In this document: in pieces, positions 1-64,000 of the stretch | Layout: each line of letters starts with the position of its first letter | Numbering within the stretch: the stretch's first letter is position 1 | DNA from: Clostridium sp. Marseille-P2415 | GTDB taxonomy: Bacteria > Bacillota > Clostridia > Lachnospirales > Lachnospiraceae | Length of the DNA: 64,000 nt | Direction: 5' to 3' | Assembly: GCF_900155545.1 (NCBI RefSeq) | Contig: NZ_LT732526.1 | Span: 1,137,894-1,201,893 of the forward strand | Notes under the pieces: model-generated | What the model was told of the DNA's origin: nothing | The model's database searches: none | The model's input: the letters and a program-made list of their open reading frames with translations, nothing else | Made by a program: the position numbers and the translations under genes

Positions 1-1746
1 CTTGGCAAGCACTCTGGATTCATCATCACCGGAAGCTTTACTGTAATACAGCAGGGTGTTGGCAAGAGAGCCAGTTATACCAAGGTCAGTGCCATAGCTG
101 CTTATCGTTACATGAAGGTCCGGATTGCCTGTATAGGTACCTGTCCAGGTATCAGGCTGGCCTGACCAGTCTATATCGTCAGGGATTGCAAACGTTCCGT
201 CATCATTCAGCTTGACAACTGTCTTAACCCAGCTCACCCATTTATCCAGTATGTCTTTTGCCCTGGAATCCTTTGTTTTATAATAATATTCTGCTACACG
301 CTGCATCGACCATGCCTGGAAACCAAACCAGGTATTGCTTCCCGGATCAGCGTATACAGGGTTTTCCTGATACCCCATACCATAAAAGGTTGCGGTACCT
401 GACGGCCAGCTTTCATAACGGCCGTTATTGGAATTGCTGACACCTCCCGCAATCGCGCCTTCTGAAGACTGCAGCCACTGATAGAATTCCAACTGCCTGT
501 CCAGGCTCTTTCCCCAATCACTTGCACCATTCCGGGAAAGCGGTTTAAATTCGTCATCTTGTGATAATACCCAGGCTGCCATAGGGTTCTGGTAACCAAA
601 ATGGCTGTGGCTGCAGCCGATTTTCCAGGCCCAGTTTGCGTTTGTGCCGCCGCCCCATGCATAATACCAGGAAAGCAGATAATGAGCCGCGTCATAACCT
701 GTACCGACAGTAGATGGCGAGCCAATTTTATGGAAATATTTATCAAACATGGAATACCTTAAATAGTCACCCATTTTGCCGGCTTTCCCAGTATAGGTTC
801 CAAGGTCCACCCCATATTCATCGGCCCACTGGTCTGCCCAGTATGTAGCCTGTACCGCACGTGCATCCGCATCCGGCGCATCGGTATACTTAAATTGTTC
901 TGCATAATTACTGTCTCCGGTAAACAGATCAAGGTATCCGTTATTACCGCCGGATTTCATGTCATCCCAACATGGCTGTGGTATTGTTTCCCAGGTAGAT
1001 TCCTCCCTTCCTCTCTGGAATGTATTGATATAGGATGGGGTAGACACGCCATCTCCCCGGCTGCCAAAACCGTACCAGTTATCTACATCCAGCAGCCAAT
1101 GCATTCCGTACATAGTAGAAGTGCCGTAGGCGGACACCAATTCATTGTGGATCGGATCTGTTCCTGTCGCTGCACCGAAATCCAATTGTGCCGGATAAAG
1201 ACTCGGCAGTTCCCATTCAGGTGCATAGGTTGCCGGTTTGCTGGCATTGTACTGAGACATGCTGCTGTTCGGCTGGTCTTTTTCCGTTGGAATCATATAA
1301 GTTTCCGCAATATCCCAGGCTTCTTCAAATCCGGAGAAATCACCGGTAAACTTGCCATACATAGCCTCAAGCCACATATAATAACTCATCGCTTCACTGG
1401 TGGTCACATGACCGTAATCCGGTGCTTCCACCATCAGAGTTTCTATGGAATGATAAGGGATTCCCTGCGGACTGAAATATCCGTTTTCAGGATCATGAAG
1501 TTCCTCCCATAGTTCCATGAATCTTTTCTGATAGGGGTCTGTACTCTCTTCTGAAGCTGCTGCAGGTTTTTCGGAAGCTTCTGCTGACATTACAGGCATA
1601 AATGATGTTGATAGCATCCCAAGTATAAGCATTGCTGTAATGGTAATTCTTGAGGCTTTCTTCATCCTGCCTATGATACCAATAACTTCTATTCCTTTTT
1701 GCCAGTTTTTAAAATTACTGTATTTTAATAACTCTTTGCGCATCAT
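1..1746 (-). CDS. GH48 reducing-end cellobiohydrolase, 3' end cut by window edge
   Basis: Secreted processive exocellulase of glycoside hydrolase family 48; 582 residues are visible and no stop is reached. The motif [20 protein letters not shown] is the family signature; the glutamate after VTTS is the expected proton donor. Many aromatic-rich stretches ([18 protein letters not shown]) match the (alpha/alpha)6 barrel. I chose the ATG at 1746 because GGGAGG lies 7 nt upstream. A standard signal peptide ([13 protein letters not shown]..., ending near VMSAEA) begins only at residue 28, so the first 27 residues are an unusual extension; the alternative start would be 1665. It lies downstream of GH9 on the same strand but has its own promoter module. 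Modules after the catalytic domain are outside the window. GH48 is the hallmark of crystalline-cellulose degraders. Confidence 0.96.
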
Positions 1747-1847
1747 ATTACAACCTCCCTCTTAATTTGGCAGTGTCAAGCTTGTTATCCACTTATGTAC
1801 CTTTCTCTTTATTACTCTTCATGAATCGTAAATTTGCTAGCTGTTTT

Positions 1848-1914
1848 AGCATATACTCCGTTTTTACAAATTTCAACCCAAGTGCCAAAATTATACACGT
1901 TAGGTACCAAAATT
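1848..1914 (-). promoter_or_regulatory. Cellulase promoter module, copy 1 (GH48)
   Basis: On the minus strand, boxes AATTTTGGTACCT (1902-1914) and AATTTTGGCACTT (1880-1892) lie exactly 22 bp apart, followed by -35 TTGAAA (1871-1876), a 17-nt spacer and -10 TATGCT (1848-1853). Downstream GCTAGCA is also conserved with the other two copies. The paired boxes just upstream of -35 look like an activator site (inference). It starts only about 20 bp after the GH9 stop codon, and no terminator is evident between them. Confidence 0.8.
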
Positions 1915-1936
1915 TGCTGTCGCCGGAATATCTCCA

Positions 1937-4900
1937 TTACGGTAACTTCCCGCTTACAACGGTACCATTTGAGATTATTATGACCCCGTCTTCGTTTCCA
2001 TTGGAATAGTCATTTTCCTGGTTATAATCAGACCAGTCCGCATTCGCAATCCGGAACTGGCACACCAATGTTTGTCCCGGCGCCAGGGAATTCTTAAGAC
2101 CGGCCAGGGAAATCTCCAAATAAGTATCGGCGTTTTCTACTGCAGGATCAAGGCTTACAAATTTCCCGGTAATACTGCCAGTAACTGTCTCATACCATGG
2201 TGCGGCATTAAAAGACATCCCTGCATCATCACAATAGAATACCTGTTTTACATCCGCTTCTTTTGTATAGTAATAACGGATTTTAACCGTACTTAAATCA
2301 ACGCTTTTATCCCCCGTATTACTAAGGGTAAACTTCTTCGCGATCGTATTCCCGGCTGCATTCCCGCTTCCTTCCATCACAAGAGCCAAATCCCCGGCTC
2401 CGGTACTGGCTGCCGGCAGCTTGACTTTTATTTTGACCGGAAGGCCCTGCTTTACATCACCATTCGCCAAGGTCGCCCGGGCAGTCAGCGTCACCTCCAT
2501 AATTCCGTCCGGCAGATCTGTTTTATCTGCCGGCGCCGTATATACCGCATTGCAGATATCCCCGTCTGCCTCTCCTATCTTATCGCCGTCTGCAAATATT
2601 TCGATCTTAGCAATATCGCTGCTTACTCCGGTACTTTCTGCCGTAACATTCAGGGAAGTATCTCCGGCCGTCGTATCCAATAATTTTCCCTCAAGGGGTT
2701 CTGTGATCGCTACTACGGCATCCTCTGCCTTCATAAACAGGATGGTTAACGCCGCCTTGCTGCTTGATCCGCTGGCTCCCGTTGTTGACACCGCTTTCGC
2801 TGTTAATGCGATTTCCCTGCTGAAAGTATTACCGGTTGTATCCGTCGGAGCATAGCTGCATGTGTAAGGTGCGGCATCATCTTCTCCAATTTTAACATCG
2901 TCCGCATAAAACTCAACTTTTGCTATTTCACCTGTATTGGACTCTGCCGTGGCAGTTACCTCAACCGGGGTCTGATCTTTCGTGTAATCGATTACCGTTC
3001 CGTCTGCAGGCGCAGTAATATGTACTTCCACTTTCTCACTTACGCCGGGTTCCTGTCCATAAACTAACTCATCACCCAGATAGAGAGGAATATAACCCGC
3101 CAATCCAAAATCTTTGGTCAATTCCTGTCTGCTCCAATCATTGGAAGGATCCCAATTCACTTTATAAGAGCTATCCTGTGCGGGCACTAAACCGATTTGA
3201 ATTTCTCTGCTTCCATGGAAGGAGATACCGGTCCAGTCCAGGTCCACATAGTAAATCCCTTTTTCTTCGTCCCATGCATACGGTCCGCTTAATTTAACAC
3301 CTGTCCCATCCTGTGTGAGAGCCTGGTCATAAAAAACCGGGACACTTAAATCACTGATGGATTGGCCTTTCGCAATCATTTCTGAGATATCAAAGAAATA
3401 TCTTGCCTTTAACTTGTCGGTTCTCACCGGCGGGCAGCTGGTATCATTCGTGATCTTTATGGTCAGCTGCGTTCTCTCAGAATTTTCCTGCTCAATCTTT
3501 GCTTCAACATAATACGGTGTTTCATCTGTCTGATATACAGGTACGGCCGGGTCCGGTTCCTGCCCTTCCCCATAGATGGAATAAAGCGCTGCCAGAGCTC
3601 CCACAAATCCGGCGTTGTAATCAATTGCCACTTCATTATAGACATAATCGGTAACCTCATCGACATGCTTATCTTCTGTGTCAGGACCGCCGACCAATGC
3701 CCCCCACAGTACATGCTTCTCTGTTGCCGGATCCAGCATGCTATTGGTAAGAGAGCCATGGGCTGCCCTGTGGTGAGGATTCTTTGCCGAATTATCCGCA
3801 TAACCCACTTCATAACACCGGTTCATCGGGTTGTCTCCCAGGAGATAATCCATCTGTCCCTTACACCATTCTACAAATTCCTGATTCGGCTTATATTTAT
3901 TATATACCAGGGCACAGAGCTGCGCTGCCGCATTATATCTTGCTGAACCCCAGGTATTAAGTACACGGAATCCGCCCGGAGTAGCAGCTAAGAAATTCGT
4001 ATCATTGGGTTCTTCATGGGCCGCTCCGGACCAGTACTCAAGATTCCATCTGAAAAAATACCAGTGCTCAGGATCATTGGTAATCGGAGCGAGTTTCGCA
4101 AATACTCCTCCCCAGACTGTATCCCAGGAATGCACCCATATATTCTGCCAGGTGCTGTCTGTAGTACTGATGATTCGCTGCATATAACCGGTATATTTCC
4201 CGTTAGAATCAACTGATACGATATCATTGATGTAGGAAGCATCTCCGGTTGCAATATTTAACCATACGGCAGCCCAGGACATCTCATCCTCATCGTAACT
4301 GGAATTATAGAAGCCGCCGGAAAATCCCAGGCCTCTGTTCGCCTTTGCAAATTCATATAATGCCTTTGCCGTATCCAGACAGGTATCCGCATAATCGGGG
4401 TCCGAATCTTTAAAGTTTAAATAATTAACCGCCAGGGAAGCCGCCGCACCGGCACATTGATCGCTCGCCGGCGTTTCTGAAGTGGCAAACCATGCAGGTC
4501 TTGCGGTTGTCTGCAATTCCGGGGATCCCCAATAGGTATGATCCGTTGTTCCGTCTCCCACCTGATATGCAAAAGCAACTACTTTGCCAGACTCATCCCG
4601 GAAGGTACACCGGATAAAATAATCATTAAACCACCTCAATATATCTTCAATATGTTCCTGTGCCCCGATTTTCACATAGGAATCCCTGAATTCATAATAG
4701 CCCCAGCCTAAAGTGGAACCGGAGTAGCTTTGGGGCAGGCCAAATTTCACGTGATCCCCTGCATCGTGGAAGCCTCCTTTTAAATCAACGCATCCATCTC
4801 CGTCCGGATCCAGTGCCTCCTTATTCTCTGCAATGAAATCAGCCGATAAATTCGTTCCTTTTCCGTCCGAATCCACTGGCGTCAAAGGAATATGCTGGTC

Positions 4901-5140
4901 TTCCAGGTGGCAGTCGCCGCGCCAGGAAAGTGCGCCGTCATTCACACCCGGGCCACATTTATTCGCGTCATAGAAATACATGGATAATTGAAACGCTTTT
5001 GCATAATTGTAAGTTCCCTCAGCCGATATTTCGTCTGTTAAAACCGTATCCGCTTGTGCCGTTGTTACAGCTCCCATATTCATGACCAGGGATAAAGCAA
5101 GCAGACTTACCATACTCTTTCTGAACATTTTTATTCTCAT
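1937..5140 (-). CDS. Modular GH9 endoglucanase (GH9-CBM3c-Ig-Ig-CBM3)
   Basis: Secreted endocellulase, 1067 residues. Order: signal peptide (1-30), GH9 catalytic barrel (about 40-515), CBM3c-like module fused to it (about 540-695), two Ig-like bacterial modules of about 95 residues each (near 710-805 and 815-910), and a C-terminal CBM3 (about 918-1067). DAGDHVKFG carries the catalytic base aspartates, NPHHRAAHGS the substrate-binding histidines and NEVAIDYNAGF the acid glutamate. A GH9 with CBM3c is typically a processive endoglucanase, the usual synergistic partner of GH48. The start is supported by AAGGAGG 7 nt upstream. It follows GH5 by 42 nt, so they are probably co-transcribed. No dockerin is present, so it is a free, not cellulosomal, enzyme. 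Confidence 0.96.
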   Translation of the reverse strand: MRIKMFRKSMVSLLALSLVMNMGAVTTAQADTVLTDEISAEGTYNYAKAFQLSMYFYDANKCGPGVNDGALSWRGDCHLEDQHIPLTPVDSDGKGTNLSADFIAENKEALDPDGDGCVDLKGGFHDAGDHVKFGLPQSYSGSTLGWGYYEFRDSYVKIGAQEHIEDILRWFNDYFIRCTFRDESGKVVAFAYQVGDGTTDHTYWGSPELQTTARPAWFATSETPASDQCAGAAASLAVNYLNFKDSDPDYADTCLDTAKALYEFAKANRGLGFSGGFYNSSYDEDEMSWAAVWLNIATGDASYINDIVSVDSNGKYTGYMQRIISTTDSTWQNIWVHSWDTVWGGVFAKLAPITNDPEHWYFFRWNLEYWSGAAHEEPNDTNFLAATPGGFRVLNTWGSARYNAAAQLCALVYNKYKPNQEFVEWCKGQMDYLLGDNPMNRCYEVGYADNSAKNPHHRAAHGSLTNSMLDPATEKHVLWGALVGGPDTEDKHVDEVTDYVYNEVAIDYNAGFVGALAALYSIYGEGQEPDPAVPVYQTDETPYYVEAKIEQENSERTQLTIKITNDTSCPPVRTDKLKARYFFDISEMIAKGQSISDLSVPVFYDQALTQDGTGVKLSGPYAWDEEKGIYYVDLDWTGISFHGSREIQIGLVPAQDSSYKVNWDPSNDWSRQELTKDFGLAGYIPLYLGDELVYGQEPGVSEKVEVHITAPADGTVIDYTKDQTPVEVTATAESNTGEIAKVEFYADDVKIGEDDAAPYTCSYAPTDTTGNTFSREIALTAKAVSTTGASGSSSKAALTILFMKAEDAVVAITEPLEGKLLDTTAGDTSLNVTAESTGVSSDIAKIEIFADGDKIGEADGDICNAVYTAPADKTDLPDGIMEVTLTARATLANGDVKQGLPVKIKVKLPAASTGAGDLALVMEGSGNAAGNTIAKKFTLSNTGDKSVDLSTVKIRYYYTKEADVKQVFYCDDAGMSFNAAPWYETVTGSITGKFVSLDPAVENADTYLEISLAGLKNSLAPGQTLVCQFRIANADWSDYNQENDYSNGNEDGVIIISNGTVVSGKLP

Positions 5141-5182
5141 AGAATCCTCCTTTTCTCCTGCTCCCGGAAACTTTCAAAAGTA

Positions 5183-6592
5183 TTATTCATTCCCGTAATA
5201 TTCTCCCAGAGTGATCCCGTTCGCACCGAGAGATATCTGGTGGTCGAGCCCTATAAATTTACCGTCCGACTGCCATAACGCAGGTTTTAACAATGCATAT
5301 TTTTCTTCATCCCAGGTGCTCCAATCATATCCCAATAAGCCCCCGGTATCGCCGGAATTTGGATTGATACACCAGAAAGTATGATTGATGCGGTTATCCA
5401 CAATATAATCTCTTAACAGGGTCATCCATTTCTGGTTCTTTCCTCCGTCCATATATCCTCCCCATTCACCAATAAAAAGCGGTGCGATTTTCTGATCGCC
5501 AATATAGGCCCATGTATCGTACCAATAATCATCTAACAGGGTCTGGGTCGTGAAATCTTTATCAAACCAGGTCTGATTATAAACACTGGGACCATAATCA
5601 TGGGGTGAATATACGATTTGGCTGTTTTGGGAACCTAAATCGATTGGATAATCCTTTACTCCTCTTAAATTACCGCCCCACCATGCACCATACCACGGAG
5701 ACGAGTCAGCGGACGCCCCCCAGATATCCGGTGTATCATAGGTATAGCCCTTTTCTGTTTTCGGATACTGTTCCACGCCTTCAATCATGATCAACAGGTT
5801 GGGATTTGCTTCAAGTATTGCTTTCGAACATTTTTCGGCCGCATATTTCCAGTTATTTTCGTCGGTTGTATTGTCCCATTTTGCCATATTGGCAGGTGCG
5901 GTATCCGTATAGCCTCTTTTTCCATGGGGCTCATTTTTTAAATCAATTGCCAGGATGGTATCGTCATTTTTGTACTTATCAGCCAGCCATGCCAAAGTAT
6001 CCACCCACTTATCTGTGGTGATCCCGCCGGCCGTTTTTGTATCCAGCCCATACCATAATTCATAATTATGCCCTGAATTGTTGGCATCCGGACTATGTAC
6101 ATCCACCATTACCTTAATCCCCAGTTCTTTGCAATATCCCATGATGATATCGAATATTTCCATGCTGTTTTTCGTGCTGTTGGTTTCTGCGTCATAAAAA
6201 TCAGGATTGCATACATAATACGGCGGATTGTTAACAGCTGTTACACTTGATACCTCATTCGGATTTCCGGTCATCCAGCTATACAATAATTCCGTGGAAA
6301 CCGGGATTCTCAAAAATCCGATGCCCCTGTCTGCGATCTCTGTTAACATATCATGAATATCATACCATGCACCATGCAATACATTTTCACTGCAATTAAA
6401 ACCAAACCAGTTCGCTCCGGTCAGCCAGACCTCATGATTATTCCTGTCATAAATCCTGTTGCCTTCACAATGCAGCCAGTCATCATGATTCGTATCAGCA
6501 GCCATCGCCGCTTGTCCGTTATTAAAACATAATGGTGCGGCAATGCTTGCAGAAATAACAAAAAATGAAATAATCCTTTTCATCCGCTTCAT
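5183..6592 (-). CDS. GH5 endoglucanase, secreted, single module
   Basis: Secreted glycoside hydrolase family 5 enzyme of about 469 residues, probably an endo-beta-1,4-glucanase (another beta-1,4-glycanase specificity is possible). A signal peptide precedes a TIM barrel. LKNEPHG holds the acid/base glutamate, FIGEWGG the nucleophile glutamate, and VMVDVHSP, YSPHDYG and HTFWCINPNSG are further family motifs. There is no carbohydrate-binding module, unlike the other enzymes in this cluster. The first ATG (6601) is only 1 nt from AAAGGAG, so the ATG at 6592 (9-nt spacing) is preferred. It is the first gene of the GH5-GH9 transcript driven by promoter copy 2. Confidence 0.94.
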   Translation of the reverse strand: MKRMKRIISFFVISASIAAPLCFNNGQAAMAADTNHDDWLHCEGNRIYDRNNHEVWLTGANWFGFNCSENVLHGAWYDIHDMLTEIADRGIGFLRIPVSTELLYSWMTGNPNEVSSVTAVNNPPYYVCNPDFYDAETNSTKNSMEIFDIIMGYCKELGIKVMVDVHSPDANNSGHNYELWYGLDTKTAGGITTDKWVDTLAWLADKYKNDDTILAIDLKNEPHGKRGYTDTAPANMAKWDNTTDENNWKYAAEKCSKAILEANPNLLIMIEGVEQYPKTEKGYTYDTPDIWGASADSSPWYGAWWGGNLRGVKDYPIDLGSQNSQIVYSPHDYGPSVYNQTWFDKDFTTQTLLDDYWYDTWAYIGDQKIAPLFIGEWGGYMDGGKNQKWMTLLRDYIVDNRINHTFWCINPNSGDTGGLLGYDWSTWDEEKYALLKPALWQSDGKFIGLDHQISLGANGITLGEYYGNE

Positions 6593-6695
6593 TCTACTCA
6601 TCTCCTTTTTTTAATAATTAATTTCTCCCTCATAGCATCTGATGTCTGGTACCTTCCCTTTATAGAATCCTCAATGTATATTTGCTAGCTTTTTC

Positions 6696-6762
6696 AGCAT
6701 ATACTCCGTTCTGACAATTTTCAACCCAAGTGCCAAAATTATACATATTAAGCGCCAAAATT
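6696..6762 (-). promoter_or_regulatory. Cellulase promoter module, copy 2 (GH5-GH9)
   Basis: Minus strand: box AATTTTGGCGCTT (6750-6762), box AATTTTGGCACTT (6728-6740), -35 TTGAAA (6719-6724), 17-nt spacer, -10 TATGCT (6696-6701). Spacing is identical to copies 1 and 3. The 5' leader to GH5 is about 95 nt. Confidence 0.8.
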
Positions 6763-6887
6763 TGCACTTTATTCTCAAAAAGAAGACAGATAAGTTTTAA
6801 CATGTCTTGTTTCGATATTTTATTCTGATTATTACATATGTCGACAATTCTTTTCTGTCTGTTGCATACTGTGATGAAGTAATTGCA

Positions 6888-6954
6888 AATTTTTGCACTT
6901 AACGTGTATAATTTTGGCACTTGGGTTGAAATTTATCGGAATGGGATATATGCT
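6888..6954 (+). promoter_or_regulatory. Cellulase promoter module, copy 3 (GH74-GH26)
   Basis: Plus strand: box AATTTTTGCACTT (6888-6900), box AATTTTGGCACTT (6910-6922), -35 TTGAAA (6926-6931), 17-nt spacer, -10 TATGCT (6949-6954). It is oriented toward GH74, back to back with copy 2. The 552-bp gap 6602-7153 is thus a divergent regulatory region. The roughly 200-nt leader to GH74 holds no convincing gene. Confidence 0.8.
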
Positions 6955-7153
6955 GAAAGTGCTAGCAGCTATACTATCCATTAAGATTCTAAAGAAGGAT
7001 GGTACCTTTCTCAAATGTTTATGACGGCTATTCAACAAGCAAAATATCACTTAATTCTTTGCTTACTTTATCAAGGGGGTGATTCCATTGGTAAGCATTC
7101 GATTATGCAGCGTTCGTTAAAATAGTCAAAAAATTATATTAGGAGAATTACAT

Positions 7154-10100
7154 ATGAAAAATAAGGGGATTAAAAAAGCAATAACTCCGTTGTTAATATT
7201 TTCCTGTATAGGTTTATTCCAATATCCTGCAACAATAAATGCAGCGGTTCAGACCCAGGCATACGAATGGAAAAATGTTAAGATTAACGGCGGAGGCTAT
7301 GTAGATAACATTATATTCAATCCGGGGGAGAAAGATCTGATCTATGCCCGTACGGACATGGGCGGCGCTTACCGTTATGATACGGCCAACCAGTCCTGGG
7401 ACCCCTTAACGGATTGGATTGGCTGGGATGACTGGAACAATCTGGGCTGTGAAAGTCTTGCGGTCGATCCTGTGGAAACCAACCGGGTGTATATTGCGGC
7501 CGGCACCTACACAAATGACTGGACAAGTGATAATGGGTATATCCTGCGTTCCGAGGATTACGGAGAAACCTGGGAACAAACAGAGCTGCCTTTTAAAAAC
7601 GGGGCAAATATGTTAGGCCGCTCTATGGGCGAAAGGCTGATCGTCGATCCAAACAGCAATAATGTCCTTTATTTTGGCGCCCGCAGCGGAAAAGGACTAT
7701 GGAAAAGCGTAGATTACGGAGAGACCTGGAATCAGGTAAGCAGCCTTACCCATGTTGGGAATTATGCACCTATTGAAGATGATTCCACCACCTATGACAA
7801 TACACTTACCGGAGTTGTATGGGTTACACCGGATCCTTCATCCAGTACAAAGGGAACCCCCTGCCAGACTGTCTATATCGGCGTTGCCAATAAAAAAGGG
7901 GAAGATATGGTATACAGGACCCTGGATGGCGGTGCCACCTGGTCAGCGGTAGAAGGCCAGCCCCATAATATCGTAGTTCCGGATCCCGAAAAAAATCCGG
8001 CAAAAACCACAGGACTATTTCCCCATCACGGTGTTCTTGCCTCCAACGGAATTTTATATATTCCCTATAGCGACGGCACAGGTCCCTATGACGGACATAA
8101 AGGGGAAATATGGAAATATGATACAAAATCGGAGGTCTGGACAGACATCACTCCAATCCCTACCTCAAGCGGCGATAACTATTTTGGTTTCGGCGGATTG
8201 GCGGTGGATGCAAACAATCCGGATACCTTAATCGTATCCACGCTGAATTCCTGGTGGCCTGATGCCAACTTTTTCAGAAGCACGGACGGAGGGAATACCT
8301 GGGTACGCTTTTGGGACTGGAACGGATATCCCAGCAGAACCCTTCGCTATTCCCTGGATATATCAGAATCCCCGTGGCTGACCTTCGGAAAATATGAAAA
8401 TCCGCCGGAACCGGTTGTTAAGCTCGGCTGGATGATTGGAAATATATCCATCGACCCATTTAATTCTGACAGAATGATGTATGGCACAGGTGCTACGGTT
8501 TACGGTACAAATAACCTTACGGATATCGATACGGGCGGTACCGTTAAATTATCCGTTGTTGCAAAAGGAATCGAACAGACAGCGGCTCAGACGCTCGTGA
8601 GCCCCGCCACCGGTACGGCCCATTTGATCAGCGGCATGTACGATCTGGGAGGCTTTGTACATAATGATCTGGATAAAGTGCCTTCCATGATGATGCTGAC
8701 CCCCTTCCTTGCCAACACTTCCATTGATTATGCAGAGCTAAGTCCTACCCGCTTTGTACGTGTGGGGAAAGTCGATACCGGCAGCGGATCAAGAATCGGG
8801 CTCTCCTACGATACCGGGAATAACTGGTTTTCCCTTAACAATCCCTGGCAGTCCGGCGATTCGGATACCACAGAAGGCGGTAATGTCGCAATGTCTGCGG
8901 ACGGCAACAGCATTGTCTGGGCGCCAAAAGGAAAACCGGTATATTATTCTACCAATACGGGTTCCTCCTTTAGTCAGAGCAGCGGAATCCCTGCCGGTGC
9001 CATGGTAGCTTCAGACAGAGTGAATTCAGATAAATTTTACGGATTTTACAACGGTAAGTTTTATGTAAGTACAGATAAAGGGGCTACTTTTACAGCTAAA
9101 GTTACAACCGGACTTCCTGATTCCGCTATGATAAAAGCAATGCCAGGTGTGGAAGGTGACGTATGGCTTGCCGGTGCTTCAGGGAAAAGCGGTTTATTCC
9201 ATACCACAAATTCCGGTGAAAGTTTTGTAAAAATAACAGGGGTTGAGGAAGCCTCTACCATAGGCTTTGGGAAAGCCGCACCGGGACAGACCTATATGGC
9301 GCTCTATACTTCCGCATTCATAGACGGAATCCGTGGAATCTTCCGTTCCGATGACGGGGGAGCGAATTGGATCCGGATTAATGATAATGACCATCAGTAT
9401 GGTATGACCAATGCCTGTATTACAGGAGATCCAAGGATATACGGACGTGTTTATCTTGCTACCAACGGCAGGGGAATCCTTTATGCGGACATAAAGGAAG
9501 ATTTGCCAGACAGCTCTTCCATTGCCCCTGTTACGGCATCCTTTGATAAAAATACGAAACAGCAGGAAGACATTGCAGTTTCACTGGAACTGAACGGCAA
9601 TACGTTTCATTCCATTACCCAAAATGGGGTTACATTAAACAAGGATACCGATTATACGATAAATGATGCCACGGTTACCATAAAAAAGGATTATCTTTCC
9701 CGGCAGCCCGCAGGATCCTTAGCCCTGGACTTTAATTTCAGTGCCGGAGCAAGCCGGACACTCACGATTACGGTAACGGATACTACAGGTACTCAAAATT
9801 CCGTAATAACACCTGATACTGCTGAATTTGATAAAAATTCAGATAACAGCAAGGACATCCGTGTGAGCATGAAACCCAATGGAAATTCCCTTTTAGCAAT
9901 CAAAAACGGCAGTTACACACTGACTGAGGGAACGGACTATTCCGTCACGGATCAAACCATTGTAATCAAAAAGGAATACCTGTCACAGCAAAGCATTGGA
10001 ACCGCTTCCCTGACCTTTGATTTCAGTGCCGGAACAGATCCTGTAATGACGATCCTCATTAAAAACAGCACTGTGATCGAAGAAGGGAATTTAAAAGTGG

Positions 10101-10534
10101 AATTTATCGGTCCCACTGCCGCACAAACGAATACCATTGCCGGCAAATACCGCCTGACCAATACAGGAGATTCCGCTATTCCGCTATCAGATTTAAAGCT
10201 CCGTTATTATTATACGGCAGACAGTTCCCAGCCGCAGAATTTCTTCTGTGATTGGTCACATGCCGGAAGCCAGAACATAGCCGGAAGCTTTCATGCCCTG
10301 GATCCTGCCCTAGAGACAGCAGATACTTATTTAGAAATCGGCTTCTTAAGCGAAGCCGGGTCACTTGCCCCGGGACAGAGTATTGAATTGCATACCAGGG
10401 TTTCAAAATCCGACTGGTCCAACTATATAATGATAAATGATTATTCCTACACCCCAGCCGCTTCTTATGAAGTCTGGGATAAAATTACAGCCTACCAAAA
10501 TGATACTCTTATATTTGGTATAGAACCTCAATAA
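7154..10534 (+). CDS. GH74 xyloglucanase with two X2 modules and CBM3
   Basis: Secreted xyloglucan-active endo-glucanase, 1126 residues. A signal peptide ends near residue 32. The tandem seven-bladed propeller domain (about 35-790) shows repeated Asp-box sequences such as SEDYGETW, SVDYGETW and STDGGNTW. The aspartates in ARTDMGGAYR and GMYDLGGF are the expected catalytic pair. Two X2 (Ig-like) modules follow (about 795-880 and 885-975; both contain FDKN and DYT/DYS repeats), then a C-terminal CBM3 (about 977-1126). The start has TTAGGAG 8 nt upstream. It is the first gene of a two-gene transcript with GH26, 35 nt downstream. It should open xyloglucan so that cellulases reach the fibrils. Confidence 0.96.
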   Translation: MKNKGIKKAITPLLIFSCIGLFQYPATINAAVQTQAYEWKNVKINGGGYVDNIIFNPGEKDLIYARTDMGGAYRYDTANQSWDPLTDWIGWDDWNNLGCESLAVDPVETNRVYIAAGTYTNDWTSDNGYILRSEDYGETWEQTELPFKNGANMLGRSMGERLIVDPNSNNVLYFGARSGKGLWKSVDYGETWNQVSSLTHVGNYAPIEDDSTTYDNTLTGVVWVTPDPSSSTKGTPCQTVYIGVANKKGEDMVYRTLDGGATWSAVEGQPHNIVVPDPEKNPAKTTGLFPHHGVLASNGILYIPYSDGTGPYDGHKGEIWKYDTKSEVWTDITPIPTSSGDNYFGFGGLAVDANNPDTLIVSTLNSWWPDANFFRSTDGGNTWVRFWDWNGYPSRTLRYSLDISESPWLTFGKYENPPEPVVKLGWMIGNISIDPFNSDRMMYGTGATVYGTNNLTDIDTGGTVKLSVVAKGIEQTAAQTLVSPATGTAHLISGMYDLGGFVHNDLDKVPSMMMLTPFLANTSIDYAELSPTRFVRVGKVDTGSGSRIGLSYDTGNNWFSLNNPWQSGDSDTTEGGNVAMSADGNSIVWAPKGKPVYYSTNTGSSFSQSSGIPAGAMVASDRVNSDKFYGFYNGKFYVSTDKGATFTAKVTTGLPDSAMIKAMPGVEGDVWLAGASGKSGLFHTTNSGESFVKITGVEEASTIGFGKAAPGQTYMALYTSAFIDGIRGIFRSDDGGANWIRINDNDHQYGMTNACITGDPRIYGRVYLATNGRGILYADIKEDLPDSSSIAPVTASFDKNTKQQEDIAVSLELNGNTFHSITQNGVTLNKDTDYTINDATVTIKKDYLSRQPAGSLALDFNFSAGASRTLTITVTDTTGTQNSVITPDTAEFDKNSDNSKDIRVSMKPNGNSLLAIKNGSYTLTEGTDYSVTDQTIVIKKEYLSQQSIGTASLTFDFSAGTDPVMTILIKNSTVIEEGNLKVEFIGPTAAQTNTIAGKYRLTNTGDSAIPLSDLKLRYYYTADSSQPQNFFCDWSHAGSQNIAGSFHALDPALETADTYLEIGFLSEAGSLAPGQSIELHTRVSKSDWSNYIMINDYSYTPAASYEVWDKITAYQNDTLIFGIEPQ

Positions 10535-10569
10535 TATAGAACCATTATCCATAAGGGGGTAAATTATTT

Positions 10570-12633
10570 ATGAAAAAATTCCTACGAAGAGCAACTGTCT
10601 TTGCATTAACACTGTCCACTGCGTTAACGCCGGTAAGCGTAGCTGCAGCAGGGCAAGCAAATGGGACATTGATGCAAAATCCTGTTGATGCTGACGCGGA
10701 AAATGAGACGGAAAATTATCAATATCATTTTGAGGCTGAAGACGCTGTAATGTCAGGGGATGTTAAAATGGCCGCCACAAGGGCGGGGTACAGCGGAACC
10801 GGCTATGCCACCGGTTTTACACAAAAAGACGGTAATTCCTGGTCCTTCAAGGCAGAGATTCCCAAATCAGGACACTATACCTTTACTGTGCGGACGGCTT
10901 CGGACAGCTACAAAGAAAATTATCTTACTATCAACGGCAAGCAGGCTGGAATTATTTACAGCGACGGTGACGGAGCCTGGCACGATACGAAGATCGAGAG
11001 CGTCTGGCTGGAGGCGGGAACAGCTACAATCTCCATAGGGGAATATTGGGGCTGGTTTGATCTGGACTCTATTACAATTGAGGAAGGTTCCGGTGTCGAT
11101 GATTCCGTATATTCCTCCGCGACATCCGATCTGGTGAATCCCAATGCGAACAAAAGGACTGTGGACATCATGAAATACTTAAAAAGTATCTATGGACAAA
11201 AAACTCTGTCCGGCCAGTCCTGTACACTGAATAAAAGTACGGAGATTGAAGCAATTCACGACTTAACCGGAAAATACCCGGCAATTCGCATGCTGGATTT
11301 CATCTTCTGTGACCCTGCCAGTGATTATCAGTCCTCTGAGGAAGTAAATATTGCGAAGGAATGGGACAAAATGGGCGGACTTACCACGTTCCAATGGCAT
11401 TGGCATGCACCGAAGGGAGGCGCATCCTTCTATACAAAGGATACTACTTTCGACTTGTCAAAGGCAGTGACGGATCTGGATATCAGCCAAAAGTCCTTAG
11501 AAGAAATCAAAGCCTTATACCAGGCGGGAACAATTTCTGAGGAATGCTATCTGATCGTTCGTGATATTGATGTGATATCCGGGTATCTGGATCAGTTGCA
11601 GAAGGAAGACGTGACAGTGCTTTGGAGACCGCTCCATGAAGCCAGCGGCGGATGGTTCTGGTGGGGTGCTGCAGGTGCGGATGCATATCAATGGCTTTAT
11701 AAATTAATGTTTGAACGCCAGACCTATTACCATAAGTTAAACAATCTGATCTGGGTATGGAACGGCCAGGATCAGGACTGGTATCCGGGAGATGAATACT
11801 GTGACATAGCAGGAACCGATATTTATGCCGAAAAGCATTCCTATAGCGCTCTTCCGGATCAATTTATGAAAACCGTCAATTATTCCGGCGGTACCAAGAT
11901 GACGGCCTTAAGCGAAAACGGAGTCATGATGGATCCGGACCTGATGGAGCGGGATAATACCCATTGGCTGTATTTTGCAGTCTGGTATGGGGACTATATC
12001 ATAGATTCCACGGGAAAGGTAGGAAATACCTATACGGAAAGTACCATGGTAAATAAGATCTATAACAGCGACTCCGTGATCACGTTGGATGAACTTCCTG
12101 AATTTACAGACAGTGATCCGGGCGATACGCCGACCCCGGATCCAGATGAACCTGATGAACCTAATGACCCCGTGGATGTTACGCTTAAACTGAGTAATAC
12201 CGGTAATGGCCAGGCCTCCACCAACACGATTACCAATTCCTTCCAGATTTACAATGCCGGCGGAGAAGATCTTGATTTATCAAAGCTGGTGCTGCGTTAT
12301 TATTATACAAAGGAGGGAATTGCACCGGAGAGCTTCTACTGTGACAATGCGGCGCTTCGGGCCGACAAGGATCCCTGGTATGTTCCCTATACCGGACAGG
12401 TTACGGGAGAGTATGTATCATTTGATAAAGAAGAAGCCGGGGCCGGCAGATACTTAGAGATTAAGTTCAATACGACCGATAAATTTATGAAGGGTGCAAC
12501 CCTGAACATCGATACAAGAACGGCAAAAACGGATTGGAGCTTATATGACCAATCAGATGATTACTCCTATCAAAAAGACGGTAACATTACCATTTACTAT
12601 GACGGACAACTCATTCTTGGTACGGAGCCGTAA
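10570..12633 (+). CDS. GH26 beta-mannanase with CBM35 and CBM3
   Basis: Secreted endo-beta-1,4-mannanase, 687 residues: signal peptide (1-28), CBM35-type jelly-roll (about 45-170, YHFEAEDAVMSG), GH26 barrel (about 185-515), an acidic Pro/Asp-rich linker (about 516-535, PTPDPDEPDEPNDP) and CBM3 (about 540-687). LWRPLHEASGGWFWWG contains the acid/base glutamate and ALSENGVM the nucleophile glutamate. AAGGGGG lies 8-9 nt before the ATG. It follows GH74 and shares its promoter module. CBM35 would bind mannan and CBM3 would anchor the enzyme on cellulose. Confidence 0.95.
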   Translation: MKKFLRRATVFALTLSTALTPVSVAAAGQANGTLMQNPVDADAENETENYQYHFEAEDAVMSGDVKMAATRAGYSGTGYATGFTQKDGNSWSFKAEIPKSGHYTFTVRTASDSYKENYLTINGKQAGIIYSDGDGAWHDTKIESVWLEAGTATISIGEYWGWFDLDSITIEEGSGVDDSVYSSATSDLVNPNANKRTVDIMKYLKSIYGQKTLSGQSCTLNKSTEIEAIHDLTGKYPAIRMLDFIFCDPASDYQSSEEVNIAKEWDKMGGLTTFQWHWHAPKGGASFYTKDTTFDLSKAVTDLDISQKSLEEIKALYQAGTISEECYLIVRDIDVISGYLDQLQKEDVTVLWRPLHEASGGWFWWGAAGADAYQWLYKLMFERQTYYHKLNNLIWVWNGQDQDWYPGDEYCDIAGTDIYAEKHSYSALPDQFMKTVNYSGGTKMTALSENGVMMDPDLMERDNTHWLYFAVWYGDYIIDSTGKVGNTYTESTMVNKIYNSDSVITLDELPEFTDSDPGDTPTPDPDEPDEPNDPVDVTLKLSNTGNGQASTNTITNSFQIYNAGGEDLDLSKLVLRYYYTKEGIAPESFYCDNAALRADKDPWYVPYTGQVTGEYVSFDKEEAGAGRYLEIKFNTTDKFMKGATLNIDTRTAKTDWSLYDQSDDYSYQKDGNITIYYDGQLILGTEP

Positions 12634-12715
12634 CGCATCACGGGGCTGTCTTCGGAAGCTGTTATCAATTCATGGCAGATATTCAGTCTTAATCTAAACA
12701 CATAAACAGATACAA

Positions 12716-12748
12716 CAATAGAAAGTACACTTCGTGTACTTTCTATTG
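12716..12748 (+). terminator. Strong hairpin after GH26
   Basis: A 15-bp perfect stem (CAATAGAAAGTACAC / GTGTACTTTCTATTG) with a 3-nt loop lies 80 bp after the GH26 stop. The T-tract is weak, so it may stabilise the 3' end rather than terminate. The gap 12634-12970 holds only this and the next hairpin. Confidence 0.55.
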
Positions 12749-12807
12749 TCATGAATGAGAGTCTTTTAGTTAAGGCTTTTCTTTAAAAATCGATGGTCCA
12801 CACATGA

Positions 12808-12844
12808 AAAAAGCTGTTATCTCATCAATAGATAACAGCTTTTC
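12808..12844. terminator. Bidirectional terminator between GH26 and rpmF
   Basis: AAAAGCTGTTATCT and its complement AGATAACAGCTTTT form a 14-bp stem with A/T tracts on both sides, serving the convergent GH74-GH26 and yceD-rpmF transcripts. Confidence 0.75.
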
Positions 12845-12970
12845 AGTGACCATTTTAAATCGATATGTGTTATTATCGAAAGTGCCACGACTTAAAATAA
12901 TTATCAGATAGATAAAACCTTTGTTTTACAAGTTATCTAAAATATTTTATTTCAGTCTGCAAGCAAAAAA

Positions 12971-13153
12971 TTAGTCTTCAACCTTCACAATTTCTTTCTT
13001 GTTATAAGAACCGCAAGCCTTGCATACTCTGTGAGGCATCATAAGTGCGCCGCACTTGCTGCATTTCACTAAGTTTGGAGCGCTCATCTTCCAGTTTGCT
13101 CTACGTTTATCTCTTCTTGCCTTAGAAGATTTGTTCTTTGGACAGATAGACAT
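12971..13153 (-). CDS. rpmF: 50S ribosomal protein L32
   Basis: Small basic ribosomal protein, 60 residues, the usual length. The N-terminus is PKNKSSKARRDKRRANW, followed by a zinc ribbon with CSKC (9 residues before HRVCKACG), so this is the C+ (zinc-binding) form. It begins 2 nt after yceD ends, the conserved yceD-rpmF pair of Firmicutes, and is driven by the consensus promoter upstream of yceD. Confidence 0.98.
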   Translation of the reverse strand: MSICPKNKSSKARRDKRRANWKMSAPNLVKCSKCGALMMPHRVCKACGSYNKKEIVKVED

Positions 13154-13155
13154 GG

Positions 13156-13683
13156 TTACACCTCCTTAAACTGTTTAAAAATATCCTGGATGACTGCCAT
13201 TCTAGGGTCTGCAGACCTAATATCGCAGTCACAAGTCTCATGATTGAGATTTGTTCCACATCTATTACAAATCCCCTTGCAGTCTTCACTGCAGAGAACC
13301 TTCATAGGCAGGTTCAGTATGAGTTCATCACAAACCAACTGGTCTACATCCAGATTATAACCGTTAACATATGGTTGTTCTTCGAGATCATTGATACGCC
13401 CTTCTTCCGTTTCGCTTAAATCAATCGTCCGGATGATATCAAATCCCAAATCAATACGCACCGGATCAAGGCAGCGGTCACATGGAATGATCAGAGCAAG
13501 CTTTGCTTTCCCTTCCACTTCCAGCTTTTTGTCTCCCAGATTCATAATCCGCAGCACGACTGGTTCGGCATCCGCCACTTCATAATCACCGTTCGGCCCG
13601 TGGTAGACTTTCATCTCTATATCGGGTGTATAAGTTTTCTCTTTCCCCTCCAGGGTAAACAACTCGGTTAAATTAATAAGCAT
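13156..13683 (-). CDS. yceD: DUF177 / YceD family protein
   Basis: 175 residues, member of the DUF177 family almost always paired with rpmF; implicated in large ribosomal subunit or 23S rRNA metabolism in other organisms (family knowledge). Visible features are CDRCL in the middle and a C-terminal Cys cluster (CSEDCKGICNRCG, CDCD) that could bind zinc. A strong SD (TAGGAG) precedes the ATG, and a perfect consensus promoter lies immediately upstream. Confidence 0.92.
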   Translation of the reverse strand: MLINLTELFTLEGKEKTYTPDIEMKVYHGPNGDYEVADAEPVVLRIMNLGDKKLEVEGKAKLALIIPCDRCLDPVRIDLGFDIIRTIDLSETEEGRINDLEEQPYVNGYNLDVDQLVCDELILNLPMKVLCSEDCKGICNRCGTNLNHETCDCDIRSADPRMAVIQDIFKQFKEV

Positions 13684-13710
13684 ATTAGTCTCCTAATACG
13701 CACCTATGTT

Positions 13711-13739
13711 ATTATACATAGGGGCACACTATTTGTCAA
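13711..13739 (-). promoter_or_regulatory. Consensus sigma-A promoter for yceD-rpmF
   Basis: TTGACA (13734-13739), 17-nt spacer, TATAAT (13711-13716) on the minus strand. Both hexamers are perfect, as expected for a ribosomal-protein transcript. The -10 region lies in an inverted repeat (CCTATGT...ACATAGG). Confidence 0.9.
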
Positions 13740-13796
13740 CAAAATATTTCCATATTTCATTTTACATACAATTATCATGTGTCATTGTGTCTCAGA

Positions 13797-14990
13797 TTAT
13801 ACCAGAGCTTTTGTCTCTCTTGCAATGGCAAGCTCTTCATCGGTAGGAATGACGCATACCTTAACTCCGGACTCCGGTGAAGAAATCATGACACGCTTTC
13901 CTCTCAGACTGTTGGCTTCTGCATCGATGGAAACCCCAAGGTAACCTAAGTATTCACAAATTGCACCTCTGATCGGCTTATCATTCTCACCGACACCTGC
14001 AGTAAAGGCGATGGCATCAACACCGTTCATTGCTGCGGTATAAGCGCCAATGTATTTTGCAACCCGGTAAATAAATGCCTGAATTGCAATATCTGCCTGA
14101 TGGTTTCCTTCTGCCTGAGCCTTCTGTACATCACGGAAATCGCTGGAAATGCCGCCGGACATACCGAGAATACCAGACTTCTTATTTAAAATGTCTAATA
14201 CTTCATTTACATCCTTGCCTTCCTTATTACAGATAGTCTGAACCACAGCCGGATCAATATCACCGCTTCTGGTTCCCATTATAAGGCCTTCCAATGGAGT
14301 AAGCCCCATGCTGGTATCTACACATTTTCCGCCGATGGAAGCAGAAATGCTGGCTCCATTGCCTAAATGGCATACGATAACTTTCCCCTTATTCGGATCC
14401 AGTCCGCAGAACTTCAAAGCTTCTTTGGATACATAGCTGTGGCTTGTTCCATGGAAGCCGTAACGGCGGATGCTGTATTTCTCATAATATTCAGGCGGAA
14501 TCGCATATAATGCTGCTTTTTCGGGCATACCCATACCGAAAGCGGTATCAAATACGGCAACATTCGGTACTCCTGGCATTGCATCCTCACATGCCTCAAT
14601 GCCCATTAAGTTTGCCGGATTATGAAGAGGCCCTAAATCGAAGCAGTCGCGGATAACCTTTTTCACATCTTCATTCACTACGATGGAATCGCTGTAAATC
14701 GTTCCGGCGTGGAGAACTCGGTGACCTACTGCGGAGATTTCACTGGTATCCTTGAGCACGCCGTATTCAGGCTCAACCAATGCATCCATAACCAACTTGA
14801 TAGCAACTGTGTGATTCGGCATATCCTTTTCTACTACCTTTTCGCCTTTTCCCTCTGCCTTATGAGTCAGCTTGGAACCATTAATACCAATTCTTTCACA
14901 TAAACCCTTTGCTAAAACTCCCTCATTTTCCATATCGATCAGCTGATATTTTAAGGAAGAGCTTCCGCAGTTGATAACTAAAATTTTCAT
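13797..14990 (-). CDS. ackA: Acetate kinase
   Basis: Cytoplasmic enzyme making ATP and acetate from acetyl-phosphate and ADP; 397 residues, normal length. ASKHA-fold motifs are the N-terminal MKILVINCGSSSLKYQL, VCHLGNGASI, the arginine/aspartate region MGTRSGDIDP and FTAGVGEN. It follows pduL by 21 nt, so the two genes form the acetyl-CoA to acetate ATP-yielding pathway. An SD (AAGGAG) precedes the start. Intact. Confidence 0.98.
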   Translation of the reverse strand: MKILVINCGSSSLKYQLIDMENEGVLAKGLCERIGINGSKLTHKAEGKGEKVVEKDMPNHTVAIKLVMDALVEPEYGVLKDTSEISAVGHRVLHAGTIYSDSIVVNEDVKKVIRDCFDLGPLHNPANLMGIEACEDAMPGVPNVAVFDTAFGMGMPEKAALYAIPPEYYEKYSIRRYGFHGTSHSYVSKEALKFCGLDPNKGKVIVCHLGNGASISASIGGKCVDTSMGLTPLEGLIMGTRSGDIDPAVVQTICNKEGKDVNEVLDILNKKSGILGMSGGISSDFRDVQKAQAEGNHQADIAIQAFIYRVAKYIGAYTAAMNGVDAIAFTAGVGENDKPIRGAICEYLGYLGVSIDAEANSLRGKRVMISSPESGVKVCVIPTDEELAIARETKALV

Positions 14991-15011
14991 ATAAGATTTA
15001 TTCTCCTTCGA

Positions 15012-15581
15012 TTATTTTACGATTTCTCCGTATTGTTCTCTTCCGCAGCCTGCTGCGTTTGATTCATCTGTATCAATGTGCATAGCCAAAGCATAGGTGT
15101 CGCTTACACGTACCACTACATCTCCGAATACAAGGCTTCTGCCGTCTGTATCGACTTTAACAGAAACGATTTCCCCGTTCGTGACGCCAAGCTTTTCTGC
15201 ATCAGCAGGAGTCGCATGGATATGGCGCTTTGCAGCAATCACACCCTCTGAAATTTCAATTTCACCAGCCGGTCCTATGATCTTGCACGCACCGCTGCCG
15301 GCGATATCACCGGATTCTCTGACCGGTGCAGCAATTCCAACGGAACGGGCATCAGTCAGGGAAAGCTCTACCTGAGTTGCTTTCCGAACCGGTCCCAAAA
15401 TGGAAACTCCCTTTAATTCGCTCTTGGAACCTACAACGGTTACTCTTTCTTCACAGGCAAACTGACCGGGCTGGGATAAATTTTTTTTATTTGTTAGTTC
15501 ATAACCCTCTCCAAATAAAATCTCAAGATGTTTCTGAGATAAATGTACATGACGAGCCGATGTTTCAACGATAAAATTCAT
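15012..15581 (-). CDS. pduL: PduL-type phosphotransacylase
   Basis: 189 residues. Converts acetyl-CoA (or propanoyl-CoA) plus phosphate to acyl-phosphate. It is unrelated in sequence to the classical Pta and uses two metal ions held by conserved histidines; visible motifs are ETSARHVHLSQ, KRHIHATP and HIDTDESNAAG. There is no N-terminal encapsulation peptide and no microcompartment shell gene nearby, so it should be the soluble housekeeping phosphotransacetylase. Pairing with ackA supports this. First gene of the operon, with its own promoter. Confidence 0.93.
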   Translation of the reverse strand: MNFIVETSARHVHLSQKHLEILFGEGYELTNKKNLSQPGQFACEERVTVVGSKSELKGVSILGPVRKATQVELSLTDARSVGIAAPVRESGDIAGSGACKIIGPAGEIEISEGVIAAKRHIHATPADAEKLGVTNGEIVSVKVDTDGRSLVFGDVVVRVSDTYALAMHIDTDESNAAGCGREQYGEIVK

Positions 15582-15634
15582 ACTTATCTATTCTCCTGTT
15601 CTTGTTCATCAATGTTTTTATTGATTCTCACTCT

Positions 15635-15663
15635 ATTCTATGAGCATTCGTTAAAATTTTCAA
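15635..15663 (-). promoter_or_regulatory. Promoter for pduL-ackA
   Basis: TTGAAA (15658-15663), 17-nt spacer, TAGAAT (15635-15640) on the minus strand. Confidence 0.65.
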
Positions 15664-15681
15664 GTCTTGTGACAAAATAAT

Positions 15682-15710
15682 TTGCATTTTTTGCGGAACA
15701 ATAGCATAAT
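15682..15710 (+). promoter_or_regulatory. Promoter for tmcAL
   Basis: TTGCAT (15682-15687), 17-nt spacer, CATAAT (15705-15710), facing away from the pduL promoter. Confidence 0.6.
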
Positions 15711-15742
15711 AGAGTATAAAAAGAGAAAAAAGGATATTTTTT

Positions 15743-17005
15743 ATGGCGAAAAACAAAAAATCAAATGCCGTCGGCATCATAGCTGAATACAATCCATTCC
15801 ACAATGGACATGCCTATCATATCAGGAAAGCAAAGGAACTGGCACAGGCCGACTACTGCATCGTTGCCATGAGCGGGGATTTTGTACAAAGAGGAGCCCC
15901 TGCGGTCTATGATAAATATACCAGGACAGCTATGGCTTTGTCATGCGGAGCCGACCTTGTATTAGAACTTCCTTCTGTCTTCGCAACCAGCAGTGCAGAG
16001 GATTTTGCTGCCTGCGGAATCGCCCTTTTAGACGGTCTGGGAGTAACGGGATCCGTCTGCTTTGGGAGTGAATGCGGAGAGGTGGAAAAACTTTCCGGTA
16101 TTGCTTCTATTTTAGCCATGGAACCCCCTGTTTATACGGAGCAGTTACGTAAGGAGTTGAAAAAAGGCGCTACCTTTCCGGAGGCAAGAAATCATGCGCT
16201 GATTGCCTGCGGCATATTAAAAGAAGAAGATGCCTCTGTCCTGGCATCTCCAAACAACATCCTTGGCATTGAATATTTAAAGGCAATTTACAGACAAAAA
16301 AGCGCTATGACTCCTGTCACCATATCCCGGAAAGGAAGCGGCTATCACGATACAATCCTGACACCAGGCACTTACAGCTCTGCTACCGGTATCCGAAAGG
16401 CTCTGAAGGAAAACCCGGAAGCCCGGAAGCTTGCAGATTCTCCCCTGACCCAGGTCCCGGATCCCGTTCGGCAGATGATGGAACAGGGATACCCTGTGTT
16501 TCCTGACGATTTCAGCACCTTTTTAAACACATCACTGCTTCGCCTTTCCTATGAAGAAATTCCCTATCAGAGATATGCCGATGTTTCAGAGGAACTTGCC
16601 GCCAGGCTCCTTAAGCAGCTGCCGGATTTCCTTCCCTTTGAGGAAAAGATTAACAGCTTAAAGACCCGGCAGTATACTTATACACGAATCAGCAGAGCTC
16701 TGCTTCATATCACTTTGGGAATCACTTCCGATAAAATCATGTCAGGCCGGAAAGCCGGTTACGCCCCTTATGCCCGGGTTTTAGGCTTCCGGAAAGCCTC
16801 GGCGGAACTTATGGGACAAATAAAAAAGAGAGGGAGCATCCCTCTTATAACAAAAACAGCCGATGCAGAATTTATCCTTAAGGGAGCATCCTGGTCCATG
16901 CTCCGGCAGGATTTTTACTGTTCCCACATTTATCAGACCATTGTACAGGATAAATATCAGATTAAAATGAAAAATGAATTCACCCATTCCGTCGTCATCC
17001 TATGA
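15743..17005 (+). CDS. tmcAL: tRNA(Met) cytidine acetate ligase
   Basis: YlbM/TmcAL family, 420 residues. Uses ATP and free acetate to make N4-acetylcytidine at the wobble position of elongator tRNA-Met. The N-terminal nucleotidyltransferase motif IIAEYNPFHNGHAYH (HxGH-like) and SGDFVQRG are clear. The SD is weak (AAAAAAGGA), and the start is set by family alignment. It is divergent from pduL-ackA, whose product acetate is its substrate. The 3' end overlaps the convergent NUDIX gene by 6 bp within a large hairpin. Confidence 0.92.
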   Translation: MAKNKKSNAVGIIAEYNPFHNGHAYHIRKAKELAQADYCIVAMSGDFVQRGAPAVYDKYTRTAMALSCGADLVLELPSVFATSSAEDFAACGIALLDGLGVTGSVCFGSECGEVEKLSGIASILAMEPPVYTEQLRKELKKGATFPEARNHALIACGILKEEDASVLASPNNILGIEYLKAIYRQKSAMTPVTISRKGSGYHDTILTPGTYSSATGIRKALKENPEARKLADSPLTQVPDPVRQMMEQGYPVFPDDFSTFLNTSLLRLSYEEIPYQRYADVSEELAARLLKQLPDFLPFEEKINSLKTRQYTYTRISRALLHITLGITSDKIMSGRKAGYAPYARVLGFRKASAELMGQIKKRGSIPLITKTADAEFILKGASWSMLRQDFYCSHIYQTIVQDKYQIKMKNEFTHSVVIL

Positions 17006-17023
17006 CGACGGCTGGGTGAATTC
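16976..17023. repeat. Long imperfect palindrome spanning two convergent stop codons
   Basis: GAATTCACCCA ... TGGGTGAATTC outer arms (11 bp) and CCGTCGTCA/TGACGACGG inner arms (9 bp). It lies inside the last codons of both tmcAL and the NUDIX gene and probably serves as a shared terminator or 3' stabiliser built from coding sequence. Confidence 0.75.
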
Positions 17024-17506
17024 CCTGATCCTGTCTTTATATAGAAGGAAGCGGGATTTGGGAACTACGATTCCCTGTTCCCACATTTCAAGAAGCCCAT
17101 CAAATGTGACAAGCTTTGCATCCACTACCTCATCCGGCTGAAGAATGATATCTTTTATGGAAATCTTCTGTCTGGTAATATAAGTGTCTACAAACCGCTC
17201 TTTCTGACGAATGGAATGAATCAGGAGGAGTTCATCTTTTTCCGCCCGGATTCCTACCTCTTCCGCAAGCTCCCTGCAAGCTCCATCCACGCTTGTTTCT
17301 CCCGCAAGAACCGAACCTCCGGTACATTCCCACATAAGCCCATAGGGTTTATCCGGATGCCGTCTGGTTAACAGCACCTCCTGCCTCTCATTTACAGTCC
17401 ATACATCGGCAATAAGGTGATATTCCCCCGCACCAAGCGGGACTCCGCGTACATGCTTTCTTCCGGTGGCCACTCGGTTTTCATCATAAATATCCCAAAG
17501 CTCCAT
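17000..17506 (-). CDS. NUDIX hydrolase
   Basis: 168 residues, cytoplasmic. The Nudix box is complete: G-SVLAG-E, seven residues, then RELAEEVGI. Such enzymes split nucleoside diphosphates linked to another group; the layout (WDIYDENRVATGRKHVRG at the start) resembles the IDI/NUDIX-like group found widely in Firmicutes, but the substrate cannot be read from sequence. AGGAGG lies 6-7 nt before the ATG. It is first in a possible short run with nothing obvious sharing its function. Confidence 0.9.
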   Translation of the reverse strand: MELWDIYDENRVATGRKHVRGVPLGAGEYHLIADVWTVNERQEVLLTRRHPDKPYGLMWECTGGSVLAGETSVDGACRELAEEVGIRAEKDELLLIHSIRQKERFVDTYITRQKISIKDIILQPDEVVDAKLVTFDGLLEMWEQGIVVPKSRFLLYKDRIREFTQPSS

Positions 17507-17543
17507 AAGCCGATCCTCCTGCCATATATGTCAGACAATATGG

Positions 17544-17888
17544 TTAAAAGTTGCTTCCATTCCAGCCCCAGTGATCCACTTCTTCATATTTTACATAGAT
17601 TTTATCCTGAGCGATTCCGAGAACCTCTTTATAGATCTTGCAGATTTCAGCAGTCAGCCGGTCATAATCCCGGTCTGAGGCATGCCCAAAAATTTTCACC
17701 TCTACAAAAGCCATTTTCGTATTATTCTTCCCTTTGAAATACAGAGAATAATTATCTTCAAAGCCAACCATCAGCCAGCTTTCTGACTTTCCGGGGATCA
17801 GGCTGATGGCAGTCCCAAGTTTTATTTTTAACATTTCTTTTTCTTCTTCTGATAACGCAACATTTACTTTAGAGTTGATAAAAGGCAT
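17544..17888 (-). CDS. MIF-family tautomerase-like protein
   Basis: 114 residues, the size of macrophage migration inhibitory factor / phenylpyruvate tautomerase homologues. MPFINSKVNV provides the N-terminal Pro that acts as catalytic base after Met removal. KSESWLMVGF and VKYEEVDHWGWNGSNF match the family core and C-terminal tail. The physiological substrate in bacteria is unknown. A strong SD (AAGGAGGAG) precedes the start. Confidence 0.88.
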   Translation of the reverse strand: MPFINSKVNVALSEEEKEMLKIKLGTAISLIPGKSESWLMVGFEDNYSLYFKGKNNTKMAFVEVKIFGHASDRDYDRLTAEICKIYKEVLGIAQDKIYVKYEEVDHWGWNGSNF

Positions 17889-17966
17889 GACAATCTCCTC
17901 CTTAAAATATTTTCTTTATCATAACACATATGCTTAAAAATTACCATCTTCTTTATATGGGAAGGT

Positions 17967-19148
17967 TTATCCTGCAGGATCATCTTTTTCCAGCAGAAGT
18001 GTGGCAAGTGTCTGTTTCCCATGAAAGAAATCCAGAATTTCTCCGATCTCCCTGCGGTTATCCTTCTTTCCGCCCTGCTTGACTGCCCGAATCAAAATAT
18101 TCTTAGGCGTGTGCTCCATATCGATGAATTCAAGAATCTGGGTACGGTATCCCTGGTTTTCCAGAATTTCAGCCCTGATGGCATCGGTATAAAGGGCGGC
18201 CATCCGCTCCTTAATCAGTCCGTATTGTAATACAGGAGCCATAAGATCATTTTCTATCTGCTTGTTCAGCTCATGCTGGCAGCAGGGAACCGACAAAATG
18301 ACGGCAGCCCCCCACCGGACCGCCTTAGCCAGGGCATAATCCGTAGCAGTATCACAGGCATGAAGAGTTACAACCATATCTACATGATCCACTCCCTCAT
18401 AGGAAGCAATATCTCCATGATAAAAATTCAATTTATCATATCCATACTGCTCTTTTAGGCGGTTGCAGTTATCGATTACCGTCTGCTTTAAATCCAGACC
18501 GATGACCCGGATCGAATAACCCTTCAGCTCATGAAGATAATAATACATGGCAAAAGTCAGATAGGATTTCCCGCAGCCAAAATCAATGATCACATTTTCT
18601 CTGTTCTTATCAAGTCTGGGAAGAATATCCTCTATAAATTCCAGAAAGCGGTTGATCTGCCGGAACTTATCATACCGCGATTTTACAATGTTCCCATCCC
18701 CGGTCATAACTCCAAGATCCACCAGAAAAGGGACCGGCCTGCCTTCTTTTAAGATATAACGTTTCTGTCTGTTATGGCCGGCAGCAGGAGGAACTGCTGC
18801 AATCTTTGGCTGCTGCCGTTTCACCTTGATGCTGGGGACACCCTTTTTGCTCATCAGAATCCTTATCTGGCCCTTCCGGGATTCCAGTTCCAGCTGGTGC
18901 AGCCTTCCATCCAGCAGATCTGCTATATAGAGGGCACATTCCCCGGCGGAAAAATTCCTGTGGAAGGCCTGGTTTCCCACCAGTTCTTCCGCCTGGAAAA
19001 TCAAATCTCCCCGCAGCAAAAGCGGGCGCACCTTTACTTTGGAAACGCCCTGCTTATCGGCCGGATTGCTGATTACGATCCGAAGAAGATTTTCATCCAG
19101 AAATTCTCCTGTAATCTGAATTAAATTTTCCCTTTCCTTTTGTTCCAT
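17967..19148 (-). CDS. Class I SAM-dependent methyltransferase (PF13679-like)
   Basis: About 393 residues. The C-terminal half holds a Rossmann methyltransferase core: IIDFGCGKSYLTFAMYYYL (motif I), VIGLDLK (motif II) and VVTLHACDTATDYALA (motif IV region). The N-terminal half is a separate domain seen in this protein group, of unknown role. A longer reading frame reaches 19388 but would overlap the upstream phosphatase; the ATG at 19148 has GAAAGGAA about 11 nt upstream and begins just after that gene, so I chose it. Target molecule (RNA or protein) unknown. Confidence 0.85.
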   Translation of the reverse strand: MEQKERENLIQITGEFLDENLLRIVISNPADKQGVSKVKVRPLLLRGDLIFQAEELVGNQAFHRNFSAGECALYIADLLDGRLHQLELESRKGQIRILMSKKGVPSIKVKRQQPKIAAVPPAAGHNRQKRYILKEGRPVPFLVDLGVMTGDGNIVKSRYDKFRQINRFLEFIEDILPRLDKNRENVIIDFGCGKSYLTFAMYYYLHELKGYSIRVIGLDLKQTVIDNCNRLKEQYGYDKLNFYHGDIASYEGVDHVDMVVTLHACDTATDYALAKAVRWGAAVILSVPCCQHELNKQIENDLMAPVLQYGLIKERMAALYTDAIRAEILENQGYRTQILEFIDMEHTPKNILIRAVKQGGKKDNRREIGEILDFFHGKQTLATLLLEKDDPAG

Positions 19149-19173
19149 TGAACCAAACAATTCCTTTCTGCTT

Positions 19174-19815
19174 TCAGTTTTCTGCATCTGTCCAGCTCGC
19201 CCGCAAAAGCTCCGGATAAGGTTCCAGATGTGCATAGTCATTAAAGCGTTCCACGGAAAAACGCATTGTTTTTTCATTCCATCGCACTTCCGTAATGCTG
19301 CAGTTCTCAAGTGAATTCCCAAGAAGGCGGTAATCTTTTGGCTCCATATGAAGAAATGCTGCAGTGATCGCGCGGATGACCCCGCCATGGGTCACCACAG
19401 CTACATTTTTACAGCCGCTTCCGGCTATTTCTTCAAAGACAGGCATGGCCCGCTTTATGACATCCGCAGCACATTCTCCTCCGGGATAGGGCAGGTCCTT
19501 AACCATTCTTTCCTGTTCCTTCTTGAAATCAGCGAACTTCCCTGCAATATCCTCATCTGTCATGCCCTCCATATCCCCAAAGGAAATCTCTTTCAGCTCC
19601 TTTTTTATGATATGCTTTGCATTCCAGCAGCCATTTGCCTCCCGTGCGGTCTCCACAGCCCGGATCAGGTGACTGGAGTAAACAGCATCAATATTCATAA
19701 AGGCCAGCCGCCCGCCAACCAGAGCCGATTGACGGCGGCCTTCTTCGGATAAGCCCACATCTACATTGCATAGCCTGCTGCTCTGCCGTCCATGGCGGAT
19801 CAGATAAATATTCAT
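19174..19815 (-). CDS. Histidine phosphatase family protein
   Basis: 213 residues, phosphoglycerate-mutase-like fold. IYLIRHGRQS holds the phosphorylated histidine; VYSSHLIRAVETA and VVTHGGVIRA supply the other active-site Arg and His. The substrate is unclear (sugar phosphate, cobalamin or adenosylcobalamin precursors are possibilities). The reading frame is open up to 19857, but GGAGG sits 9 nt before the ATG at 19815, which also fits the family's start. Likely co-transcribed with the methyltransferase (25-nt gap). Confidence 0.88.
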   Translation of the reverse strand: MNIYLIRHGRQSSRLCNVDVGLSEEGRRQSALVGGRLAFMNIDAVYSSHLIRAVETAREANGCWNAKHIIKKELKEISFGDMEGMTDEDIAGKFADFKKEQERMVKDLPYPGGECAADVIKRAMPVFEEIAGSGCKNVAVVTHGGVIRAITAAFLHMEPKDYRLLGNSLENCSITEVRWNEKTMRFSVERFNDYAHLEPYPELLRASWTDAEN

Positions 19816-19858
19816 CCTTTGTATCCTCCGCAGTTCATTTTTACCATATGCCGGCATT

Positions 19859-21223
19859 TTAATTCTTAAAGCTGTGAATCGGTGCCGGAATCCGTCCGCC
19901 TCTGGTCACAAATTTCTCACAGGAGTACCGGTTGACCGGCATAACAGGGGCATAACCCAGAAGTCCTCCGAATTCCACGGTTTCTCCAACAGATTTTCCG
20001 ATAACCGGGATGATGCGGACAGCAGTTGTCTTCTGGTTCACCATACCGATCGCCGATTCGTCCGCAATAATGCCTGCAATCGTTGTAGCCGGCGTATCTC
20101 CCGGAATGGCAATCATATCAAGTCCAACGGAGCAAACACAGGTCATGGCCTCCAGCTTTTCTAAATTAAGGGCGCCCATGGCTACTGCATCGATCATTCC
20201 CTGGTCTTCGCTTACCGGTATAAATGCGCCGCTTAAACCGCCCACATAGGAGGAGGCCATGACTCCGCCCTTTTTCACCTGGTCATTTAACATGGCAAGG
20301 GCTGCAGTCGTGCCCGGAGCCCCTACCCGCTCCAGACCGATTTCTTCCAGAATCTCGGCCACACTGTCACCAATGGCCGGCGTGGGTGCCAGGGATAAGT
20401 CTATGATTCCGAATGGAACATCTAACCGCTTTGATGCCTCCTGGGCAACCAGCTGTCCCACGCGGGTAATCTTAAACGCTGTTTTCTTAATGGTTTCACA
20501 GAGGACTTCAAAATCTTTTCCGCGGGCGGCCTCAATGGCAGTCTTTACAACTCCCGGACCGCTGACTCCTACGTTAATGATAACATCGGCTTCCGTAACA
20601 CCGTGGAAAGCACCGGCCATAAAAGGGTTATCATCCGGCGCATTGCAGAATACCACCAGCTTTGCACAGCCAAGGGAATCCCTGTCCTTTGTAGCCTTTG
20701 CAGTCTCTAAGACAATTTCACCCATAAGGGCCACTGCATCCATGTTGATACCGGTTTTGGTGGAACCGACATTGACGGAACTGCATACCCGGTCTGTACA
20801 GGCAAGCGCTTCCGGGATGGAACGGATCAGATTTTTATCCGCAGCGGTCATGCCCTTGCTTACCAAAGCAGAGTAACCGCCGATAAAATTCACGCCCACT
20901 TCCTTGGCCGCACGGTCAAGAGTTTCTGCAATGGTTACGAAATCTTCCGGCTTTTTACAGGCCGCACCGCCGACCAAAGCGATGGGAGTAACGGAAATCC
21001 TCTTATTTACAATGGGAATGCCAAAATCTTTTTCAATTTCTTTTCCAACCGCTACCAGATTTTTGGCAACGGTTGTGATCTTATGGTAGATTTTTTCATT
21101 CACTGCTTTTAAATCACTGTCACAGCAGTCCAGGAGGCTGATACCCATGGTAATGGTGCGTACGTCCAGCAGTTCCTGTTCAATCATCTTATTTGTTTCG
21201 TTCACTTCAAACATATTCAACAT
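19859..21223 (-). CDS. UPF0210 / PFL-like (DUF711) protein
   Basis: 454 residues, conserved protein of unknown function with a fold related to pyruvate formate-lyase-like proteins (family knowledge). Motifs include [14 protein letters not shown] near the start, glycine-rich [14 protein letters not shown] and [16 protein letters not shown]. It is paired with the ACT-domain gene 39 nt upstream, a conserved two-gene arrangement in Firmicutes, suggesting that the ACT protein senses a ligand for it. No reaction should be assumed. Confidence 0.9.
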
Positions 21224-21262
21224 ATCGGGAACCCATCCTTTTCTTTAGCCTTGCTGTCGTCA

Positions 21263-21535
21263 CTAGATCCGGTGCATTTTGGTGAAAATTTCCTCACGCT
21301 GGCATTTTACCTTAACGCCGATCTCATCACCGATCTGCTCCAGTTCATCGGCCAGTTCCCCGAAAGGCTTTGCTGCATCATCGATGTCCACAATCATCAT
21401 CATATTAAAAAATCCCTGCACAATGGTCTGGGAAATATCCAATATGTTCACCCGGTTGTCTGCCAGGTAAGTGCAAATCTTTGCGATGATCCCTACGGTA
21501 TCTTTTCCAACTACTGTAATAATCGTTTTGTTCAT
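21263..21535 (-). CDS. ACT-domain protein, UPF0237
   Basis: 90 residues, a single ACT domain (VVGKDTVGIIAKICTYLADN ...), the ligand-binding fold used for amino-acid sensing. It lacks any catalytic part and is encoded directly upstream of its usual partner, the UPF0210 protein. GAGGAG precedes the ATG. Ligand unknown. Confidence 0.92.
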   Translation of the reverse strand: MNKTIITVVGKDTVGIIAKICTYLADNRVNILDISQTIVQGFFNMMMIVDIDDAAKPFGELADELEQIGDEIGVKVKCQREEIFTKMHRI

Positions 21536-21550
21536 AATGCCTCTCCTCTT

Positions 21551-22348
21551 TTATATCGTGATAATTTCCGACATCTGATCCCTTTTTGCAACCGCTATGG
21601 AAAAATCTGATGCCTTAAATGGATTATCTCCCTCAGTGATCTCAAGCTTTACGGTCTCATAAGCAAGTTCTTCGTAATTATTTTCCTTGCTTAAATGCCC
21701 CAGCAGAATCTTCTTTAAATTTTCGTGGAGAATACAGCATAAAAGACGTCCCGCATTCTCATTGGAAAGATGACCGTGGTCTCCCAGTATCCGGCGTTTC
21801 AGATAATAGGGATATGGTCCTGCCTGCAGCATATTCACATCATGATTGGACTCTAAAAGCACTGCATCAAGGCCCTGAAGATGTTCAATAATATACTGGT
21901 CATAATGCCCCATATCAGTGGCGACTGCAACAGATTTGCAGCCATGCTGGATCCGGTAAGCCACCGGGTTTGCCGCATCGTGATCAATGGAAAACGGTTT
22001 TACTTCCAGATCTCCCACGGAAAAATCCACATCCGGCCTGATGGCACAAAACAGTTCCTTTGGATATTCTCCGAGGGATTTCTGCTTCGATACCTCTTCC
22101 AGTGTTTCCCTGGTTCCATAAATAGGAACACCATACCTCCTGGCCAGGACTCCCAGCCCTTTTGTATGGTCGGAGTGCTCGTGAGTGATAACGATCCCGG
22201 TTAATTCACTCCCCTTCACTCCGATTTCATTCAGCCCCTGCTCGATCCGTTTGTTGCTGATCCCGGCATCTACCAGGATATGGGTGGTATCGGAGCCCAC
22301 ATAAATGCAGTTTCCGCTGCTCCCGCTTGCAATACTTACCAGTCTCAT
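21551..22348 (-). CDS. yycJ: YycJ/WalJ-like metallo-beta-lactamase fold hydrolase
   Basis: 265 residues. VITHEHSDHTKGL is the zinc-binding HxHxDH motif; GDHGHLSNE and LGHLSKENN add further histidines. The family comprises 5'-to-3' exonuclease-like or phosphodiesterase enzymes linked to DNA replication/repair and cell-wall regulation in Bacillus. Here it is not next to walKR but lies in a run with coaE and polA (8- and 15-nt gaps), which fits a DNA-related role. Intact. Confidence 0.9.
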   Translation of the reverse strand: MRLVSIASGSSGNCIYVGSDTTHILVDAGISNKRIEQGLNEIGVKGSELTGIVITHEHSDHTKGLGVLARRYGVPIYGTRETLEEVSKQKSLGEYPKELFCAIRPDVDFSVGDLEVKPFSIDHDAANPVAYRIQHGCKSVAVATDMGHYDQYIIEHLQGLDAVLLESNHDVNMLQAGPYPYYLKRRILGDHGHLSNENAGRLLCCILHENLKKILLGHLSKENNYEELAYETVKLEITEGDNPFKASDFSIAVAKRDQMSEIITI

Positions 22349-22356
22349 ATTTCTTC

Positions 22357-22938
22357 TTATCCCCTGCTTTTCAATATTTCCGCCAGCTGTCCCTTTACCT
22401 CTTCTATAGAACCGTTATTTTCAATCACCCTGTCACATCGGGCTAAAAACTCTGATTCTGAGGCCTGGCTCGCTATCATGCGTTCTGAACGTTCTCTTGT
22501 ATATCCCCTGTTTTCTGCCAAACGGCGGATCCGGTTCTGCTCTGATGCACGAACATACCACATTTCATCATAGCTGCTATCCGCCTTCTCACCCATAATT
22601 GCAAATTCTACCACAATAAGCCCGGCTTGGGAAGCAGAAATTTTATCCCGTATTGTTTTCCATACCATCGGATGGATCATTCCGTTCACTGTTTTCCTGG
22701 TATTCTCATCCTGAAAGATGCGTCCCGACAGAAGCTGGCGGTCAATGGTTCCATCGGGTTTTAAGATGCTGTCTCCCAAAGCTTTTATGACCGCAAGATA
22801 CCCATCTCTTCCGGGTTCCATCAGCTCGTGGGCTACATCATCCGCCTTAATTACTTCTGCGCCATATTCTTCTTCCAAGATATGAAGAACCAGGCTTTTT
22901 CCGGCCCCGACACCTCCGGTCAGTCCAATTACTCTCAT
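22357..22938 (-). CDS. coaE: Dephospho-CoA kinase
   Basis: 193 residues, last step of coenzyme A synthesis (ATP + dephospho-CoA). P-loop GLTGGVGAGKS, ADDVAHELMEPG (the conserved DxVAH-like region) and HPMVWKTIRDKI are typical. Lies directly after polA on the same strand (15-nt gap), a common polA-coaE arrangement. Confidence 0.95.
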   Translation of the reverse strand: MRVIGLTGGVGAGKSLVLHILEEEYGAEVIKADDVAHELMEPGRDGYLAVIKALGDSILKPDGTIDRQLLSGRIFQDENTRKTVNGMIHPMVWKTIRDKISASQAGLIVVEFAIMGEKADSSYDEMWYVRASEQNRIRRLAENRGYTRERSERMIASQASESEFLARCDRVIENNGSIEEVKGQLAEILKSRG

Positions 22939-22953
22939 ACTGTCTCCATTCCC

Positions 22954-25506
22954 TTATTTTGCATCAAACCAGGAGCCGCCCACATTGGCCTCCACCTCCA
23001 GGGATACTTCTAAGTCCGCCGCATGCTTCATCTCTTCCACCAGCAGTTTCTTAACCTGGTCCAGCTCGTCACGGTACGCTTCAATCAGAAGTTCATCGTG
23101 AACCTGAAGAACGATTCTGGATTTCAGCCCCTGATTTCTCAAGGCCCGGTCCACCCGGATCATGGCGATCTTCATAATATCCGCCGCGGTTCCCTGGATC
23201 GGGGAATTCATGGCGACCCGTTCACCAAAAGAACGCTGCATGAAGTTTGAAGACTTAAGCTCCGGAACAGGACGGCGTCTGCCAAACATGCTGACCGCAT
23301 AGCCCTGTTCCTTTGCCCTGGCCACCAGCCCGTCTAAAAATGCCTTCACTCCCGGATACGTCTCAAAGTATTTATTGATGTATTCCGCAGCCTCTTTTCT
23401 GGTGATGCTTAAGCCCTCACTTAAACCAAAGGAACTGATGCCATATACAATGCCGAAATTTACCGCCTTTGCATTTCTTCTCTGGAGCGGCGTCACTTGA
23501 TCAAGAGGTACATGGAATACTTCTGAGGCGGTAATGGCGTGGATGTCCTCTGCCTGCCTGTAAGCGTTTATGAGCCGCTGGTCCCCTGACATATGGGCAA
23601 GTACCCGGAGTTCGATCTGGGAATAATCCGCATCAACGAACATACAGCCCTCTTTGGGCACAAAAACCTTCCGGATCTCCCGGCCCAGTTCCATGCGGAC
23701 CGGAATATTCTGCAGATTTGGTTCTGTACTGCTGATCCTTCCGGTGGCAGTTATTGTCTGGTTAAAGGTTCCATGAATCCGTTCATCGGGACCAATATAG
23801 GCTGCCAGCCCATCGGCATAGGTGGAATTCAGCTTCGTAAGCTGTCTGTAATCCAGGATCAGCTCTACAACAGGATAATCCGGTGCCAGCTTCTCCAGCA
23901 CATCCGCGGCCGTAGAATAACCGGTCTTTGTTTTTTTCCCCCCGGGAAGCTTCAAATGGTCAAAGAGCACCTCACCCAGCTGTTTGGGGGAGTTGATATT
24001 AAACGTTTCCCCTGTTTCCTTATATATTTTCTGTTCCACTTCAGTAATCCGGACCTTTAAACGATCTCCATATTCCTTTAGCCGTTCCCGTTCCACCCGG
24101 ATTCCCGTTTCTTCCATATAATGCAGACTGTAGATCAATGGCATCTCGATCCCATAAAATAATTGATCCATTTCAGTCTTTTTTAATTCTTCCCGAAGCC
24201 TGTCCCCGCATTTCCATGCAACATAGGACATATAGCAGATGCAGGAAGCGGCTTTATCCCTGTTTTCCGCCAGCGCATGCTTAAAAGAACTTTTTCCGAT
24301 CAGATCTGTTTTGGAGGGAACGGACAACTTAAGATAATCTTCCGCCAGATCATTGTATTCATAAGAATCCTTCATCGGGTTTAGCAAATACCCGGCGACC
24401 CCTGCATCGAATACCGGGCTTTCCGGTGAGGTCTTTAAATAAGCCAGCTGGTTCTTTAAATGAAGGACTGTCACCTGTCCTGCCCTTTTGCAGATTTCCT
24501 CCGCCTTTCCGGCCAAATAATCCGGAGTTAAAAATCCCTGTGGAATGAAACAATAGCATTCCGTTTCGCTCACGCAAAGAGACAAAGCCGATACAGACTT
24601 ATCCTCAATCACAAGCTGGAGCCCCAGGCTGCAGCCTTCCCCGCATTTGGAGAATATGGCTTCAGCTTCCAAAAAATCACTAACTGTACGGAAGCCTGCC
24701 TCTAAGGAAGATTCCTCTTCCTCTTTCGCTTCCCCGGAAACCAATGGTACCGCATCCATATCAGAAGCCTTTGCAAGACGGCCTTCCACTGCGGATTTTA
24801 CGTAATCCAGATGGATATCACAGTCTTCTTTAAGAGCAACAGGCTTTTCCTCCGGCATCTCCTCCTCCCGGCGGACAGAAAGAGCCTCTCTGATGTGCGG
24901 AGGCTCCACCTCATTGATATGATTATAGAGGTTTTCAATGCTCTGGTACTGCCTGATCAGGCGGCAGGCAGTTTTTTCACCAATCCCCCCGCTCCCGGAC
25001 AGAGAAAGAACTTCTTTTAAGTCCCTGGGCTCCAGGCCGAATTCCTCCCGGATGCTTTCTGCAGAATAGGACGTAAACTGAAATGCCTCTTCCACAACAG
25101 CCGGAATCCGGACGGTCACATGTTCTCCCACCGCCTGTAAAAGCCTTTTATCTTCTGTAAGAATTACAACTTCCGCTTCGTCCTCCCGGCATTGTTTTGC
25201 CAATGATGCAAGGACATCGGCAGAACCATATCCTTCTGCAATAAGAACCGGAATATCCATGGAAGCCAGCATCTCCTCCATGACCCCCACCTGTTTTGAA
25301 AGCTCTTGCAGTACCAGCCTGTTATGTTCCTTCCAGAAGCTTTCCCTCTCAGAATTAAGAGCCACGGCCAGATAGTCCGCCTCCCCCATCTTAAGGGCCT
25401 GAATAATCAGATTCCGGATTCCGTAAGCACCATTGGCAGGAAGTCCGTAAAATGCTCCCTTTAACATGCTGCTTCCATCTATTAATACTGTTTTTTTTCT
25501 GTTCAT
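22954..25506 (-). CDS. polA: DNA polymerase I, nuclease domains degenerate
   Basis: 850 residues. The C-terminal family A polymerase is intact: DADYSQIELRVLAHMSGD (motif A), RRNAKAVNFGIVYG (motif B) and VHDELLIE (motif C). The N-terminal 5'-nuclease has lost most metal ligands: the usual EADD is GSAD, TGDKD is TEDKR, and the GDxSDNIPG segment is replaced by LSLSGSGG; only the first Asp (LIDGSS) and a few others remain. The 3'-5' exonuclease region also lacks the DxE motif. Expected: a strand-extending polymerase without its own primer-removing nuclease. Start at 25506 has GGGAG 5 nt upstream; longer starts overlap the upstream gene. Confidence 0.94.
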   Translation of the reverse strand: MNRKKTVLIDGSSMLKGAFYGLPANGAYGIRNLIIQALKMGEADYLAVALNSERESFWKEHNRLVLQELSKQVGVMEEMLASMDIPVLIAEGYGSADVLASLAKQCREDEAEVVILTEDKRLLQAVGEHVTVRIPAVVEEAFQFTSYSAESIREEFGLEPRDLKEVLSLSGSGGIGEKTACRLIRQYQSIENLYNHINEVEPPHIREALSVRREEEMPEEKPVALKEDCDIHLDYVKSAVEGRLAKASDMDAVPLVSGEAKEEEESSLEAGFRTVSDFLEAEAIFSKCGEGCSLGLQLVIEDKSVSALSLCVSETECYCFIPQGFLTPDYLAGKAEEICKRAGQVTVLHLKNQLAYLKTSPESPVFDAGVAGYLLNPMKDSYEYNDLAEDYLKLSVPSKTDLIGKSSFKHALAENRDKAASCICYMSYVAWKCGDRLREELKKTEMDQLFYGIEMPLIYSLHYMEETGIRVERERLKEYGDRLKVRITEVEQKIYKETGETFNINSPKQLGEVLFDHLKLPGGKKTKTGYSTAADVLEKLAPDYPVVELILDYRQLTKLNSTYADGLAAYIGPDERIHGTFNQTITATGRISSTEPNLQNIPVRMELGREIRKVFVPKEGCMFVDADYSQIELRVLAHMSGDQRLINAYRQAEDIHAITASEVFHVPLDQVTPLQRRNAKAVNFGIVYGISSFGLSEGLSITRKEAAEYINKYFETYPGVKAFLDGLVARAKEQGYAVSMFGRRRPVPELKSSNFMQRSFGERVAMNSPIQGTAADIMKIAMIRVDRALRNQGLKSRIVLQVHDELLIEAYRDELDQVKKLLVEEMKHAADLEVSLEVEANVGGSWFDAK

Positions 25507-25517
25507 ATACTCTCCCA

Positions 25518-25865
25518 TCATAGTAACCCCCACTGCAGCCATATCCGGCATTGCAGCAGGATAGTAATAATCAGTGCCATTACGCTTAAGGTGGACACTG
25601 CATACCTGGCAATTTTAATAAGCCTTACCGCCTGAAGTCTTTGTCCGGATTGCTCCACCGCAGCCTCCAGAGCTCCCTTGATATTATAATTACCCGTTTC
25701 GGAGTCCAGCTGCCTGATGCCTACATCCACAGTAAAATAAATTTCCAGTTCCTCCCGGCAATCCGGGCAGGCTTCCATGTGTTCCAGAAATTCCTGGAGT
25801 TCTTCATCCGTCAGTTCATCCTTGATGTATGGCATGACCAGACTTTCCGCTTCCTTACATGTCAT
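25518..25865 (-). CDS. Zinc-finger (zf-HC2) membrane protein, anti-sigma-like
   Basis: 115 residues. N-terminal HMEACPDC (HxxxCxxC) zinc-binding motif of the anti-sigma / mycothiol-regulator fold, then a C-terminal hydrophobic segment (VSTLSVMALIITILLQ) likely to be one transmembrane helix. No sigma factor gene lies beside it, so its partner is unknown. It ends 11 nt before polA. SD GGAGG precedes the start. Confidence 0.8.
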   Translation of the reverse strand: MTCKEAESLVMPYIKDELTDEELQEFLEHMEACPDCREELEIYFTVDVGIRQLDSETGNYNIKGALEAAVEQSGQRLQAVRLIKIARYAVSTLSVMALIITILLQCRIWLQWGLL

Positions 25866-25949
25866 AGTCCAGACACCTCCTTAACGATATCTTTTTTCTA
25901 TCATACAATATATTTCACCTATTTTCAATTTAATAATCGCAAAAAACAC

Positions 25950-25978
25950 TTGCCAAATGGAAAATCCTGTGTTAGAAT
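25950..25978 (+). promoter_or_regulatory. Promoter for tRNA-Leu
   Basis: TTGCCA (25950-25955), 17-nt spacer, TAGAAT (25973-25978). Confidence 0.7.
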
Positions 25979-25998
25979 AATGAACGTTGCAGACAAAA

Positions 25999-26081
25999 GC
26001 CGATGTGGCGGAATTGGCAGACGCACTGCACTCAAAATGCAGCGGACAACATCCGTGCCGGTTCGAGTCCGGCCATCGGCA
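25999..26081 (+). tRNA. tRNA-Leu (CAA)
   Basis: 83-nt class II tRNA. Acceptor GCCGATG pairs with CATCGGC; the anticodon stem CTGCA/TGCAG frames the loop with CAA; there is a variable arm, and the T arm has GTTCGAGTCC. CCA is not encoded. Confidence 0.95.
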
Positions 26082-26091
26082 TTTGAAAAAG

Positions 26092-26122
26092 CAGCTCTGA
26101 ACTATTTGTTTAGAGCTGTTTT
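26092..26122 (+). terminator. Terminator after tRNA-Leu
   Basis: CAGCTCTGAAC / GTTTAGAGCTG hairpin followed by TTTT. The remaining gap to 26348 shows no gene; AAAGGAGGGG at its end is the SD of the kinase. Confidence 0.7.
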
Positions 26123-26348
26123 CTGTTATACAGATATGGATTTCATTCTTTTTTGCATACTTCTATGCTTCTTCAAGAACCCCACCCATTTATTTCGTAA
26201 TTAAGCTTTCTTTCCAGGTTACCGTTAATGCATTGTTACAGGTCAAGTAAGTGACATGATCGCATAAAATACTTTATTTATTGGAAAGAACAAATGATAT
26301 AATTTACCTGATGCGCATTATAATTATAAAGGAGGGGTGGAATTAATT

Positions 26349-28166
26349 ATGACTTTGGGGAAAGTTTATATAAATTTTTTTACAAAACAAAATGTCAGAC
26401 GGCAGCTGATTACTATTTTTATCTGCGCCATCATGATTCCCGTCTTTTTCGTTGGCGGCCTGATATATTTCTTCTCAAACAAACAGATGGTACAAAGCTA
26501 CAAGTATTTGGCTGAATCAGACGCCATACGGGTGCGTTCCATTCTATTGACCACTACTTTACCTCTTTACGATATTTATGAATCACTGGCAGATGACAAG
26601 GATTTAAACCAGTTACTCACTACGGACTATAAAGCAGATGAAGAGGTCCTGGCCGCATGCAGCCAATACACCCGTTTTAAACAGCTTCTTGCTGCCAATG
26701 CCTGCCTTTCCGGCATTCGTCTCTATACCCGGCCCGATATGCTGCGCTCTTTCTCAGATAAGCAATTTTTCTTTCCTATTGATGAAGAAGTCCGCTCTCA
26801 GGAATGGTATCTCAAAGCTGTTTCCAATTCAGGGAACTTCTGGAAAAGCAGCCTTCAAAAAAATCAAATTGGCAATTCCTATTGGGAGCTCGCCTATTAC
26901 TGCCATATTCCTCTGCCCCAAACGGGTTCCTATGCCATATTGGTCATGACCATATCCAATGATCATCTTAGAAGCCTGATCAAGGACGGCAGTTCTCATG
27001 TTTATATTTCCGTAAATGAAGATCCCGTTTTTTACAGTACACTGCGGCATTATGAGGGAAATCGGTTTCCTGCAGACTTAGACTATAACGCCTCCTATTA
27101 CAGCCGGACAGGAAAATTTATGGTAGAAGGTTCTTCTGCCATCGCTTCTGTGATGAGTTTAAAACCCTACCGTACCGATGACAGGATATATATCCTTTCT
27201 GCCAATCGGAACGCAATGCCCTACATACACCGGACACAACTGTCGTTCCTGCTGATTTTACTGTTTGCCCTACTGATACCGGGATTGATTTTTGTTTTAT
27301 TTACCGGGTACTTCAGCGCCAGAATCCAAACTTTGCGCTTGGCCATGCATAAGGTCAGCAATAACAATTATGAGATTGTAGATTCTGTTTTGGGGGATGA
27401 TGAATTATCTGCTGCATTTTCCGACTTAAAGACTATGGTAAAAAAAATAAAGACAGCAGAAGGCGAGATCTATGCAGCACAGATTAAGGAGCAGAATTTC
27501 TCAAACCAGCAGCAGCAGATGGAATTAAAGCTGTTGGTGAATCAGATCAATCCCCACTTTCTTTATAATACTTTGGAAACGATTCGAATGAAGGCATTTT
27601 CTGACGGTAATAGAGAGGTGGCCACCGCCATCAAGCTCTTGGGCAAATCTATGCGCTATGTTTTGGATAATACGAAAACAAGTTCCACCACATTGGATAA
27701 GGAAATTGATTATATTACCACCTATTTATCCATACAGCTCCTTCGATTTGAATCCAGGCTGTATTATACCCTGAACATTGATGATACCATTAACCCGGCC
27801 AGTTATCAGATTCTGCCGCTGTTGTTACAGCCTATTGTAGAAAATTCCATATCCCATGGCATTGAAACAACCGGAAAGAAGGGACACATTATTATTCGTA
27901 TCAGAAAATCTCCGGAAGACTTACTGATTTCGGATATTTATGATAACGGGGCAGGAATGTCACACGAAACGCTCCGCAAGGTAATTGCCGGTTTAAGCGC
28001 CCCGCCAATAGACAGGGAACATGGAATCGGCCTGTATAACATCAACAGCCGCATTAAACTGTTTTACGGACCGGAATATGGGCTAACTGTTAAGAGCAAA
28101 GAAAATTACGGAACACTGGTCACACTCAAAATTCCATTATATAATTTATCGGAGGAAGATCTATGA
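26349..28166 (+). CDS. YesM-type sensor histidine kinase
   Basis: About 605 residues, membrane-bound. Two transmembrane helices (about 20-45 and 295-320) flank an extracellular sensor domain; a linker/HAMP-like region follows, then the His_kinase box QINPHFLYNTLETIRMKAF with the phosphorylated His, and an HATPase with NSISHGIE, DNGAGM and GIGLYNINSR. This subclass usually senses carbohydrates. An upstream GTG (26337) abuts the SD, so the ATG at 26349 is preferred. Overlaps the response regulator by 4 nt (ATGA). The pair converges on the glycan operon, its most likely target. Confidence 0.93.
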   Translation: MTLGKVYINFFTKQNVRRQLITIFICAIMIPVFFVGGLIYFFSNKQMVQSYKYLAESDAIRVRSILLTTTLPLYDIYESLADDKDLNQLLTTDYKADEEVLAACSQYTRFKQLLAANACLSGIRLYTRPDMLRSFSDKQFFFPIDEEVRSQEWYLKAVSNSGNFWKSSLQKNQIGNSYWELAYYCHIPLPQTGSYAILVMTISNDHLRSLIKDGSSHVYISVNEDPVFYSTLRHYEGNRFPADLDYNASYYSRTGKFMVEGSSAIASVMSLKPYRTDDRIYILSANRNAMPYIHRTQLSFLLILLFALLIPGLIFVLFTGYFSARIQTLRLAMHKVSNNNYEIVDSVLGDDELSAAFSDLKTMVKKIKTAEGEIYAAQIKEQNFSNQQQQMELKLLVNQINPHFLYNTLETIRMKAFSDGNREVATAIKLLGKSMRYVLDNTKTSSTTLDKEIDYITTYLSIQLLRFESRLYYTLNIDDTINPASYQILPLLLQPIVENSISHGIETTGKKGHIIIRIRKSPEDLLISDIYDNGAGMSHETLRKVIAGLSAPPIDREHGIGLYNINSRIKLFYGPEYGLTVKSKENYGTLVTLKIPLYNLSEEDL

Positions 28167-29722
28167 ATGTATTAATCGCTGATGATGAAAGAATTGTATT
28201 AAACGGTTTAAAATATATCATCGATTGGAATCAGTTTGGATTTACCATATGTGATACGGCAATGGACGGTACCGAAACTCTGGACAAAATCCTGGCATTA
28301 AATCCTGATCTGGTTTTATTGGACATTCGAATGCCAAAGATGACGGGAATCGAAGTGATACAAAAGGCTGTCTCTCATGGCTTTACCGGTAAATTCATAT
28401 TACTAAGCGGCATTTCTGATTTTAAACTGGCGCAGACAGCTATGCGCTACGGTGTGAATTTTTATCTGACAAAACCAATTGATGAAGATGAACTGGCAAA
28501 AGCCGTTCATTCCATTGCAGACCTTATTTTAAAAGAAACAAAAAAACAATCTTCTTATGAACAATACCGTTCAAAGGCCAGACAGGAAATACTGAAGGAT
28601 ATTCTTTTAAACACCTGCGATTATCACTCTTTGGATTCAGATGATCTGCATTTGAATGCAAATGTATATCAGGTAGCAGCCTATGAAAATTATAATCAGG
28701 AATATTTCCACTCCATATGGAACTTTGCCGATTTGATCCGGGTAACGAACCAGGATAATCATTCATTTGATATTATTGAACTGAAGCAGCAAAAGATTAT
28801 TTTATTAAAAGGGGATCATGCCATATCAAAATTTACGAATATGCGGAATCATTATCAGGCCGGGCCTCAAAAAGGCTCTCCCCTTGATTCTGTTTTTCTT
28901 GCATACGGACAAAAGACAGCGCGAATACGGGACATCCATTATTCTTATGAAGATGTATGTAAATTAACCAAACGGCGCTTTTTCTGCCGGGAAAACCAGC
29001 ACATCATCGGTTATGAAGAATTGATTTCAGAAGAGGATCTTTTAACTGAAATTCCCGGGAATATGGCACAGGACTATGCAGTTCAATTTTCGAATTACAT
29101 CCAGTCCAATAATCAGACTTTAATTACAGCCCTTTTAAAACAGCTTACCATGGAATTGAATCATACAAAATCAGAAATTCCTGCAATCAAGCATGTACTC
29201 ATCGATATTTATATTTTGGTTAAACAAAAAATTATGCAGGTATACCGGAATGCAGATATCCCTTTTATAGCAAATGCTTCCGTGATCGACTTACTTGACA
29301 GAAAATACTATCTATATGAAATTATTTCATTTTTAGCAGAGCAATTTGATTTGTGGATGCATAGTGTCGGATATTCCTCAGGTGAAAATGTAATGGACGA
29401 AATTCTTTATTACATACAAAACAATTACCACGAAAACATGAAACTGGAATCCATCGCTCCTTTATTTGGCTACACCAGCTCTTATCTTGGAAAAATTTTC
29501 AGCAAAAAATTAGGAATGAACTTTAATACTTATGTGGATCAAATTCGAATCAGGGAATCTAAAAAGCTGCTGGAACAAAAAAATTTAAAGGTCTATGCCA
29601 TTGCAGAGAAGGTGGGCTATAAGAATGTAGACTATTTCCACAAAAAATTCAAAAAATATGTAGGAATCAGTCCTGCCGAATACCGGAAATCGATTACTCA
29701 ATCTTCTTCAAAAGAAGAATAA
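28163..29722 (+). CDS. YesN-type response regulator, AraC family
   Basis: 519 residues. N-terminal receiver domain (ADDERIV, phospho-acceptor Asp in VLLDIRMPKM, Lys in YLTKPID), a long middle region of unclear fold, and a C-terminal AraC double helix-turn-helix (IAPLFGYTSSYLGKIFSKKL and AIAEKVGYKNVDYFHKKFKK). Translationally coupled to the kinase. Its last 25 bp overlap the end of the convergent esterase gene. Expected to activate the fucosidase/transport operon; also one candidate regulator for the cellulase promoter modules, but nothing here proves that. Confidence 0.94.
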   Translation: MNVLIADDERIVLNGLKYIIDWNQFGFTICDTAMDGTETLDKILALNPDLVLLDIRMPKMTGIEVIQKAVSHGFTGKFILLSGISDFKLAQTAMRYGVNFYLTKPIDEDELAKAVHSIADLILKETKKQSSYEQYRSKARQEILKDILLNTCDYHSLDSDDLHLNANVYQVAAYENYNQEYFHSIWNFADLIRVTNQDNHSFDIIELKQQKIILLKGDHAISKFTNMRNHYQAGPQKGSPLDSVFLAYGQKTARIRDIHYSYEDVCKLTKRRFFCRENQHIIGYEELISEEDLLTEIPGNMAQDYAVQFSNYIQSNNQTLITALLKQLTMELNHTKSEIPAIKHVLIDIYILVKQKIMQVYRNADIPFIANASVIDLLDRKYYLYEIISFLAEQFDLWMHSVGYSSGENVMDEILYYIQNNYHENMKLESIAPLFGYTSSYLGKIFSKKLGMNFNTYVDQIRIRESKKLLEQKNLKVYAIAEKVGYKNVDYFHKKFKKYVGISPAEYRKSITQSSSKEE

Positions 29723-30783
29723 GTTCCTTTCATCCAGATAATCATTTCTCTGCTCCAGCTCCATGCCTCTTTAGAAAAAGCCAGGCCGCATCCATGTCCG
29801 CCCCCCGGATAAATACAAAGCTTGCATTCCACACCTTTTTCCTTTAATGTTTCACTCATAAGCTTTGCATTGCTTACGGGTACACAATCATCATCCTCAC
29901 AAGCCCATACAAAGGTCTTCGGAAAAGAGGAAGAAATCAAATTTTCTACGGAAAGGCTCATTCGCAGACTCTCATTGGCGCCGGTCAATGCCCGAAAGCT
30001 GCCTTCATGGGGTTCTTTACAAAAACTGATTACAGGATAGCAAAGACAAACCTTATCCGGCCTTGCCCTTATCTTTTCATACTTCTTTGACCGGTCAGGG
30101 TCTTCCTTTGCTATCTCTTCTTCCACCAGTTCTGCTATTTTTTCATGAAGAGCCGCTTCCGACGCGCAAAGATGACCTCCGGCAGAGGCTCCTAGTACCA
30201 TAATATCATTGGGGTCAATGGCGTACTGCTCTGCATTCCCGCGTAAGTACTGTATGGCTAACGCCAGATCCATCTGGGGCTTCGGATACCGGTCAGGGGC
30301 AACGCGGTATCGAAGAATAAAAGCCCGGTATCCTTGCGCTTCCATATAATTTAATATGGGATTCCCCTCTCCGCTGAAACACACCTCTTCATATCCGCCC
30401 CCAGGACAAATAATCACTGCCGGTTTCTTTTTTTTATCTGTCTGCACCGGCACCAGTAAGAATACCTGATTTTTATCCCCTTTTTCCTCATCTTCCAATG
30501 TCCATTGGCCTTGTTCTGATTTCCACAGAGGAATACATGCCCTTGTGCGGTTCTCCGTAAAATCCAAAATCACATTGGCTGCATCCAAAAGCTGGTCTGC
30601 CACAATAGGAAAGGGTTCTTCCCAGGGTGTCTTTCCGAAATGTTCTGACAAGGCCAAAGGCTCCATTACCATTTCTTTTGGATACAGATCCAAAAGGTAT
30701 TCTGAATAAAATATTTTTAAATATTTCTGCATATCAGGATAACTTAAAATATCATTTAATGAATTATATTTTGTAAATCTCAT
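29698..30783 (-). CDS. Alpha/beta-hydrolase esterase
   Basis: 361 residues, no signal peptide, so cytoplasmic. Oxyanion-hole segment ICPGGGYEEV, nucleophile elbow GASAGGHL, an acidic residue near CEDDDCVPV and the catalytic His in PGGGHGCGLAF. Resembles acetyl-ester-cleaving carbohydrate esterases; as the last gene of a fucosidase/transport operon it probably deacylates imported oligosaccharides (inference). The ATG at 30783 has GGGGG 7 nt upstream; the longer frame from 30810 overlaps the GH29 stop. Confidence 0.85.
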   Translation of the reverse strand: MRFTKYNSLNDILSYPDMQKYLKIFYSEYLLDLYPKEMVMEPLALSEHFGKTPWEEPFPIVADQLLDAANVILDFTENRTRACIPLWKSEQGQWTLEDEEKGDKNQVFLLVPVQTDKKKKPAVIICPGGGYEEVCFSGEGNPILNYMEAQGYRAFILRYRVAPDRYPKPQMDLALAIQYLRGNAEQYAIDPNDIMVLGASAGGHLCASEAALHEKIAELVEEEIAKEDPDRSKKYEKIRARPDKVCLCYPVISFCKEPHEGSFRALTGANESLRMSLSVENLISSSFPKTFVWACEDDDCVPVSNAKLMSETLKEKGVECKLCIYPGGGHGCGLAFSKEAWSWSREMIIWMKGTYSSFEED

Positions 30784-30806
30784 TTCAATTCCCCCTGGTA
30801 TAACTG

Positions 30807-32288
30807 TCAATTAATCTGTACCTTAATAACCACAGGCAAGTCGCTTTTCACCGAATATGTTACAATATGCAGGCCTTCCCTGTCTTTTTTGTAAAACGGT
30901 TTTTCTTCAAATCCTAATACACTTACTTCTTTTATCAATCCATGAAATTCCGGCACATTCTGGTCCTTTGAATCTGCCAGGGAACGTATGGTTACGTTTC
31001 CATCCTCAGGGTAATTCATAACAAAAGCATAGATGCTGTCTCCCGCTGCTGTAAAGCGGATATCCTCCTTCGTATAGGCCGCTTCTTTTTGGTCCGTAAA
31101 CTGGCCTTCCTCCTCTTTCGTATTCCCTTCTCCTGATTTTCTCCATGGCCTGCTTCCATAAACCGCCTCAGCATTCCGGTGCATCCATGCTCCGATTTCT
31201 CTTAAAATCGTTTGATCCTTCTCTGGGATGGAGCCATCTGACTTTGGTCCTACATTTAAAAGCATATTGCCGTTTTTGCTTATAATATCCACAAAGCTCC
31301 GGATAATCTGGCGGCTGGTCTTATACTCTAATGTATCGGTATAACACCATGAATTGTTGGCTATTGCGGTATCGGTCTGCCACAAATAAGGCTTTGCTTC
31401 TGACATCTTTCCTCTTTCAACCTCCACGATCCCGCTTCCAAACATCATTGCATCATGCTTATAGCAAATGGCCACCTCTTTTCCCCATTCTTTTCCCCTG
31501 TTATAATAATATGCCGCCAATTTTTTCAACGGTTCTTTAAAAGCTTCATGCTGAATCCACCAATCGAAATACAAAAGTGCAGGCTTATAACGGTCAATGA
31601 TCTCACAGGTACGGAGCAGCCAATCCTCAAGGTACTCTTCCGTAGGATAAGGTTCACACTGCAGGTCCTGATTATCCGGCTCCGGCATAGCAGGCCAGTA
31701 AAAATCGTCTTTTTTTAATGGTTCTTTGATATCACTGTCAAATTCCTTTCCATGCCCCATAAAAAACCAATGCTCTGCCCGATGGGAAGAGGTACAAAAA
31801 ACCATCCCCTTATCTTCTACCGCCTTCTTTAATTCACCAAGCAAATCTCTCCCAGGTCCCATATCAAAGGCATTGAATTTAGAGATTTCACTTTTATACA
31901 TCTGAAATCCGTCATGATGCTCCGCTACCGGAAAAACATAATTTGCCCCCGCCTCCCGAAACAGTTCCGCCCATTCGGCCGGATGAAATTCCTTTGCTGT
32001 AAACATGGGAATAAAATCTTTATAACCAAACTTTTTTTGCTCTCCATAGGTTTTTCTGTGATATTCCCACTCTTCTTTCCCCTGTATATACATGTTTCTG
32101 GGATACCATTCATTGGCATGAGCCGGCACACTATAAAGCCCCCAATGGATGAATATTCCAAATTTTGCTTTGGCAAACCAGCCGGGAGGGCGCATGCCTG
32201 TAAGAGAACTCCAGTCTGCATGGAATGGTCCCCGTTCAATAACCCGCTGTATTTCTTTTTTATACGCCTGTTCTCTTTCCTGATCCAT
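30807..32288 (-). CDS. GH29 alpha-L-fucosidase, intracellular
   Basis: 493 residues with no signal peptide. The N-terminal barrel shows FGIFIHWGLYSVPAHANEWY and EHHDGFQMY, strongly diagnostic of GH29; the nucleophile Asp is expected in LLYFDWWIQ. A C-terminal beta domain (about 380-493) follows. It lies 6 nt after the binding-protein gene, so fucosylated oligosaccharides (for example from xyloglucan side chains) could be imported and then trimmed inside the cell. The acid/base residue is not conserved in this family and was not assigned. Confidence 0.94.
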   Translation of the reverse strand: MDQEREQAYKKEIQRVIERGPFHADWSSLTGMRPPGWFAKAKFGIFIHWGLYSVPAHANEWYPRNMYIQGKEEWEYHRKTYGEQKKFGYKDFIPMFTAKEFHPAEWAELFREAGANYVFPVAEHHDGFQMYKSEISKFNAFDMGPGRDLLGELKKAVEDKGMVFCTSSHRAEHWFFMGHGKEFDSDIKEPLKKDDFYWPAMPEPDNQDLQCEPYPTEEYLEDWLLRTCEIIDRYKPALLYFDWWIQHEAFKEPLKKLAAYYYNRGKEWGKEVAICYKHDAMMFGSGIVEVERGKMSEAKPYLWQTDTAIANNSWCYTDTLEYKTSRQIIRSFVDIISKNGNMLLNVGPKSDGSIPEKDQTILREIGAWMHRNAEAVYGSRPWRKSGEGNTKEEEGQFTDQKEAAYTKEDIRFTAAGDSIYAFVMNYPEDGNVTIRSLADSKDQNVPEFHGLIKEVSVLGFEEKPFYKKDREGLHIVTYSVKSDLPVVIKVQIN

Positions 32289-32294
32289 TCTTTC

Positions 32295-34070
32295 TTATTC
32301 CTTTCGCTGGTTCTGTGAAGGATACGCCTCAGCAGATGCCACTCTTGCATCATTCTGATCTCTGGCACTCTTTTTGTCTACTTTCAATACTTCATCATAT
32401 CCAAGTCCATTTGCAGTTGTCTGCATCGTATTTAACAGGGAGGTAAATTCATCATCATCTTTCGCAAATATCATTTTCCATGAGTTCTCAACAATCGTTG
32501 CTTTACATTGCCCGCGTATGGTAGTGATATTGGAATCTTCTTCCGGTGTTGCATAGCTGGAGCCCGGCGCCACAATAATCAGGTTATTTTTCCGTAAATA
32601 ATTCATCGCAGTGTCTGCGTTATTATGAGCACTCCAGTCTTCACTCAGAGGAGTAACATTATTTGCAATCGTTGTTTCCCATACCTGCCAATCATACGGC
32701 TCTCCAATACCAGGGTCAATATCTCCTAAATTTACCGGTTTGAAATTTAATGCAGAAACTCCATCCTTCCAATTTCCTCCGCCGTATTCTTCCGGCACAT
32801 CTACTTCATTAGAAGGAAGTGCCGATTTTCCGTATTCCGTTAATGCTGCTTTGCCATCTTCTCCCTTTTCCCAGGTTAAGCCCTGAATACCTGCTGCCCC
32901 GTTTGCCTGAGCATTTAATTCGATGCCTTCCGGCGAGTACAGCCAGTCAATAAAGTCTGCCAGTCTTTCCGGATCTTTCGCATTGCTTCCAATCGCAATG
33001 ACCCTTTTGGAATCTCCCTCCGGGCAATTGCCATAGGAAAATATATTCATATCGTCAATGGTTGCCAGCATATATCCTTTTCCTGCTGCTTTATTTTCCT
33101 GCGTATTAAACTTATTTTGCGCCAACCATGGCCATGGACAATATAGGACTTCGCCCTTGGTATATTTATTTTGCAGGGTATCATAATTTTGTGTTGTAGA
33201 ATCCGGGTCTACTAATCCCCTTTGATTTGCTTTATATAAGAATTTTAATACATTTGTGTAAATGGAATCCGAATCAATAATGCTGGAATAATCTGAACCA
33301 TCTGCTTTTGCCAGAACAAAACCGACTTCATCATATCCATACATACAGCAAAACTGTTTGGCATTATTCATCATATTATCATCCCAATCTTTAAATAATG
33401 AGATGGCATAAATTTTATCATTTCCTTCCTTCTCTCTGGCAAGCTTTTGCATATCCTCCAATACATCCAGAAAATCATCTAAGGCAGCCATTTCCGGATA
33501 TCCCAGTTCTCCATAATAATCCCATCGGATATATGGTCCGAATGTGGGCTCTAAGCCTTCACTCGGCTCTGTAGCCGCCTGGTCTGATATGGAATTAGGA
33601 AAAGCCCAGATACCTTCCTGACTAAGATCCTCATTCAATTTTTCTATGGCAGAACCATAATTTTTCATAATATCTTTATTCTTCATCAGATCGGTGCAAT
33701 CCATCACAAGCCCGGAAGTTACCAAATCGTTTAATTTTCCATTGGAATTATCAAGAATGATCAATTCTCCTAAATCACCGGCTGCGGAGCGGGTCTGGTA
33801 AAGAGTTTCCCCGCCGCCCGCAACATTTCTTGCAATGATGTTTAATTCCATATTGAATTTATCCTTTACTATCTTTGCAAACCATCCGCTTTGAATCCCC
33901 TGATAGTTCGCCAGCTCATCAAATACATCCACCGTAATAAAATCCTTATATTTACGGTTGCCGGAATCACTTAATGCAGTTGTCGTGCCCTGCTTTGTTT
34001 TGCCGCACCCCATTAAAACAGACATAAGCAATGTCATACATAAAAGTGCGCTCATAATCTTTTTCTTCAT
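32295..34070 (-). CDS. Extracellular sugar-binding lipoprotein (LipO-like)
   Basis: 591 residues. Lipoprotein signal peptide with lipobox LMGC (MKKKIMSALLCMTLLMSVLM then GC). The rest is a large type 2 periplasmic-binding fold of the group associated with LplB/YtcP permeases. GGAGGAGAG lies 3-9 nt before the ATG. It sits between permeases and fucosidase in one operon, so it likely captures the oligosaccharide that GH29 acts on. No ATPase gene is present; such systems share a general MsmK-like ATPase. Confidence 0.93.
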   Translation of the reverse strand: MKKKIMSALLCMTLLMSVLMGCGKTKQGTTTALSDSGNRKYKDFITVDVFDELANYQGIQSGWFAKIVKDKFNMELNIIARNVAGGGETLYQTRSAAGDLGELIILDNSNGKLNDLVTSGLVMDCTDLMKNKDIMKNYGSAIEKLNEDLSQEGIWAFPNSISDQAATEPSEGLEPTFGPYIRWDYYGELGYPEMAALDDFLDVLEDMQKLAREKEGNDKIYAISLFKDWDDNMMNNAKQFCCMYGYDEVGFVLAKADGSDYSSIIDSDSIYTNVLKFLYKANQRGLVDPDSTTQNYDTLQNKYTKGEVLYCPWPWLAQNKFNTQENKAAGKGYMLATIDDMNIFSYGNCPEGDSKRVIAIGSNAKDPERLADFIDWLYSPEGIELNAQANGAAGIQGLTWEKGEDGKAALTEYGKSALPSNEVDVPEEYGGGNWKDGVSALNFKPVNLGDIDPGIGEPYDWQVWETTIANNVTPLSEDWSAHNNADTAMNYLRKNNLIIVAPGSSYATPEEDSNITTIRGQCKATIVENSWKMIFAKDDDEFTSLLNTMQTTANGLGYDEVLKVDKKSARDQNDARVASAEAYPSQNQRKE

Positions 34071-34087
34071 ATTCTCTCCTCCATTTA

Positions 34088-35008
34088 TCAGCCTTTTACG
34101 GATCCGATCATAATTCCCTTGACAAAAAATCTTTGGAACATCGGATAAATGAATAAAATCGGCAGTACTACAATAACAGATACCGTCATACGGATTGAAG
34201 TTCCCGTCTGCTGCGTTGCAACGACAGAGGAACCAAGTGCTGCTCCCTGACTGTTTTTTACCATGGACGCCAACGAGTTTGCCTGATTAATATAGGTATA
34301 AAGCAGATATTGAAGGGAATACAGTTTCTGGTCAGTAATATAAATTAAGGTATCCTGATAGCTGTTCCACTGGTTAACTGCTGAAAAAATAGCGACAGTC
34401 GCTAAAATCGGAGTACAGGCAGGCAAAACAATTTTATAGAAAACCTTAAAAATTCCTGCACCGTCAATTTCCGCCGCTTCCTGCAATGCCTTGGGCAAAG
34501 ATTCTACATAGGTTTTTACGAGAATTATATAAAAAGGCTGTACAATTGTCGGTATTACATAAACCCAGAAGGTATTAGTCAAATACAGGTTTTTCATTGT
34601 GATGAATAGCGGAATTAATCCCGCATTAAAGTACATGGTGATTACTACAAAACGGTACCAGAACTTTCTTTTCCACATTCTTTCCTGCGTGAACATAAAG
34701 CCCAGAAAAGCAGAACCAATTACAGTTAATGCCGTGCCGATTATCATCTTTGCAAACGAAACCAATGCGGCAGTACCAAGGCCTTTTAACTCGATCAGTT
34801 TTTTGTAGTTTTCCAGATGGATTCCTCTTGGTATCAAATTGATCTTTCCGCCGGCACTTAAATCATTTGCACTGATCGTATTAATAACCAGGTAAAAAAA
34901 AGGATAAATACATACAATTGTAAAAACTCCAAACAGAAGATAATTAATAAAATGAAAGACCACATCGCTGCCATTTTGTCTTTTTCTTTTATGTTTTAAA
35001 TTTTTCAT
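34088..35008 (-). CDS. ABC sugar permease, YtcP-like
   Basis: About 306 residues with six predicted membrane helices. The EAA-type loop EAAEIDGAGIFKVFYKIVLP, which docks on the ATPase, is clear. The ATG at 35008 has AGGAAGG about 7 nt upstream; a longer frame from 35059 would overlap the other permease. The second permease subunit of the fucosyl-oligosaccharide importer. Confidence 0.92.
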   Translation of the reverse strand: MKNLKHKRKRQNGSDVVFHFINYLLFGVFTIVCIYPFFYLVINTISANDLSAGGKINLIPRGIHLENYKKLIELKGLGTAALVSFAKMIIGTALTVIGSAFLGFMFTQERMWKRKFWYRFVVITMYFNAGLIPLFITMKNLYLTNTFWVYVIPTIVQPFYIILVKTYVESLPKALQEAAEIDGAGIFKVFYKIVLPACTPILATVAIFSAVNQWNSYQDTLIYITDQKLYSLQYLLYTYINQANSLASMVKNSQGAALGSSVVATQQTGTSIRMTVSVIVVLPILFIYPMFQRFFVKGIMIGSVKG

Positions 35009-35021
35009 CCCATACACCTTC

Positions 35022-35969
35022 CTAAATGATAGACTCTCCACGAACCTGTTTCGATACAATATTTACGATGGTAAGTAATGCCACGCTTACAATACTCTTT
35101 AACATGCTGATCGCTGTTGCCAAAGAATAGCTGCTGCCTGTCATACCAATATTATATACATATAGGTCCAGCACCTGGATATGCTCCTTATTAAAGGAAT
35201 TTTGAAATACATAGTACTGGTCTATCCCATTATTTAAAAAATTAGCAACACTTAACATTAACATAATAAAAAAGGTGGGCAAAAGGGAAGGCAATGTAAT
35301 ATTCCTCATAAGCTGAAAACGATTCGCTCCGTCAATGCTGGCCGCTTCATACTGCTCCTGATCGATACCGGCGATCGAGGCCAGATAAACAATGGAGCCC
35401 CATCCCAGATTTTTCCAGATATTCCACATCATCATCCATAAATAGGTATGGGAATCACTGTCCAGAAATTTAACCGGCTCTGAAATAATTCCCCAATTTT
35501 TCAAAATGTTATTGACCATACCGCTGGAAGAAAAAAGACTGAATGCGACTGAATAAATAAGAACCCAACTGATAAAATTGGGAAGCGTGGTAAATGTCTG
35601 TACGAAAGTTTTAAACCATTTGCACTTCATTTCATTTAAAAAAACAGCAAATCCCACCGGTAAAAAGGATGTAAGAATCCCCAGCAGACTCATGGCAAAT
35701 GTGTTCTTCATTACTAAAAAAAGCTGAGCAACCTGAGTTTTATTCGTAAAGAGCATCTGAAACCATTGAAGCCCCACAAATTCACATTGTGATAAGCTCC
35801 TTGGCGGTTTATAGTCAAAGAATGAATAAATCCAGCCATGTAAAGGAAAATAGGAGAATAAAAAAATCAAAATTAAAAAGGGTAAAATCCAGAGAAAATA
35901 GCCAAAACCACGCCAGTCATTTTTTTTCTTAGAAGATGACCGCGGTATAACAGCTTTTATATTTTTCAC
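35022..35969 (-). CDS. ABC sugar permease, LplB-like
   Basis: About 315 residues; first gene of the importer operon. Six membrane helices; EAA loop EAASIDGANRFQLMRNITLP. The frame is open to a TTG at 36035, but no SD lies there; the GTG at 35969 has AAGAAGG about 8 nt upstream and was chosen, with moderate certainty about the start. Upstream is an AT-rich 190-bp gap with no clear consensus promoter, consistent with activator-dependent (YesN) expression. Confidence 0.9.
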   Translation of the reverse strand: MKNIKAVIPRSSSKKKNDWRGFGYFLWILPFLILIFLFSYFPLHGWIYSFFDYKPPRSLSQCEFVGLQWFQMLFTNKTQVAQLFLVMKNTFAMSLLGILTSFLPVGFAVFLNEMKCKWFKTFVQTFTTLPNFISWVLIYSVAFSLFSSSGMVNNILKNWGIISEPVKFLDSDSHTYLWMMMWNIWKNLGWGSIVYLASIAGIDQEQYEAASIDGANRFQLMRNITLPSLLPTFFIMLMLSVANFLNNGIDQYYVFQNSFNKEHIQVLDLYVYNIGMTGSSYSLATAISMLKSIVSVALLTIVNIVSKQVRGESII

Positions 35970-36146
35970 TTTAAGGAACCTTCTTTGCTGCAATTGCTCT
36001 TTCTTTCGATTTATACTACCATTTATATCTGGCAATAAATACCGGAAAATTATGATTTTTTTCCAGATGAAATTAGATATTCTATATTCTTTTTATAAAA
36101 TCTCTAATTTTTCATGGATGTTAGTGCTCTTTTTTCTGGTAGTCTT

Positions 36147-36189
36147 TTTATTTTACAGGGGAGCTCGGAAAACTTTCCTGTAAAATAAA
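36147..36189. repeat. 13-bp inverted repeat between importer operon and agrB
   Basis: TTTATTTTACAGG (36147-36159) and CCTGTAAAATAAA (36177-36189) with a 17-nt spacer. Read on either strand it is followed by T-rich sequence, so it may be a second terminator or an operator for the importer promoter. Confidence 0.6.
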
Positions 36190-36218
36190 AAAATAACGAG
36201 GATATTCCAAGCCTCGTC
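36187..36218 (-). terminator. Terminator of the acetone-agrB operon
   Basis: Minus strand: ACGAGG / CCTCGT stem (36212-36217 with 36196-36201), then TTATTTTTTTATTTT. It starts about 10 nt after the agrB stop. Confidence 0.7.
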
Positions 36219-36226
36219 ATTTCATT

Positions 36227-36823
36227 TCAACAGTAATTAACGGTTGCCTTATTAATTTTTGCAGTTATCTTTTGAAGCAGCAGTAAAAATGCCGCAGCGT
36301 AAATTCCGTAACCTAACAGGCTTCCTGTCTTATAAAAATGAAAGACCGTCAGTAATACGCAGCCTATATTCACCAGAATAAGAATGTGCCTTGATTTTTT
36401 TCTGTAATACAGGGTTTCCTTCTCATCCAATTTTTTATTATCATTGTCTACGGGACTCATGAAAAAAATGACTCCATCCGATAAAGCCAGTGCTCCCCAC
36501 CACATGTATTGGTTGATTACGGCTTTCGACACGAAAAGAATAATAAAAACATAAAAGCAGGAAAACAGATAGCACCCGGTTCTTGTCTTTGCATGATAGC
36601 CCCCGGCACTTCGTCTTAGCGGTATCAGCACACACCCTATGACGATCAGCTCAGGCAGCATCCCCAAACAGGCAGCAATTCCAAAATATGATATGCAATG
36701 AATCAGTTTTAAAACCAGGCACTCCATACCAAATGTATATATTTCTGTCTCCTCTTCCGGGATAATATTATAAAGTACAAGCTTCTCTATCATATGCTCT
36801 TTCCAGCTTATCATTCTGATCAT
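36227..36823 (-). CDS. agrB: AgrB-type peptide-processing membrane protease
   Basis: 198 residues with about five hydrophobic helices. The catalytic motif RRSAGGYHAKTRTGC places His and Cys seven residues apart, exactly as in staphylococcal AgrB (His77/Cys84). SPVDNDNKKLDEKE is the second conserved segment. Function: cuts the C-terminal tail of an AgrD precursor and forms the cyclic (thio)lactone signal. It is the last gene of the thl-adc-ctfA-ctfB transcript, coupled (ATGA overlap) to a 57-codon frame, and separated from agrD by 3.7 kb. SD AGGAG lies 13 nt upstream inside that small frame. Confidence 0.95.
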   Translation of the reverse strand: MIRMISWKEHMIEKLVLYNIIPEEETEIYTFGMECLVLKLIHCISYFGIAACLGMLPELIVIGCVLIPLRRSAGGYHAKTRTGCYLFSCFYVFIILFVSKAVINQYMWWGALALSDGVIFFMSPVDNDNKKLDEKETLYYRKKSRHILILVNIGCVLLTVFHFYKTGSLLGYGIYAAAFLLLLQKITAKINKATVNYC

Positions 36824-36993
36824 TTGGATTTTTTTACTCCTCGCATTTTTGATATGATTTTCGATGCAATATTCTTTTCATTATTTATATTAACGACTGA
36901 TCCATAAAATGAATCCGGTAATTTCAGGCCGCGGCAGATGCACTTACAAAACAGCGCCTGCCGGGGCCATTTTCCGAAACTACCGGCTTTCAT
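36820..36993 (-). CDS. Small Cys-rich basic protein coupled to agrB
   Basis: 57 codons. AGGAG sits 6 nt before the ATG and overlaps the ctfB stop; the stop overlaps the agrB start as ATGA. Sequence features are a basic start (MKAGSFGKWPRQ), a Cys cluster FCKCICRG at residues 15-22 and a Lys-rich tail (SKMRGVKKSK). It does not look like a classical AgrD, which ends in an acidic tail and has a single ring cysteine. It might be a second AgrB substrate, a regulatory partner of AgrB, or only a frame that couples agrB translation to ctfB. I do not recognise a family. Confidence 0.5.
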   Translation of the reverse strand: MKAGSFGKWPRQALFCKCICRGLKLPDSFYGSVVNINNEKNIASKIISKMRGVKKSK

Positions 36994-37002
36994 GGTTTGC
37001 TC

Positions 37003-37659
37003 CTATACTTCGATCATCTTTAAATCCGGTGATACCGTAAGCTTGGCCTCTGTTGCATTTTGAACGTCTTCGGCCGACAGGCCGGGTGCAATTTCCTTCA
37101 GCACCAGCCCCTTGTCCGGGACAACATCGATGACAGCCATATTGGTTACAATGGTTTTGGCCACATTTATGGCCGTCAGCGGCAGCCTGCACTTTTTCAG
37201 TATTTTAGGGGAACCGTCTTTGCTCACATGCTCCATGGCTAAAATCACCTTCTTGGCTCCGACAACCAAATCCATGGCTCCCCCCATGCCCGGTACCTTT
37301 TTGCCCGGAATCATCCAGTTTGCCACGTTGCCTTCCTCGTCAACTTCAAGGGCACCCAAAACGGTAATATCCACGTGTCCTCCGCGGATGATGCAAAATG
37401 AAAATGAACTGTCAAAAAAACTGGCTCCCTTCATTGTGGAAACGTAATTTCCTCCTGCATCAATGCAATCCAGGCTTTCCTCTTCCTGCGCCGGCTTCGG
37501 ACCTACGCCAAGAATTCCATTTTCAGCCTGCAGCGTAATCTGAACATGATCCGGCACGTAGTTTGCAACCATTGTAGGCAATCCAATTCCAAGATTTACA
37601 ACATCACCGTCTTTCAGCTCCTTTGCAATCCTTTTTGCAATAAATTCTCTATTATTCAT
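37003..37659 (-). CDS. ctfB: Acetoacetate/butyrate CoA-transferase subunit B
   Basis: 218 residues, SCOB (AtoA-like) subunit carrying the catalytic glutamate in QAENGILGVGP. GVDIGLPTMVANY-like start (NLGIGLPTMVANYVPD) and MGGAMDLVVGAKKV are typical. With CtfA it moves CoA from acetoacetyl-CoA to acetate or butyrate, giving acetoacetate for Adc. Starts 3 nt after ctfA ends, so the subunits are coupled. Confidence 0.95.
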   Translation of the reverse strand: MNNREFIAKRIAKELKDGDVVNLGIGLPTMVANYVPDHVQITLQAENGILGVGPKPAQEEESLDCIDAGGNYVSTMKGASFFDSSFSFCIIRGGHVDITVLGALEVDEEGNVANWMIPGKKVPGMGGAMDLVVGAKKVILAMEHVSKDGSPKILKKCRLPLTAINVAKTIVTNMAVIDVVPDKGLVLKEIAPGLSAEDVQNATEAKLTVSPDLKMIEV

Positions 37660-37662
37660 ACA

Positions 37663-38319
37663 TCATCCCACCTTTACTATCGCATTTACAAAAATTCCGG
37701 GAACGTTTACATGATTGGGATCGATTTCCCCTGTATGTACGTATTCTTCCACCTCTGCTACTACATAGTCTGCAGCTGTTGCCATAACAATATTAAAGTT
37801 ACGGGAAGATCCGTTGATGATGAGATTTCCTGCTTCATCGGCCTTTTGTGCCTTAATAAAAGCTACATTTGCTTTTAGCGGCAGTTCAAGCAAATAATCC
37901 TTCCCGTCAATATCGATCTTTCTCTTTCCCTCTTCGACAACGGTACCGATGCCTACCGGCGTTATAACACCGCCAAGGCCGGCGCCGCCTGCACGAATTT
38001 TTTCCGCAAGAGTGCCCTGAGGAAAAAGCTGTACCTTAGCTTCTCCGGTCATAAGGAGCCTTCCCGTTTCCGGATTGGAGCCAATATAGGAAGCAAAGAT
38101 CTGTTTTACTCTTCCGCTTTTCACCAATTGATAAATGGATAACTCCGGTGTACCTGTATCATTGGAAACAATGGCCAGGTTGCCGGCAGAATTTGTTTTT
38201 ACGAGAGCTGATACCAGATTTTCCGGATGCCCTCCGGCCAGAAAACCGCCGACCATAAGCATGTCTCCGTCTTTTACCTTGCTGACTGCTTCCTCAGCCG
38301 TCATTAATTTACTGTTCAT
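37663..38319 (-). CDS. ctfA: Acetoacetate/butyrate CoA-transferase subunit A
   Basis: 218 residues, AtoD-like subunit: DGDMLMVGGFLAGGHPENLV, FPQGTLAEKIRAGGAGLGG and ITPVGIGTVVEEGK are the family glycine-rich signatures. AAGGAGG precedes the ATG. Order thl-adc-ctfA-ctfB makes a full acetone route in one transcript; clostridial sol loci place adc apart from ctfAB, so the order here is different. Confidence 0.95.
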   Translation of the reverse strand: MNSKLMTAEEAVSKVKDGDMLMVGGFLAGGHPENLVSALVKTNSAGNLAIVSNDTGTPELSIYQLVKSGRVKQIFASYIGSNPETGRLLMTGEAKVQLFPQGTLAEKIRAGGAGLGGVITPVGIGTVVEEGKRKIDIDGKDYLLELPLKANVAFIKAQKADEAGNLIINGSSRNFNIVMATAADYVVAEVEEYVHTGEIDPNHVNVPGIFVNAIVKVG

Positions 38320-38338
38320 GCCATAAGCCTCCTTTCCT

Positions 38339-39079
38339 TTAATTCAGATAATCATGCAATACTCTTGCATACGGTAATGTTAAATCCGCAATATAATGCT
38401 TCCCTCCGATGCAGGCTTTTACGGGTAAATCCGCTACAGGAGCATTGACATGAGGGATCAGGCTCAATCTGGCAGGTCCGGACCAGGCGCCCTTTACTAC
38501 AATGTCCTCCAGATTATAGGCTGTTAACTGTGCAATTTTCAGGCTGCCGTCAACATCAGGAATTAATTTTAAATTAACCTGGGTCCTGGCTATGGCTCCG
38601 GCAACTGCCTTATCATCAAGAACGTTGTATTTGAAAGGCATCGTACCCATGGCCACCAGAATATCATTATAGTGCAGAGTACCGGTTAATGTTTCAGTTT
38701 CTTTTACCTCCAGACTGGGATGTCCCCATTTTTTAGGAAATCCCCAGATTTCACGTCCGCCAAGAATGGCGGGACCGTTATTTAAATACATCTGGGCAGT
38801 AAAATTGCAGGGTTCCCCATCAAAAGTGCAGGGAATCACGATACCGCTTTCTTCATAGCTTCCAAACCCGGACGAATCGGGCATTTTAATCCATTCATAT
38901 AAAACAGTATTGCTTCCATCCGGTTTCAGGGGCTCCGGGACAGCTTGTCTGATCAAAGCCGGATCGGATTCATAGCATATCGTAAAAAATTCTCTATTGA
39001 TAAAACGGCAGGGCGGACGGCCATAGCTTGGACTGGCCGCAGGCATGGAATACAGGGAAAGAATCTCTTCTTGATTCAT
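38339..39079 (-). CDS. adc: Acetoacetate decarboxylase
   Basis: About 246 residues, decarboxylates acetoacetate to acetone and CO2. GGREIWGFPKKWGHP holds the Schiff-base lysine (first of the KK pair) and the neighbour that lowers its pKa. RFINREFFTICYESDP and ALIRQAVPEPL match the family N-terminal domain. AAAGGAG is 7 nt before the ATG at 39079 (an ATG 6 nt further upstream is too close to the SD). Lies between thiolase and CoA-transferase, which settles its role. Confidence 0.95.
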   Translation of the reverse strand: MNQEEILSLYSMPAASPSYGRPPCRFINREFFTICYESDPALIRQAVPEPLKPDGSNTVLYEWIKMPDSSGFGSYEESGIVIPCTFDGEPCNFTAQMYLNNGPAILGGREIWGFPKKWGHPSLEVKETETLTGTLHYNDILVAMGTMPFKYNVLDDKAVAGAIARTQVNLKLIPDVDGSLKIAQLTAYNLEDIVVKGAWSGPARLSLIPHVNAPVADLPVKACIGGKHYIADLTLPYARVLHDYLN

Positions 39080-39115
39080 ATACATGCTCCTTTCTATGTA
39101 AAATTATTTAAGTTC

Positions 39116-40300
39116 TTAATCCACTGCATTTTCTACCAGCATTGCGATTCCCATCCCGCCTCCGATGCATAAAGCTGCTATACCGTAATGTGAGTTTCTC
39201 CGTATCATCTCATTCACCAATGTTACCAGTATCCTGGCTCCGCTTGCACCTACAGGATGTCCGATAGCAATTGCTCCGCCATTGACATTCACCTTTCCCA
39301 TATCAACCCCAAGTTCCCTGGTTACTGCCAGGGCTTGTGAGGCGAAAGCTTCATTTAATTCAAAAAGATCAATTTTATCTATGGATAAATCCAGTTTCTT
39401 AAGAAGCGATTTCACCGCTTTTACCGGGCCGATCCCCATATAGGCCGGATCAACACCAACAAGAGAATAACCCTTTATGTAAGCTGACGGCTTTAAATCA
39501 TACTCTTTGCATTTATCTTCAGAAGCTACTAACATAGCCGCCGCACCATCGCTTATAGGCGAAGCGTTTCCGGCAGTAACTGTACCGTCTGTTTTAAATA
39601 CCGTCCTCAAACCGGATAATTTTTCCTTTGTAGTATCCGCTCTGACATGCTCGTCATCAGAAAAAATAATTTCTTCCTTTTTCTTTTTAACCGTTACAGG
39701 AACAATCTGACTGTCAAAAGCCTTCCTGTTTTTTGCTTCTGCTGCCTTCCTATGACTTTCATATGCAAATTCATCCTGCATAGGCCTTGAAATTCCATAT
39801 TTATCAGCAACATTTTCTGCAGTAATACCCATATGATAATTTTTTAAAGCACACGTAAGACCATCAGTGACCAAGCTGTCAATTATTTCACCATTGCCAA
39901 GCCGGTAGCCGTTTCTTGCGTTCCTTAAAAGATAAGGGGCATTTGACATGCTTTCCATGCCTCCGGCTAAAATTACGTTATCCTGTTCTGCCAGAATTGA
40001 ATCATAGGCTAAAGCAACCGTATGAAGTCCTGATCCGCAGACAGTGTTTATTGTTGATGCAGGTATATCAAACGGTATTCCTGCCTTTGATGCAGCCTGT
40101 CTGGCGGGGTTCTGGCCTATGCCTGCCTGAAGGACATTTCCCAAATAAATCTTATCAATAAAAGAACTTTCCAAATTACTTTGCTTAAGACAAGCTTTCA
40201 TGACTGTTGATGCCATTTCAGGGGCACTTACAGTGGACAGGGTTCCGTTAAAGGAACCGACAGCTGTTCTTAAGGGACTAATCAAAGCTACCTTTTTCAT
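39116..40300 (-). CDS. thlA: Acetyl-CoA acetyltransferase (thiolase)
   Basis: About 394 residues. Condenses two acetyl-CoA to acetoacetyl-CoA. Nucleophile Cys in TINTVCGSGLHTVALAY, catalytic His in AIGHPVGASGARI, second Cys in CIGGGMG. Start chosen at 40300 (MKKVALISPLRTAVG) with AAAGGA 9 nt upstream; an ATG at 40318 gives six extra residues. First enzyme gene after agrD and the 180-bp leader. Confidence 0.96.
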   Translation of the reverse strand: MKKVALISPLRTAVGSFNGTLSTVSAPEMASTVMKACLKQSNLESSFIDKIYLGNVLQAGIGQNPARQAASKAGIPFDIPASTINTVCGSGLHTVALAYDSILAEQDNVILAGGMESMSNAPYLLRNARNGYRLGNGEIIDSLVTDGLTCALKNYHMGITAENVADKYGISRPMQDEFAYESHRKAAEAKNRKAFDSQIVPVTVKKKKEEIIFSDDEHVRADTTKEKLSGLRTVFKTDGTVTAGNASPISDGAAAMLVASEDKCKEYDLKPSAYIKGYSLVGVDPAYMGIGPVKAVKSLLKKLDLSIDKIDLFELNEAFASQALAVTRELGVDMGKVNVNGGAIAIGHPVGASGARILVTLVNEMIRRNSHYGIAALCIGGGMGIAMLVENAVD

Positions 40301-40318
40301 TTCATTCATTCCTTTCAT

Positions 40319-40497
40319 TTGGATTTTGCATCAGCTGCCAGGACAATCATTGATTGAGTTGACAGCTGATGATTGTTAGCTACATCTATGTAAACCTGAA
40401 TGGAAAAATCAGGCAGCATAATCAAATTGCTCATGATTGCCAATTTGAAACGCTTCTACATATTTGTGAACAAGTTTAAAATTATGTTCTTTCGTAC
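40319..40497 (-). promoter_or_regulatory. Structured leader between agrD and thlA
   Basis: 180 bp without a convincing gene. CATCAGCTG (40329-40337) and CAGCTGATG (40363-40371) form a 9-bp inverted repeat; AATCAT/ATGATT arms overlap it and could form an alternative fold; a short CCTGA/TCAGG hairpin lies further upstream. It could be an attenuator, a processing site or an operator controlling how much agrD transcription enters the acetone genes. A 39-codon frame (40315-40434) ends at the thiolase start but has no SD. Confidence 0.4.
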
Positions 40498-40644
40498 TTA
40501 GAATTTTCTTAATTTCAATACATCTTTAGGTAATTTAGGCTGGTAGCCAATAAAGAAACAGGAGGAATTTGCTTCTTTTACAGCTGACTTTAAAATTGCT
40601 TTTGATACCAGTTCCAATGATAACGTTTTTAATTCTTTTTTCAT
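40498..40644 (-). CDS. agrD: AgrD-like cyclic autoinducer peptide precursor
   Basis: 48 residues. An amphipathic, Lys/Leu-rich N-terminal half (MKKELKTLSLELVSKAILKS) suits membrane attachment; then ANSSCFFIGYQPKLP contains the single Cys (residue 29) expected to form the thiolactone ring and the GYQPKLP stretch typical of clostridial/Lachnospiraceae cyclic lactone autoinducers; a charged tail (KDVLKLRKF) would be removed. AAAGGA lies 9 nt before the ATG. Encoded directly after agrC and its terminator and before the acetone genes. The exact mature peptide ends cannot be read from sequence. Confidence 0.92.
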   Translation of the reverse strand: MKKELKTLSLELVSKAILKSAVKEANSSCFFIGYQPKLPKDVLKLRKF

Positions 40645-40741
40645 AATGGTTTTTCCTTTCTTGTTATTATTTTTTTGATATTTCTTGTTTACAGCCGCAT
40701 TTTCTCACTCTTTTGTTTCATTTTCAATACTACACGAATAA

Positions 40742-40768
40742 CTTACAGTTTTTTTGTATATCTTACAG
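40742..40768 (-). promoter_or_regulatory. Direct-repeat operator upstream of agrD
   Basis: On the minus strand CTGTAAG occurs twice (40762-40768 and 40742-40748), exactly 20 bp apart, just after the agrC terminator and about 100 bp before agrD; TAGTAT follows as a possible -10. The layout resembles AgrA/LytTR operators (two short direct repeats about two helical turns apart). Probable site for the AgrA-like regulator at 42139-42882 (inference). Confidence 0.55.
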
Positions 40769-40797
40769 AAAAAAGGAGCCTGCTTTGCAGGCTCCCG
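40769..40797 (-). terminator. Terminator after agrC
   Basis: Perfect 9-bp stem GGAGCCTGC / GCAGGCTCC with a 3-nt loop and T6 tract on the minus strand. It separates agrAC from agrD and the acetone operon. Confidence 0.9.
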
Positions 40798-40825
40798 GGA
40801 TAAAAATGGTGGTTTTAATTTTAAA

Positions 40826-42130
40826 TTATTGATTAAAGATGATCTTACAGCTGAATTTCATGGCTTCTTCCTCTAAGACCATACAGCCATTGTACTTCTT
40901 AATAATGTTTTCCACGTTCAGCAAACCAATTCCATGGTTTTTGCCTTTCCTTGATACCGGTTTGTCATGATTCCATTTTTCAATTGGCATGGAACTATTG
41001 CTGATATTTACAACGATAAAATCATTATATCTGTCCAGTTTCATTTCAATATATTTATTTTGGGAAACCATATCACACGCTTCTATCGCGTTATCCAGCA
41101 AATTTCCGAATACGGTAGTTACTTCAATCGGTTCCATAAAGCTGAGGTCAACACTCCCTACTTCCAGGCCAAACCGGATGTTATGAAAGTTGGCAATTTT
41201 CTTTTTATCATTCAATAAAACATTTAAAATCGGATTATTTGTATATTCTTCCAAAGCCAGCGGCAGCAGCATCTCACTTATTTCCTGCGTATATGTTATT
41301 GCAATTTCTTCCTCTTTTGCCTGATACATATTTTCGATCATTTTTATATGTTTGTTAACATCATGCAGAATTTTGACGGATTCATTATACTTTTCTTCCT
41401 GCTCCGCATAGTATTCATATTGCAGCAATGACTGCTGCTCTAAAAGCCTTAATTTTACCTTCAGCTGATTATACTTTTCCGCAAACCTGGCAAAGTACAG
41501 GAAATATAAATCCGCAAATAACATAAATGCCATATTGATCAGTAAGAGGATAAATTCCGTATTACTCGTGATCTTGGAAATAACAGAGATAATGACAGCT
41601 AAATCGGCAATGCTGAACAAAATTATAATTACTTCAACCAGAAATTGTGGTTTCGTAAGCGTTAAGTCATCCCGCCACAGCTTTGAAATGACTAAATAAT
41701 AAAAAATCAGCACAAATAATTTAGAAAACGTTATCTCCATGCTCTCCATCATAATCGCCTGAATATTATGTATCCCTAATTTCCATAAAATAAATTCCAG
41801 TGTAAATACGCCGACTGTTTCACATACTGTCAGTATCGAAATCAATACCGGAACTTCTAAAACCCGGTAAATATTTTTAATATTCGTATTCTCATACAAT
41901 GCATAATTTACAATGCCAAACAGTATAATCCAGCTTGCAAAATTAATGACAGGCTGCTGTATCACATTAATGCAGACAATAACCAGGTATAGTCCTGTTT
42001 TTACCAGGAAATACAGCCATCGATTCGCATATATTCTTTCATTTTTTTCTTCTATAAATTGAAATAATATGAGACTGTTAATCAGACATGAAATAACGGT
42101 ACCGAATATAAAAAAAATATAATCTTCCAT
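40826..42130 (-). CDS. agrC: AgrC-like sensor histidine kinase
   Basis: 434 residues. Six to seven hydrophobic helices in the first 205 residues, a coiled-coil linker (about 205-240), then a GHKL kinase: ILHDVNKHIKMIENMY with the phosphorylated His, NLLDNAIEAC (N box) and HGIGLLNVENI (G box). This design is that of peptide-pheromone receptors. SD TAGGAG is 6 nt before the ATG; 8 nt after agrA. Expected ligand: the cyclic product of the agrD at 40498-40644. Confidence 0.92.
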   Translation of the reverse strand: MEDYIFFIFGTVISCLINSLILFQFIEEKNERIYANRWLYFLVKTGLYLVIVCINVIQQPVINFASWIILFGIVNYALYENTNIKNIYRVLEVPVLISILTVCETVGVFTLEFILWKLGIHNIQAIMMESMEITFSKLFVLIFYYLVISKLWRDDLTLTKPQFLVEVIIILFSIADLAVIISVISKITSNTEFILLLINMAFMLFADLYFLYFARFAEKYNQLKVKLRLLEQQSLLQYEYYAEQEEKYNESVKILHDVNKHIKMIENMYQAKEEEIAITYTQEISEMLLPLALEEYTNNPILNVLLNDKKKIANFHNIRFGLEVGSVDLSFMEPIEVTTVFGNLLDNAIEACDMVSQNKYIEMKLDRYNDFIVVNISNSSMPIEKWNHDKPVSRKGKNHGIGLLNVENIIKKYNGCMVLEEEAMKFSCKIIFNQ

Positions 42131-42138
42131 TTTTTCTC

Positions 42139-42882
42139 CTATATACTGCTTTGTATAAATTTATTTAATTTTTTTCTGAAATCAGCTGATTTTTTTTGTG
42201 AAACCGGAAGCTTTTCATTATTATCAAGAAAAACCTCATAACCTTTTATTTTTTTAACATGCATTAAGTTTACCAGAAAACATTGATGGCAGGTTTCAAA
42301 ATTGTGTTCTTTCATCTTTGCTGCCAAATACTTCATTTTATCAACAAAGAAATATTCTTCATTTTCCAATTTTATTTTTATTTTTCTATTAAAATATTCA
42401 AAATAATAAATATCTTTTACTTCAAAGCTCTTAATTTTATTTTCTATTTTCCCTTCCTTTGTTATTTCTATGGTCTCAAATTTTACGATTTCTATTTTCT
42501 CATTTTCTTCTTTTATGTATCGAATCACTTCATCAAGCTGCTGCTCTGCCTTGCTTTTTGTAACAGGCTTATCTAAATAAGCAAATGCATGAACATTATT
42601 CACTGCCTGTATACAATATTGCTTATAATTGGTCGTATATACTATTTTGGAATTTCTGTTTATTTCACGCAGTCTTTTACCTGTTTGAATACCATTTATG
42701 CCTTCCATGGCGATATCAAGAAATATTAAATCAAGTTTATCATGAAATTCCAGTAATTCTTCTCCTGACTTAAAGATATATATTCGAAATGGAATAAATT
42801 TGGTATTCATATAGTTCTTAACAATAGTTTCAATTCTTGCAGAATCTTTTTTGTTATTATCACAAATAGCAATATTAAGCAT
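42139..42882 (-). CDS. agrA: AgrA-like LytTR response regulator
   Basis: 247 residues. Receiver domain (AICDNNKKDSARI; acceptor Asp in LIFLDIAMEGINGIQTG; Lys in AYLDKPVTK) followed by a LytTR DNA-binding domain (about 145-245; CHQCFLVNLMHVKKIKGYEV). The family binds pairs of short direct repeats. GGAGGA precedes the start. First gene of agrAC, with promoter TTGATT-N17-TAAAAT. Confidence 0.93.
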   Translation of the reverse strand: MLNIAICDNNKKDSARIETIVKNYMNTKFIPFRIYIFKSGEELLEFHDKLDLIFLDIAMEGINGIQTGKRLREINRNSKIVYTTNYKQYCIQAVNNVHAFAYLDKPVTKSKAEQQLDEVIRYIKEENEKIEIVKFETIEITKEGKIENKIKSFEVKDIYYFEYFNRKIKIKLENEEYFFVDKMKYLAAKMKEHNFETCHQCFLVNLMHVKKIKGYEVFLDNNEKLPVSQKKSADFRKKLNKFIQSSI

Positions 42883-42918
42883 CTATGTCCTCCTCAAGAT
42901 AATTATTATGACACTTTT

Positions 42919-42947
42919 ATTTTAAGGCTGCCGTTTTTATAAATCAA
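42919..42947 (-). promoter_or_regulatory. Promoter for agrAC
   Basis: TTGATT (42942-42947), 17-nt spacer, TAAAAT (42919-42924) on the minus strand. No CTGTAAG repeats here, so agrAC looks constitutive relative to agrD. Confidence 0.65.
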
Positions 42948-43046
42948 CCTAAATTTCCTCAAATTTTCATACACGCAATCCGCATAAATTTGATAGAGGC
43001 TTTCTATTTCCGTCGTCCATACCAGCAGAAAATGAAGGGATACCAC

Positions 43047-43142
43047 ATGAAAGCTACCGTTATTATATATGTTAACAGCATCATAAAAATACCTGTTTAT
43101 AATGAAGACAATACAATCAAAACATTGTTATTTTTTAAGTAA
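43047..43142 (+). CDS. Possible 31-residue peptide
   Basis: An ATG with GAAGGG 7 nt upstream opens a 31-codon frame (MKATVIIYVNSIIK ... LLFFK), hydrophobic with Lys ends. It lies in the 457-bp gap between agrA and the lipoprotein gene, where no other gene is seen. No promoter or homologue is evident; it could be chance. Confidence 0.2.
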   Translation: MKATVIIYVNSIIKIPVYNEDNTIKTLLFFK

Positions 43143-43291
43143 ATGGATGCCTCCCGCTGATGTTTAAAAAAACTACTTTATTGCTTTTTGTTCCGATTTT
43201 ACCAGTCATTTTTTGCTGTTCTCTGTTACAGGAAAATCAGAATGGAGATATCGGCAGTTCAAAAAATATCCATGCAAATCTTCCGTATTTA

Positions 43292-43300
43292 TGGTATACT
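43292..43300 (+). promoter_or_regulatory. Extended -10 promoter for lipoprotein gene
   Basis: TGGTATACT (extended -10; -10 at 43295-43300) without a good -35. A start near 43306 would place any ATG upstream of it outside the mRNA, which matters for the start codon of the next gene. Confidence 0.5.
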
Positions 43301-43339
43301 ATTAATAAAATTTTACAAAAGAAAAAGGAGGGTGATCCT

Positions 43340-44182
43340 ACGAAACGCAACACACTTATTTTCGTCTTTTCCATGGGCTGTGTTCTGGCTTTAAGCGGAT
43401 GCGGGCATAAGAATTATGTCAAAATCGATTTGTCAAGCACCCACACCACAGCAGCTCAGGAATCCATGCCGGCTGCCACCGAAAGCACCGAGCCTGTCAA
43501 AATCCAGGTTTCAGAAGACCAGGATAAACAGGATAGGACCGGTGCGGATACCGCAGCTTCCGGCGTAACCGCTGCCATACACACCTATCAGGAGGGCAAT
43601 GTTTCCATTCAATACCCGGCCATTTCCAATTTAGGGGATCAGGCGCTCGAGGAGAAGATCAATAACCTGTTAAAGAGCAACGCACTTGAGATTCAAAAGG
43701 CTTATTTGGGTAATGCTCAAAAGGGCAGCCTTACCATTGAGTCTAAAGTGATTTCCGCTGACCGGAAACGGACAACCGTGGTCTATACCGGATTGTTTTC
43801 CGCAGATGGGGCAGCTTATCCCACCAATATCTTTGTTACCAATACCGTTGATATGTCTCAGGCAAAAGACATCAGGCTGACGGATTATGTGGATCCTTCT
43901 GCACTGGCCGGATACATTCTGTCTGAGGACTGTAAACTTTATGATGCTTCCCCTGAGCTTACTGAAGCATTCATGGCCATGCGGTCGGATACCGGTCCGG
44001 AAGCATATGCCAAAATGTTCCAGCAGGCCGATTTCCCGGTCCGGACAAAATCCAAGAATGGCACTTCTGTTTTCCCGGAATCCTTTAGTTACGAGGACGG
44101 GGGCACTATTATTGTTTCCATCCCCGTGCCTCACGCTTTGGGCGATTTTGTACTGGTAAAATATACTCCGGAGACAAAATAG
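43340..44182 (+). CDS. Lipoprotein with DUF4163/DUF3298-like (RsiV-like) domain, apparent ACG start
   Basis: About 280 residues. The signal KRNTLIFVFSMGCVLALSGC ends in lipobox LSGC; a Ser/Thr/Glu-rich linker follows, then a domain starting VSIQYPAISNLGDQALEEKI that resembles the PdaC/RsiV extracellular fold (about 85-275). AGGAGG lies 8 nt before the ACG at 43340, exactly where ATG would be expected (ACG AAA CGC), and no in-frame ATG has an SD. The frame is open up to an ATG at 43160 with its own hydrophobic start, but that ATG lacks an SD and lies upstream of the visible promoter. Ligand unknown; possibly a cell-wall or lysozyme-sensing lipoprotein. Confidence 0.8.
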   Translation, partial: TKRNTLIFVFSMGCVLALSGCGHKNYVKIDLSSTHTTAAQESMPAATESTEPVKIQVSEDQDKQDRTGADTAASGVTAAIHTYQEGNVSIQYPAISNLGDQALEEKINNLLKSNALEIQKAYLGNAQKGSLTIESKVISADRKRTTVVYTGLFSADGAAYPTNIFVTNTVDMSQAKDIRLTDYVDPSALAGYILSEDCKLYDASPELTEAFMAMRSDTGPEAYAKMFQQADFPVRTKSKNGTSVFPESFSYEDGGTIIVSIPVPHALGDFVLVKYTPETK

Positions 44183-44191
44183 GAAAAATAG

Positions 44192-44220
44192 TTGCCATTT
44201 ACCCCTTTCTTTGATAAAAT
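44192..44220 (+). promoter_or_regulatory. Promoter for uraA-upp
   Basis: TTGCCA (44192-44197), 17-nt spacer, TAAAAT (44215-44220). I see no PyrR-type attenuator in the short leader. Confidence 0.7.
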
Positions 44221-44253
44221 AGGACGGAAAATAAAAAGAAATGGGGTAGAAAA

Positions 44254-45579
44254 ATGAGTAACAACGCAAAACTGTCAACCCGAGATTATCTGCTCAGCAT
44301 CCAGCATTTGTTCGCTATGTTCGGCGCTACCGTGCTGGTACCCTTACTGACAGGTCTCAATCCATCGCTCGCACTATTTTCTGCAGGCGTTGGCACCTTA
44401 ATATTCCACTGCTGTACTAAATTTAAGGTCCCCGTGTTTCTCGGTTCCTCCTTCGCTTTTCTGGCCGCCGTCACCGCAGTCATCCGGCCGGAAGGAACCG
44501 TGATCCCGGAGAACGTACCTTTCGTACAGGGTGGAATTATTTTTGCCGGTCTGGTCTATCTTGTTTTCGCTCTGATCGCCTATAGCATCGGCGCGGACAA
44601 AATTAAAAAGATATTTCCTCCGGTCGTTACAGGCCCTGTCATTGTGGTCATCGGTATTAATCTTGCAAGTACCGCAATCAATGATGCCACCGGTAACTTA
44701 AGCCTTGCCGATGGAATAACTCCAGCCATTGCGTTAAACTTAGGAATAGCCATCTTTACCCTGTTTGTAGTAATTCTCTGCTCCATCTTTGCTCACGGTT
44801 TTTTCAAGCTGGTTCCGATCCTTATCGGAATTGCAGCAGGTTATTTGCTGTGCATAATTTTAGGGGCAGCAGGTATTTTTCACATGGATTATTCTGCTAT
44901 CGCCTCCGCATCATGGATCAATATTCCGTTTATAACCAAAGATTTAAACGGAGTAACGTTCATGTCAGTGCCGAAATTCAGCCTTGGAGCAATCCTCTCC
45001 ATTGCTCCCATCGCCTGCGTTACCTTTATGGAGCACATTGGAGATATAACGACCAATGGTACCGTTGTCGGGAAAGACTTTTTAAAGGATCCGGGACTTC
45101 ACCGAACTCTTATGGGAGATGGTCTGGCAACCCTGCTGGCCGGTATGATCGGCGGTCCTGCAAACACTACTTATTCTGAAAACACCGGCGTTCTTGCAAC
45201 CACAAAGAATTACAACCCAAAACTTTTACGGGTAACGGCAGCATTCGCCATTCTCCTGGGCCTGTTCGGTAAAATGGGAGCCATTCTCCAGACCATTCCC
45301 GGTCCGGTTAAGGGCGGAGTTGAAATCATGCTATTTGGTATGATCGCTGCGGTCGGTATCCGTTCCCTGGCAGAATCCAATCTGGATTTCACACATAGCA
45401 GGAATTTGACCATCGTTGGACTTATTCTGGTATTTGGCCTTGGGTTTGCTCAGCTTGGAGGGCTTAATATCGAAGTTGGTTCTATTACACTAAACATTTC
45501 AGGTCTTTTCATCGCGGTTGTGATCGGCGTCTTTATGAACCTCATTTTACCTGAAACACCTGATACAGCAAGAGATTAA
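44254..45579 (+). CDS. uraA: Uracil permease (NCS2 family)
   Basis: 441 residues, about 12-14 membrane segments. [40 protein letters not shown] (conserved Glu of the transport site) and [20 protein letters not shown] (second conserved Glu) are uracil/xanthine permease signatures. Imports uracil with protons. Next gene upp (19 nt downstream) converts uracil to UMP, so the pair salvages uracil. Confidence 0.95.
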
Positions 45580-45598
45580 AGAAAGGATTAATAATACT

Positions 45599-46240
45599 AT
45601 GGATTTTTCAATGGACAATGTAACCATTTTTACCCACCCACTCATTCAGCATAAGATTTCTATCTTGCGGGATAAGAAGACCGGAACCAACGAGTTCCGT
45701 GCACTCATCGAAGAAATTGCGATGCTCATGGGATTCGAAGCTTTAAGGGATCTGCCCTTACAGGATGTGGAGGTGGAAACTCCAATTGAGACCTGTATGA
45801 CTCCTATGATTGCCGGCAAAAAAATGGCCGTTGTTCCAATACTTCGTGCAGGTCTTGGCATGGTAAACGGTATTCTGGCTTTGGTCCCCTCTGCAAAGGT
45901 CGGCCACATCGGACTGTACCGGGATGAAGTAACGCATGAGCCTCATGAATATTACTGTAAGCTGCCCAGCCCCATCGAGCAGAGAACCATTGTTGTGACA
46001 GATCCCATGCTGGCAACTGGCGGTTCTGCGGTTGCAGCGGTTGACTTCATTAAACAGTATGGCGGGAAACACATCAAATTCATGTCCATCATTGCTGCTC
46101 CGGAAGGCTTAAAGAGACTTCACGAGACTCATCCGGACATTCAGATCTATGTGGGACATCTGGACCGCCAGTTAAATGAAAATGCCTACATCTGCCCGGG
46201 CCTGGGAGATGCTGGGGATCGGATTTTCGGAACCAAATGA
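45599..46240 (+). CDS. upp: Uracil phosphoribosyltransferase
   Basis: 213 residues, normal length. Makes UMP from uracil and [19 protein letters not shown] and the PRPP-binding loop [13 protein letters not shown] are diagnostic; [17 protein letters not shown] is the conserved C-terminus. SD AAAGGA. Co-transcribed with uraA; followed at once by the inverted-repeat element that holds its terminator. Confidence 0.97.
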
Positions 46241-46247
46241 AAAAAGG

Positions 46248-46392
46248 GGCTGTTGCAAAATAGTCACTCTGAAAAATAATATACAAAAAATGAGCCTTGA
46301 CTGGTTTTAAACCATTTTCAAAGCTCATTTTTTATGCCGTAAATACTATTTCATTTTGCAAGCTGCTATTACAGTTTTATTATGCAACAGCC
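46248..46392. mobile_element. MITE-like element with terminal inverted repeats
   Basis: 145 bp bounded by GGCTGTTGCA (46248-46257) and its complement TGCAACAGCC (46383-46392); the similarity continues inward (GGCTGTTGCAAAAT versus GGCTGTTGCATAAT). Such ends resemble those of insertion sequences. No transposase is inside. No clear target duplication is visible, so a non-mobile origin is possible. Confidence 0.5.
46285..46333. terminator. Bidirectional terminator inside the element
   Basis: AAAAAATGAGC and GCTCATTTTTT form an 11-bp perfect stem, with inner TGGTTT/AAACCA pairs. It serves upp on the plus strand and the beta-helix gene on the minus strand. Confidence 0.75.
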
Positions 46393-46398
46393 TCTCCT

Positions 46399-47082
46399 TT
46401 ATTCCTCAGTCACGCTTTTCTCAATGATTTCACCCTGGTTCTTATAGATCGAGTTGGCCTCCACACAGCCTCTGACACTGGAAAGAGGATAAATGCTGGA
46501 TTTTGGGCCAATTACTGTTCCCGGATTCAATACGGCACCGCAGCCGATTTCTGCAAAATCTCCCACAATGGCACCAAATTTTTTCAGACCGGTCTCAATA
46601 TTCCCGTCTTCTGCATGAACCGTAATCAGAGATTTGTCTGATTTTACGTTGGAAGCCAGAGAAGAAGCACCCATATGGGATTTATAGCCTAAGATGGAAT
46701 CTCCTACATAGTTATAATGCGGAACCTGGACTCCGTCAAAAAGAATGGAATTTTTAATTTCTGAGGAGTTTCCTACTACAGCAAATTCTCCAATGATCGC
46801 ATTGCCTCTGATAAATGCGCAATGGCGGATCTGGGCACCCTTACAAATGATGACATTCTCACCCATACAGGCTGTTGGCGGAAGATTAACGGATTTATGG
46901 ATCCATACCGCTTTTCCCACATGAACATACTCATCTTTGGGAAGGCGTTCTCCCAGGGAAACAATGAACTCGCTGATTTTAGGAAGAATCTCCCACGGAT
47001 AGGTGGTCTGTTCAAATAATAATTTCGCTATGGTATGGTTGGTATCAAATAAATCCTGGTTTGTCATATCTTCTTTTTTCAT
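46399..47082 (-). CDS. Left-handed beta-helix (hexapeptide) transferase-like protein
   Basis: 227 residues. Hexapeptide repeats (about 60-205: VWIHKSVNLPPTACMGENV, AFIRGNAIIGEFAVVGNSS, FAEIGCGAVLNPGTVIGPKS) form a left-handed beta-helix like the C-terminal half of GlmU. The nucleotidyltransferase domain is absent, so annotation as a UDP-GlcNAc pyrophosphorylase would be misleading; acyl or nucleotidyl transfer to a sugar is possible. Substrate unknown. It follows topB by 12 nt. Confidence 0.85.
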   Translation of the reverse strand: MKKEDMTNQDLFDTNHTIAKLLFEQTTYPWEILPKISEFIVSLGERLPKDEYVHVGKAVWIHKSVNLPPTACMGENVIICKGAQIRHCAFIRGNAIIGEFAVVGNSSEIKNSILFDGVQVPHYNYVGDSILGYKSHMGASSLASNVKSDKSLITVHAEDGNIETGLKKFGAIVGDFAEIGCGAVLNPGTVIGPKSSIYPLSSVRGCVEANSIYKNQGEIIEKSVTEE

Positions 47083-47094
47083 GCAATCAATCTC

Positions 47095-49245
47095 CTATTT
47101 TTGTTTTTTATAATTAGCTGCCGCGGCATCAAATACGCTACGCAGGTCGTAGTGATTATTCAGCCTTAACACACCTGCAGTGCGTCCGGCAACAAAATAT
47201 TCCAATTTCTGCATATATTCTTCCGGGGTTATGCTTCCCTCTGCTACATAAGTCAGCCCTTTTTCCCAGCTCGCTGTCAGTTCCGGATTCAGAAGCTGTT
47301 TGATGGATGTATTGACCACATCAAAAATCATCTCTCCCAAAAGTGTTGGAATGATTACCTGGGTCTTCGTATTTAACGAAAGGTATCCAATGTGGAACAG
47401 CTTTTTTAAGATCTCAGCCCGCGTGGCACTGGTTCCGATGCCGCTGCCCTTAATCTGGGCCCGCAGCTCTTCATCCTCAATGAGCTGTCCGGCATTCTCC
47501 ATAGCCAAAATCATGGAACCTGAGGTATACCGCTTAGGCGGAGAGGTCTCGCCTTCTTTAATGGCCAATTTCTTAAGCGGAATCCGCATACCTTTTTTTA
47601 AAGTGCCAAGCATGGCGATGAATGCAGGATTATCCATGTTATTCTGAGGTGCTTCCGAATCATTCTCATGTCCGGTGAGGCGGGATGCGCTGTCCGGCGC
47701 CCCATCCTCTGATGGCGTTTCACTGTTTTTTTCCTCCTGCTTCTTCTTTCCGCCCGACACATCAGCAACCTTTAAATATCCCTCTTCCAGCATAACCCGG
47801 AAATTGGCATAAAAATGCTCTTTTCCCGGCACCTGATGAGACGGGACGGTCTCGGAAGCGGGGCACGCTGTGTCAGCCGCAAGTTCCAGGGCATATTTCT
47901 GATAAACAGCCGGGGGATAAAAAATACTCAAAAACCTTCTGGTTATAACCTCATAAACCTTAGCCGTAAGCCCAGACAGGCCTCTTAATGCTCCCAGCCC
48001 CTGGCCGGTCGGTATGATGGCATAGTGGTCGGTGATCTGCTTGTCATTCACATATCTTGTCTTCTCAATGGTCCGGTAGGTGCCCATCTCCATGGCCTCG
48101 GCTGCCGCTGCCGCCACAGGCTCAAAGCCCTTAAGCCCTCCGATGTTCTTATGAATTTCTTTCGCCACCGCTGTGGAAAGGACTCTGGCATCGGTTCTGG
48201 GGTAGGTGACCATCTTCTTTTCATAAAGCTCCTGAACCAGCTTTAAGGTCTCATCAGGACTGATCTTAAACATCCTGGAACAATCATTCTGAAGTTCAGC
48301 CAGATTGTAAAGCAAGGGGGGATTCTTTGTTTCCTTTTTCTTTTCTATGGAAACTACGGTTCCCTCCATAGGATCCATGGCAGAAAGAATATCAATAAGC
48401 TCCTCCGCATGTTTCCTCTCTTTGAAACCATTCTCCTTATAAAGGAACGGGGATTCAAAATACCGGGAACCGGCCGCACTCCTCCACTCCGCATCAAAAT
48501 CCATATCCGACTGCGGGGTGCACTCTGTATCCTGTCCGGAAAAGGTACCAATCACCCGGAAAAAAGGAGTTTTCACAAACTCCCGGATCTCCCGTTCTCT
48601 CCGTACCACCATACCCATGACACAGGTCATGACACGGCCTACGGATATTACCGTATTCTTCCCGCTCTTTAAGTAATTGGAAATGTGCTGTCCATATCTA
48701 AGTGTAAGCAAACGGGAAAAATTAATACCCATCAGATAATCTTCTTTGGCCCTTAAATAGGCGGATGCCGAAAGATTATCGTATTCGGATTCATCTTTGG
48801 CCTCACGGATTCCTCTTAATATCTCTTCTTCTGTCTGGGAATCGATCCATACCCGCTTCTGGCATTTGCCCTGAACCCCTGCCATTTGTGCAACCAGGCG
48901 GTATATGTACTCTCCTTCCCGCCCGGAGTCCGTGCAGACATAGATGGTATCCACATCAGGACGGTTTAACAAACCGCTTACGGTCTTAAATTGCTTTTCC
49001 GCGCTGGGAATCACTTCATACTTAAACTCTTTCGGAAGAAACGGAAGGGTGGAAAGGCTCCACCGCTTGTATTTAGGGTCGTACATTTCCGGATAACTCA
49101 TGGTGACCAGATGACCGACACACCAGGTTATGATCACCTGATCCGCTTCTATGTATCCATCCCTTCGCCTTCCGCCTGCCTTCAGGGCATTGGCAAATTC
49201 CTGGGCCACGCTTGGTTTTTCTGCAATGTATAACGATTTCGACAT
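47095..49245 (-). CDS. topB: DNA topoisomerase III
   Basis: 716 residues, type IA topoisomerase that decatenates DNA. TOPRIM domain at the start (LYIAEKPSVAQEFANAL; VCTDSGREGEYIYRLV), active-site Tyr in MVTYPRTDARVLS and the ITDHYAIIPTG segment are clear. A Lys/Glu-rich insertion (about 500-535, KKKQEEKNSETPSEDG) is seen. No zinc fingers at the C-terminus. Such proteins occur on chromosomes and on conjugative elements; no element genes lie beside this one. Confidence 0.94.
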   Translation of the reverse strand: MSKSLYIAEKPSVAQEFANALKAGGRRRDGYIEADQVIITWCVGHLVTMSYPEMYDPKYKRWSLSTLPFLPKEFKYEVIPSAEKQFKTVSGLLNRPDVDTIYVCTDSGREGEYIYRLVAQMAGVQGKCQKRVWIDSQTEEEILRGIREAKDESEYDNLSASAYLRAKEDYLMGINFSRLLTLRYGQHISNYLKSGKNTVISVGRVMTCVMGMVVRREREIREFVKTPFFRVIGTFSGQDTECTPQSDMDFDAEWRSAAGSRYFESPFLYKENGFKERKHAEELIDILSAMDPMEGTVVSIEKKKETKNPPLLYNLAELQNDCSRMFKISPDETLKLVQELYEKKMVTYPRTDARVLSTAVAKEIHKNIGGLKGFEPVAAAAAEAMEMGTYRTIEKTRYVNDKQITDHYAIIPTGQGLGALRGLSGLTAKVYEVITRRFLSIFYPPAVYQKYALELAADTACPASETVPSHQVPGKEHFYANFRVMLEEGYLKVADVSGGKKKQEEKNSETPSEDGAPDSASRLTGHENDSEAPQNNMDNPAFIAMLGTLKKGMRIPLKKLAIKEGETSPPKRYTSGSMILAMENAGQLIEDEELRAQIKGSGIGTSATRAEILKKLFHIGYLSLNTKTQVIIPTLLGEMIFDVVNTSIKQLLNPELTASWEKGLTYVAEGSITPEEYMQKLEYFVAGRTAGVLRLNNHYDLRSVFDAAAANYKKQK

Positions 49246-49441
49246 ATATCTCCCTACTGCTTCGTGATAGTAACCGTACTATTATATCATTAAAACTCAT
49301 GAATAGCAATTCTTTCTGACACCCCACGCCAAAAGACCCGCTAAAATCCATTATAACATTGAAAAAATGGAATATCAATGGTACAATGGTAAACAATTTA
49401 TTTACAGTTTTATTACATGTATGCAAAGGAGTGTTGAACGG

Positions 49442-49951
49442 ATGTCTGTACAAAAGGTAAAAGAATATCTAAAAAACTTCGGAAGGGACGGCCAGGTCCG
49501 GGAATTCCCGGTATCCAGCGCAACGGTAGAATTGGCTGCAAAAGCACTTGATGTGGAACCTGCCCGCATTGCGAAAACCCTTTCCTTTCATGGAAATGGA
49601 GCAAATGGCTGCATTCTGGTGGTTACGGCAGGCGATACAAAAATCGATAATGCAAAATTTAAAAAGAAGTTTGGGTTCAAGGCAAAGATGCTGGGTGCCA
49701 ATGAAGTATCGGTGCTTACCGGACATGAAATCGGGGGAGTATGCCCATTCGCCAATCCGGAACACGCTGCAACCTTTTTAGACATTTCCCTGCAAAGATT
49801 TCAAACTGTTTTCCCCGCTGCCGGAAGCTCAAACTCTGCTATTGAGCTGACCTGCCAGGAACTTATGATGCTTTCCCAAGCCGTAGAATGGATCGATGTC
49901 TGTAAGACTGCAGAGTCCTTTCATAACGACAGGCCCCTTCTCGCCAAATGA
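49442..49951 (+). CDS. YbaK/EbsC-type aminoacyl-tRNA deacylase
   Basis: About 169 residues. Trans-acting editing domain that hydrolyses mischarged tRNA (for example Cys-tRNA-Pro; specificity not proved here). Visible: KTLSFHGNG, KKFGFKAKMLGANEV with the conserved Lys, EIGGVCPFA. ATG at 49442 has AAAGGAG 10 nt upstream; the longer frame from 49367 lacks an SD. Faces the EamA gene tail to tail (6-nt gap). Confidence 0.9.
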   Translation: MSVQKVKEYLKNFGRDGQVREFPVSSATVELAAKALDVEPARIAKTLSFHGNGANGCILVVTAGDTKIDNAKFKKKFGFKAKMLGANEVSVLTGHEIGGVCPFANPEHAATFLDISLQRFQTVFPAAGSSNSAIELTCQELMMLSQAVEWIDVCKTAESFHNDRPLLAK

Positions 49952-49957
49952 TTATGT

Positions 49958-50851
49958 TTAACCGGTCTTCCTCTTATATTCTGAAAGAATGACGGAAGCA
50001 AACATCAGAATGCAGCCTGCAATCAGTTTCGGAGTCACCGGTTCTCCCAGAAACAGAACGGAGAACAGCAGGCCGAATACAGATTCAAAAGACAAAATGA
50101 TAGAAGACGTATTGGGACTTAAATGCTTCTGACCTACGTTCTGAAAGAGGTAACAGAGCATGGTACTGAATATCCCTAAGTATAATAAACCCGCTAATAT
50201 AGATTGATCCATCACACCAAAATCCAAAATGCCTTCCAACGGCAAAGCCACAGCCCAGCTTAACAATGCAGCCACAGCCATCTGGATCACAGTCAGGCTG
50301 ACCGGATCATGGTCTGCTGTATATCGGTCTATGAAAACGATATGGAACGCAAAGAAAAAACCGCATATAAGGGTCAGCAAATCACCGATATTTACTGACA
50401 GATCCCCCTCTAAGGATATAAGAGCAAGCCCGAAAACTGCAATCAACGCAGCTGCCATATTATTCACGGAGGGTTTTTTCTTATTAAAAAACCAATGAAG
50501 AAACGGTACCAGAATCACGTATAACGTAGTGATAAACGCATTCTTGCTGGCTGTGGTATATTTCAGTCCATAGGTCTGGAAAAAATAGCTGATAAATAAA
50601 AACACACCCAAAAGCCCGCCGCATATCAAATCCGACTGATGTATACCCCTGACCCGTCTCCAGAATACGGCCACCATTGCAATGGAAGCAATGGTAAATC
50701 GCAGGGCCAGCAGATAAGCAGGGGAAATCACAGCTACCGAATTCTTCATCACAACAAAGGCGCTGCCCCATATAACAGTCGTCACGACCAGTCCAAGTGC
50801 GGACAATGCCTTGATTCCTTTTCCGTCCGGTTTATTCATATGTACACTCAC
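49958..50851 (-). CDS. EamA/DMT-family transporter
   Basis: 297 residues with ten predicted membrane helices in two EamA repeats (VTTVIWGSAFVVMKNSVAVI and GILDFGV...LYLGIFSTMLCYLF). Exporters of amino acids or other metabolites; substrate unknown. The GTG at 50851 has AAAGGA 4-6 nt upstream; an ATG at 50839 is an alternative. Confidence 0.9.
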   Translation of the reverse strand: MSVHMNKPDGKGIKALSALGLVVTTVIWGSAFVVMKNSVAVISPAYLLALRFTIASIAMVAVFWRRVRGIHQSDLICGGLLGVFLFISYFFQTYGLKYTTASKNAFITTLYVILVPFLHWFFNKKKPSVNNMAAALIAVFGLALISLEGDLSVNIGDLLTLICGFFFAFHIVFIDRYTADHDPVSLTVIQMAVAALLSWAVALPLEGILDFGVMDQSILAGLLYLGIFSTMLCYLFQNVGQKHLSPNTSSIILSFESVFGLLFSVLFLGEPVTPKLIAGCILMFASVILSEYKRKTG

Positions 50852-50915
50852 GATGTCCTTTCACATAGGAGCAGGGGCGCAGTATCCCTGCGTCCCTGAT
50901 TTTATCCCTTTTCCC

Positions 50916-51977
50916 TTATTTCACATTGGAAAACTTATAAATCGTTGTTGTCTTATATTCTTCTCCGGCCTTTAAGACAGGAGACGGAAATTCAGGCATG
51001 TTCACTGAATTCGGATAATACTGGGTTTCAAAGCAATAGCAGCAGCGTTTTTCATAAACCGTTCCTCCCTTGCCTGCCGTATCATTTTTCAGGAAGTTTG
51101 CAGTATAAAACTGCATTCCCGGTAGGTCTGTGTAAACCTCCATCCGGATCCCTGTCTTATCCGATTCGGCCGCGGCACACAGGGCGACTTCTCCCGACTG
51201 ATGGTTGAGTACCCAGTTATGGTCATATCCTCCTCCAAAAATCAGTGCCTCATACTCTTCATCAATATCCTGGTCAATGGGCTTCATGGCTGTGAAATCC
51301 ATGGGGGTTCCTTTAACAGAAGTGAGCTCTCCCGTAGGAATCGAACCTTCATCCGCTCTTGTAAAATAATCTGCGTCAATCCATACCCTTTGCTTCATGG
51401 CACAGCCGCCATCCTGGCCATCCAGATTAAAATAGCTGTGATTGGTAAAGTTCGCCACGGTATCTGCATCACAGATCATGTGGTAGGAAAGCTTCAGGCT
51501 GTTATCCGGCGTCAGGGTATAGGTCACGGTAATGTTTGCATTTCCCGGGAATCCCTGATCTCCATCCGGTGAAAAGAGAGAGAAACTGACACTGGTCCCC
51601 AGACCGTCCTCTTCTGCCTGGCTGTCCCAAAGACGGCTATGGTAAAGATCCGGTCCGCTGTGCAGGTTATTTGGGCCATTATTGGCTTCCAGCCTGTATT
51701 CTTTTCCATTCAGGGAGAATTTCGCACCTGCAATGCGGTTGGCACTCCGTCCAATGGGAGCGCCAAAGTGAGGCGGGTTTATAAGATATTTTGATGCACA
51801 GTCATATCCCAATACCACATCCGTCTGTTTTCCCTCCCTGTCCGGCACATTCATGGTGACCCACACTGCGCCTAAATTGGTAAAAGAAGCGGATGCTCCG
51901 TTCTCATTAACCAGTGTATACAGATACACTTCTCTGCCATCGGGCATGTTTCCCCAAAGTTCTTTCTTGTATGCCAT
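50916..51977 (-). CDS. galM: Aldose 1-epimerase (galactose mutarotase)
   Basis: 353 residues. Interconverts alpha and beta anomers of aldoses. GRSANRIAGAKFSL, NLHSGPDLYHSRLWD (His), TNHSYFNLDG (acid His) and QFYTANFL are family signatures; the base Glu is near CFETQYYPNSVN. Not next to other galactose genes. SD GGAGG precedes the start. Confidence 0.95.
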   Translation of the reverse strand: MAYKKELWGNMPDGREVYLYTLVNENGASASFTNLGAVWVTMNVPDREGKQTDVVLGYDCASKYLINPPHFGAPIGRSANRIAGAKFSLNGKEYRLEANNGPNNLHSGPDLYHSRLWDSQAEEDGLGTSVSFSLFSPDGDQGFPGNANITVTYTLTPDNSLKLSYHMICDADTVANFTNHSYFNLDGQDGGCAMKQRVWIDADYFTRADEGSIPTGELTSVKGTPMDFTAMKPIDQDIDEEYEALIFGGGYDHNWVLNHQSGEVALCAAAESDKTGIRMEVYTDLPGMQFYTANFLKNDTAGKGGTVYEKRCCYCFETQYYPNSVNMPEFPSPVLKAGEEYKTTTIYKFSNVK

Positions 51978-52047
51978 TTTGCTTCCTCCATTTACCTTTT
52001 TACTGAAAGCTCCCCCTTTAACAAGGAGAGGGAGCTTTATTACCCGT

Positions 52048-53136
52048 TCATTCTTTAGCTTTGATATATCCCTGGGCAGTCAAAAGTTCTGCTGAGAGAA
52101 CTGCACCGCCGGCCGCGCCACGGACCGTGTTGTGGGACAAGCCCACAAATTTATAATCATAAACCGTATCTTCTCTAAGGCGCCCTACTGAAATTCCCAT
52201 GCCTTTTTCAAAATCCACATCAAGAGATACCTGAGGACGATTATCCTCCTCCAGATACTGAATGAACTGCTTCGGAGCGCTGGGAAGGCTCAATTCCTGG
52301 GGAAGACCCTTAAAGCTTACCAGGCGGTCAATTAATTCCTCCTTGGTCGGTTTTTTACGGAATTTAACAAATACAGCTGCCGTATGGCCATTTAATACAG
52401 GAACGCGGATGCACTGGCATGTAATGACCGGTTCATTTGTTTTAACGATTTCTCCGTTTTCAATCTTACCCCAGAGACGAAGCGGTTCCTGCTCGCTCTT
52501 TTCTTCTTCTCCCCCTATATACGGAATGATGTTGCCTTCCATCTCAGGCCAGTCCGTAAAGGTCTTGCCGGCTCCGGAAATCGCCTGATAAGTCGTAGCT
52601 ACCACTTCATATGGTTCAAATTCCTTCCAGGCGGTCAGCACGGGAGCATAGCTCTGAATGGAACAGTTAGGCTTCACCGCAATAAATCCGCGCTCTGTTC
52701 CCAGGCGCTTTCTCTGGTCCTTAATGATCTCAAAATGCTCCGGATTAATCTCCGGCACCACCATAGGAACATCAGGTGTCCATCTATGAGCACTGTTATT
52801 GGACACGACCGGTGTTCCGGTCTTAGCATAGGCTTCCTCAATCGCTTTGATTTCCTCTTTTGTCATGTCCACAGCGCTGAAAACAAAATCAACGCCGGCA
52901 GCGACCTCATCCACTTCATTTACATTCATAACAGTCAGCCGTTTTACCGCCTCCGGCATTGGTGTGGTCATTTTCCAGCGGCCTCCAACTGCCTCCTCAT
53001 AAGTTTTTCCTGCAGAACGGGGGCTTGCTGCCACGATCACTACCTCATACCATGGATGGTTCTCCAGCAGGGAAATGAATCTCTGCCCTACCATGCCGGT
53101 CGCTCCTAAAACGCCAACTCTCAACTTCTTTTCCAT
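52048..53136 (-). CDS. asd: Aspartate-semialdehyde dehydrogenase, archaeal/fungal type
   Basis: About 362 residues. Reduces aspartyl-phosphate in Lys/Thr/Met/DAP synthesis. GVLGATGMVGQRFISLL binds NADP; the catalytic Cys is in KPNCSIQSY; SPRSAGKTY and NGHTAAVF are also present. The overall layout matches the archaeal/fungal branch rather than the common bacterial form. GGAG lies 6 nt before the ATG at 53136; the open frame to 53160 is not needed. Monocistronic. Confidence 0.94.
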   Translation of the reverse strand: MEKKLRVGVLGATGMVGQRFISLLENHPWYEVVIVAASPRSAGKTYEEAVGGRWKMTTPMPEAVKRLTVMNVNEVDEVAAGVDFVFSAVDMTKEEIKAIEEAYAKTGTPVVSNNSAHRWTPDVPMVVPEINPEHFEIIKDQRKRLGTERGFIAVKPNCSIQSYAPVLTAWKEFEPYEVVATTYQAISGAGKTFTDWPEMEGNIIPYIGGEEEKSEQEPLRLWGKIENGEIVKTNEPVITCQCIRVPVLNGHTAAVFVKFRKKPTKEELIDRLVSFKGLPQELSLPSAPKQFIQYLEEDNRPQVSLDVDFEKGMGISVGRLREDTVYDYKFVGLSHNTVRGAAGGAVLSAELLTAQGYIKAKE

Positions 53137-53296
53137 CGCTCTCTCCTCATTTCTTTTCATTTTGTAATACTATCATACGCTAAATTCCTAACTATCCTAT
53201 AACAAAGTGAAAAAAAAATCAATATTTATTCGTGAGAAAAATACATTTGTACGTGTTACAAGGACATTTTGCTAAAATGTATGTTGTAGTAAAGCA

Positions 53297-55531
53297 CTAA
53301 AGACGAACCTTGCTGCCTTTTCCATCACGTTTTCCAATTTTCAGCCGGTTTAAGTGAACTTCTTTTTCCTTATAACGGATCACCGGATCCTCCCCCAAAA
53401 GGTGTACTGCCTCCAGCTCTTCCCCCTGGGCCAGTTTTATGCCGCGGACGCCTCTGGCATTCTTTTTCATCTCCGAAATTTCTTCTGTCTGAAAGCGTAA
53501 GAATACGCCTGCCGATGTCTGCAGCACCACATCGGTCTGCCCGTTTACCATCTGAACACTGATGACCGAATCCTCATCCTGCAGCTTTGTGGCTGCCACG
53601 GTTCTGTTATTGGTTTCAAATTCTTCTCCCGGCACCAGCTTCACAAGAGCCTGCTTTGTGGCGAACAGGAATTTACGTCCTTTGAGGCCTTCCGAATGGC
53701 ACAAGTATACGATCTCTTCCCTGGTCCCGTCAAACTTGCTGAGATTATCAATGGGCGTCCCTTTATCCCGCAGCCTGCCGCTTGGAATATCCAGAACTTT
53801 TACCTGGTGTAAGTTTCCTGTATTGGTAAAGATGCATATTTTATCCGTATTCAAACAGTTTACCACATAAGGATTCTCTGTTTCAATGGTTTCTTTATTT
53901 CTATCATAGGAAGCCTTATCAAGCACCTTGCAGTAGCCGAAACGGTCCATGATAAAGGTGACCTCGGAAACGGCAACAGCCGCCTCATCATAAACGGCTT
54001 CCTTTCCATCCTCGATCAAGGTCCTCCTTGGGGTTGCATATTCGGCCTTGATGTCAGCCAGGTCCTTTTTAATAACCGCATCCATGTTTTTACGGCTGGA
54101 GAGGATTTTCTCGTACTGGGCGATCTTTGCCAACGTTTCCTTAAACTCCTTTTCCAGCTGGAGAATTTCCAGGCCGATCAGCTTATAAAGACGCATCTCC
54201 AGGATAGCACTGGCCTGCTTCTCTGTAAAGTGCAGCTTTTTAGCATCCTCCTCAAATCCCCTGACCCGGAATTTAATGTTAGTAATATCCCCGGTCATCA
54301 GGCAGTTTTTGGCGTCTTTTAAGTTTTTGGACCCCCTAAGTACCGCGATGATCAAATCAATGATGTCGCAGGCTTTGATGAGGCCTTCCTTGATTTCTTT
54401 CTTTTCCAGCTCTTTTTCCAGAAGGGCCTGATATTTCCTGGTTGCATTTTTATACTGGAAGTCCAGGTAATTTTTAAGGATTCCCTTTAAATTCAGGGTC
54501 TCCGGGCGTCCGTCGGCAATTGCCAGCATGTTGACTCCGTAGGTATCTTCCAGTTTTGTTTTCTTATAAAGAATATTGCGGATCTTTTCCACATCTGCAT
54601 CCTTACGCAGCTCCAGAACAATCCGGATCCCATCCTTATTGGACTGGTTGGAAATATCCACTACATCCGTAAGCTTCTTGCTTTCCACCAGATCAGCCAC
54701 ATCCACCAGGAACTTATTAATGCCTGCTCCGATCATGGTATATGGGATCTCGGTGATCACCAGCTTATCCTTATCTGCCTTCCGTTTTCCAAGCTCAACT
54801 TCCATTCTGCCGCGGAGCTTGATTTTACCCGCGCCGGTTTCATAGATTGCCGGCAGGTCACTTTTATTGGCTATGATACCGCCTGTGGGAAAATCCGGAC
54901 CCGGCAGATACTCCATCAGTTCCGGGATGGAAATATCCGGATCGTCAATATATGCCTGGACTGCTTCAATCACCTCACCCAGGTTATGTGCCGGAATGCT
55001 GGTGCTCATGCCGACTGCAATGCCTTCCGCCCCGTTGATCAACAGGTTCGGCACCCGCACAGGCAGGACTTCCGGCTCTTTTTCCGTCTCGTCATAATTG
55101 GGGATAAAATCGACCGTTTTATCCAAGTCCCTTAAATAGACTTCCTCTGCGAATTTTTCCAGTCTTGCTTCCGTATAACGCATGGCTGCCGCCCCATCCC
55201 CCTCGATGGAACCAAAGTTTCCATGACCGTTAACAAGAGGCATTCCCTTTTTAAATATCTGGGACATAACAACCAGAGTTTCATAAATGGAGCTGTCGCC
55301 ATGGGGATGGTATTTACCCATGGTATCACCCACGATACGCGCCGATTTCCGGTGGGGCTTATCGTGGTTTAAATGAAGCTCACTCATGTCATATAATACA
55401 CGCCGCTGCACCGGCTTTAAACCGTCTCTTGCATCCGGGATCGCTCTGGCAGTGATAACGCTCATGGAATAATTCATGTAGCTCTTCTGCATCTCCTCGG
55501 AAAACTCAGTTTTAATGATTTTTTCTGCCAT
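53297..55531 (-). CDS. parC: Topoisomerase IV-like subunit A (GyrA/ParC family)
   Basis: 744 residues. ATP-dependent type IIA topoisomerase breakage-reunion subunit: [30 protein letters not shown], catalytic Tyr in [11 protein letters not shown]. The C-terminal pinwheel is present (about 495-744), but I find no canonical GyrA box (QRRGGKG), which favours decatenase (ParC-type) activity. Starts 11 nt after parE. The quinolone region reads GDSSIYE (Ser position kept). Confidence 0.9.
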
Positions 55532-55542
55532 GTTTCCTCTCC

Positions 55543-57462
55543 TTACGCGTCAATCTCAGCTTCATCCGCATGCTCATAGATAAACTGTCTTCTGGGAAGC
55601 ACGTCGCTGCCCATGAGCATTTCCGTTATTTCCGAAGCCATGCGGGCATCCTCGATCTCCACCTGCTTTAGTACCCGCCGCTCGGGATCGAGGGTGGTCT
55701 CCCAGAGCTGTTCGGCATCCATTTCACCAAGTCCCTTATAACGCTGCAGGGTGAAATCTCCGGTATGGGTCCTGCGGTACCGCTCCAGTTCCTTTTCATC
55801 ATAGAGATACTGTTCCTCCCCGCGCTTGGGAATTACCTTGAACAAAGGCGGCATGGCAATAAATACGTGGCCGTCATAGATCAGTTCCGGCATAAAACGG
55901 TATAAAAAGGTGAGAAGAAGGGTATCGATATGGCTTCCGTCCACATCGGCATCCGTCATGAGAATGATTTTATCATAACGCAGCTTCGTAATGTCAAAAT
56001 CATTGCCATACCCTTCGGAAAAGCCGCAGCCAAAGGCGTTGATCATGGTCTTGATTTCCGCATTGGCCAGAACCTTGTCCATAGAAGCCTTCTCCACATT
56101 CAATATCTTTCCACGGATGGGCAGAATGGCCTGGTACTGCCTGTTGCGGGCAGTTTTGGCAGACCCCCCGGCGGAGTCTCCTTCTACGATAAAAATCTCA
56201 CATTTTTCAGAATCACGGCTTTCGCAGTTCGCCAATTTTCCGTTGCTGTCAAAAGAAAACCTGGATTTGGAAAGCATATTGGTCTTAGCCTTCTCTTCTG
56301 CCTTACGGATTTTGGCAGACTTTTCTGCGCAGCCGATCACCGCCTTCAATACTTCCAAATTTCGGTCAAAATACCGCTGCAGCTCATCACCTGTTACGGT
56401 AAATACCGCCTTCGTTGCATCGGCACTGGCAAGCTTGGTCTTGGTCTGTCCTTCAAAAATAGGATCCGGGTGTTTTACTGCCACAACGGCTGTCAGCCCG
56501 TTTCTCGTATCCGCACCGGTAAAGTTGGTATCCTTTTCTTTTAAGATCCCCAGCTCTCTTGCATAACTGTTGATCATCTGAGTGAAACGGGTCTTAAACC
56601 CGGCCAGGTGGGTTCCCCCTTCCTGGGTAAAAATATTGTTGCAGAATCCCAATATATTCTCCTCAAAGGTATCCACAAACTGAAGAGCCACTTCCACTTC
56701 CACCTTGTCTACAATGCCTTTAATGTAGACGGGATCGTGAACCGCTTCCTTACCGGCGTTTAATTCCCTTACATAGGCTGTGATCCCATCCGGCTCATGA
56801 TAAACGACGGTTTCTTCTTCCCCCTGCCGTTTATTTATATAGGTGATCCGAAGCTCCGGATTCAAATATGCAGTTTCATGAAGGCGGCTTTTCAGCCATT
56901 CCGCTTTAAAACGGATTTTCTCAAAAATCTCACAGTCAGGAAGGAAGTTGATCTCTGTTCCGGTCTCCTTTGTTTTTCCTGACGTAGGAAGCAGGCCATC
57001 CACCAGTTCTACCGTTGGTATGCCCCGCTCGTACGCATCATAATGAATCAGACCGTTCTTATGTATTTTGATTTTCATATGGGCCGACAGAGCATTCACG
57101 ACCGAGGAACCAACTCCATGAAGACCGCCGCTGGTTTTGTAGGCATCATTATCAAATTTACCGCCTGCATGAAGCGTAGACAAAACCACACGCTCTGCAG
57201 ATACGCCCTTTTTATGCATCTCCACCGGAATTCCGCGCCCGGCATCCTTTACGGTACAGGATCCATCCGATTCCAGGGTGACCCATATCTGATTGCAGCA
57301 GCCAGCCAAATGCTCGTCCACCGCATTATCTACAATTTCATAAATCAAATGATTCAGTCCCTTTGTCCCAACACTGCCTATATACATGCCCGGACGTTTT
57401 CGTACCGCCTCAAGGCCTTCCAATACGGTAATACTGTCCGCATTATACTGTGTTTTCGCCAT
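55543..57462 (-). CDS. parE: Topoisomerase IV-like subunit B (GyrB/ParE family)
   Basis: 639 residues. GHKL ATPase (EIVDNAVDEHLAG, DAGRGIPV, GGLHGVGSSVVNAL), transducer, TOPRIM (FIVEGDSAGGSAKTARNR, LMTDADVDGSHI) and the C-terminal GDFTLQRYKGLGEMD. GGAGG sits 6 nt before the ATG at 57462. It lies directly upstream of parC; the pair is probably Topo IV, the usual gyrase being elsewhere. Confidence 0.92.
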   Translation of the reverse strand: MAKTQYNADSITVLEGLEAVRKRPGMYIGSVGTKGLNHLIYEIVDNAVDEHLAGCCNQIWVTLESDGSCTVKDAGRGIPVEMHKKGVSAERVVLSTLHAGGKFDNDAYKTSGGLHGVGSSVVNALSAHMKIKIHKNGLIHYDAYERGIPTVELVDGLLPTSGKTKETGTEINFLPDCEIFEKIRFKAEWLKSRLHETAYLNPELRITYINKRQGEEETVVYHEPDGITAYVRELNAGKEAVHDPVYIKGIVDKVEVEVALQFVDTFEENILGFCNNIFTQEGGTHLAGFKTRFTQMINSYARELGILKEKDTNFTGADTRNGLTAVVAVKHPDPIFEGQTKTKLASADATKAVFTVTGDELQRYFDRNLEVLKAVIGCAEKSAKIRKAEEKAKTNMLSKSRFSFDSNGKLANCESRDSEKCEIFIVEGDSAGGSAKTARNRQYQAILPIRGKILNVEKASMDKVLANAEIKTMINAFGCGFSEGYGNDFDITKLRYDKIILMTDADVDGSHIDTLLLTFLYRFMPELIYDGHVFIAMPPLFKVIPKRGEEQYLYDEKELERYRRTHTGDFTLQRYKGLGEMDAEQLWETTLDPERRVLKQVEIEDARMASEITEMLMGSDVLPRRQFIYEHADEAEIDA

Positions 57463-57564
57463 GTTACTCCTCCACATCTAGTATTGTCATTTTCCATTAT
57501 ACAATGCTTTTTCCATTTTTGGCAAGTTGCTAACATTTTTTTTGCCAAATTTTATAAAAAGCTA

Positions 57565-57594
57565 TTGAATTTTTCTAATATCCTGTGCTATAAT
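57565..57594 (+). promoter_or_regulatory. Promoter for tRNA-Gly
   Basis: TTGAAT (57565-57570), 18-nt spacer, TATAAT (57589-57594). Confidence 0.75.
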
Positions 57595-57618
57595 ATAACA
57601 CGTGTCAAATAACATTAA

Positions 57619-57689
57619 GCAGATATAGTTCATTGGTAGAATATCAGCTTCCCAAGCTGAGGAGGCGGGTTCGATTCCCGTTATCTGCT
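57619..57689 (+). tRNA. tRNA-Gly (CCC)
   Basis: 71 nt. Acceptor GCAGATA/TATCTGC, anticodon loop CTTCCCAAG reading CCC, T loop GGTTCGATTCC. CCA not encoded. Confidence 0.95.
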
Positions 57690-57703
57690 TTATCTATTTT
57701 CTC

Positions 57704-57741
57704 AAAAGCGGATTGTCCTGCATACGACAATCCGCTTTTTA
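57704..57741. terminator. Terminator shared by tRNA-Gly and acylphosphatase
   Basis: AAAGCGGATTGTC / GACAATCCGCTTT stem with T-tract on the plus strand and A/T-rich sequence on the other side. Confidence 0.8.
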
Positions 57742-57753
57742 AATTTTTCCCGG

Positions 57754-58035
57754 CTATGATCTCACCCGGAACCCACTTTCTTCTACAGTCGGAATAAGCT
57801 CTGCCTGGAAATCGTCAATCACAATGAAACGGTCCTGTCTTAAATGTTCGAACAGGAGGTTCATCGCCTCTTCCGGCCCCTGCAGCTCCATCTCCACCCG
57901 GCCATCGTCCAAATTTCTCACCCAGCCGGTAAGTCCAAACCCCCGGGCAAGATACTGGGTCCGGAAGCGGAATCCAACTCCCTGGACCCGGCCGCTTACA
58001 TAAATATGTTTTCGGATTTCTTCCGATCTCTCCAT
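57754..58035 (-). CDS. acyP: Acylphosphatase
   Basis: 93 residues, the family's length. Hydrolyses acyl phosphates such as acetyl- or carbamoyl-phosphate. VSGRVQGVGFRF with the catalytic Arg and GWVRNLDDGRVEMELQG with the catalytic Asn are complete. SD GGAGG precedes the ATG. Single gene. Confidence 0.95.
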   Translation of the reverse strand: MERSEEIRKHIYVSGRVQGVGFRFRTQYLARGFGLTGWVRNLDDGRVEMELQGPEEAMNLLFEHLRQDRFIVIDDFQAELIPTVEESGFRVRS

Positions 58036-58249
58036 TCGTACCTCCTACTCCCCGGCCATATTAATGATATGGGATATAACAATTCTTTCCCTTTTTATGT
58101 CTCTGCTCTTCTGAAAGAACATAGTGTCAAGCTTTACTACATCAATCGGCATATTTTTTAATTTTACCCCTAGAATGCTTCATTCATTATAGCTTTTTAT
58201 GGCAATTTTTGCAATCATTACGTAATTTTAGTTTTTTTTCATGAAAGGG

Positions 58250-58278
58250 TTGATTTTTTACTGCTTAGCTGTTATACT
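58250..58278 (+). promoter_or_regulatory. Promoter for tRNA-Thr
   Basis: TTGATT (58250-58255), 17-nt spacer, TATACT (58273-58278). Confidence 0.7.
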
Positions 58279-58316
58279 ATCAAAGGTTCGGCCGTAATGC
58301 TGAAAAAACATGAATT

Positions 58317-58389
58317 GCTTCCGTAGCGCAGTTGGTAGCGCAACGCATTCGTAATGCGTGGGTCGGGGGTTCGAGTCCCCCCGGGAGCT
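58317..58389 (+). tRNA. tRNA-Thr (CGT)
   Basis: 73 nt. Acceptor GCTTCCG/CGGGAGC (one T-G pair), anticodon stem ACGCA/TGCGT with CGT, T loop GGTTCGAGTCC. CCA not encoded. Confidence 0.94.
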
Positions 58390-58398
58390 GATCAAAAA

Positions 58399-58425
58399 AG
58401 CCTTGATTATTCAAGGTTTTTTCTT
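58399..58425 (+). terminator. Terminator after tRNA-Thr
   Basis: CCTTGA-TTAT-TCAAGG stem followed by a T-rich run. Confidence 0.8.
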
Positions 58426-58507
58426 TTTTTATATATAATTTTTATCTTTCATAAAAGCTTGTTTTTTTCTCAATCCCACTGTTTTCCCACTATCTTAATT
58501 TTCCCAC

Positions 58508-59344
58508 TTAAAATGCTCCTGGCCCTTGTGCTCCATCATTATCTGATTTGTATAATGCACATTCCAACGGATGCCCTGCCCTAGGTTCAAAATAGAAATC
58601 ACAGAGTTCTCCAGTTTCCCAATGTGGTAACACTTGCCAGTTGGTGACCGCATATCCATCTGGATTAAAATAGTATCTATGGCCGTTAATAATCTGCCAG
58701 CATGATTTATGATAAGCTGTACTGCTAAAAGCATACTACCAACTATTTGAATCATGATTCCAGCCAATTTCATATTCTTGTTTTATTTTTATAGCTACCT
58801 CCTTTTTAAACTGATCCCATGCATCAGCATGATCTACAAACCATTTGGGACATACTTTTTTAGTTACGTCATAATGGCGGATTAATCCTCCATGTTCCGG
58901 GTCAAGCCCCCAACGCTTACAAAGGTCTACACAAAGCTCAACATAGGACTTATACGTCTCATCTGTAAATTTGCCGTCTGCCTTTGGGTGGCAGGCTTCA
59001 ATGGATATGGTATAGCTGTTTGCACTATTGGTGCACCATGAGATTTCATCTTCCGGAATCAACTGTATGACTTCGGCACCTTGAAGTCCCTCAGCGCCGA
59101 GGGAAGTCATTGATAATACCTGCACGTCTACGCCTGTGTCGTCCATGTTGGCTATCCGTTTTTCCCCGAGATCGCCCGACATCTCAACGATTTTTGAAAA
59201 CTGACCAGCCATCGGGTGCCCGTTTGCAGGATTTGCCACCATCGCATATTCTTTCCCGATACCTTGAAGAAATGCTGGTGTCAAATAATGCTCTTCCACC
59301 GCAATGATCCGTAACTGTTCCTTACTAGATTCTAATTTTTCCAT
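58508..59344 (-). pseudogene. Chimeric amidohydrolase / endolysin amidase pseudogene with amber stop
   Basis: The first about 90 residues (AVEEHYLTPAFLQGIGKEY, GDLGEKRIANMDDTGVDVQV) belong to an amidohydrolase (decarboxylase-like) protein. At about LGAEGLQ the frame switches, without a break, into a phage-type N-acetylmuramoyl-L-alanine amidase (EVIQLIPEDEISW, GLIRHYDVTKKVCP), which therefore lacks its N-terminal zinc ligand. The frame stops at TAG (58736-58738) but continues in the same frame with a wall-binding repeat (SCWQIINGHRYYFNPDGYA) to 58508; NSW-TAG-YAF implies an original Trp. SD CGGAGG is intact. Both halves are incomplete, so no activity is expected. This and tRNA-Thr fill the stretch 58036-59344. 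Confidence 0.8.
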
Positions 59345-59706
59345 TTTATACCTCCGTACGGTTAAATTTCATAGTATTTACACTTTGTGCCTTACATATT
59401 TTAAATGATGATTGTGTATATGATCTCATAATCAATAACACTTTGTTAGCAGTAAACATATACAATAAACTTAATTTAACTATTATCTACCACGTTTTCG
59501 CTTGTCAGGGCAAAGGTACATGCCAATCAACCTAAGGTACTGTAGCGCCCCCAGAACGAAATTATAGGCTTTCTTTAACATTAGAATGTCCCGTGATCTG
59601 GCTCATTTGCGAATTTGTTTCGGTTATTTCATTCAGCCTCCTCATATAACCGGTGTGGAAAGTGAAAAGTTTTTATTATGGCGCCTTAGCATTTGGGTAA
59701 AAATTT
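59345..59706. other. Gap of 362 bp, possible gene debris
   Basis: No complete gene. On the minus strand a short frame (MRRLNEITETNSQMSQITGH ...) and, in another frame, a piece ending CPDKRKRGR look protein-like and might be the broken end of an integrase or transposase; I cannot assign them. AT-rich sequence before the pseudogene probably holds its promoter. Confidence 0.3.
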
Positions 59707-60114
59707 TCAAGGAGAAGAGCCCTCCTCGAATCGTTGGTACAGTTTACCAAGCAACGTTTGAAGTTGATCCAGTTCTTCCTGCGTGAACCAGGAAAGCAGT
59801 TCCTCAATGTGGGCAAAACACTGAGAATAGATCTGGTCTGCAAAGTCCAGCGTGGCGGGGGCGAGCGTAATGGCTGCTTTGCGTCTATCGGTCGGATGTT
59901 CCTCACGACGAATGAGTCCTGAACGTTCCAGCCCGGCCAGTAAACCGGTAATGTTCCCCGGCGTGACCTTGAGAACCTCTGCCAGTTCAGATGGCGTGAG
60001 TTGACCAGTTCCCTTAAGCAGGGTAATTACAGCCATCCAGGCATTTTTCGACCATTTTGGTATTTCCGAAGGAGATCTTGATATTTTGCCTGAATTCTTA
60101 AAGAATGAGCGCAC
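59707..60114 (-). CDS. MarR-family transcription regulator
   Basis: 135 residues; slightly short. Winged helix: LTPSELAEVLKVTPGNITGL (recognition helix) and GLIRREEHPTDRRKAAITL (wing), C-terminal dimer helix. The start is a GTG with no good SD, and the N-terminal helix looks shortened, so the gene may be 5'-damaged. Base composition appears richer in GC than the neighbouring VOC gene, suggesting transfer together with the amidohydrolase fragment. Such regulators respond to small aromatic ligands. Confidence 0.8.
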   Translation of the reverse strand: MRSFFKNSGKISRSPSEIPKWSKNAWMAVITLLKGTGQLTPSELAEVLKVTPGNITGLLAGLERSGLIRREEHPTDRRKAAITLAPATLDFADQIYSQCFAHIEELLSWFTQEELDQLQTLLGKLYQRFEEGSSP

Positions 60115-60193
60115 TTTACTTCATTCGGTACCTCACATTATTTGATAACTGCCGGAACTGTCATTATGCTCATATAAACAATGCTTTATCATT

Positions 60194-60574
60194 TTAATCC
60201 CATATTACAAAACAAAACGGATGACCAGCAGGATCAATCATAGTAACCCATTCTTCCCTACCATATTGCTCATCAGTAATTTTAGCACCTAATTCAATGG
60301 CATTTTCCGTTGCTTCTTTTAGTTCGTCCTTATCGGCCACTGCAAAATCCAAATGTGCCATCATCTGCTGCTGTCCCGGTTGCGAAGGCCATATTGGAGG
60401 AATATAATCTTCATCATATTGAAAAGCTATTCCCACTTCCCCTTGATTTGATTGAATCCTAACAAAAGTCTCTTCTGCAAATACCACCGGCCAGTGTAAA
60501 AGACCAGTATAAAAAGATTGTAATTGCGGTATGTCGCTGCATTCCAAAATTACCGTCTTAAATTTTACGTCCAT
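60194..60574 (-). CDS. VOC-family (glyoxalase/bleomycin-resistance fold) protein
   Basis: 126 residues. Two beta-alpha-beta-beta-beta repeats: ILECSDIPQLQSFYTGLLHW at the start, MAHLDFAVADKDELKEA in the middle and DPAGHPFCFVIWD at the end. Members bind metal and act on small substrates or bind antibiotics; the activity is not predictable. SD AGGAGG 7 nt upstream. AT-rich. Confidence 0.85.
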   Translation of the reverse strand: MDVKFKTVILECSDIPQLQSFYTGLLHWPVVFAEETFVRIQSNQGEVGIAFQYDEDYIPPIWPSQPGQQQMMAHLDFAVADKDELKEATENAIELGAKITDEQYGREEWVTMIDPAGHPFCFVIWD

Positions 60575-60733
60575 AAATACCTCCTGTTTTTTTCTAACAT
60601 ATTACATTTATCAGGACAACAGTATGTCACGTTTCCGCTAAATAATGATTTAGGTAAGGAGAAAATTATGTACGCTGATATCGAATCTACATTTACACTC
60701 CGTATTATTTACAAAATCAAATGCAGGCTTATT

Positions 60734-60937
60734 TTACCATGCATTCAGATGAATCTTTTCTTCAATATTGCAGTTTACCTGCTCAGGCAGCATCGTATTA
60801 TCTTCCGGGTAACCGATTGCCAGATAACAAGGAAACATATACTCATTGGGCAGTTCTAAACTCTGAACAATATGTTCCGATTCATCGCCCGATGGAATTC
60901 GGACCGCACAGCCACACGCCATTCCCACAAGCCATTT
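60734..60937 (-). pseudogene. Nitroreductase C-terminal remnant
   Basis: About 67 residues (GMACGCAVRIPSGDESEHIV ... ELPNEYMFPCYLAIGYPEDN ... EEKIHLNAW) match the end of FMN-dependent nitroreductases. The N-terminal two thirds are missing; the frame joins the 3' end of the GGDEF gene. The remaining gap 60575-60733 shows nothing recognisable. Confidence 0.7.
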
Positions 60938-61829
60938 AACGTTCCGGTTCATACTGCGAACTTTTTGCATTTTTTGCCTGATACATTTTCTCGTCCGCAC
61001 GACGGATAAGTTCCTCAGCAGTCATTGGAATATCCTTCATGGTTTCAATGCCGAAAGAAATAGAAAGATGGGAAGCTTTCATAAGTTGATCGGCCGATAT
61101 ATTCTCAACATCCCTTTGTATACGTTCTGCGATTACACGTGCCTGATCTTCCTCTGTATTTTTTAAGTATAGAAGAAACTCGTCTCCGCCATACCTGGCT
61201 GCCCAGGCATTCTCAAAGCGAATATTTCGGGAGATAGCTTCACCGACAGCCTTAATTGCCAGATCCCCTGATTCATGCCCATAAAGGTCATTGATTGATT
61301 TAAAGTTGTCCATATCAAAGAAGCAAACCGATAACGGCATATGCATTAATGTAGCTTCAATAATATCAGCAGGCAAGCGTTCCGCTATAAAACGCCGGTT
61401 ATAAAGGGAAGTAAGGGGGTCTTTCACAATTATATCATTGAGTTCCTGAACAAAGCGGGACAGCATTTCCCCCTTATTATAGTCGCCGGAACCAATGAGC
61501 ATTGTGTCGGTAGCATTTTTTAGTAATTCAAGCACAGCCGGACGGCTTGAATTCCCAATGGGAATTGCTGTGACAAGAAGAACTGTATCTTCGCTTTTCT
61601 CCATTTTTACAAAACTTCTGTCTTCCTGATAGGATCTGATGGAAATACAGTTTTCACAGATCCTGCTGTTTCCCCAATAATCATAACAAACATCTTTTGT
61701 TCCTTCCAGAGAGGAACCCCGATATTCGAGCACCCTTTTATGCAGCGGATCAATTAACCGTACTGCATCATACATTTTATTAAAAAAATCCAATTTGTCT
61801 TTTATCTCATCCAGCGAAATGTTATTCAT
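60936..61829 (-). CDS. Diguanylate cyclase (GGDEF) with N-terminal sensor
   Basis: About 297 residues, no membrane helices. N-terminal PAS-like region (about 1-125) with Cys residues (CYDYWGNSRICENC) that could bind metal or heme-like ligands; GGDEF domain (about 135-295) with DPLTSLYNRRF, FFDMDNFKSINDLYGHESGD and active site ARYGGDEF. The I-site RxxD is not obvious. Makes cyclic di-GMP. Start at the ATG 61829; a GTG lies 6 nt upstream. Follows the flavodoxin gene by 37 nt. Confidence 0.9.
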   Translation of the reverse strand: MNNISLDEIKDKLDFFNKMYDAVRLIDPLHKRVLEYRGSSLEGTKDVCYDYWGNSRICENCISIRSYQEDRSFVKMEKSEDTVLLVTAIPIGNSSRPAVLELLKNATDTMLIGSGDYNKGEMLSRFVQELNDIIVKDPLTSLYNRRFIAERLPADIIEATLMHMPLSVCFFDMDNFKSINDLYGHESGDLAIKAVGEAISRNIRFENAWAARYGGDEFLLYLKNTEEDQARVIAERIQRDVENISADQLMKASHLSISFGIETMKDIPMTAEELIRRADEKMYQAKNAKSSQYEPER

Positions 61830-61866
61830 TTTCACCCCACAATTAGAACCCTGATTTAATAAAAAC

Positions 61867-62412
61867 TTATAATTCCTTTATATAATGAATCATTGGTAAT
61901 ATCGTTTCCCTGTCCGTAAAATCAACCATTTTTCCATAGGTCGCAAGCATTTCCCTATCCTCATCCGTCAGAGAGTTCATATCCTTTTTTGCTGTCATCT
62001 TATGAACCATGGCCATCATTGCCTTATGAGGCAGACTAAGCATGGAATAATCCATTGCACCGCGTAAATGGAATATTTTTATTTTTTCCTGCATGCTTGA
62101 GGAAAGCACCTTATTCAGGCTCTGCTTTATATGCTCCACATTTGCGGCGTCTTTCGGGTCTGCCAATCCGCATGTAAAAAGTATCAGGTTTTTGTCCCTA
62201 AGCTTCCGGAAATTTTTTGTTAATATATCAATTCCGCTAACACCGCCGGCGTATAAACCGCCGCCGTAAATAATTGTGTCATATGGTTCCAGATCATCTA
62301 TTTTTATGGCTTTGCGTTCAAACAGATCACATGATAATTCTTCCGAGATCCACTCTGCATATCTCCTGGTTGCCCCATATCTTGACTGAAACACAACGGC
62401 AATTTTATTCAT
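61867..62412 (-). CDS. Flavodoxin-domain protein
   Basis: 181 residues. FQSRYGATRRYAEWISEEL is the FMN phosphate loop; IIYGGGLYAGGVSG and LFTCGLADP follow as in the flavodoxin_5 (HemG-like) group. Probably a redox protein in the cytoplasm; partner unknown. GGGAGG lies 9 nt before the ATG at 62412; the open frame to 62451 runs into the region near tRNA-Glu. Confidence 0.88.
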   Translation of the reverse strand: MNKIAVVFQSRYGATRRYAEWISEELSCDLFERKAIKIDDLEPYDTIIYGGGLYAGGVSGIDILTKNFRKLRDKNLILFTCGLADPKDAANVEHIKQSLNKVLSSSMQEKIKIFHLRGAMDYSMLSLPHKAMMAMVHKMTAKKDMNSLTDEDREMLATYGKMVDFTDRETILPMIHYIKEL

Positions 62413-62495
62413 TCCGGACTTCCTCCCATTATTTTTTACATGAATATACAAAAAAGTCTTAGAATCTGCATTCTAAAACTGCTTCCCTTAACACA

Positions 62496-62524
62496 AAAAC
62501 CCTCAGGTATAACCTGAAGGTTTT
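62496..62524 (-). terminator. Terminator of the tRNA-Pro/tRNA-Glu transcript
   Basis: Minus strand AAAACCTTCAGGT / ACCTGAGGGTTTT hairpin (one mismatch) with T-run, just after tRNA-Glu. Confidence 0.7.
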
Positions 62525-62529
62525 CATTA

Positions 62530-62601
62530 TGACCTATCCGAGAATCGAACTCGGGTTTCCGCCGTGAGAGGGCGGCGTCTTGACCGCTTGACCAATAGGC
62601 C
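62530..62601 (-). tRNA. tRNA-Glu (CTC)
   Basis: 72 nt. Acceptor GGCCTAT/ATAGGTC (one G-T pair), anticodon stem CCGCC/GGCGG with loop CTCTCAC reading CTC, T loop GTTCGATTC. CCA not encoded. Confidence 0.94.
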
Positions 62602-62629
62602 ATATACCAATATGTTATTTCATAGAGAA

Positions 62630-62703
62630 TCGAGGCGACAAGATTCGAACTTGCGACCTCTGCGTCCCGAACGCAGCGCTCTACCAAACTGAGCCACGCC
62701 TCG
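62630..62703 (-). tRNA. tRNA-Pro (CGG)
   Basis: 74 nt. Acceptor CGAGGCG/CGCCTCG, anticodon stem CTGCG/CGCAG with loop TTCGGGA reading CGG, T loop GTTCGAATC. CCA not encoded. Co-transcribed with tRNA-Glu. Confidence 0.95.
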
Positions 62704-62715
62704 ATTACGTTAGGT

Positions 62716-62744
62716 AGTATAATATAAATCCAGACGTATGTCAA
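62716..62744 (-). promoter_or_regulatory. Promoter for tRNA-Pro/tRNA-Glu
   Basis: Perfect TTGACA (62739-62744), 17-nt spacer, TATACT (62716-62721) on the minus strand. Confidence 0.85.
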
Positions 62745-62818
62745 CCTTATTTTCAAAATTTTTTTATTTTTATTAAATACTGGAAAAATTACAGTAAAAT
62801 TCTGTTACTCTTCGGCTG

Positions 62819-62855
62819 AAAAAAGCTGCAAAACCATGGGCTTCACAGCTTTTTC
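62819..62855 (-). terminator. Terminator of polC
   Basis: AAAAAGCTG / CAGCTTTTT stem immediately after the polC stop, T-run on the minus strand. Confidence 0.75.
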
Positions 62856-62860
62856 CTTTC

Positions 62861-64000
62861 CTAACCCAAATCAAAAAGCGACAGCTGATTGGATTCCGGC
62901 AGTTCTCCAAGCAGGTTTAAATCCCCCATCAAATCGCAAACGGTCTTGCTGACCTTGGTACGGTTTCTGAAATCTTCCCTGGACAGGAATTTCCCGTCTT
63001 TCACCGCATCCACAATGGCATCAGCCGCCTTTTCACCCAGGCCGTCAATGCTGCTTAAAGACGGCATCAGCTTTCCGTCTATGATCTGGAAATGCCTTGC
63101 CTTTGCCCGGTAAATATCTATGGGCATAAAATCGTATCCTCTGGCATACATCTCCTGTACGATTCTCATATCGCGGAGAGTATCCTGCTCCTTCTTGGAA
63201 AGGGTATCGATCCTTTTCTTATAATCTGCCAGATAATGTTCCAGCTTATCCCTTCCCTGGCACATCAGCTCATAGCTGAAGCCGCTTGCACGAATGCTGA
63301 AAAACGCGGCATAGTAAGCCAGGGGATAAAATACCTTACAATAAGCAATACGCCAGGCCATCATAACATAGGCTGCCGCATGGGCTTTCGGGAACATGTA
63401 CTTGATTTTTTTGCAGGACCAGATATACCAGTCCGGCACACCGTGAGCAGACATCTCCTCTTCCCACTCCGGTTTTAATCCTTTTCCCTTACGGACACTC
63501 TCCATGATGGAAAACGAAAGTCCTTCTTCGATCCCCATTGATATCAAATAGATCATGATGTCATCACGGGTGCAGATCGCGGTCTGAATGGTGGCCTTTC
63601 CTTCCTGGATCAGGGTTTGGGCATTCCCCAGCCATACATCCGTTCCATGGGCAAGACCGGCGATCCGCACCAGGTCGGAAAAGTACTTGGGCTGCGTATC
63701 AATTAACATCTGCATGGCGAAATCCGTACCGAATTCCGGAACACCGAGAGCGCCTAATTTGCATCCTCCGATATCCTCCGGCATGATCCCAAGCGCCGAA
63801 GTATCCTGGAACAGGGACATGACCTCTTTGCTGTCCAGTGGAATATCCTTAACCGGGTCAAATCCAATCAGATCCTGAAGCATACGGATCATGGTCGGAT
63901 CATCGTGTCCCAGAATATCAAGCTTTAATAAGTTGTGGTCAATGGAATGGTAATCAAAATGGGTCGTTACCGTCATGGTGGTCATATCGTTAGCCGGACG
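62861..64000 (-). CDS. polC: DNA polymerase III PolC, C-terminal part, cut by window edge
   Basis: 379 residues of the C-terminal palm/fingers/helix-hairpin-helix region of the Gram-positive replicative polymerase. The frame remains open to base 64000 (RPANDMTTM upstream of an internal ATG at 63985), so that ATG is not the start. Motifs: THFDYHSIDHNLLKLDILGH, FPKAHAAAYVMMAWRIAYCK and HhH segment SSIDGLGEKAADAIVDAV. The normal C-terminus (NQLSLFDLG, a beta-clamp-binding motif QLSLF) is present. Confidence 0.96.
   Translation of the reverse strand, partial: RPANDMTTMTVTTHFDYHSIDHNLLKLDILGHDDPTMIRMLQDLIGFDPVKDIPLDSKEVMSLFQDTSALGIMPEDIGGCKLGALGVPEFGTDFAMQMLIDTQPKYFSDLVRIAGLAHGTDVWLGNAQTLIQEGKATIQTAICTRDDIMIYLISMGIEEGLSFSIMESVRKGKGLKPEWEEEMSAHGVPDWYIWSCKKIKYMFPKAHAAAYVMMAWRIAYCKVFYPLAYYAAFFSIRASGFSYELMCQGRDKLEHYLADYKKRIDTLSKKEQDTLRDMRIVQEMYARGYDFMPIDIYRAKARHFQIIDGKLMPSLSSIDGLGEKAADAIVDAVKDGKFLSREDFRNRTKVSKTVCDLMGDLNLLGELPESNQLSLFDLG

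Follow-up and report, generated by a model that had tools for sequence, protein, structure and literature searches.

An acetone operon nested in an agr quorum-sensing locus of Lacrimispora, probably behind the autoinduction promoter

Whether cell-cell signalling controls the clostridial acid-to-solvent switch is a long-standing question. In Staphylococcus aureus, the agr proteins are encoded in the P2 operon agrBDCA, and the cited section of PMC4227749 describes two direct repeats 5' of the promoter, the centre of the AgrA site at P2 and P3 being reported at -60. The clostridial agrBDCA-CA_C0082 locus of Clostridium acetobutylicum lies beside an Agr-controlled effector gene, CA_C0082, which is transcribed on its own and influences both granulose and spores (cited section of PMC10301443). 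According to the cited sections of two reports, removal of agr in this species altered spores and granulose and left final solvent levels normal (PMC10301443, PMC8102284), with acetone and butanol higher at 48 h with 5% glucose (PMC10301443). The same section names Spo0A as the known driver of the solvent genes (PMC10301443), and agr and the acetone genes are not reported as linked in this species. In three sampled genomes of solvent-forming Clostridium, ctfA, ctfB and adc encode the same enzymes as the locus described here (41–59% identity), but no AgrB-like frame is present in the 19 kb around adc.

The window, that is, the whole stretch of 64,000 nucleotides analysed from Clostridium sp. 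Marseille-P2415 (contig NZ_LT732526.1), contains proteins of the AgrB, AgrD, AgrC and AgrA types as in S. aureus. Profile searches confirmed the order on the minus strand given by an earlier reading of the sequence alone (hereafter the sequence-only reading): agrA, agrC, terminator, agrD, thl, adc, ctfA, ctfB, a 57-codon frame, agrB and terminator. All genes lie on this one strand at the following coordinates.
42139..42882, minus strand: agrA, LytTR-type response regulator (PF00072, 46.7 bits; PF04397 LytTR, 68.4 bits)
40826..42130, minus strand: agrC, membrane GHKL histidine kinase (PF14501, 76.4 bits)
40774..40796, minus strand: intrinsic terminator 3' of agrC, 10-pair stem and T run (terminator scan; the stem also folds)
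40736..40768, minus strand: candidate AgrA operator, two direct repeats CTGTAAGATATAC / CTGTAAGTTATTC, period 20 bp (conserved in 14 aligned nested loci)
40699..40727, minus strand: promoter TTGAAA-17 bp-GAAAAT with TG before the second hexamer, 5' of agrD (9/12; conserved position)
40498..40644, minus strand: agrD, cyclic signal peptide precursor, core CFFIGYQP (TIGR04223, 45.6 bits; cut-off 19)
40319..40497, minus strand: structured agrD-thl spacer (RNA fold -51.4 kcal/mol, z -5.0)
39116..40318, minus strand: thl, acetyl-CoA acetyltransferase (thiolase) (TIGR01930, 479.9 bits)
38339..39085, minus strand: adc, acetoacetate decarboxylase (PF06314, 235 bits; NF002614 above cut-off)
37663..38319, minus strand: ctfA, acetoacetyl-CoA:acid CoA-transferase subunit A (TIGR02429, 209.6 bits)
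37003..37659, minus strand: ctfB, CoA-transferase subunit B (TIGR02428, 314.2 bits)
36820..36993, minus strand: 57-codon frame (orf57) between ctfB and agrB, no family match
36227..36823, minus strand: agrB, signal-processing membrane protease (PF04647, 121.5 bits; cut-off 23)
about 36187..36218, minus strand: terminator-like stem-loop and T run 3' of agrB (sequence, RNA fold)

The Agr assignment is based on a membrane GHKL kinase with 7 hydrophobic segments in a simple hydropathy scan (AgrC), a LytTR regulator (AgrA; its orthologues in the nested loci of the genus are 65–74% identical to it), a cysteine-bearing precursor matching the cyclic-lactone family (AgrD) and an AgrB-family protease. 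His77 and Cys84 of AgrB, which we take to be the catalytic pair, are unchanged in 11 aligned orthologues. The clostridial acetone pathway is present as a set (thiolase, both CoA-transferase subunits and acetoacetate decarboxylase); its matches to TIGR01930, PF06314, NF002614, TIGR02429 and TIGR02428 all exceed the cut-offs, and the adc product has relatives with solved structures (3bgt, 3c8w, 3bh2). Every frame of the locus is intact. From the coordinates, the gaps are 30 bp (thl-adc), 19 bp (adc-ctfA), 3 bp (ctfA-ctfB) and 9 bp (ctfB-orf57), and orf57 and agrB overlap by 4 bp. The terminator behind agrC is the strongest of seven terminator-like sites, where chance alone predicts 5.0; the stem-loop behind agrB is missing from the terminator scan list because its loop is too long.

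The linkage was followed in 25 Lacrimispora genomes (the window's own and 24 others). Sixteen of them carry an adc orthologue, at 73% identity or above, and it lies within the agr locus in all 16, two of these loci being cut by contig ends. Nested-type agrB is present in 15 genomes (own and 14/24 others), 3' of ctfB in each case. Linkage of acetone and agr genes is thus kept in every judgeable acetone-bearing genome of the genus, and the synteny in relatives that the sequence-only reading had suggested as a check exists. Weak adc matches (24–25% identity, frames of 944–955 aa) in G005, G007, G013 and G014 were not counted as orthologues, and L054 (G007), a different agr locus, was left out of the counts. 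Beyond these 25 genomes, the nested locus also occurs in an uncultured relative, in Lachnotalea, in Anaerosacchariphilus and in a fourth lineage, where agrB is missing; of the 18 loci detected by a GTDB contig scan, 16 are named nested loci (among them those of Lachnotalea glycerini and Anaerosacchariphilus polymeriproducens). The family sample held 21 genomes outside the genus with an ADC-family match, and two of the seven fetched had the nested locus; none of the three fetched from six such genomes in the class sample had it. Individual loci vary: L067 is without thl, and agrC, thl and adc are each broken into two frames in L057 (G023). A relative of secondary alcohol dehydrogenase is present in all 25 genus genomes, and its presence was rejected as a marker of acetone genomes. 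Only the 86–88% form of this enzyme marks them, being found in 8/16 acetone genomes and 0/9 others. In G392 such a gene adjoins the operon, and the window genome encodes, at a different place, an enzyme 88% identical to its product.

Adjacency of agrB and agrD is the typical order in Agr systems, not a defining trait. In the window the two genes are 3.67 kb apart, so the split around the acetone enzymes pointed out by the sequence-only reading is real there, but it does not hold as a conserved trait, since 13 of the 15 Lacrimispora genomes that carry nested-type agrB have agrD adjoining it, 3' of ctfB. The spacing of agrD and agrB in these agrD-last loci of relatives is 3–4 bp. The conserved feature is the nesting of the acetone operon in agr, and the split is a variant of the window's subgroup, whose agrD-first order is common to the window, L055, L067, L069 and L098. 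The acetone operon between agrC and agrDB is the ancestral or majority layout. In the window, orf57 occupies the position held by agrD in relatives; profile searches gave no family match and the loci of relatives contain no counterpart, and it is perhaps a mere spacer linking translation. Its identity as a decayed agrD was rejected, as between 105 and 921 of 1000 shuffles reached the local alignment scores that orf57 gave with six AgrD sequences. The agrD-thl spacer folds better than all 200 shuffles and has motifs common to L055, L098 and L065; it might separate agrD expression from thl expression. A search for other RNA families across 36000–43200 gave only two matches, both under the gathering score.

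Judged by sequence, a candidate AgrA-type operator of direct repeats precedes the putative autoinduced operon. It scored 37.3 with a matrix built without the window sequence, compared with 8.0 for the next best site in the window and 7.4–15.1 for six shuffles, and the own genome (5.25 Mb) has one candidate site when up to 3 mismatches are allowed. Conserved direct repeats with a 20–21 bp period, TTGAAA and an AT-rich -10 are shared by the 14 nested loci aligned (L037 and L058, on the same short contig, were left out of the operator alignment and trees), while promoter-like hexamer matches overall are at chance level (27 versus 24.8). With the start at about 40692, assumed to be 7 nt after the -10, the operator centre (about 40752) is at -60, as in S. 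aureus. The operator pattern has exactly one site per acetone genome (16/16), always ahead of the unit's first gene and beside thl, none in the 9 other genus genomes and none in 25 genomes when reversed as a control; it was drawn from the same sites, so that presence is partly circular and absence elsewhere is the sole independent part. A strict regular expression missed two of 16 named nested loci, L058, the contig of which begins in adc, and L065, where the second repeat is CTGTCAG. Main operator sites score 37–48. No further AgrA-like operator was found ahead of agrD or agrB in the 17 nested loci scanned (best score 13.2), nor at the remaining agr loci of this genome (L001, L002, L004, L005) or the secondary alcohol dehydrogenase loci (L109, L110), where the matrix gave at most 8.4. 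The closest agr relatives without acetone genes are four canonical agrA-agrC-agrD-agrB loci (G005, G008, G013 and G014), in which AgrC is 43–44% identical. Their promoter layout before agrD matches that of the nested loci, but the operator letters differ and the signal core is CICIGYQP rather than CFFIGYQP; the similarity rests on layout because the operator matrix does not score there (at most 9.7).

These data suggest that the pathway thl-adc-ctfA-ctfB was probably captured inside an agr operon, directly behind the AgrA autoinduction promoter, and that the acetone genes themselves most likely belong to the autoinduction operon. The promoter would drive agrD-thl-adc-ctfA-ctfB-agrB as a single unit in the window and thl-adc-ctfA-ctfB-agrD-agrB in most relatives, with agrA-agrC as a separate unit ending at the terminator. 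Under crowding, the AgrD peptide matured by AgrB would activate AgrC, phosphorylated AgrA would switch the promoter on, and acetone enzymes and signal-making genes would rise together; acetone formation from acetate would therefore be part of a positive feedback loop. Binding of the operator by AgrA, the single transcript and the tracking of cell density by acetone output are what we infer from this arrangement. The shared transcript and positive loop proposed by the sequence-only reading gain support from the conserved linkage and the single operator and promoter before the first gene, and no promoter of agrB's own, which would have counted against that reading, was found by sequence, although the ctfB-agrD gap of relatives (86–112 bp) may hold a promoter. 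Autoinduction of the signal genes would be shared with S. aureus; unlike there, the autoinduced unit would contain a whole fermentation pathway, and agrA-agrC forms a separate unit closed by a terminator.

Linkage could also exist without regulation, if the acetone genes travelled with agr by hitch-hiking or shared transfer and were driven mainly by other signals such as pH, Spo0A or catabolite control. The cluster is patchy, as a mobile cluster might be (16/25 genus genomes, plus three other lineages), and Spo0A has this role in C. acetobutylicum (cited section of PMC10301443). However, operator and promoter lie directly before the first gene in every readable nested locus, and genomes that lack the cluster lack them too. 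They stay with thl even in two relatives where about 2.4 kb, carrying a convergent TPP-enzyme gene in one of them, was inserted between agrC and the operator. Intergenic DNA contains no Spo0A-box-like TG[TA]CGAA, the only two within 36000–43100 being inside ctfA and agrB, and we regard linkage alone as quite unlikely.

The logic might instead be reversed, with transcription from an acetone promoter under metabolic control reading through and raising agrB or agrDB, so that the signal would report fermentation state more than density. Such an arrangement is consistent with the operon ending in agrDB or agrB, the short gaps and the strongly folded agrD-thl spacer. It is unlikely in our judgement, as the sole conserved upstream element resembles an AgrA site, not that of a metabolic regulator; apart from the motifs of the spacer, no second conserved element was identified. 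Decay of the circuit, agrD and agrB having been parted by rearrangement in the window's subgroup, would fit the position of orf57 and the G392 locus, which retains agrA, agrC, agrD and the acetone genes without agrB there. Such failure is highly improbable given the intact frames, the retained His77 and Cys84, the unchanged AgrD core, the operator, the agrD-first order shared with four other loci and a likeness of orf57 to AgrD not above shuffles.

No description of an acetone operon nested in an agr locus was found in the open-access literature. Placement of the pathway in the autoinduction operon would make primary metabolism a component of the autoinduction loop, which is unusual, and fermentation appears to be hard-wired to crowding through a shared, self-amplifying promoter. 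In this natural locus a single promoter appears to link one pathway with one signal, and the species concerned are culturable and have public genomes. The locus makes the question of signalling and solvents directly testable and would offer engineering a ready density-triggered module for acetone or isopropanol. We propose tentatively, with somewhat less than even confidence, that it is a private quorum circuit in which the AgrA regulon consists solely of the acetone pathway and the signal genes, the pathway sits inside its own feedback loop and species switch each other on. The pathway as the whole regulon is suggested by the one high-similarity operator per genome with acetone and signal genes behind it. 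Neighbouring species could trigger each other's acetone formation because the predicted signal core, CFFIGYQP, is the same in 17/18 nested AgrD sequences. If so, acid removal would become a shared, crowd-triggered act among species.

The agr and acetone genes of the window were rechecked by direct reading and by protein-family matches, and the gene list and coordinates proposed by the sequence-only reading are correct.

42882-42139, minus strand, agrA
42130-40826, minus strand, agrC
40796-40774, minus strand, terminator 3' of agrC
40644-40498, minus strand, agrD
40318-39116, minus strand, thl (thiolase)
39085-38339, minus strand, adc (acetoacetate decarboxylase)
38319-37663, minus strand, ctfA (CoA-transferase A)
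37659-37003, minus strand, ctfB (CoA-transferase B)
36993-36820, minus strand, 57-codon frame between ctfB and agrB
36823-36227, minus strand, agrB
about 36218-36187, minus strand, terminator-like stem-loop 3' of agrB

The end of agrD and the start of agrB are 3.67 kb apart. The thiolase, CoA-transferases A and B and acetoacetate decarboxylase constitute the acetone enzyme set, and the decarboxylase aligns over its full length with the solved enzymes 3bgt and 3bh2. The 5.25-Mb genome has five AgrB-family genes at five places (L001-L005) and one strong adc.

The genus, taken as Lacrimispora, was compared using 25 genomes including the window's own (named members: Lacrimispora xylanisolvens, L. 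amygdalina, L. defluvii, L. algidixylanolytica and [Clostridium] aerotolerans). Searching 61 genomes for AgrB gave orthologues with 55-66% identity in 14 of the 24 other genus genomes. Conserved linkage of agr and acetone genes in relatives was borne out, as agrB lies directly 3' of ctfA-ctfB in all 15 genus genomes with an orthologue (own counted). The split between agrD and agrB proved less general: agrD lies between agrC and thl in the window and one relative (G012), whereas the other 13 read agrA-agrC-thl-adc-ctfA-ctfB-agrD-agrB within the reach of their contigs. An adc orthologue (at least 73% identity) is present in 16 of the 25 genomes and belongs to an agr-acetone ("nested") locus in every case; one contig (G019) stops in ctfA and one locus (G015) is spread over two contigs. 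Four genus genomes without acetone genes (G005, G008, G013 and G014) have a canonical agrA-agrC-agrD-agrB locus of the same lineage (AgrC 43-44%). In L. xylanisolvens ASCUSBR21 (G023; L038/L057), agrC, thl and adc are each broken into two frames, by sequencing error or decay.

A candidate AgrA operator lies 5' of the gene that opens the unit (thl in most relatives, agrD in the window). It consists of two direct repeats matching [CT]TGTAAGNTATAC with a period of 20 or 21 bp; TTGAAA (TTGTAA in G012) comes next, then about 17 bp and a -10 element rich in A and T. This region is alignable across 14 nested loci; in the four canonical loci, the same arrangement with different letters precedes agrD, and the operator matrix gives no score. 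Built from 12 sites with the window left out, the matrix scored 37.3 at 40768-40736; the runner-up in the window scored 8.0, and six shuffled windows reached 7.4-15.1. All 17 nested loci scanned, mostly training members, have one site each (38.4-48.0) and no second site above 13.2. The window's own genome contains exactly one site at three or fewer mismatches, and the acetone-type operator is absent from the 3.5 kb read at its other four AgrB loci. A shorter pattern gave a single site per genome in all 16 acetone genomes, always with thl within the 3 kb fetched, and none in the other nine genus genomes; the reversed control pattern gave none. Since the pattern was derived from these very sites, the informative points are its absence elsewhere and its one-to-one match with adc. 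Promoter-like hexamers alone occur at chance level. With a start assumed 7 nt past the -10 element, the operator would be centred at about -60, matching the value that PMC4227749 reports for S. aureus AgrA at P2 and P3. In one relative (L036), a 2.4-kb insert separates agrC from the operator, which is still beside thl. The insert holds a convergent TPP-type enzyme gene (12517-14151, 544 aa; acetolactate-synthase-like by eye); L045 has a similar insert and L046 possible remains of one.

The gaps between enzyme genes (3-30 bp in the window), between agrD and agrB in loci with agrD last (3-4 bp) and between ctfB and agrB in relatives with agrD first (6-23 bp) are consistent with one transcript. 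The ctfB-agrD gap is 86-112 bp and could hide a promoter. The agrD-thl spacer (40319-40497, minus strand) is strongly folded (z -5.0); together with the 86-112 bp gaps, this suggests that levels may vary along the transcript. The spacers of the window, L055 (an uncultured bacterium, closest to the window), L098 (genome G392) and L065 (Lachnotalea glycerini) share GCCTGATTT, TTACATAGATGTAAC and a long hairpin, CAGCTGTCAAC...TTGACAGCTG, immediately 5' of the thl ribosome site. The spacer has no T run or Rfam match and is possibly a cis-acting RNA element.

Beyond the genus, a GTDB contig scan gave 18 AgrB relatives, 16 nested (L055-L070) and two canonical (L071 and L072). L. glycerini is nested with agrD last; Anaerosacchariphilus polymeriproducens (L067/L099) is nested with agrD first and lacks thl between agrD and adc. 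ADC-family matches occurred in 23 of 397 sampled family genomes, 21 of them outside the genus; two of the seven fetched from those 21 have the nested locus, namely G130 (the apparent counterpart of L067) and G392. The latter has agrA-agrC-agrD-thl-adc-ctfA-ctfB, and AgrB was not found at this locus. A convergent secondary (isopropanol-type) alcohol dehydrogenase gene follows ctfB in its stead (region 10469-12423 of L098). At all three Clostridium-like acetone loci fetched from the class sample (adc identity 41-43%), the 19 kb read contains no AgrB-like frame. On this limited sample, capture of acetone genes by agr seems restricted to one section of the family.

The predicted AgrD core is CFFIGYQP in 17 of 18 nested sequences and CFFLGYQP in Lachnotalea; canonical loci have CICIGYQP, CVFLGYQP or CMCIGYQP. 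The acetone may undergo further reduction. In the window's genome, a secondary alcohol dehydrogenase (G000:C9:3145605-3146663), of the type of a solved isopropanol dehydrogenase, is 88% identical to the operon-side enzyme of G392, which suggests that the pathway ends in isopropanol instead of acetone. Enzymes with 86-88% identity to that of G392 occur in 8 of 16 acetone genomes versus 0 of 9 others.

In the simplest reading, the acetone genes were inserted downstream of the autoinduced promoter of a canonical agrDB operon, at either the promoter/agrD or the agrD/agrB junction, and agrD would then have moved at least once. Loci with agrD first group in one part of the trees of agrA plus agrC and of the acetone genes; Lachnotalea, with agrD last, falls within or beside them with modest support.

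Searches of open-access papers gave no description of agr genes flanking acetone genes and no report of acetone production by a carrier of the locus. In C. acetobutylicum, agr is reported to influence spores and granulose but not final solvents (PMC10301443; PMC8102284), its role in C. beijerinckii solvent formation is a hypothesis only (PMC6362236), and L. saccharolytica, of the same genus, is described as producing chiefly ethanol, acetate and lactate (PMC9441933).

The genome comparison supports the main claim of the sequence-only reading, that agr and acetone genes are coupled in one unit. AgrA would turn on the acetone enzymes and signal genes jointly, whichever the position of agrD. CtfAB and Adc would use up acid and give off acetone and CO2, and this relief of acid stress would benefit all neighbours, with the largest gain in dense cultures. 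Judged from its sequence, the locus represents a new and conserved form of Agr signalling, with a fermentation pathway within a predicted autoinduced operon.
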